The notes under the pieces are model-generated. The model did not search any database, had not been told where the DNA came from, and saw only the letters and a list, made by a program, of their open reading frames with translations. Shown here one piece after another: positions 1-14,218 of a stretch of DNA of 14,218 bases (positions within the stretch are counted from its first letter, which is position 1; each line of letters starts with the position of its first letter). A program made the translations under genes and the position numbers. The DNA comes from Chromatiales bacterium (GTDB lineage: Bacteria; Pseudomonadota; Gammaproteobacteria; Thiohalospirales; Thiohalospiraceae), in NCBI GenBank assembly GCA_026984715.1, contig JALSRO010000203.1:1-14218 (forward strand). The letters run 5' to 3'.

Positions 1-297
1 TTCTATCTCTGTTCCCAGGGATTTGCCCATGAAACCGCTGAAGAGCTCTCGGCACTCAGCGCCGATCTGGCCACCCTGCACGAACGCCATGCCGGTCTGC
101 TGAAAAACAACCTGGGGCTTCGTTCCAACGCTTGGGCCGTCGTCGATGCTGCCGGCAACAGCGAAGTGGGGTTCTGGCCCATGTATATAGGAAAACAGCG
201 TTTCGTGCTGGTGGTGGGAGGTATGCCACGCCTCAATCAACCAACCTTCACCCACCTGATATGGGCTCTCAGCATCCGTTATGCTGGCAGCTGTTAA
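1..297 (+). CDS. 3' end of an unrecognised protein (partial)
   Basis: The first frame is open from the left edge of the window to TAA at 295-297 and gives a 98-residue C-terminal fragment; the start lies outside the window. The fragment has an amphipathic, helix-like stretch (about residues 10-35, with ETAEELSALSADLATLHERH), then a strand-rich part with WAVVDAAGN and KQRFVLVVGGMPRLNQP, ending in IRYAGSC. It reads like a soluble alpha/beta domain. I do not recognise the family and give no function. The stop codon lies in the terminal repeat of the small element at 294-441, so the native C-terminus may have been changed by that insertion. It is followed on the same strand by the roadblock gene, about 360 bp downstream, too far to assume an operon. 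Confidence 0.6.
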   Translation, partial: FYLCSQGFAHETAEELSALSADLATLHERHAGLLKNNLGLRSNAWAVVDAAGNSEVGFWPMYIGKQRFVLVVGGMPRLNQPTFTHLIWALSIRYAGSC

Positions 298-441
298 CCC
301 AGCGACAATATAATCGTATTCAGCCGTGGCGCGCTGGCCCGCAGGCTGCCTACCCATCTGGCGGTAGAGCAAGCAGTAAAGGGCTCGCTTCGCTGCGAAC
401 CGGCACGCTACCGCCAAATACGGTATATTGTTTCCGGGTAA
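294..441. mobile_element. Small inverted-repeat element, copy A (MITE-like)
   Basis: A 148-bp gene-free element with terminal inverted repeats. The left end reads TTAACCCAGCGACAATATA and the right end, on the other strand, TTACCCGGAAACAATATAC. The same ends occur in the 309-bp copy C (11772-12080). The right part (about 350-441) is collinear with the right part of copy C, sharing GCTGCGAACCGGCAC exactly, and the left end matches copy C's right terminal repeat through TCGTATTCAGCCGTGG. This looks like an internally deleted relative of copy C. An inner inverted pair TGGCGGTAG (359-367) and CTACCGCCA (408-416) adds a hairpin. No transposase is encoded. The mobilising enzyme family is unknown. 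Confidence 0.6.
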
Positions 442-654
442 TATAATGTTAAAGATAAGCAAATAAGCGCCGATTAAGATGCTTAATTTCCATTTTTGAT
501 AGAAAATACCCCCCAGAGACAGGAGAAGGCGCCAGCAGCCACCCGGAAGCGGCGGAAGATACCCCCGCTTCTGTGATTGTACAGGTGGAGTGGACGGCAG
601 CAGGTTTGTTATTTTTTCATATATCCAATTTCATTCCACCAGGAGTAGAAACCC
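442..654. other. Gene-free leader upstream of the roadblock gene
   Basis: No convincing coding sequence. TATAAT at 442-447 touches the right end of repeat element A and could be a -10 box, but I see no good -35 at 16-18 bp. A stem of GAAGCGG (546-552) and CCGCTTC (565-571) with a 12-nt loop lies in the middle; it has no poly-T tail, so it is not an obvious terminator. The last 50 bp before the ribosome binding site are AT-rich. The role is undecided. Confidence 0.4.
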
Positions 655-1017
655 ATGCGTGAAGAGATGCTCAGTTCGATACTAAAGGAACTCAATGGTA
701 CCTCGGCCGATATCGAGGCCTCGGCCGTGATATCCACCGATGGCTTGATGATGTCCAGCGTTCTGCCGGCAGAGCTGGATGAGGACCGGATGGGCGCCAT
801 GAGTGCCGCCATGCTCTCCCTTGGAGACCGCACCTCCCAGGAGCTGGCCCGCGGAACCCTGGAGCAGACCCTAATCAAGGGGGACAAGGGGTACATCCTG
901 ATGACCTATGCCGGGCCGGATGCCGTAATCACCGTGCTGGCAAAACCACAGGCCAAGCTGGGATTGATCTTCCTGGACGTGAAACGCGCCGCAGAGAGCA
1001 TCAGCAAACTGATCTGA
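655..1017 (+). CDS. Roadblock/LC7 domain protein
   Basis: A 120-residue single-domain protein of the roadblock/LC7 (dynein light chain, MglB-like) fold. Features seen: an N-terminal helix (REEMLSSILKELNG), then the typical sensor-like strand ASAVISTDGLMMSSVLP (residues 23-39), a long helix with MGAMSAAMLSLGDRTSQEL, then strands LEQTLIKGDKGYILMTYAG and AVITVLAKPQAKLGLIFLD, and a C-terminal helix. This is the standard order and length of the family. Such proteins dimerise and usually act as regulators or scaffolds, classically as activators of Ras-like GTPases such as MglA. No GTPase gene is present in this window. AGGAG at 641-645 sits 9 nt before ATG and fixes the start. It converges on the MamK-like actin gene, and a link to that cytoskeleton is inferred from position only. 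Confidence 0.85.
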   Translation: MREEMLSSILKELNGTSADIEASAVISTDGLMMSSVLPAELDEDRMGAMSAAMLSLGDRTSQELARGTLEQTLIKGDKGYILMTYAGPDAVITVLAKPQAKLGLIFLDVKRAAESISKLI

Positions 1018-1054
1018 ACAGCCGCAAAAGAGCATCGGTTCGACCCTGCTGGCA

Positions 1055-1119
1055 CCACCGCTTTCCGGTGGCGGTCACGCCATCTGCTGCATCTTCCGCC
1101 CGCTGGCGGGTGCAGCAGA
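1055..1119. terminator. Stem-loops between convergent genes
   Basis: Two hairpins lie between the roadblock stop (1017) and the actin stop (1211). The first is CCACCG/CGGTGG (1055-1060 and 1066-1071) with a 5-nt loop. The second is a perfect 9-bp stem TCTGCTGCA/TGCAGCAGA (1083-1091 and 1111-1119) enclosing a small CCCG/CGGG hairpin. Neither has a clear U-tract, so they may act as weak bidirectional terminators or as RNA 3'-end stabilisers. Confidence 0.4.
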
Positions 1120-1210
1120 CGGCATCTCCCCGGCTGGCGAACACCGCACAGCACTCCTTAGTGCGGATGCTGCGAAACCATCGGCCCCTGGCCCGCTGCC
1201 GCGGCAGCAG

Positions 1211-2239
1211 CTACATATCCATCCAGTATTCGTAGGGCATGTCCTTGGCAAGCTCCAGCCCGCCCCGGGCCCCGGCATACAACGGATCGTCCACGACGGT
1301 TACGTTGCAGGGGCCCATCTCGGAGAGAGCCTCCATCAGGTAGGAATCGATACCGGCTATCTGACTGCACCCTCCCGCCAGTATGATGTTGTTACGCACC
1401 TGATCCTGATACTCCGGATCGAAGCGCGCTATCATGTCCATGGCGGTCTCGGCAATGGCGGGGAGAATACTCTCACAGGCTCGCCGCATCTCGTTGGTGA
1501 TATCGTGAACCACGAGACGCCCCTCGACCCGAACCTCCACCTCGACCTGGGTGAGAGAATCGCCCACGAAACCATACTCCTCCTTGAAGGCGCGGATGAT
1601 GTTCATGTTGAAATCGGCATCGGGATAACGCTCGGTCAGCAGGCCAAGCAGCTGTTCATCGATATAGTCGCCTGCGGTGGTCAGGCTGCGCTGGTCGTCC
1701 ACGCTCGGCATGGTACCGTGCATGATACAGAAATCGGTGGTCCCCGCACCCATGTCGATAATCATGGCATTGTCCAGTGCCCCCATGCCGTAGGCAACGG
1801 CAAAAGGTTCGGAAACGACTATCAACTTTTCGGCATAGTCGGATATGGCCTCCCGAATAGCCTGCTTGTTGACCTTGAGCGCTTCGGCAGGAACCCCCAC
1901 GGCGGCAAAGATCTTCTGCCGCGGTCGAGGTCCGACCAGATCGATCAGATGGCCAATCAGCTCGGCAACCGACTCCTCGTCCTTCTCGGTTCCCGACTTG
2001 ATGACCCCTTGGGCGAGTGGCCTGACCACATCCAGCGAGAGGCGATGCTCATTCACTTCGTCACCGAACAGCACCCGGTCCCCAAGCATCTTGCGTGCGA
2101 CGAAATCCTTTGGCCAGCCAACCAGGCTCTGTACCCAGTCACGTTTTCCGTTGCTGGCCGCAATGGCCGAGCGGGATGTGCCCAGATCGATTCCGATCCG
2201 CAGCGCCTTGTCCTGCTGGCTCACCTTAACTTTTGCCAT
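1211..2239 (-). CDS. MamK-family bacterial actin
   Basis: A 342-residue actin-fold ATPase expected to polymerise into cytoplasmic filaments. Actin signatures appear in order: phosphate-1 loop IDLGTS (17-22), a catalytic-type glutamate in VVSEPFAVAYG (E144, matching MamK E143), phosphate-2 loop DMGAGTTD (162-169) and adenosine loop ILAGG (286-290). Similarity to the magnetosome protein MamK runs along the whole length, for example VGWPKD, FVGDSLT, EYQDQV and the C-terminal DMPYEYW. It is clearly closer to MamK than to MreB, ParM or FtsA. The start is fixed by GGAG 8 nt upstream. The ATG overlaps the end of the amidase gene by 14 bp, implying translational coupling. No other magnetosome genes are near, so this is probably a non-magnetosome MamK-like actin. 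Its cargo is unknown. Confidence 0.88.
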   Translation of the reverse strand: MAKVKVSQQDKALRIGIDLGTSRSAIAASNGKRDWVQSLVGWPKDFVARKMLGDRVLFGDEVNEHRLSLDVVRPLAQGVIKSGTEKDEESVAELIGHLIDLVGPRPRQKIFAAVGVPAEALKVNKQAIREAISDYAEKLIVVSEPFAVAYGMGALDNAMIIDMGAGTTDFCIMHGTMPSVDDQRSLTTAGDYIDEQLLGLLTERYPDADFNMNIIRAFKEEYGFVGDSLTQVEVEVRVEGRLVVHDITNEMRRACESILPAIAETAMDMIARFDPEYQDQVRNNIILAGGCSQIAGIDSYLMEALSEMGPCNVTVVDDPLYAGARGGLELAKDMPYEYWMDM

Positions 2240-3464
2240 AGGTTGTACTCCATTGCCGGGGCGGCCGCCCCTGTTGCCGACCTGACTGCTTCAGGTAGGA
2301 GAGAATGCCCCTCTCCAGGGCTCCTGCTATTTTATCGCGATAGGCAGGTTTTGCCAGACGGGCCTCCTCCTCAGTATTGCTGATACAGGTCACCTCGGCA
2401 AGCACACTAGTGGTCTCCGCCCCCAAAAGTACCACAAAGGGGGCAGTCTTGATCCCCACATTGACGATATTGCGGTTACTGCGATGCAACGTCCGGTAGA
2501 CGTTTCTCTGAATGTGTGCCGCCAACCGCCGGGACTCCTGCTGTTTCAGCGTGTCGCTCAGCCCGGCGATCAACTCACCGAACTCTGCCACCATGTAGTC
2601 CGAACGGCGGTTCTCTTGCTCCGCCGCCTTCAGACTGTGCTCATCCGCGGGCGGACCGAAATAGTAGGTCTCCACGATGGTCATCGGATCGTTCGGAATG
2701 GTGTTCAGATGAATCGAGATCAGGAGATCGGAACTGTTCTCCCTGGCAAACTCAACCCGGTGCTTGAGCGACAGCGTGACATCCGAGTCCCGCGTCATGA
2801 ATACCCGCAACCCCTCCCTGCGAACCAGTCTCTCATAGAGCAGACGGGCAATCTCCAGGGTGATATCCTTCTCCAACATCCCGCTTGGGCCAATGGCGCC
2901 CGGATCTTCCCCTCCATGCCCCGGATCGATGACGATAGTACGCACCTCCAGTCCAAACAGATCTGCCAGTGCTACCGCCGGCCGATCGAGCAACACACGA
3001 TAGTCGCTGGCGCTGGAGATGCCGCCATCCGGCACCGTCCACTCATCGGGCCCGTCGCTACCGTCCAGTGGGGCAACAGCACCCCTGCCCGAGAGAAAAG
3101 CCCGTCTGTGAGGAGCCATCGGAGTGGAAACCGGCATCTCTTGCGAAGAGGTCACGCCGGCATTGGCATCATCGATCAGAGGTGGCAGGCCGCTGTTCCA
3201 ACCCGCAGCTGCAATTTCGACGGCCGCGCTCTTCCCCGGCGGGAGGGAATCGGCACCACCTGGAAAAACCGAATGGGCACCACTCCCCATGAGCGGCAGG
3301 ATCACTACCAATCCTGCAACGCGCACCCAACGCCCCATTCTCTGGCGCCGCTGGCCTCGCTGCTGCAGGGAGAGGAGTTTCTCCGCGCTCAGATTGCTGC
3401 GGTAGACATCATGCAGGATGGTTCTCTTGAACGCCTGCTGCCCGGTTTGCCCGTTGTTTCCCAT
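2226..3464 (-). CDS. Membrane-anchored N-acetylmuramoyl-L-alanine amidase (Amidase_3)
   Basis: 412 residues. A zinc amidase that cleaves the bond between MurNAc and L-Ala in peptidoglycan. A cytoplasmic, basic N-terminus (1-46) is followed by one transmembrane helix (about 47-66) and a low-complexity periplasmic linker (67-170). The catalytic domain (175-392) starts at TIVIDPGHGGEDPG. Zinc ligands are H183, E198 (in MLEKD) and H252 (in SIHLN), and the catalytic glutamate is E357 (in LAEVTCISN), so the enzyme looks active. There is no clear AMIN domain, unlike AmiB or AmiC, so localisation probably depends on the N-terminus or a partner. ATG at 3464 has only a weak upstream GGACGG; Met43 is an alternative start that would remove most of the cytoplasmic tail. 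First gene of an operon with the overlapping MamK-like actin. The 46-residue cytoplasmic tail could contact a filament (inference). Confidence 0.9.
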   Translation of the reverse strand: MGNNGQTGQQAFKRTILHDVYRSNLSAEKLLSLQQRGQRRQRMGRWVRVAGLVVILPLMGSGAHSVFPGGADSLPPGKSAAVEIAAAGWNSGLPPLIDDANAGVTSSQEMPVSTPMAPHRRAFLSGRGAVAPLDGSDGPDEWTVPDGGISSASDYRVLLDRPAVALADLFGLEVRTIVIDPGHGGEDPGAIGPSGMLEKDITLEIARLLYERLVRREGLRVFMTRDSDVTLSLKHRVEFARENSSDLLISIHLNTIPNDPMTIVETYYFGPPADEHSLKAAEQENRRSDYMVAEFGELIAGLSDTLKQQESRRLAAHIQRNVYRTLHRSNRNIVNVGIKTAPFVVLLGAETTSVLAEVTCISNTEEEARLAKPAYRDKIAGALERGILSYLKQSGRQQGRPPRQWSTTYGKS

Positions 3465-3492
3465 AGCCGTCCAGTCTGTGTTGGCAAAGCAG

Positions 3493-3521
3493 ATTTTACT
3501 TTTTTTTACATTACGTCACCA
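3493..3521 (-). promoter_or_regulatory. Possible promoter of the amidase-actin operon
   Basis: On the minus strand, TAAAAT (3493-3498) could be a -10 box, with TGGTGA (3516-3521) 17 bp upstream as a weak -35 (3 of 6 consensus bases). An A8 tract fills the spacer. The -35 overlaps the palindrome at 3515-3528, as expected for a regulated promoter. Weak on sequence alone. Confidence 0.3.
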
Positions 3522-3528
3522 TAGTGAC
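3515..3528. promoter_or_regulatory. Operator-like palindrome upstream of the amidase
   Basis: A perfect inverted repeat GTCAC-CATA-GTGAC, about 50 bp upstream of the amidase start and overlapping the possible -35 box. The 5-4-5 layout is that of sites bound by dimeric helix-turn-helix regulators such as the Crp/Fnr superfamily, but the half-site is not a standard Crp or Fnr half-site. The binder is unknown. Confidence 0.35.
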
Positions 3529-3616
3529 ACTCCGCGATATCGGGTTCTTTCTCCGCCTGCCCGCTGGAATATTGAGTCCAAAGGGATATCCGGATATATT
3601 CATCGGGCGGCTCTTC

Positions 3617-3701
3617 ATCGAGTCGAATGGGTAACACCAGACCACCGCGCAGCGGCACTGCCCTTGACAAGGATGGCCCGGTTTCACCCACTCGACTTGA
3701 T
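3617..3701. repeat. Long imperfect inverted repeat upstream of mutH
   Basis: Two 22-nt arms, 3617-3638 and 3680-3701, are complementary at 18 of 22 positions (core GAGTCGAATGGGT against ACCCACTCGACTT) and are separated by 41 nt. In RNA this would be a strong hairpin ending about 40 nt before the mutH ATG. Its sequence differs from the terminal repeats of the element family seen elsewhere in the window. It could be a separate small repeat, a leader attenuator, or a terminator for transcription reading in. Confidence 0.45.
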
Positions 3702-3742
3702 TGAGAGTCCACCAGACCGGATGCTTCTCACCGAATCTCTGC

Positions 3743-4417
3743 ATGAAACCATCGCCACCGACCACCGAGCAGGAGTTGCTGGAACGTGCCACCGCCCTGG
3801 CCGGAATGACCATGGCGCAGGTCGCCACGTTGGCCGGCTGGCCCTGCCCTGCCGATCTGCATCACAACAAGGGGTGGAGCGGGCAGTTGCTCGAGTACGT
3901 ACTCGGCGCCAGCGCAGGTTCACTGGCCGAACCGGATTTCCAGGCTATCGGAGTGGAGCTGAAGAGCCTGCCGGTGGATTCCCGCGGCCTGCCAAAAGAG
4001 TCCACCTACGTCTGCAGCGTACCGCTGGAGAACTCGCCGGGAGGTTGGGATGACTCCTGGGTAAACCGAAAGCTGCGCCGGGTTTTGTGGTTCCCCGTCG
4101 AAGCCGCATCTACCATCCCCCTGCCGCAGCGGCGCCTCGGCACACCGCTGCTGTGGAGTCCGGACAGACAGCAGGAAGCGGCACTGCGCCAGGACTGGGA
4201 GGAGTTGATGGATATGGTCTCTCTGGGAGAGCTGGAGAAGATCACCGCCCGCCACGGTAGCATCCTCCAGATTCGGCCCAAGGGGGCCAATGCCAAGGCG
4301 CTCACCTGGGGGATCGACTCCTGCGGCAACCGGATATTGACCACTCCTCGAGGGTTCTACCTGCGCAGCCGCTTTACCGCAGAGATACTGCGGCAGCACT
4401 TCGTCACACCAGGCTGA
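3743..4417 (+). CDS. mutH: DNA mismatch repair endonuclease MutH
   Basis: 224 residues, close to the usual MutH length. In Dam-directed mismatch repair MutH nicks the unmethylated strand at hemimethylated GATC sites after activation by MutS and MutL. The catalytic triad in DFQAIGVELKS gives D65, E72 and K74, with the same spacing as E. coli D70, E77 and K79. Other MutH landmarks are KGWSGQLLEYVLGASAGS (43-60), RRLGTPLLWSP, DWEELMDM, ITARHGSILQIRPKGANAKA and a C-terminal LTTPRGFYLRS. An upstream in-frame TTG at 3701 would add 14 residues with no MutH similarity and lies within the inverted repeat, so ATG at 3743 is preferred, though no strong Shine-Dalgarno precedes it. It is a single gene converging with the methyltransferase gene. 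Its presence implies a Dam methylase elsewhere in the genome. Confidence 0.95.
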   Translation: MKPSPPTTEQELLERATALAGMTMAQVATLAGWPCPADLHHNKGWSGQLLEYVLGASAGSLAEPDFQAIGVELKSLPVDSRGLPKESTYVCSVPLENSPGGWDDSWVNRKLRRVLWFPVEAASTIPLPQRRLGTPLLWSPDRQQEAALRQDWEELMDMVSLGELEKITARHGSILQIRPKGANAKALTWGIDSCGNRILTTPRGFYLRSRFTAEILRQHFVTPG

Positions 4418-4469
4418 GGCGCTCCGCCGAGGAGGCTCCCCCCGCTCCCAAAGCCTCTGATCGACCGAA

Positions 4470-5462
4470 TCACCAACCAATGGCAGCGCGGCCGGGGAGC
4501 TTTCGAATCGCCATGTTCAGGTGGTACGGCAGCATGACCAGACCGGTGGCGGCGATGGCCTTGAACCCCGCATATGCCACCCTTTTCTTCAGACTGCTCC
4601 GGTTACGGGTTCGCTTGTACCAGATATCGATGCCATCCCTGATTCCCGGCGGCAAAAGCCGCTCGGCATCGCCCGGCAGCAACGCCATAATCTCCCGCTC
4701 ACTGCCGCCCCGGATCCCGGCCCGGAGCAGATCTTCCCAGCTCTGCTCCTCTCTCACCTGGTCACTGAAACGCTTCGCGATCCACTCCACCGCCGGTTTT
4801 GGCAGGAAATTCAGGCCAGGAATCCCCCCGGTGGTGTGGATCTCGACGGGAAACCAGCGATTGGGGGTCTGGTTGATGAACAGAACCGCGCCCGGTTTCA
4901 TTGCCGACCACAGCAGCTCGAGCAGCGGCCGACGCTCGCTCGGCAACAGATGTTCGAACACCGCCGACAACATCACCACATCGAACTCGCCCAGATCATC
5001 CGGCAGGCGGTTTGCTGCCGGCGAGAGTTTGAAAGAGATATTGTCGAATCCGTAGTACCGCGCACGCGCACGCGCCACCTCCAGATGCCGCGCCACCAGT
5101 TCCACCCCTACGATCTCCCCGATCTCGGGGAACATGCGAGACAGTATCATCGCGGAGGCACCCGACCCGCAGCCGAAATCCAGCAGGCGCTTGCCGGCGA
5201 AGGTCTCATCCGGCATGTGGAGGAATATGTTGTTGCGCAACTCCTTTTCGACATAGTCGGGATCCTCATCCCGCCGGATGTCATCGATTAGGTAGGGACC
5301 GAAGATATCGAGCTCCTTCTCGATCAACGAGTGGGGATAGCTCGTCACCCAACGTGAAAAGGGAATGAAGACGTCCCGAAGCGGCTCCACCAGGATCGAC
5401 GTCCTGCCATCCTGCGTACCGGTCAGTGTGACGCGGACATCGTTGGACTGCAAAGTTCTCAT
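4470..5462 (-). CDS. Class I SAM-dependent methyltransferase
   Basis: 330 residues. The Rossmann-type methyltransferase core begins with motif I LLDFGCGSG (93-101), followed by the acidic residue that binds the SAM ribose (E121 in VGVELVARH), an acidic/aromatic motif FDVVMLSAVFEHL (160-172), and MKPGAVLFINQTPNRWFPVE (188-207). The F-E-H-L form is that of methyltransferase 11/25 families acting on small molecules, lipids or sugars rather than DNA. The first 80 residues form an N-terminal extension, and a basic tail with a hydrophobic stretch (about 297-316) may touch the membrane. The start is well supported by AAGGAG 7 nt before ATG. The gene stands alone with no pathway neighbours, so the substrate cannot be inferred. 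Confidence 0.82.
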   Translation of the reverse strand: MRTLQSNDVRVTLTGTQDGRTSILVEPLRDVFIPFSRWVTSYPHSLIEKELDIFGPYLIDDIRRDEDPDYVEKELRNNIFLHMPDETFAGKRLLDFGCGSGASAMILSRMFPEIGEIVGVELVARHLEVARARARYYGFDNISFKLSPAANRLPDDLGEFDVVMLSAVFEHLLPSERRPLLELLWSAMKPGAVLFINQTPNRWFPVEIHTTGGIPGLNFLPKPAVEWIAKRFSDQVREEQSWEDLLRAGIRGGSEREIMALLPGDAERLLPPGIRDGIDIWYKRTRNRSSLKKRVAYAGFKAIAATGLVMLPYHLNMAIRKLPGRAAIGW

Positions 5463-5649
5463 AACAGACTCCTTTCCGTTGAATACATCAGGGTTCCAGT
5501 AACCCGTATGCTCGCTCTCATCCTGATAGCGGGAATACTTACCCTGCAGAGCGTCCTGACTCAGGACGGAAACCGGCGCTACCTACGAGGCAATTGTAGT
5601 GAATGGCCATACCGCACAACTACCGGATTGCTCCCGAGCAAAGCGGAAA
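5463..5649. other. Gene-free upstream region of the methyltransferase
   Basis: No coding sequence is supported. The region holds a small perfect hairpin GGGTT-CCAGT-AACCC (5491-5505) and the 17-bp palindrome at 5552-5568. Any promoter of the methyltransferase must be here, but I see no convincing -35/-10 pair. Confidence 0.4.
5552..5568. promoter_or_regulatory. Perfect 17-bp palindrome, candidate operator
   Basis: CGTCCTGACTCAGGACG is an exact inverted repeat of 8-bp arms around a single base, centred about 100 bp upstream of the methyltransferase start. Such symmetry is unusual by chance and fits a dimeric repressor or activator site. The site does not match a regulator that I can name. Confidence 0.35.
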
Positions 5650-5780
5650 AAGCCGATGTTTCTGCCAAACAGAATGTCCACTAGTCTGCAGCAACTGGGG
5701 ACACCGGAGCGACCTTCACAAGGGAACGCCCCCTGCCTGAAGCCCTGAATGCGGCATGGCATATATTGTTGCCAGGTCAA
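5650..5780 (-). mobile_element. Inverted-repeat element, copy B (one end clear)
   Basis: On the minus strand this starts at 5780 with TTGACCTGGCAACAATATA, the family terminal repeat. It continues with a 22-nt block (plus-strand 5732-5753) identical to copy C at 11794-11815, then 5706-5730, which matches copy C 11846-11871 with about three differences (GGAGCGACCTT.ACAAGGGA). A third shared patch is GGACATTC. Similarity fades near 5650 and I cannot find the other terminal repeat, so the copy is probably decayed or truncated. No coding capacity. Confidence 0.55.
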
Positions 5781-5800
5781 TAGTATATTTTATGATACAA

Positions 5801-5831
5801 CCCCCTGGCACACAATATGGCCTGAAGGGGG
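5801..5831 (-). terminator. Terminator-like hairpin after the cyclase-channel operon
   Basis: Read on the minus strand, downstream of the channel stop, CCCCCT (5826-5831) pairs with AGGGGG (5801-5806), with an inner GGC/GCC, and is followed by TTGTATCAT. The T-tract is weak, so termination strength is uncertain. The same stretch contains CCTGGCACACAATATGG, which resembles an end of the repeat-element family facing copy B, so the hairpin may have come from a decayed element end. Confidence 0.4.
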
Positions 5832-5897
5832 AATCCACGCGCCTGCCGGCACTGCGCTACCGCTTCTCAGACCCCGGAAACACCGCTTGGTCTCAGC

Positions 5898-7448
5898 TCA
5901 GACAGAGGGGTTCCCAGGGTGGGTCGGGGTTCTGCCCAGCAGCTGACCAAATGCCCTGCCCTGCTCCGCTGTATCTCTCCTCGCCCCCTGTTCACTGCGC
6001 TGGAGTATCGCGCCGATGGTCTCGATACGGGCCTCAATATCCTCTTCGAGCTCTTGGGCGAACCGTGGATTTGCTTTCAACACCTTTTCCACTGCGTTCC
6101 GGGCCAGCTCGACCACCTGGACATCGCTGGCGGCATAGACACTGACCAGATTCCTGCTGCGCCTCAGGGCAGCCACGATGCCGATCAGGTCACCAGGCTC
6201 CGCACTCCCCATCCCCTGTTCACGGCCTTCGCGATCCGTGACATACCGCTGTGCAGTTCCAGTGAGTATGACAGAGAAGTCGTTGCACTCCACCCCAGCA
6301 GCCAGAATCTGCTCGCCGGCGCCGAACCGCTGAATACGCGCCCCACGGGTGATCTCCTCCATTGCGTGGCGGGAGAGACTGAACACTTCCAGCTCCAGCA
6401 GACGTTCCACCAACTCCTCCGGCTTGACCAGATCATCACTGCCCAGATTCATCTCCGAACCGGCAAAGTGGTAGAGCTGGTAGTCCTCATAGGGGAACAC
6501 GATGTTGTAGCGTTTGGCCGCATACCAAGCGCGGGTCAGAAAGGCATCGCGGATCTCGTCCACCTTGCCGTAGTCGTCGAAACAGAGCAGCGCCTCATAG
6601 GCCCCCGCATCATCCGCCAGCTCGCGCAGAATCACCCTGGGGGCGGGCTCCTCGAGTACTCCGGGCGTGGCTTGCGCCGCCTCCAGCAGCGCCTTGCGCA
6701 CCAGATTGGGGGGGTGCTCCTCCCAGAACCGGATGATGACGCGCTCCATATGCACCGGCGAGGGGTGGCTGTAGTTACGGAAAGTGTCGCGCGCCAGCAC
6801 CGAGTTCGGGATCACCAGCAGATCGTTCTCCAGAGTCCTGAGGGTGACCGAGTACCAGTTGACCGTCACCACCTGTCCGGTCACCTCGCCGGTCCTGAGC
6901 CAGTCCCCCACCTTGAACTGGCGCGCCGAGATCAGGGTGATGCCGGCGAACAGCCCGCCCAGGGTATCCTGCAGCGCCAGTCCCAATACGATGGAACCGA
7001 CCCCCAGCGCCGCCAGCATCTTGCCCAGGTCTATCCCCCATACCGACGACATCACAAAGGCGACGCCGAGCAGAATGAAGAACAGCCGGGCGATGTTCAG
7101 CACCAGGGAGGGGATGCGGCTCTGCCACCCCTCTCCCGCGCTGTGGGAGGACCAGAACAGGTTGAAGGCGGACAGTGCCAGATAGATGAGGCTGATCCAG
7201 AAGACAGAGGCGGCGATGCGCACCCAGACGTTGCCGTCGGGTAGCTCCAGGACGTTGGTCAGCAGCAGCCACACCACCAGGCTGGGAAGCACAAAATACA
7301 GGGTACTCCCCAGCGAGCTGCGCGATCTGTCCCCGCCACTCTCGATGCGGGAGAGCATCTCCCCGAACAGGATGGTCAGCAGCGGAAAGCCGATCAGTAG
7401 CCCCACCCCCCAGGCGAGCCAGCTCTCCTGCGGCATCCAGTCAGGCAT
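5898..7448 (-). CDS. MscS-family channel with C-terminal cyclic-nucleotide-binding domain
   Basis: 516 residues, with the architecture of the bacterial cyclic-nucleotide-gated (bCNG) branch of the MscS superfamily. Hydrophobic segments lie at about 10-30, 49-68, 75-98 and 113-137, followed by the pore helix 145-173 (ALGVGSIVLGLALQDTLGG), typical of MscS TM3. The MscS cytoplasmic beta domain follows (FKVGDWLRTGEVTGQV and VIPNSVLARDTFRNYS). A cNMP-type domain occupies about 353-482 (GEQILAAGVECNDFSVILTG then PGDLIGIVAAL). The phosphate-binding cassette is non-canonical: the usual FGE is IGI, and the conserved Arg before the final strand is shifted or replaced (SRNLVSV). Start: ATG at 7448 overlaps the cyclase stop by 8 bp and has AAGGAG upstream. 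The longer open frame to 7667 is out-of-frame overlap with the cyclase gene. It is the likely effector of the co-encoded cyclase-like receptor. Confidence 0.87.
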   Translation of the reverse strand: MPDWMPQESWLAWGVGLLIGFPLLTILFGEMLSRIESGGDRSRSSLGSTLYFVLPSLVVWLLLTNVLELPDGNVWVRIAASVFWISLIYLALSAFNLFWSSHSAGEGWQSRIPSLVLNIARLFFILLGVAFVMSSVWGIDLGKMLAALGVGSIVLGLALQDTLGGLFAGITLISARQFKVGDWLRTGEVTGQVVTVNWYSVTLRTLENDLLVIPNSVLARDTFRNYSHPSPVHMERVIIRFWEEHPPNLVRKALLEAAQATPGVLEEPAPRVILRELADDAGAYEALLCFDDYGKVDEIRDAFLTRAWYAAKRYNIVFPYEDYQLYHFAGSEMNLGSDDLVKPEELVERLLELEVFSLSRHAMEEITRGARIQRFGAGEQILAAGVECNDFSVILTGTAQRYVTDREGREQGMGSAEPGDLIGIVAALRRSRNLVSVYAASDVQVVELARNAVEKVLKANPRFAQELEEDIEARIETIGAILQRSEQGARRDTAEQGRAFGQLLGRTPTHPGNPSV

Positions 7449-9576
7449 CGGCCGGCTCCTTGCCCACTGGGACCAAGCACCAGACCTGCATGCTCTCCCC
7501 CCCCTTGATATGCACCTGTCCGGCCTCGCGGAACCCCTCCCGGTCATGCAGTTGGGAGTACATCTGGCCGGAGATACAGATGGAACCCGGCGCCGCGACG
7601 GAGCAGATTTCACTGGCCAGATCCACTGTGCTGCCCCAGATGTCATAGGTGAAACGATGCCGCCCAATCACCCCGGCAAGTACGGTTCCGGAGTGGATGC
7701 CAACCCGCAACTCGAGTTCCAACCCACACTCCTGACCGATGCGCCGCACGCTGCTCATCATCTCGCGGGCGAACTCCAGCGCCCGCTTGTCGTGATCCAG
7801 CCTCGGGGTGAGCAGGCCGCAAGCAGCAATGTAGTCATCTCCGACGGTCTTGATCTTGTCCACACCGTGGGCCTCGGCAGCGTCATCCAGCTCGGCAATC
7901 AGGTGGTTGAGGCGCGCGATGGAATCTGCAGGGTCCTCGTCCTCCCCAGGGCTGCTGAGACCGGTCAGCATAGTGACAATCACCGACACATTGGGAATGC
8001 GATCGACGATCTGCTGCTCTCCCGCCTTCATGCGCTGCGCCACCGATTCCGGCAGGATGCTATGCAGCAGCAGGGCGTTCTCCTGCTCCTTGTCCTCGAT
8101 GATCTGCTTCTGCTGGCGGATCCCCTCCACCATGGTGTTGAATGAATCCGCCAGCTCACCGAACTCGTCAAGGCTGTCCACCTTCACCCGAACCTCGGAC
8201 TCCCCGCTCCCAACCCGGCGCATCCCGGCCACCAGCGCGTGGATCGGACGGGTGACATAGCTTGCCAGCAGCAGCGCCAGCAGGGTGATCACCACCCCGA
8301 GGATGGTGGCCGATACCATCACGTGACGCCGGAACCGGTCGATGGGGCGATTCACCTCGGCGATATCCATCTCCGAAAGGATCACCCAGTCCATACCGCG
8401 CACCCGAAGGGGAGCATAGGCACTCATCACCGGTACACCGCGGTAGTCGATCACCTCCTTGGTACCGGTTTTGCCACTCAGGGCCAGATCCACCGTTTCG
8501 CCGTGCACCGGCTGGAACAGGATGGTGGTATCGTTCTTCTCGATGCGCCGGATCTCGTCGGCGGGCATCCCGATTCCACGCAGCATCTGCAGATAGCGTT
8601 CACGATCCTGGATCAGAAAGCGTGAGTCGGAGCGCATCAGGTGATTGCGCCCCACCAGATAGACCTCGCCAGTCTCACCCATACCGCTGCGCTCCCACTC
8701 GCGGTTGCTGGTCATGACGTTGTTCAGCTCATCGCTGGGGACCTGCAGAGCCAGGATCCCGGCGATCTCCTTCCCGTCGAATACCGTCACTGCCACAAAG
8801 GCCGCCGGTGCTCCATAGGAAGGGACATAGATATCGTAATCCTGAAACCGGACCCGGCCCCGCTCCCTGGTGCGCATAACCTCCTTCACCAGCCGGGCGA
8901 AGTTGCTGGAAGCGTAAGGGCCGTGCAGCAGACTGGTGGCGAAATCGGTCTCCTTGAACACCGAGTAGATGACGTTGCCGCTCTCGGGATCGATCAGAAA
9001 CAGATCGTAATAACCGAACTTCTTTATCAGACTGCGCAGACTCTCGTGATAGCGCTCATGCACCTGGGCATAGTAACCGCTGTCCCCCGTAGCCCGAATC
9101 AGCTCATCCTTGCTCCCCACCTGATTGGGATTGGCGGCGATGTAGTGGTACTGAAGCCATACTGCAGCGGCACCGTCTGGAAGGTAGTGTTTCACCTCCG
9201 GCTCACCACCCATGCGGTCCTTCAGACGTGGAATGAACTCCTTGCGATAATAGTCGGCAAGCTGCCGCCGTTGCGCATCCGATACGGATTCACGTTCGGC
9301 CAGATTGTAGGCAGTACGAAACTCGTTCAGTGCCTCGATGATGGTGCGGTTCTCCGCGAAGGCCAGCACTTGATCATGGATATCGGAGAAGTAGGCCTGT
9401 ACCTGCTGGGTCTTGGCCGCCCGCAATGTCGTAAGCTCATTGTAGATTGCCTCATTGAGGGCATCTCTGGCGGATCGGAACCCCTGATAGCCAACCACTG
9501 CAATACTGGCAAAGCTGGCAAGCAACAGCAGGATCACCAGCTTGGACCGAATACTCAAACGCCCGCTGAAACTCAT
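7441..9576 (-). CDS. Cache-HAMP class III nucleotide cyclase-like receptor
   Basis: 711 residues. TM1 (about 12-30) and a large periplasmic Cache-like sensor (31-415) lead to TM2 (about 418-440), a HAMP domain (441-492, TRPIHALVAGMRRV), a coiled-coil/transducer segment (493-525, with LLLHSILPESVAQRMKAGE) and a class III cyclase domain (526-711). Adenine-selecting residues are present: K576 in KIKTVGD and D645 in YDIWG. One metal Asp is present (D580). However, the first metal Asp position (FADIVGF in active enzymes) is M536 in VIVTMLTGL, and the transition-state Asn and Arg of VNxASR are D652 and E656 in VDLASE. The domain is therefore predicted inactive as a homodimer. ATG at 9576 is preferred because GGGAG lies 8 nt upstream; the frame extends 15 residues further without such support. 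Operon with the cNMP-domain channel. Confidence 0.85.
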   Translation of the reverse strand: MSFSGRLSIRSKLVILLLLASFASIAVVGYQGFRSARDALNEAIYNELTTLRAAKTQQVQAYFSDIHDQVLAFAENRTIIEALNEFRTAYNLAERESVSDAQRRQLADYYRKEFIPRLKDRMGGEPEVKHYLPDGAAAVWLQYHYIAANPNQVGSKDELIRATGDSGYYAQVHERYHESLRSLIKKFGYYDLFLIDPESGNVIYSVFKETDFATSLLHGPYASSNFARLVKEVMRTRERGRVRFQDYDIYVPSYGAPAAFVAVTVFDGKEIAGILALQVPSDELNNVMTSNREWERSGMGETGEVYLVGRNHLMRSDSRFLIQDRERYLQMLRGIGMPADEIRRIEKNDTTILFQPVHGETVDLALSGKTGTKEVIDYRGVPVMSAYAPLRVRGMDWVILSEMDIAEVNRPIDRFRRHVMVSATILGVVITLLALLLASYVTRPIHALVAGMRRVGSGESEVRVKVDSLDEFGELADSFNTMVEGIRQQKQIIEDKEQENALLLHSILPESVAQRMKAGEQQIVDRIPNVSVIVTMLTGLSSPGEDEDPADSIARLNHLIAELDDAAEAHGVDKIKTVGDDYIAACGLLTPRLDHDKRALEFAREMMSSVRRIGQECGLELELRVGIHSGTVLAGVIGRHRFTYDIWGSTVDLASEICSVAAPGSICISGQMYSQLHDREGFREAGQVHIKGGESMQVWCLVPVGKEPADA

Positions 9577-9619
9577 CCGATACTCCCTTCGCAACCATAA
9601 AGCCCCTGCTCCCGATGCC

Positions 9620-9647
9620 ATTATACAGAAACAGCGTCACGGCTGAA
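9620..9647 (-). promoter_or_regulatory. Probable promoter of the cyclase-channel operon
   Basis: On the minus strand there is a perfect -10 TATAAT (9620-9625) with TTCAGC (9642-9647) 16 bp upstream as a weak -35. Transcription would begin about 35 nt before the preferred ATG. The -35 lies in the left arm of an inverted pair, CGGCTGAAGG (9640-9649) and CCTCCAGCCG (9684-9693), which could be a regulatory site between the two divergent operons. Confidence 0.5.
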
Positions 9648-9698
9648 GGAAACTAACTGCACGTTTTTTCGCCATTTTCTGTCCCTCCAGCCGAAAAT

Positions 9699-9726
9699 CT
9701 GATATTTTGTACTACAGTTGTATAGA
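9699..9726 (+). promoter_or_regulatory. Possible promoter of the cytochrome-DUF302 operon
   Basis: CTGATA (9699-9704, 4 of 6 consensus) and TATAGA (9721-9726, 4 of 6) are separated by 16 bp, about 35 bp before the cytochrome ATG. The divergent arrangement with the cyclase promoter about 70 bp away leaves room for shared regulation. Confidence 0.35.
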
Positions 9727-9760
9727 ACCCTGAGATAACTTTCACAACAAGGGCGCGTCT

Positions 9761-10825
9761 ATGCAGGACAACCGCATTCGATTACATTTTTCTATAGCGA
9801 TATTTTTACTGTTCATCATCCCTCTATGCAGTGTGAGCGCAGCACCCGATGGCGCCAGGCTGTTCGCCATGAACTGTGCAGCGTGTCATGGCGACCGCGG
9901 AAACGGCGGGATCGGCATCCCTCTCTCCCTGCCAGATTTTCTCGGCAGCGTCACCGATGAATTTCTCTTCCAGACCATCCGGCACGGACGGCCGGGGCGT
10001 ATCATGCCATCCTTCCGGCATCTCTCCAATGAACAGATCGATGCCATCGTCAGCTACATCCGCAACCTGACACCGGTAAAGGTGAATCTGTTACCGGAGG
10101 GGGCAACGGGAGACCCTGAAAAAGGGCGGGATGTCTTCGCCAGAAAATGTGCCCGTTGCCACGGTCCGTTGGGGAAAGGTGGAGCAGGCACGGGAGTAAA
10201 CTTCACCCGTCTGCACAACCTGCCCATCGTTGCGCCGGGACTGAACAATCCCGGATTTCTCGCCGCCGCTTCGGATCGGATAATCAGGACCACCCTCCTT
10301 CGGGGGCGCAGTAAGACACCCATGCTGCCCGCCGCAAAAATGGGGCTCACTATCCAGGATGTGGATGATGTGGTCAGCTACATACGAAGTTTCGAGAAGG
10401 GGTTTCAGCAATCGAAGAATTCCGCTACCCGCTCCATCGAACCAACCCTTCTGACGAGCTCGAAGCTCCCCTTCGATGCAACAGTCGAAAAGATAAAACG
10501 GGCCATATCCGCCCAGCGATTGCGCATCATCCGGAGCCACTCGCTGGATGACGGACTGGTCCCCCAAGGGAGCGAAAACAAGAAACGGCAGGTGATCTTC
10601 TTTGGCAATCTTCACCAGATAAACACTCTGCTCGCAATCGATCCGAGAATGGGACTCTTTCTTCCCAATCGTATCACCATAATGGAACAGAGTGACGGCA
10701 AAGTGCTGGTTGCGGCAGTCAATCCGCTGCGCTTCGGCCAGCTTTTCAACAACGCCAATCTAGAGTACACCGCCAGAGAGTTGCACAATACCTATTCCAC
10801 CATTCTCGGGGAGATCACGGAATGA
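9761..10825 (+). CDS. Exported dihaem cytochrome c with C-terminal DUF302 domain
   Basis: 354 residues. The signal peptide (about 1-27, hydrophobic core FSIAIFLLFIIPLC, ending VSA-A) sends it to the periplasm. Two class I cytochrome c domains follow. The first has CAACH (39-43) with probable axial Met82 (RIMPSF). The second has CARCH (130-134) with probable axial Met188 (KTPMLP). From about 233 the protein continues as a DUF302 domain (KLPFDATVEKIKRAI, KRQVIFFGN and LVAAVNPLRFG). Both haems appear complete, so electron transfer is likely. The DUF302 function is not established. The start has AAGG 8-9 nt upstream. The stop overlaps the next gene as ATGA, and that gene also encodes a DUF302 protein, so the two probably work together. 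Confidence 0.88.
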   Translation: MQDNRIRLHFSIAIFLLFIIPLCSVSAAPDGARLFAMNCAACHGDRGNGGIGIPLSLPDFLGSVTDEFLFQTIRHGRPGRIMPSFRHLSNEQIDAIVSYIRNLTPVKVNLLPEGATGDPEKGRDVFARKCARCHGPLGKGGAGTGVNFTRLHNLPIVAPGLNNPGFLAAASDRIIRTTLLRGRSKTPMLPAAKMGLTIQDVDDVVSYIRSFEKGFQQSKNSATRSIEPTLLTSSKLPFDATVEKIKRAISAQRLRIIRSHSLDDGLVPQGSENKKRQVIFFGNLHQINTLLAIDPRMGLFLPNRITIMEQSDGKVLVAAVNPLRFGQLFNNANLEYTARELHNTYSTILGEITE

Positions 10826-11280
10826 AAACAGGACCTCTTCCACGCCACCTGCTCTCTTTCCTGCTGCTGATGCTGATTTCCCTGCCGCTGCATGCAGATC
10901 ACCTCATCATGGTCCGCGCCCACAAGCCCCTTGCTGCCACACTGGGCCAGCTGAGGCAGGCGATTCAGAAACAGGGGTATACCGTCTCCCGCGTGGATAT
11001 GGTCAACATCGGCCTGCTCGGTATGGGCTATACGAGCAACAAATACCGGGCAGTGTTTTTCGGCAAAGCCGGAGAGCTCGACGAGCTTGCCCAAAAATAT
11101 CCGCGACTCGTCCCCTACCTGCCACTGCGCATCGCCGTCTTCGCCGAAGGCGACAGCACCCTGCTGGTCACCATCAACCCTTCCACCTACGGCAGCTTTC
11201 TTCCAGCAGAAAAACCCGCAGAGCTCCTGAACCGTTGGCAGAAGGATATCGAAGAGATTCTTTCCCACGTATCCCGATAG
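10822..11280 (+). CDS. Exported DUF302 protein
   Basis: 152 residues. A signal peptide (about 1-25, LLSFLLLMLISLPLHA-D) is followed by a single DUF302 domain. The domain aligns by eye with the C-terminal part of the upstream cytochrome: a first helix LAATLGQLRQAIQKQGYTV, a strand NKYRAVFFGK, proline-rich LVPYLPLRIAVFAEGDSTLLVTINPS, and a final helix ELLNRWQKDIEEIL. No cysteine or haem motif is present in the mature part. It is translationally coupled to the cytochrome gene (ATGA overlap). It probably pairs with the cytochrome-borne DUF302 domain in the periplasm; the ligand or substrate is unknown. Confidence 0.85.
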   Translation: MKTGPLPRHLLSFLLLMLISLPLHADHLIMVRAHKPLAATLGQLRQAIQKQGYTVSRVDMVNIGLLGMGYTSNKYRAVFFGKAGELDELAQKYPRLVPYLPLRIAVFAEGDSTLLVTINPSTYGSFLPAEKPAELLNRWQKDIEEILSHVSR

Positions 11281-11314
11281 CCAGTGGCTGTTCCGCCTCC
11301 CCCGGAAGCTGGCT
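11279..11314 (+). terminator. Hairpin at the end of the cytochrome-DUF302 operon
   Basis: AGCCAG (11279-11284) pairs with CTGGCT (11309-11314), with an inner TTCCG/CGGAA stem (11291-11295 and 11303-11307). The structure begins at the DUF302 stop codon. No U-tract follows, so it is a possible 3'-end structure rather than a clear intrinsic terminator. The rest of the gap to 11412 shows nothing else. Confidence 0.35.
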
Positions 11315-11412
11315 GGGAAGAACTGGATCGACTCTGAAAAAATCGGGGCTGGGAAACCGAAACCGCGCGACCACGTTCCATGCCTGACGGCGCAACCAGT
11401 CTATAGTCCCTT

Positions 11413-11751
11413 TCATCCCGAGCTACGGATCTTTGTCTCCCCCGTCTCCCGATCAATATCAAACACCAGTTCGCAATACTCCTCATGGGCCTCCACCGGT
11501 GTCGGGTCATCGATGCAGCAGCTGCCCGAGACAATCCCGCGAAAAAACAGACCGGCCTTGACATATAGCCGCCCTCCCTCCTCCCATCTGCGAAGAACCA
11601 TCAGCTCAAAACCATCATCCAGAGCCACATTTCCCAGACGAAGTTGCTGCTGCAACGGCAGCTCATCCACTGACAACGACTCCACCTCACTCTTGAAAAA
11701 TTTGACAAAATCGGGACTGTCCCACGCCCCCAGGCTCTCTTTTAGTCTCAT
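11413..11751 (-). CDS. Small protein of unknown function
   Basis: 112 residues, not recognised. It is soluble, with no signal peptide or membrane segment. It begins MRLKESLGAWDSPDFVKFFKS, has a helical acidic part (EVESLSVDELPLQQQL), then a strand-rich half with FELMVLRRWEEGGRLYVKAG, a CC pair in VSGSCCIDDPT, and an acidic EAHEEYCELVFDIDRETGE before a short basic end. Start: ATG at 11751 has AAGGA 8-9 nt upstream. The open frame continues to 12123, but that extension is translated from the repeat element at 11772-12080 and has no coding character. The nearest upstream DNA is that element, so any promoter must lie in or across it. Confidence 0.6.
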   Translation of the reverse strand: MRLKESLGAWDSPDFVKFFKSEVESLSVDELPLQQQLRLGNVALDDGFELMVLRRWEEGGRLYVKAGLFFRGIVSGSCCIDDPTPVEAHEEYCELVFDIDRETGETKIRSSG

Positions 11752-11771
11752 CACCTTTTCCTTTTCACGTA

Positions 11772-12080
11772 TTAACCCGGCAACAATATGTGTCGCATTC
11801 AGGGCTTCAGGCAGGCGTCGGAACAAGGCGCAGTGCGCAGGTAAGGGTCGCTCCCTTGTCAAGGTCGCTCCAGTGCATCCATGCACTCGCGACACTCGGA
11901 CATTCCTGTCCAGCGTGCTGGAACGCGGGGCCGGTGCCTGCCTGAAGCCACTGACCCCATGATATTCAATGACAGGCCGCGTTACCCCATCTTGCTGTAG
12001 AGTGGCTACAACGGCGATGGGCCGCCTTGCTGCGAACCGGCACACCACGGCTGAATACGATACATATTGTTGCCGGTTAA
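11772..12080. mobile_element. 309-bp MITE-like element, copy C (both ends intact)
   Basis: Terminal inverted repeats of about 30 bp: left 11772 TTAACCCGGCAACAATATG, right (from 12080 on the minus strand) TTAACCGGCAACAATATGT. They continue through TCGYATTCAG and differ by one indel and two substitutions. Both ends carry TTAA, which could be part of the element or a duplicated target site. No transposase fits inside. Internal palindromes are numerous: GGCTTCAGGCAGGC (11803-11816) against GCCTGCCTGAAGCC (11936-11949), and within it AGTGCAT-CC-ATGCACT, GGACA-TTCC-TGTCC and CCAGC-GT-GCTGG. Copies A and B in this window are relatives. It fills the gap between the ABC permease stop and the small unknown gene. 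Confidence 0.72.
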
Positions 12081-12095
12081 AAATATAAAACGGCT

Positions 12096-13238
12096 TCACC
12101 CAAACTGCCGCCGGAACCGCCACACCCCGAAACCGAACACCACGCCGCCGAGCAGGGTCAGCTGCAGCATCGGCGGCCAGAGGATCTCCATGCCGGCCCC
12201 CTTGAGCAGAATGGCGTAGGCCAGTTCGGTGTAGTAGAACAGCGGGGAGAGGTGCATCGCGTGGCGCAGCAGGGCGGGCATCGCCTCGGGCGGGGTCCAG
12301 GCGCCGGAGAGCAGCAGCAGGGGCATCATGATCAGGATCACCAGCATCACCACCTGTCCCAGGTTGCGGCTCAGGGTGGCGATGAACAGGCCGAGGCCGG
12401 AGGTGGCGAAGACGAACAGGGCGGTGGCGAGAAAGAACAGGGGGATGCTCCCCGCGATGGGTACCTGGAAGATGGGCTCGATGATCAGGAACAGGCTCGC
12501 CGCCACGCCGCCCAACAGCGTCAGCCCCATGGCCAGCACCTTGGGCAGCAGGATCTGGGTGGAGCTGAGAGGGGAGACCGCCAGCTGTTCGATGGTGCCC
12601 CGCTCCTTCTCGCGCACCGCCGCGGCGGCGGGCAGCATCAGGGAGAGCATGGTGAGGATGGTGAGCAGCTCGGAGATGGACATGAACCAGGGATCGGACT
12701 GGTTGGGGTTGTAGTAGACCCGCTGGCGCTCCTCCACCACCGGCAGCGCCTGCAGCTGCGCGCTCCCCATCCCCCGCTCCGCCATCTCCTGCCCGAAGCG
12801 CGCCACGATGCGCGCCGCATAGCTGGTGGCCAGGGTGCCCAGGGTGGCGTTGCTGGCGTCCACCTGCATCTGCACCGCCACCTGCCGCCCGGCCAGCAGG
12901 TCACGCTGGAGGTTCTCCGGGATGTCGATCACCGCCAGCACCTCCCCTTCGTCCAGCAGCCGCACCGCTTCCCGGTCACTCTCCACGGCCTGCTGGAAAC
13001 GGAAATAGGGGGGCTGGAAACGGTAGATCAGCTCCCGCGAGGCGGCGCTGTGGTCGCGATCCATCACCGCGATGGGGGCGTTGCGCAGGTCGATGCTGAC
13101 CCCCACCCCGGCGATGTAGATGTCGGCGGTGAAGAAGTAGCCGATCACCACCAGCAGGATGGGGTCGCGGGAGAGCTGTTTCAGCTCCTTGAGGGTCATC
13201 ACCGCGACGCGATCCAGCCAGAGAAACAGGCGCTTCAT
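12096..13238 (-). CDS. ABC-2 type transporter permease, downstream subunit
   Basis: 380 residues, of the YbhR/YhhJ-like ABC-2 permease family. One N-terminal membrane helix (about 20-41, DPILLVVIGYFFTADIYIAG) is followed by a large extracytoplasmic domain (about 45-210, including IAVMDRDHSAASRELI and VLAVIDIPENLQRDLLAG) and five or so membrane helices in the last 170 residues. The ABC-2 signature region is AVREKERGTIEQLAVSPLSSTQILLPK, followed by MMPLLLLSGAWTPPEAMP. This layout is typical of efflux permeases that work as a pair with a separate ATPase and often an HlyD-like adaptor. ATG at 13238 overlaps the upstream permease stop (ATGA). The open frame to 13637 upstream of it is a shadow of that gene. 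The cargo is unknown. Confidence 0.87.
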   Translation of the reverse strand: MKRLFLWLDRVAVMTLKELKQLSRDPILLVVIGYFFTADIYIAGVGVSIDLRNAPIAVMDRDHSAASRELIYRFQPPYFRFQQAVESDREAVRLLDEGEVLAVIDIPENLQRDLLAGRQVAVQMQVDASNATLGTLATSYAARIVARFGQEMAERGMGSAQLQALPVVEERQRVYYNPNQSDPWFMSISELLTILTMLSLMLPAAAAVREKERGTIEQLAVSPLSSTQILLPKVLAMGLTLLGGVAASLFLIIEPIFQVPIAGSIPLFFLATALFVFATSGLGLFIATLSRNLGQVVMLVILIMMPLLLLSGAWTPPEAMPALLRHAMHLSPLFYYTELAYAILLKGAGMEILWPPMLQLTLLGGVVFGFGVWRFRRQFG

Positions 13239-14218
13239 CGCCGCGGCCGCTTGTGGAAGGCGGCGAAACCGATGCTCCACAGCACCACCGCATAGAGCAT
13301 CAGCGCCAGCACGTTGCCCCACAGTACCGACCAGCCCAGTCCCTTGAGGAAGCTGCCCCAGACGATCTGAAGGTAGTAGAGAGGAGGAAACAGATGCGCC
13401 TGGAAGCGGGCATCGTTGCTCAACGACTCCACCGGCACCAGCAGGCCGGAGTAGAGCATCGCCGGGATGAAGGTGATCACCAGGGTGAGTAGTGCGGCGG
13501 CGGCCTGGGTGCGCACCATCAGCGACACCAGCAGGCCGATGCCGGTGGTGCAGATCACGTAGATGAGGGAGGCGAGATAGAAGAACAGCGGGTCCCCCTT
13601 GAACGGGGCGCCGAACAGCCAGACGGCGAAGGCCCACAGCACGAAGATGTTCAGCGCCGAGATGAACACGTAGGGCAGCAGCTTGCCGAGGAGGAACTCG
13701 CCGCGGCTCACGGTGGAGGCGTAGATGTTGTAGATGGAACCGTTCTCCCGCTCCCGCACCACCCCCAGCGCGGTGAGGAAAGGGGGCGATACCATCAGCA
13801 CCAGCATGATCAGCCCGGCGCTCATCGACCAGGTACTACGGATCGCCTGATTGTAGAGATAGCGGGTCTCCAGCCGCACCGGCTCGATGCGCCGCCGCGC
13901 CTGCGCCTCGCTCATCCCCCGGCTGCGAGCCAGGTGGGCCGCCAGCAGGGAGGCGCTGAAATCGGCATTGATGGCCGCCACATACCCCTTGGCCACCTGG
14001 GTGCGATAGGGGAAGATGCCGTCGATCAGCGTCTGCACCGCCGCGGGTCGGCCAGCCTGCAGCCGCTCCCCGAACCGCGGCGGGATGATGATGGCGAAGC
14101 GGATGCGGCTCCTGGCCAGCAGACGATCCAGCTCCCGCTCGTCGCGCGCCTCTCCCTGGTAGTCGAAGTAGCGGGAGTCGATGAAGCGGTGCAGGTAGTC
14201 GCGGCTCAGGGCGCTCCT
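13235..14218 (-). CDS. ABC-2 type transporter permease, upstream subunit (5' partial)
   Basis: The frame is open to the window edge, giving the last 327 residues. The visible part begins inside the extracytoplasmic domain (RFIDSRYFDYQGEARDE, then IRFAIIIPPRFGERLQ, AAINADFSASLLA). It continues with membrane helices and the ABC-2 signature ALGVVRERENGSIYNIYASTVSRGEFLLGK, then ITFIPAMLYSGLLVPVESL. It is homologous in layout to the downstream permease, so the two should form a heterodimer like YbhS-YbhR. A GTG at 14038 is not the true start, because similarity to the family continues upstream of it. The ATPase and adaptor genes expected for such a system would lie to the right of the window. Confidence 0.87.
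   Translation of the reverse strand, partial: RSALSRDYLHRFIDSRYFDYQGEARDERELDRLLARSRIRFAIIIPPRFGERLQAGRPAAVQTLIDGIFPYRTQVAKGYVAAINADFSASLLAAHLARSRGMSEAQARRRIEPVRLETRYLYNQAIRSTWSMSAGLIMLVLMVSPPFLTALGVVRERENGSIYNIYASTVSRGEFLLGKLLPYVFISALNIFVLWAFAVWLFGAPFKGDPLFFYLASLIYVICTTGIGLLVSLMVRTQAAAALLTLVITFIPAMLYSGLLVPVESLSNDARFQAHLFPPLYYLQIVWGSFLKGLGWSVLWGNVLALMLYAVVLWSIGFAAFHKRPRR

Follow-up and report, generated by a model that had tools for sequence, protein, structure and literature searches.

A MamK-family actin gene overlaps the gene of a membrane-anchored peptidoglycan amidase that carries a conserved, putative docking motif in its cytoplasmic tail

The window analysed here is the whole of a 14,218-nucleotide stretch of contig JALSRO010000203.1 from a Chromatiales bacterium, and it holds on its reverse strand two overlapping genes, one for a peptidoglycan amidase and one for an actin (Table 1). 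The actin ATG lies inside the final codons of the amidase gene, and a GGAG Shine–Dalgarno-like stretch within that gene ends 8 nt upstream of the ATG, an arrangement in which the two proteins are likely to be translationally coupled. The first-pass annotation of this DNA had described the 14-bp overlap, a basic cytoplasmic tail on the amidase, a single membrane helix, a long linker and an intact zinc site, together with the lack of an AMIN domain and of other mam genes, and the description holds. The overlap follows from the ORF coordinates; the tail comprises about 48 residues with a net charge of +8; hydropathy gives one hydrophobic stretch; and linker residues 62–159 are modelled by AF2 with a pLDDT below 50. 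In a profile scan of ten window proteins, the amidase had no AMIN match and no mam family passed besides the MamK match itself. Elsewhere in the window, the reverse strand at 5898–9621 carries a dCache-HAMP-cyclase gene (7441–9621) that overlaps the gene of an MscS-type channel with a cyclic-nucleotide-binding domain (5898–7667; both as longest ORFs), possibly a receptor cyclase and cyclic-nucleotide-gated channel pair. On the forward strand, 9761–11280 encodes a protein in which a multi-domain cytochrome c is joined to DUF302 and then, with a 4-bp overlap, a second DUF302-like protein.

Table 1. Coordinates of the actin–amidase gene pair and its features within the window
Feature	Position	Strand	Evidence
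MamK-family actin, amidase-linked group, 342 aa	1211..2239	-	ORF, NCBIfam profile, PDB relative, tree
Membrane-anchored Amidase_3 peptidoglycan amidase, 412 aa	2226..3464	-	ORF, profile, alignment, predicted fold
14-bp overlap, amidase end/actin start	2226..2239	-	ORF coordinates; translational coupling likely (predicted)
Conserved cytoplasmic motif KRTILHDVYRSNLSA, amidase residues 13–27, proposed actin-docking peptide	3384..3428	-	
Single membrane helix, amidase residues ~47–66	3267..3326	-	Hydropathy; AF2 helix 27–60
Amidase_3 catalytic domain including blocking-helix Glu284 (AmiA Glu167 equivalent)	2301..2936	-	

The Amidase_3 domain spans amidase residues 177–388 in the profile scan, its sequence is AmiA/AmiB-like by alignment, and the best structural match to the predicted fold is E. 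coli AmiA (8c2o, E = 1.1e-17); across tail residues 1–30, AF2 confidence is only 57–68. His183, Glu198 and His252 align with the zinc residues His65, Glu80 and His133 of E. coli AmiA (residue numbering from excerpts of PMC10268282) and are 100% conserved among 90 distinct amidases, each of at least 320 aa, that are paired with an actin as described below, which suggests selection for enzyme activity. Also invariant in the 90 are Asn254, in place of AmiA Asp135, and Glu284, which aligns with the blocking-helix residue Glu167. Given this invariance of the blocking-helix and zinc-site residues, the paired amidase is predicted to be autoinhibited and to need an activator. In the excerpted text of PMC10268282, mutation of AmiA Glu167 gives a modest relief of autoinhibition, and a blocking helix whose glutamate binds zinc is described for E. 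coli AmiC as well. AmiC has the Amidase_3 domain in common with the paired amidases but possesses an AMIN domain, whereas the latter have a cytoplasmic motif and a membrane anchor.

MamK-type actins are best known from magnetic bacteria. The window actin scores 402.6 bits on the NCBIfam MamK profile (NF040964), barely passing the cut-off of 400, compared with 469 bits for a cluster-encoded MamK; it lies below the NCBIfam MreB cut-offs (85.1 and 72.6 bits versus 293 or 365.75), and its closest solved relative in a PDB search is MamK 5ljw (E = 1.7e-85). Judged by MamK family membership and conserved nucleotide-site motifs, it would polymerise in the cytoplasm. A quick IQ-TREE tree was built from 83 of the 131 rows, keeping every second amidase-linked row plus that of the window. 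All 49 amidase-linked actins in it fall into a single group (SH-aLRT 100), outside which the 15 magnetosome actin rows lie; support for the choice of its nearest neighbouring group is not high (84). The earlier label "MamK-like" needs qualifying, since the actin groups apart from magnetosome MamK. Eleven positions are specific to the amidase-linked clade (W35, F46, G83, V91, V114, K122, A131, L139, F170, I172 and Q196), and we regard these as candidate docking sites only.

Conservation of the pair was assessed from the actin side, with a scan profile made from an alignment of 22 actins, out of 120 listed, that had been picked without regard to their neighbours. An actin-only scan of GTDB genomes gave 106 relatives, and each of the 80 loci kept (the best 80 of the 106) has an amidase gene immediately upstream in the same orientation. 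Taken with longest-ORF starts, which overstate the overlap in some loci, the two genes overlap in 77 loci and lie 12, 19 and 41 bp apart in the other three; in L067, with the 12-bp gap, the amidase is broken into pieces. By record titles the 80 loci include 24 from Nitrospirota, 25 from Thermodesulfobacteriota and 17 from Pseudomonadota, and the remainder come from Rhodothermota (2), Bacteroidota (2), Rokuibacteriota (1) and further groups. Four loci titled "Deltaproteobacteria bacterium" are Myxococcota in the taxonomy table, and five have no phylum there, two of these being titled Aminicenantes. Because most pair loci come from MAGs, lone odd taxa may be misbinned.

Taxonomic samples, in which a MamK-like actin was defined by E ≤ 1e-60, gave such actins in 6 of the 185 genomes sampled from the window's class (its own included), in 30 of 245 Nitrospirota genomes and in 13 of 247 genomes of the phylum of G205 (Desulfobulbaceae). 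By identity to the window actin they form a close set (57% or more) and a distant set (48% or less), and the regions around 46 of them were retrieved (16 close, 30 distant). An amidase gene overlaps the actin gene in every one of the 16 close-actin regions, which comprise 12 new regions and four that repeat actins of the 80, versus none of the 30 distant ones in the upstream sequence retrieved, which covers roughly 0.7 to 8.9 kb and is shorter at contig ends. Paired-type amidases scoring above 370 bits occur in 17 of the 245 Nitrospirota genomes, exactly the 17 with an actin of at least 57% identity, and the next-best Nitrospirota amidase reaches 281 bits on the same profile. Co-occurrence of actin and amidase is far beyond chance, and the adjacency in related genomes on which the first-pass annotation had made its reading depend is conserved in 80 of 80 loci (the best 80 of 106) and in 12 of 12 new regions. 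Within the window's order, the actin is present in 7 of 12 genomes, some of them incomplete (73–100%), namely in seven of eight from its own genus and none of four from sister genera, as if it had been gained by the genus or lost by the sister genera.

Other amidases accompany the pair in most pair genomes checked: a second amidase match was also counted in 15 of the 17 Nitrospirota pair genomes, and a search with the Amidase_3 family gave at least two matches in 19 of 21 pair genomes. The pair is thus probably not the main separation amidase. In the window's own MAG, the sole other Amidase_3 match is weak (31.5 bits against a cut-off of 27); an amidase with a 451–472-residue frame is also present in close relatives (five of the six genomes G185–G190). 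Across 75 loci, only the actin and amidase families recur widely (greedy gene picking dropped the actin in seven loci from these counts), which leaves the actin as the sole shared nearby candidate partner. The next neighbour family, which includes a Nitrospirota receiver gene, occurs in 24 of the 75, and the remainder in at most eight. A Roadblock/LC7 gene (655–1017, forward strand, convergent with the actin gene) was considered as a third partner and set aside, as only the window's own copy matched among the locus ORFs.

The distant actins bear on a different reading, in which the pair belongs to a magnetosome or other organelle system and the actin is a true MamK. By shared neighbour families, 15 of the 30 distant-actin regions were assigned to magnetosome clusters, and at least 15 look so; the remaining 15 actins lie elsewhere or are ambiguous, with L161, L162 and L166 sharing some magnetosome-cluster families. 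Profile checks covered two clusters: in L145, MamM passes its cut-off and MamP-, MamB- and MamQ-like genes fall short of theirs; in L153, a MamE-like gene scores under its cut-off. The 15 magnetosome-cluster actins are 40–45% identical to the window actin. The organelle reading draws on the NCBIfam call of MamK, 2.6 bits above the cut-off. Against it, MamM passes its cut-off in none of 52 pair genomes, compared with 11 of 11 controls taken from the genomes of these clusters, so that a magnetosome island, raised earlier as a possibility elsewhere in the genome, is marked by MamM neither in the window's own genome (a MAG of 86.5% completeness) nor in 51 other pair genomes. The magnetochrome family PF18509, searched without a positive control, has no match above cut-off in the 50 pair genomes reached via loci (one falls under it) or in the window's own; the MamM result is for this reason the one relied on. 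With the actin also in a separate tree group, we reject the organelle reading as close to refuted and extremely improbable. The window actin and magnetosome MamK (5ljw/5jyg) have in common an actin fold by homology, the NCBIfam subfamily and nucleotide motifs, but differ in that the former overlaps an amidase gene, groups separately and resides in genomes lacking MamM.

Two further contexts of MamK-like actins were seen among the distant regions. In L163, L164 and L165, two MamK-like actins stand in tandem, separated by a small gene (about 160 aa in L163 and 189 aa in L164), and the L164 gene list contains no gene that looks magnetosome-like; these loci represent another uncharacterised MamK-like context. 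In L157, L158, L159 and L167, outside the loci assigned to magnetosome clusters, MamK-like actins (48% identical) are preceded by two conserved genes, one of about 117 aa and a larger one (median 657 aa).

The amidase tail contains a 15-residue island, [KR]xxILRGVYEDNLRI, with unconserved sequence on either side, and this conserved cytoplasmic island in actin-paired amidases is new here. Among the 90 distinct paired amidases, mean entropy at residues 13–27 is 1.45 bits, about that of the catalytic domain (1.39), compared with 3.31 at residues 1–12, 3.16 at residues 28–46, 2.80 in the membrane helix and 3.02 in the linker. All 87 distinct tails matching the pattern, which itself requires Asn or Ser at that position, have the motif asparagine. 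When the first 70 residues were searched, a strict pattern matched 86 of 96 paired amidases and a wider one 91 of 96, or 92 of 96 with L064, where ILRGVYEEN begins at residue 74 of the longest ORF, outside the searched stretch. The motif is missing in L057, L079 and L156, which are cut by, or start less than 70 bp from, a contig end, and L178 has the variant IHKKIFLDN. In Nitrospirota, the wider pattern is present in 16 of 17 paired amidases, the exception (L203) having the same variant as L178, and in none of the 13 that are unpaired, including L208, which is truncated at a contig end. AMIN domains were found in all eight unpaired amidases scanned (barely above cut-off in L208) and in none of three paired amidases scanned, the window's and two others. 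The possibility that other client proteins share the motif was dismissed, as none of the non-amidase ORFs among the 7474 ORFs of the scanned loci matches, while a similar pattern matches 72 amidase ORFs.

Restriction of the motif to actin-paired amidases in the loci examined favours a physical link, and contact with the actin best explains why actin-coupled amidases should keep such an island in the part predicted to be cytoplasmic. The motif could instead bind another cytoplasmic protein or the membrane. The operon might also be conserved without any contact, the two proteins serving a shared process (growth, shape or division) and the motif serving membrane insertion or another partner; gene overlap often means co-expression only, and in Nitrospirota a receiver-TM-SPOR protein is a possible alternative partner. 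We consider such an arrangement rather improbable, since the actin is the only widely shared nearby candidate across the 75 loci and AMIN amidases lack the motif.

Actin contact could also work in the reverse direction, the amidase tail acting chiefly as a tether or nucleator that anchors the filament along the envelope, with something else as cargo. RodZ, which docks on MreB in a like manner, has such an anatomy, a conserved cytoplasmic peptide preceding one membrane helix. PilN of type IV pili is not an enzyme, its partner PilM is FtsA-like, and the sequence of the PilN motif is unlike that of the amidase tail. PilN and PilM nonetheless share with the present pair a bitopic protein, a conserved cytoplasmic N-terminal peptide ahead of one membrane helix and an actin-fold partner, and docking of the PilN N-terminus in PilM provides a precedent for a peptide that docks on an actin-like protein (excerpts of PMC5805733). 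A pure anchor, however, would have no need of the zinc residues that are invariant in the 90 paired amidases, and we judge the tethering role unlikely, if less so than an operon without contact.

Of 23 Nitrospirota loci that extend 1300 bp or more downstream, 18 have a gene for a receiver-TM-SPOR protein after the actin gene and five lack it there, and none of 46 non-Nitrospirota loci with room for it has one beside the pair; receiver and SPOR domains were both found in five of five downstream proteins scanned. This family (L034, L060, L076 and other Nitrospirota loci) is unusual in combining a cytoplasmic receiver with a SPOR domain that binds glycan. Among the matches listed, long receiver-TM-SPOR matches, in one or two pieces, occur in 14 of the 17 Nitrospirota pair genomes. 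They also occur, by match and not by domain scan, in at least nine of 228 Nitrospirota genomes without the pair, the matches listed including G372, G266, G395, G408 and G426 (above 250 bits) and, more weakly, G410, G317, G383 and G257. Being confined beside the pair to Nitrospirota and present in pairless genomes too, the protein was rejected as a core part and is better seen as an add-on or optional partner. SPOR domains recognise amidase-stripped glycan (excerpts of PMC6895207), and the gene in this capacity supports a link to amidase products.

The reading we favour, and hold to be probable, is that the filament docks and places an autoinhibited amidase as a dedicated transmembrane cytoskeleton–hydrolase unit. 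Its nearest precedents are PilM–PilN for docking, MreBH–LytE for the direction of a hydrolase by an actin and FtsEX–EnvC for control of amidases across the membrane; MreB–RodZ is a further parallel. The actin would polymerise in the cytoplasm, and an inner-membrane anchor would hold the amidase so that its catalytic domain lies outside and its predicted cytoplasmic helix, bearing the conserved island, docks on the actin. The filament could thereby gather the amidase, whose blocking helix is predicted to keep it inactive, at particular places on the envelope such as the septum or a pole, and may gate its activation; once placed, the enzyme would strip stem peptides off peptidoglycan. In Nitrospirota, the neighbouring receiver-TM-SPOR protein could sense denuded glycan and relay this back into the cell. 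The cytoplasmic position predicted for the conserved peptide suggests that an internal filament decides the site of wall cutting. The first-pass proposal of a filament that places or controls a wall hydrolase is in part supported by the conserved adjacency and the retained tail motif; binding and positioning themselves we infer.

In B. subtilis, the MreB-family actin MreBH localises the wall hydrolase LytE, which is secreted, has no cytoplasmic tail, is not in an operon with MreBH and is of a hydrolase type unlike the amidase. Both systems pair an actin homologue with a wall hydrolase, positioning being a proposal for the present one. FtsEX-EnvC works through an ABC transporter and a LytM activator, and the amidases that it serves, AmiA/B, are without a cytoplasmic tail. 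The present pair would resemble it in placing a blocking-helix amidase under cytoplasmic, nucleotide-driven control, as described for FtsEX-EnvC (excerpts of PMC10268282). No description of a MamK-family actin and amidase operon was found in the open-access literature searched, and the word amidase is absent from the available main text of three MamK papers (PMC2818848, PMC12748827 and PMC10653835). More tentatively, and with somewhat less than even confidence, we propose a widespread and apparently undescribed system in which a MamK-family actin steers a bitopic autoinhibited amidase through a docking peptide, with a denuded-glycan feedback loop through receiver-TM-SPOR in Nitrospirota, as an inside-to-outside control of wall cutting that is parallel to FtsEX-EnvC and distinct from MreB.

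If the favoured reading is true, ILRGVYEDN would be a specific peptide through which a filament could exert transmembrane control over a wall hydrolase, and cytoskeleton-directed wall cutting would become testable in a two-gene system present in several phyla. MamK-type actins would gain a role outside magnetosomes, which might hint at the origins of the magnetosome actin.
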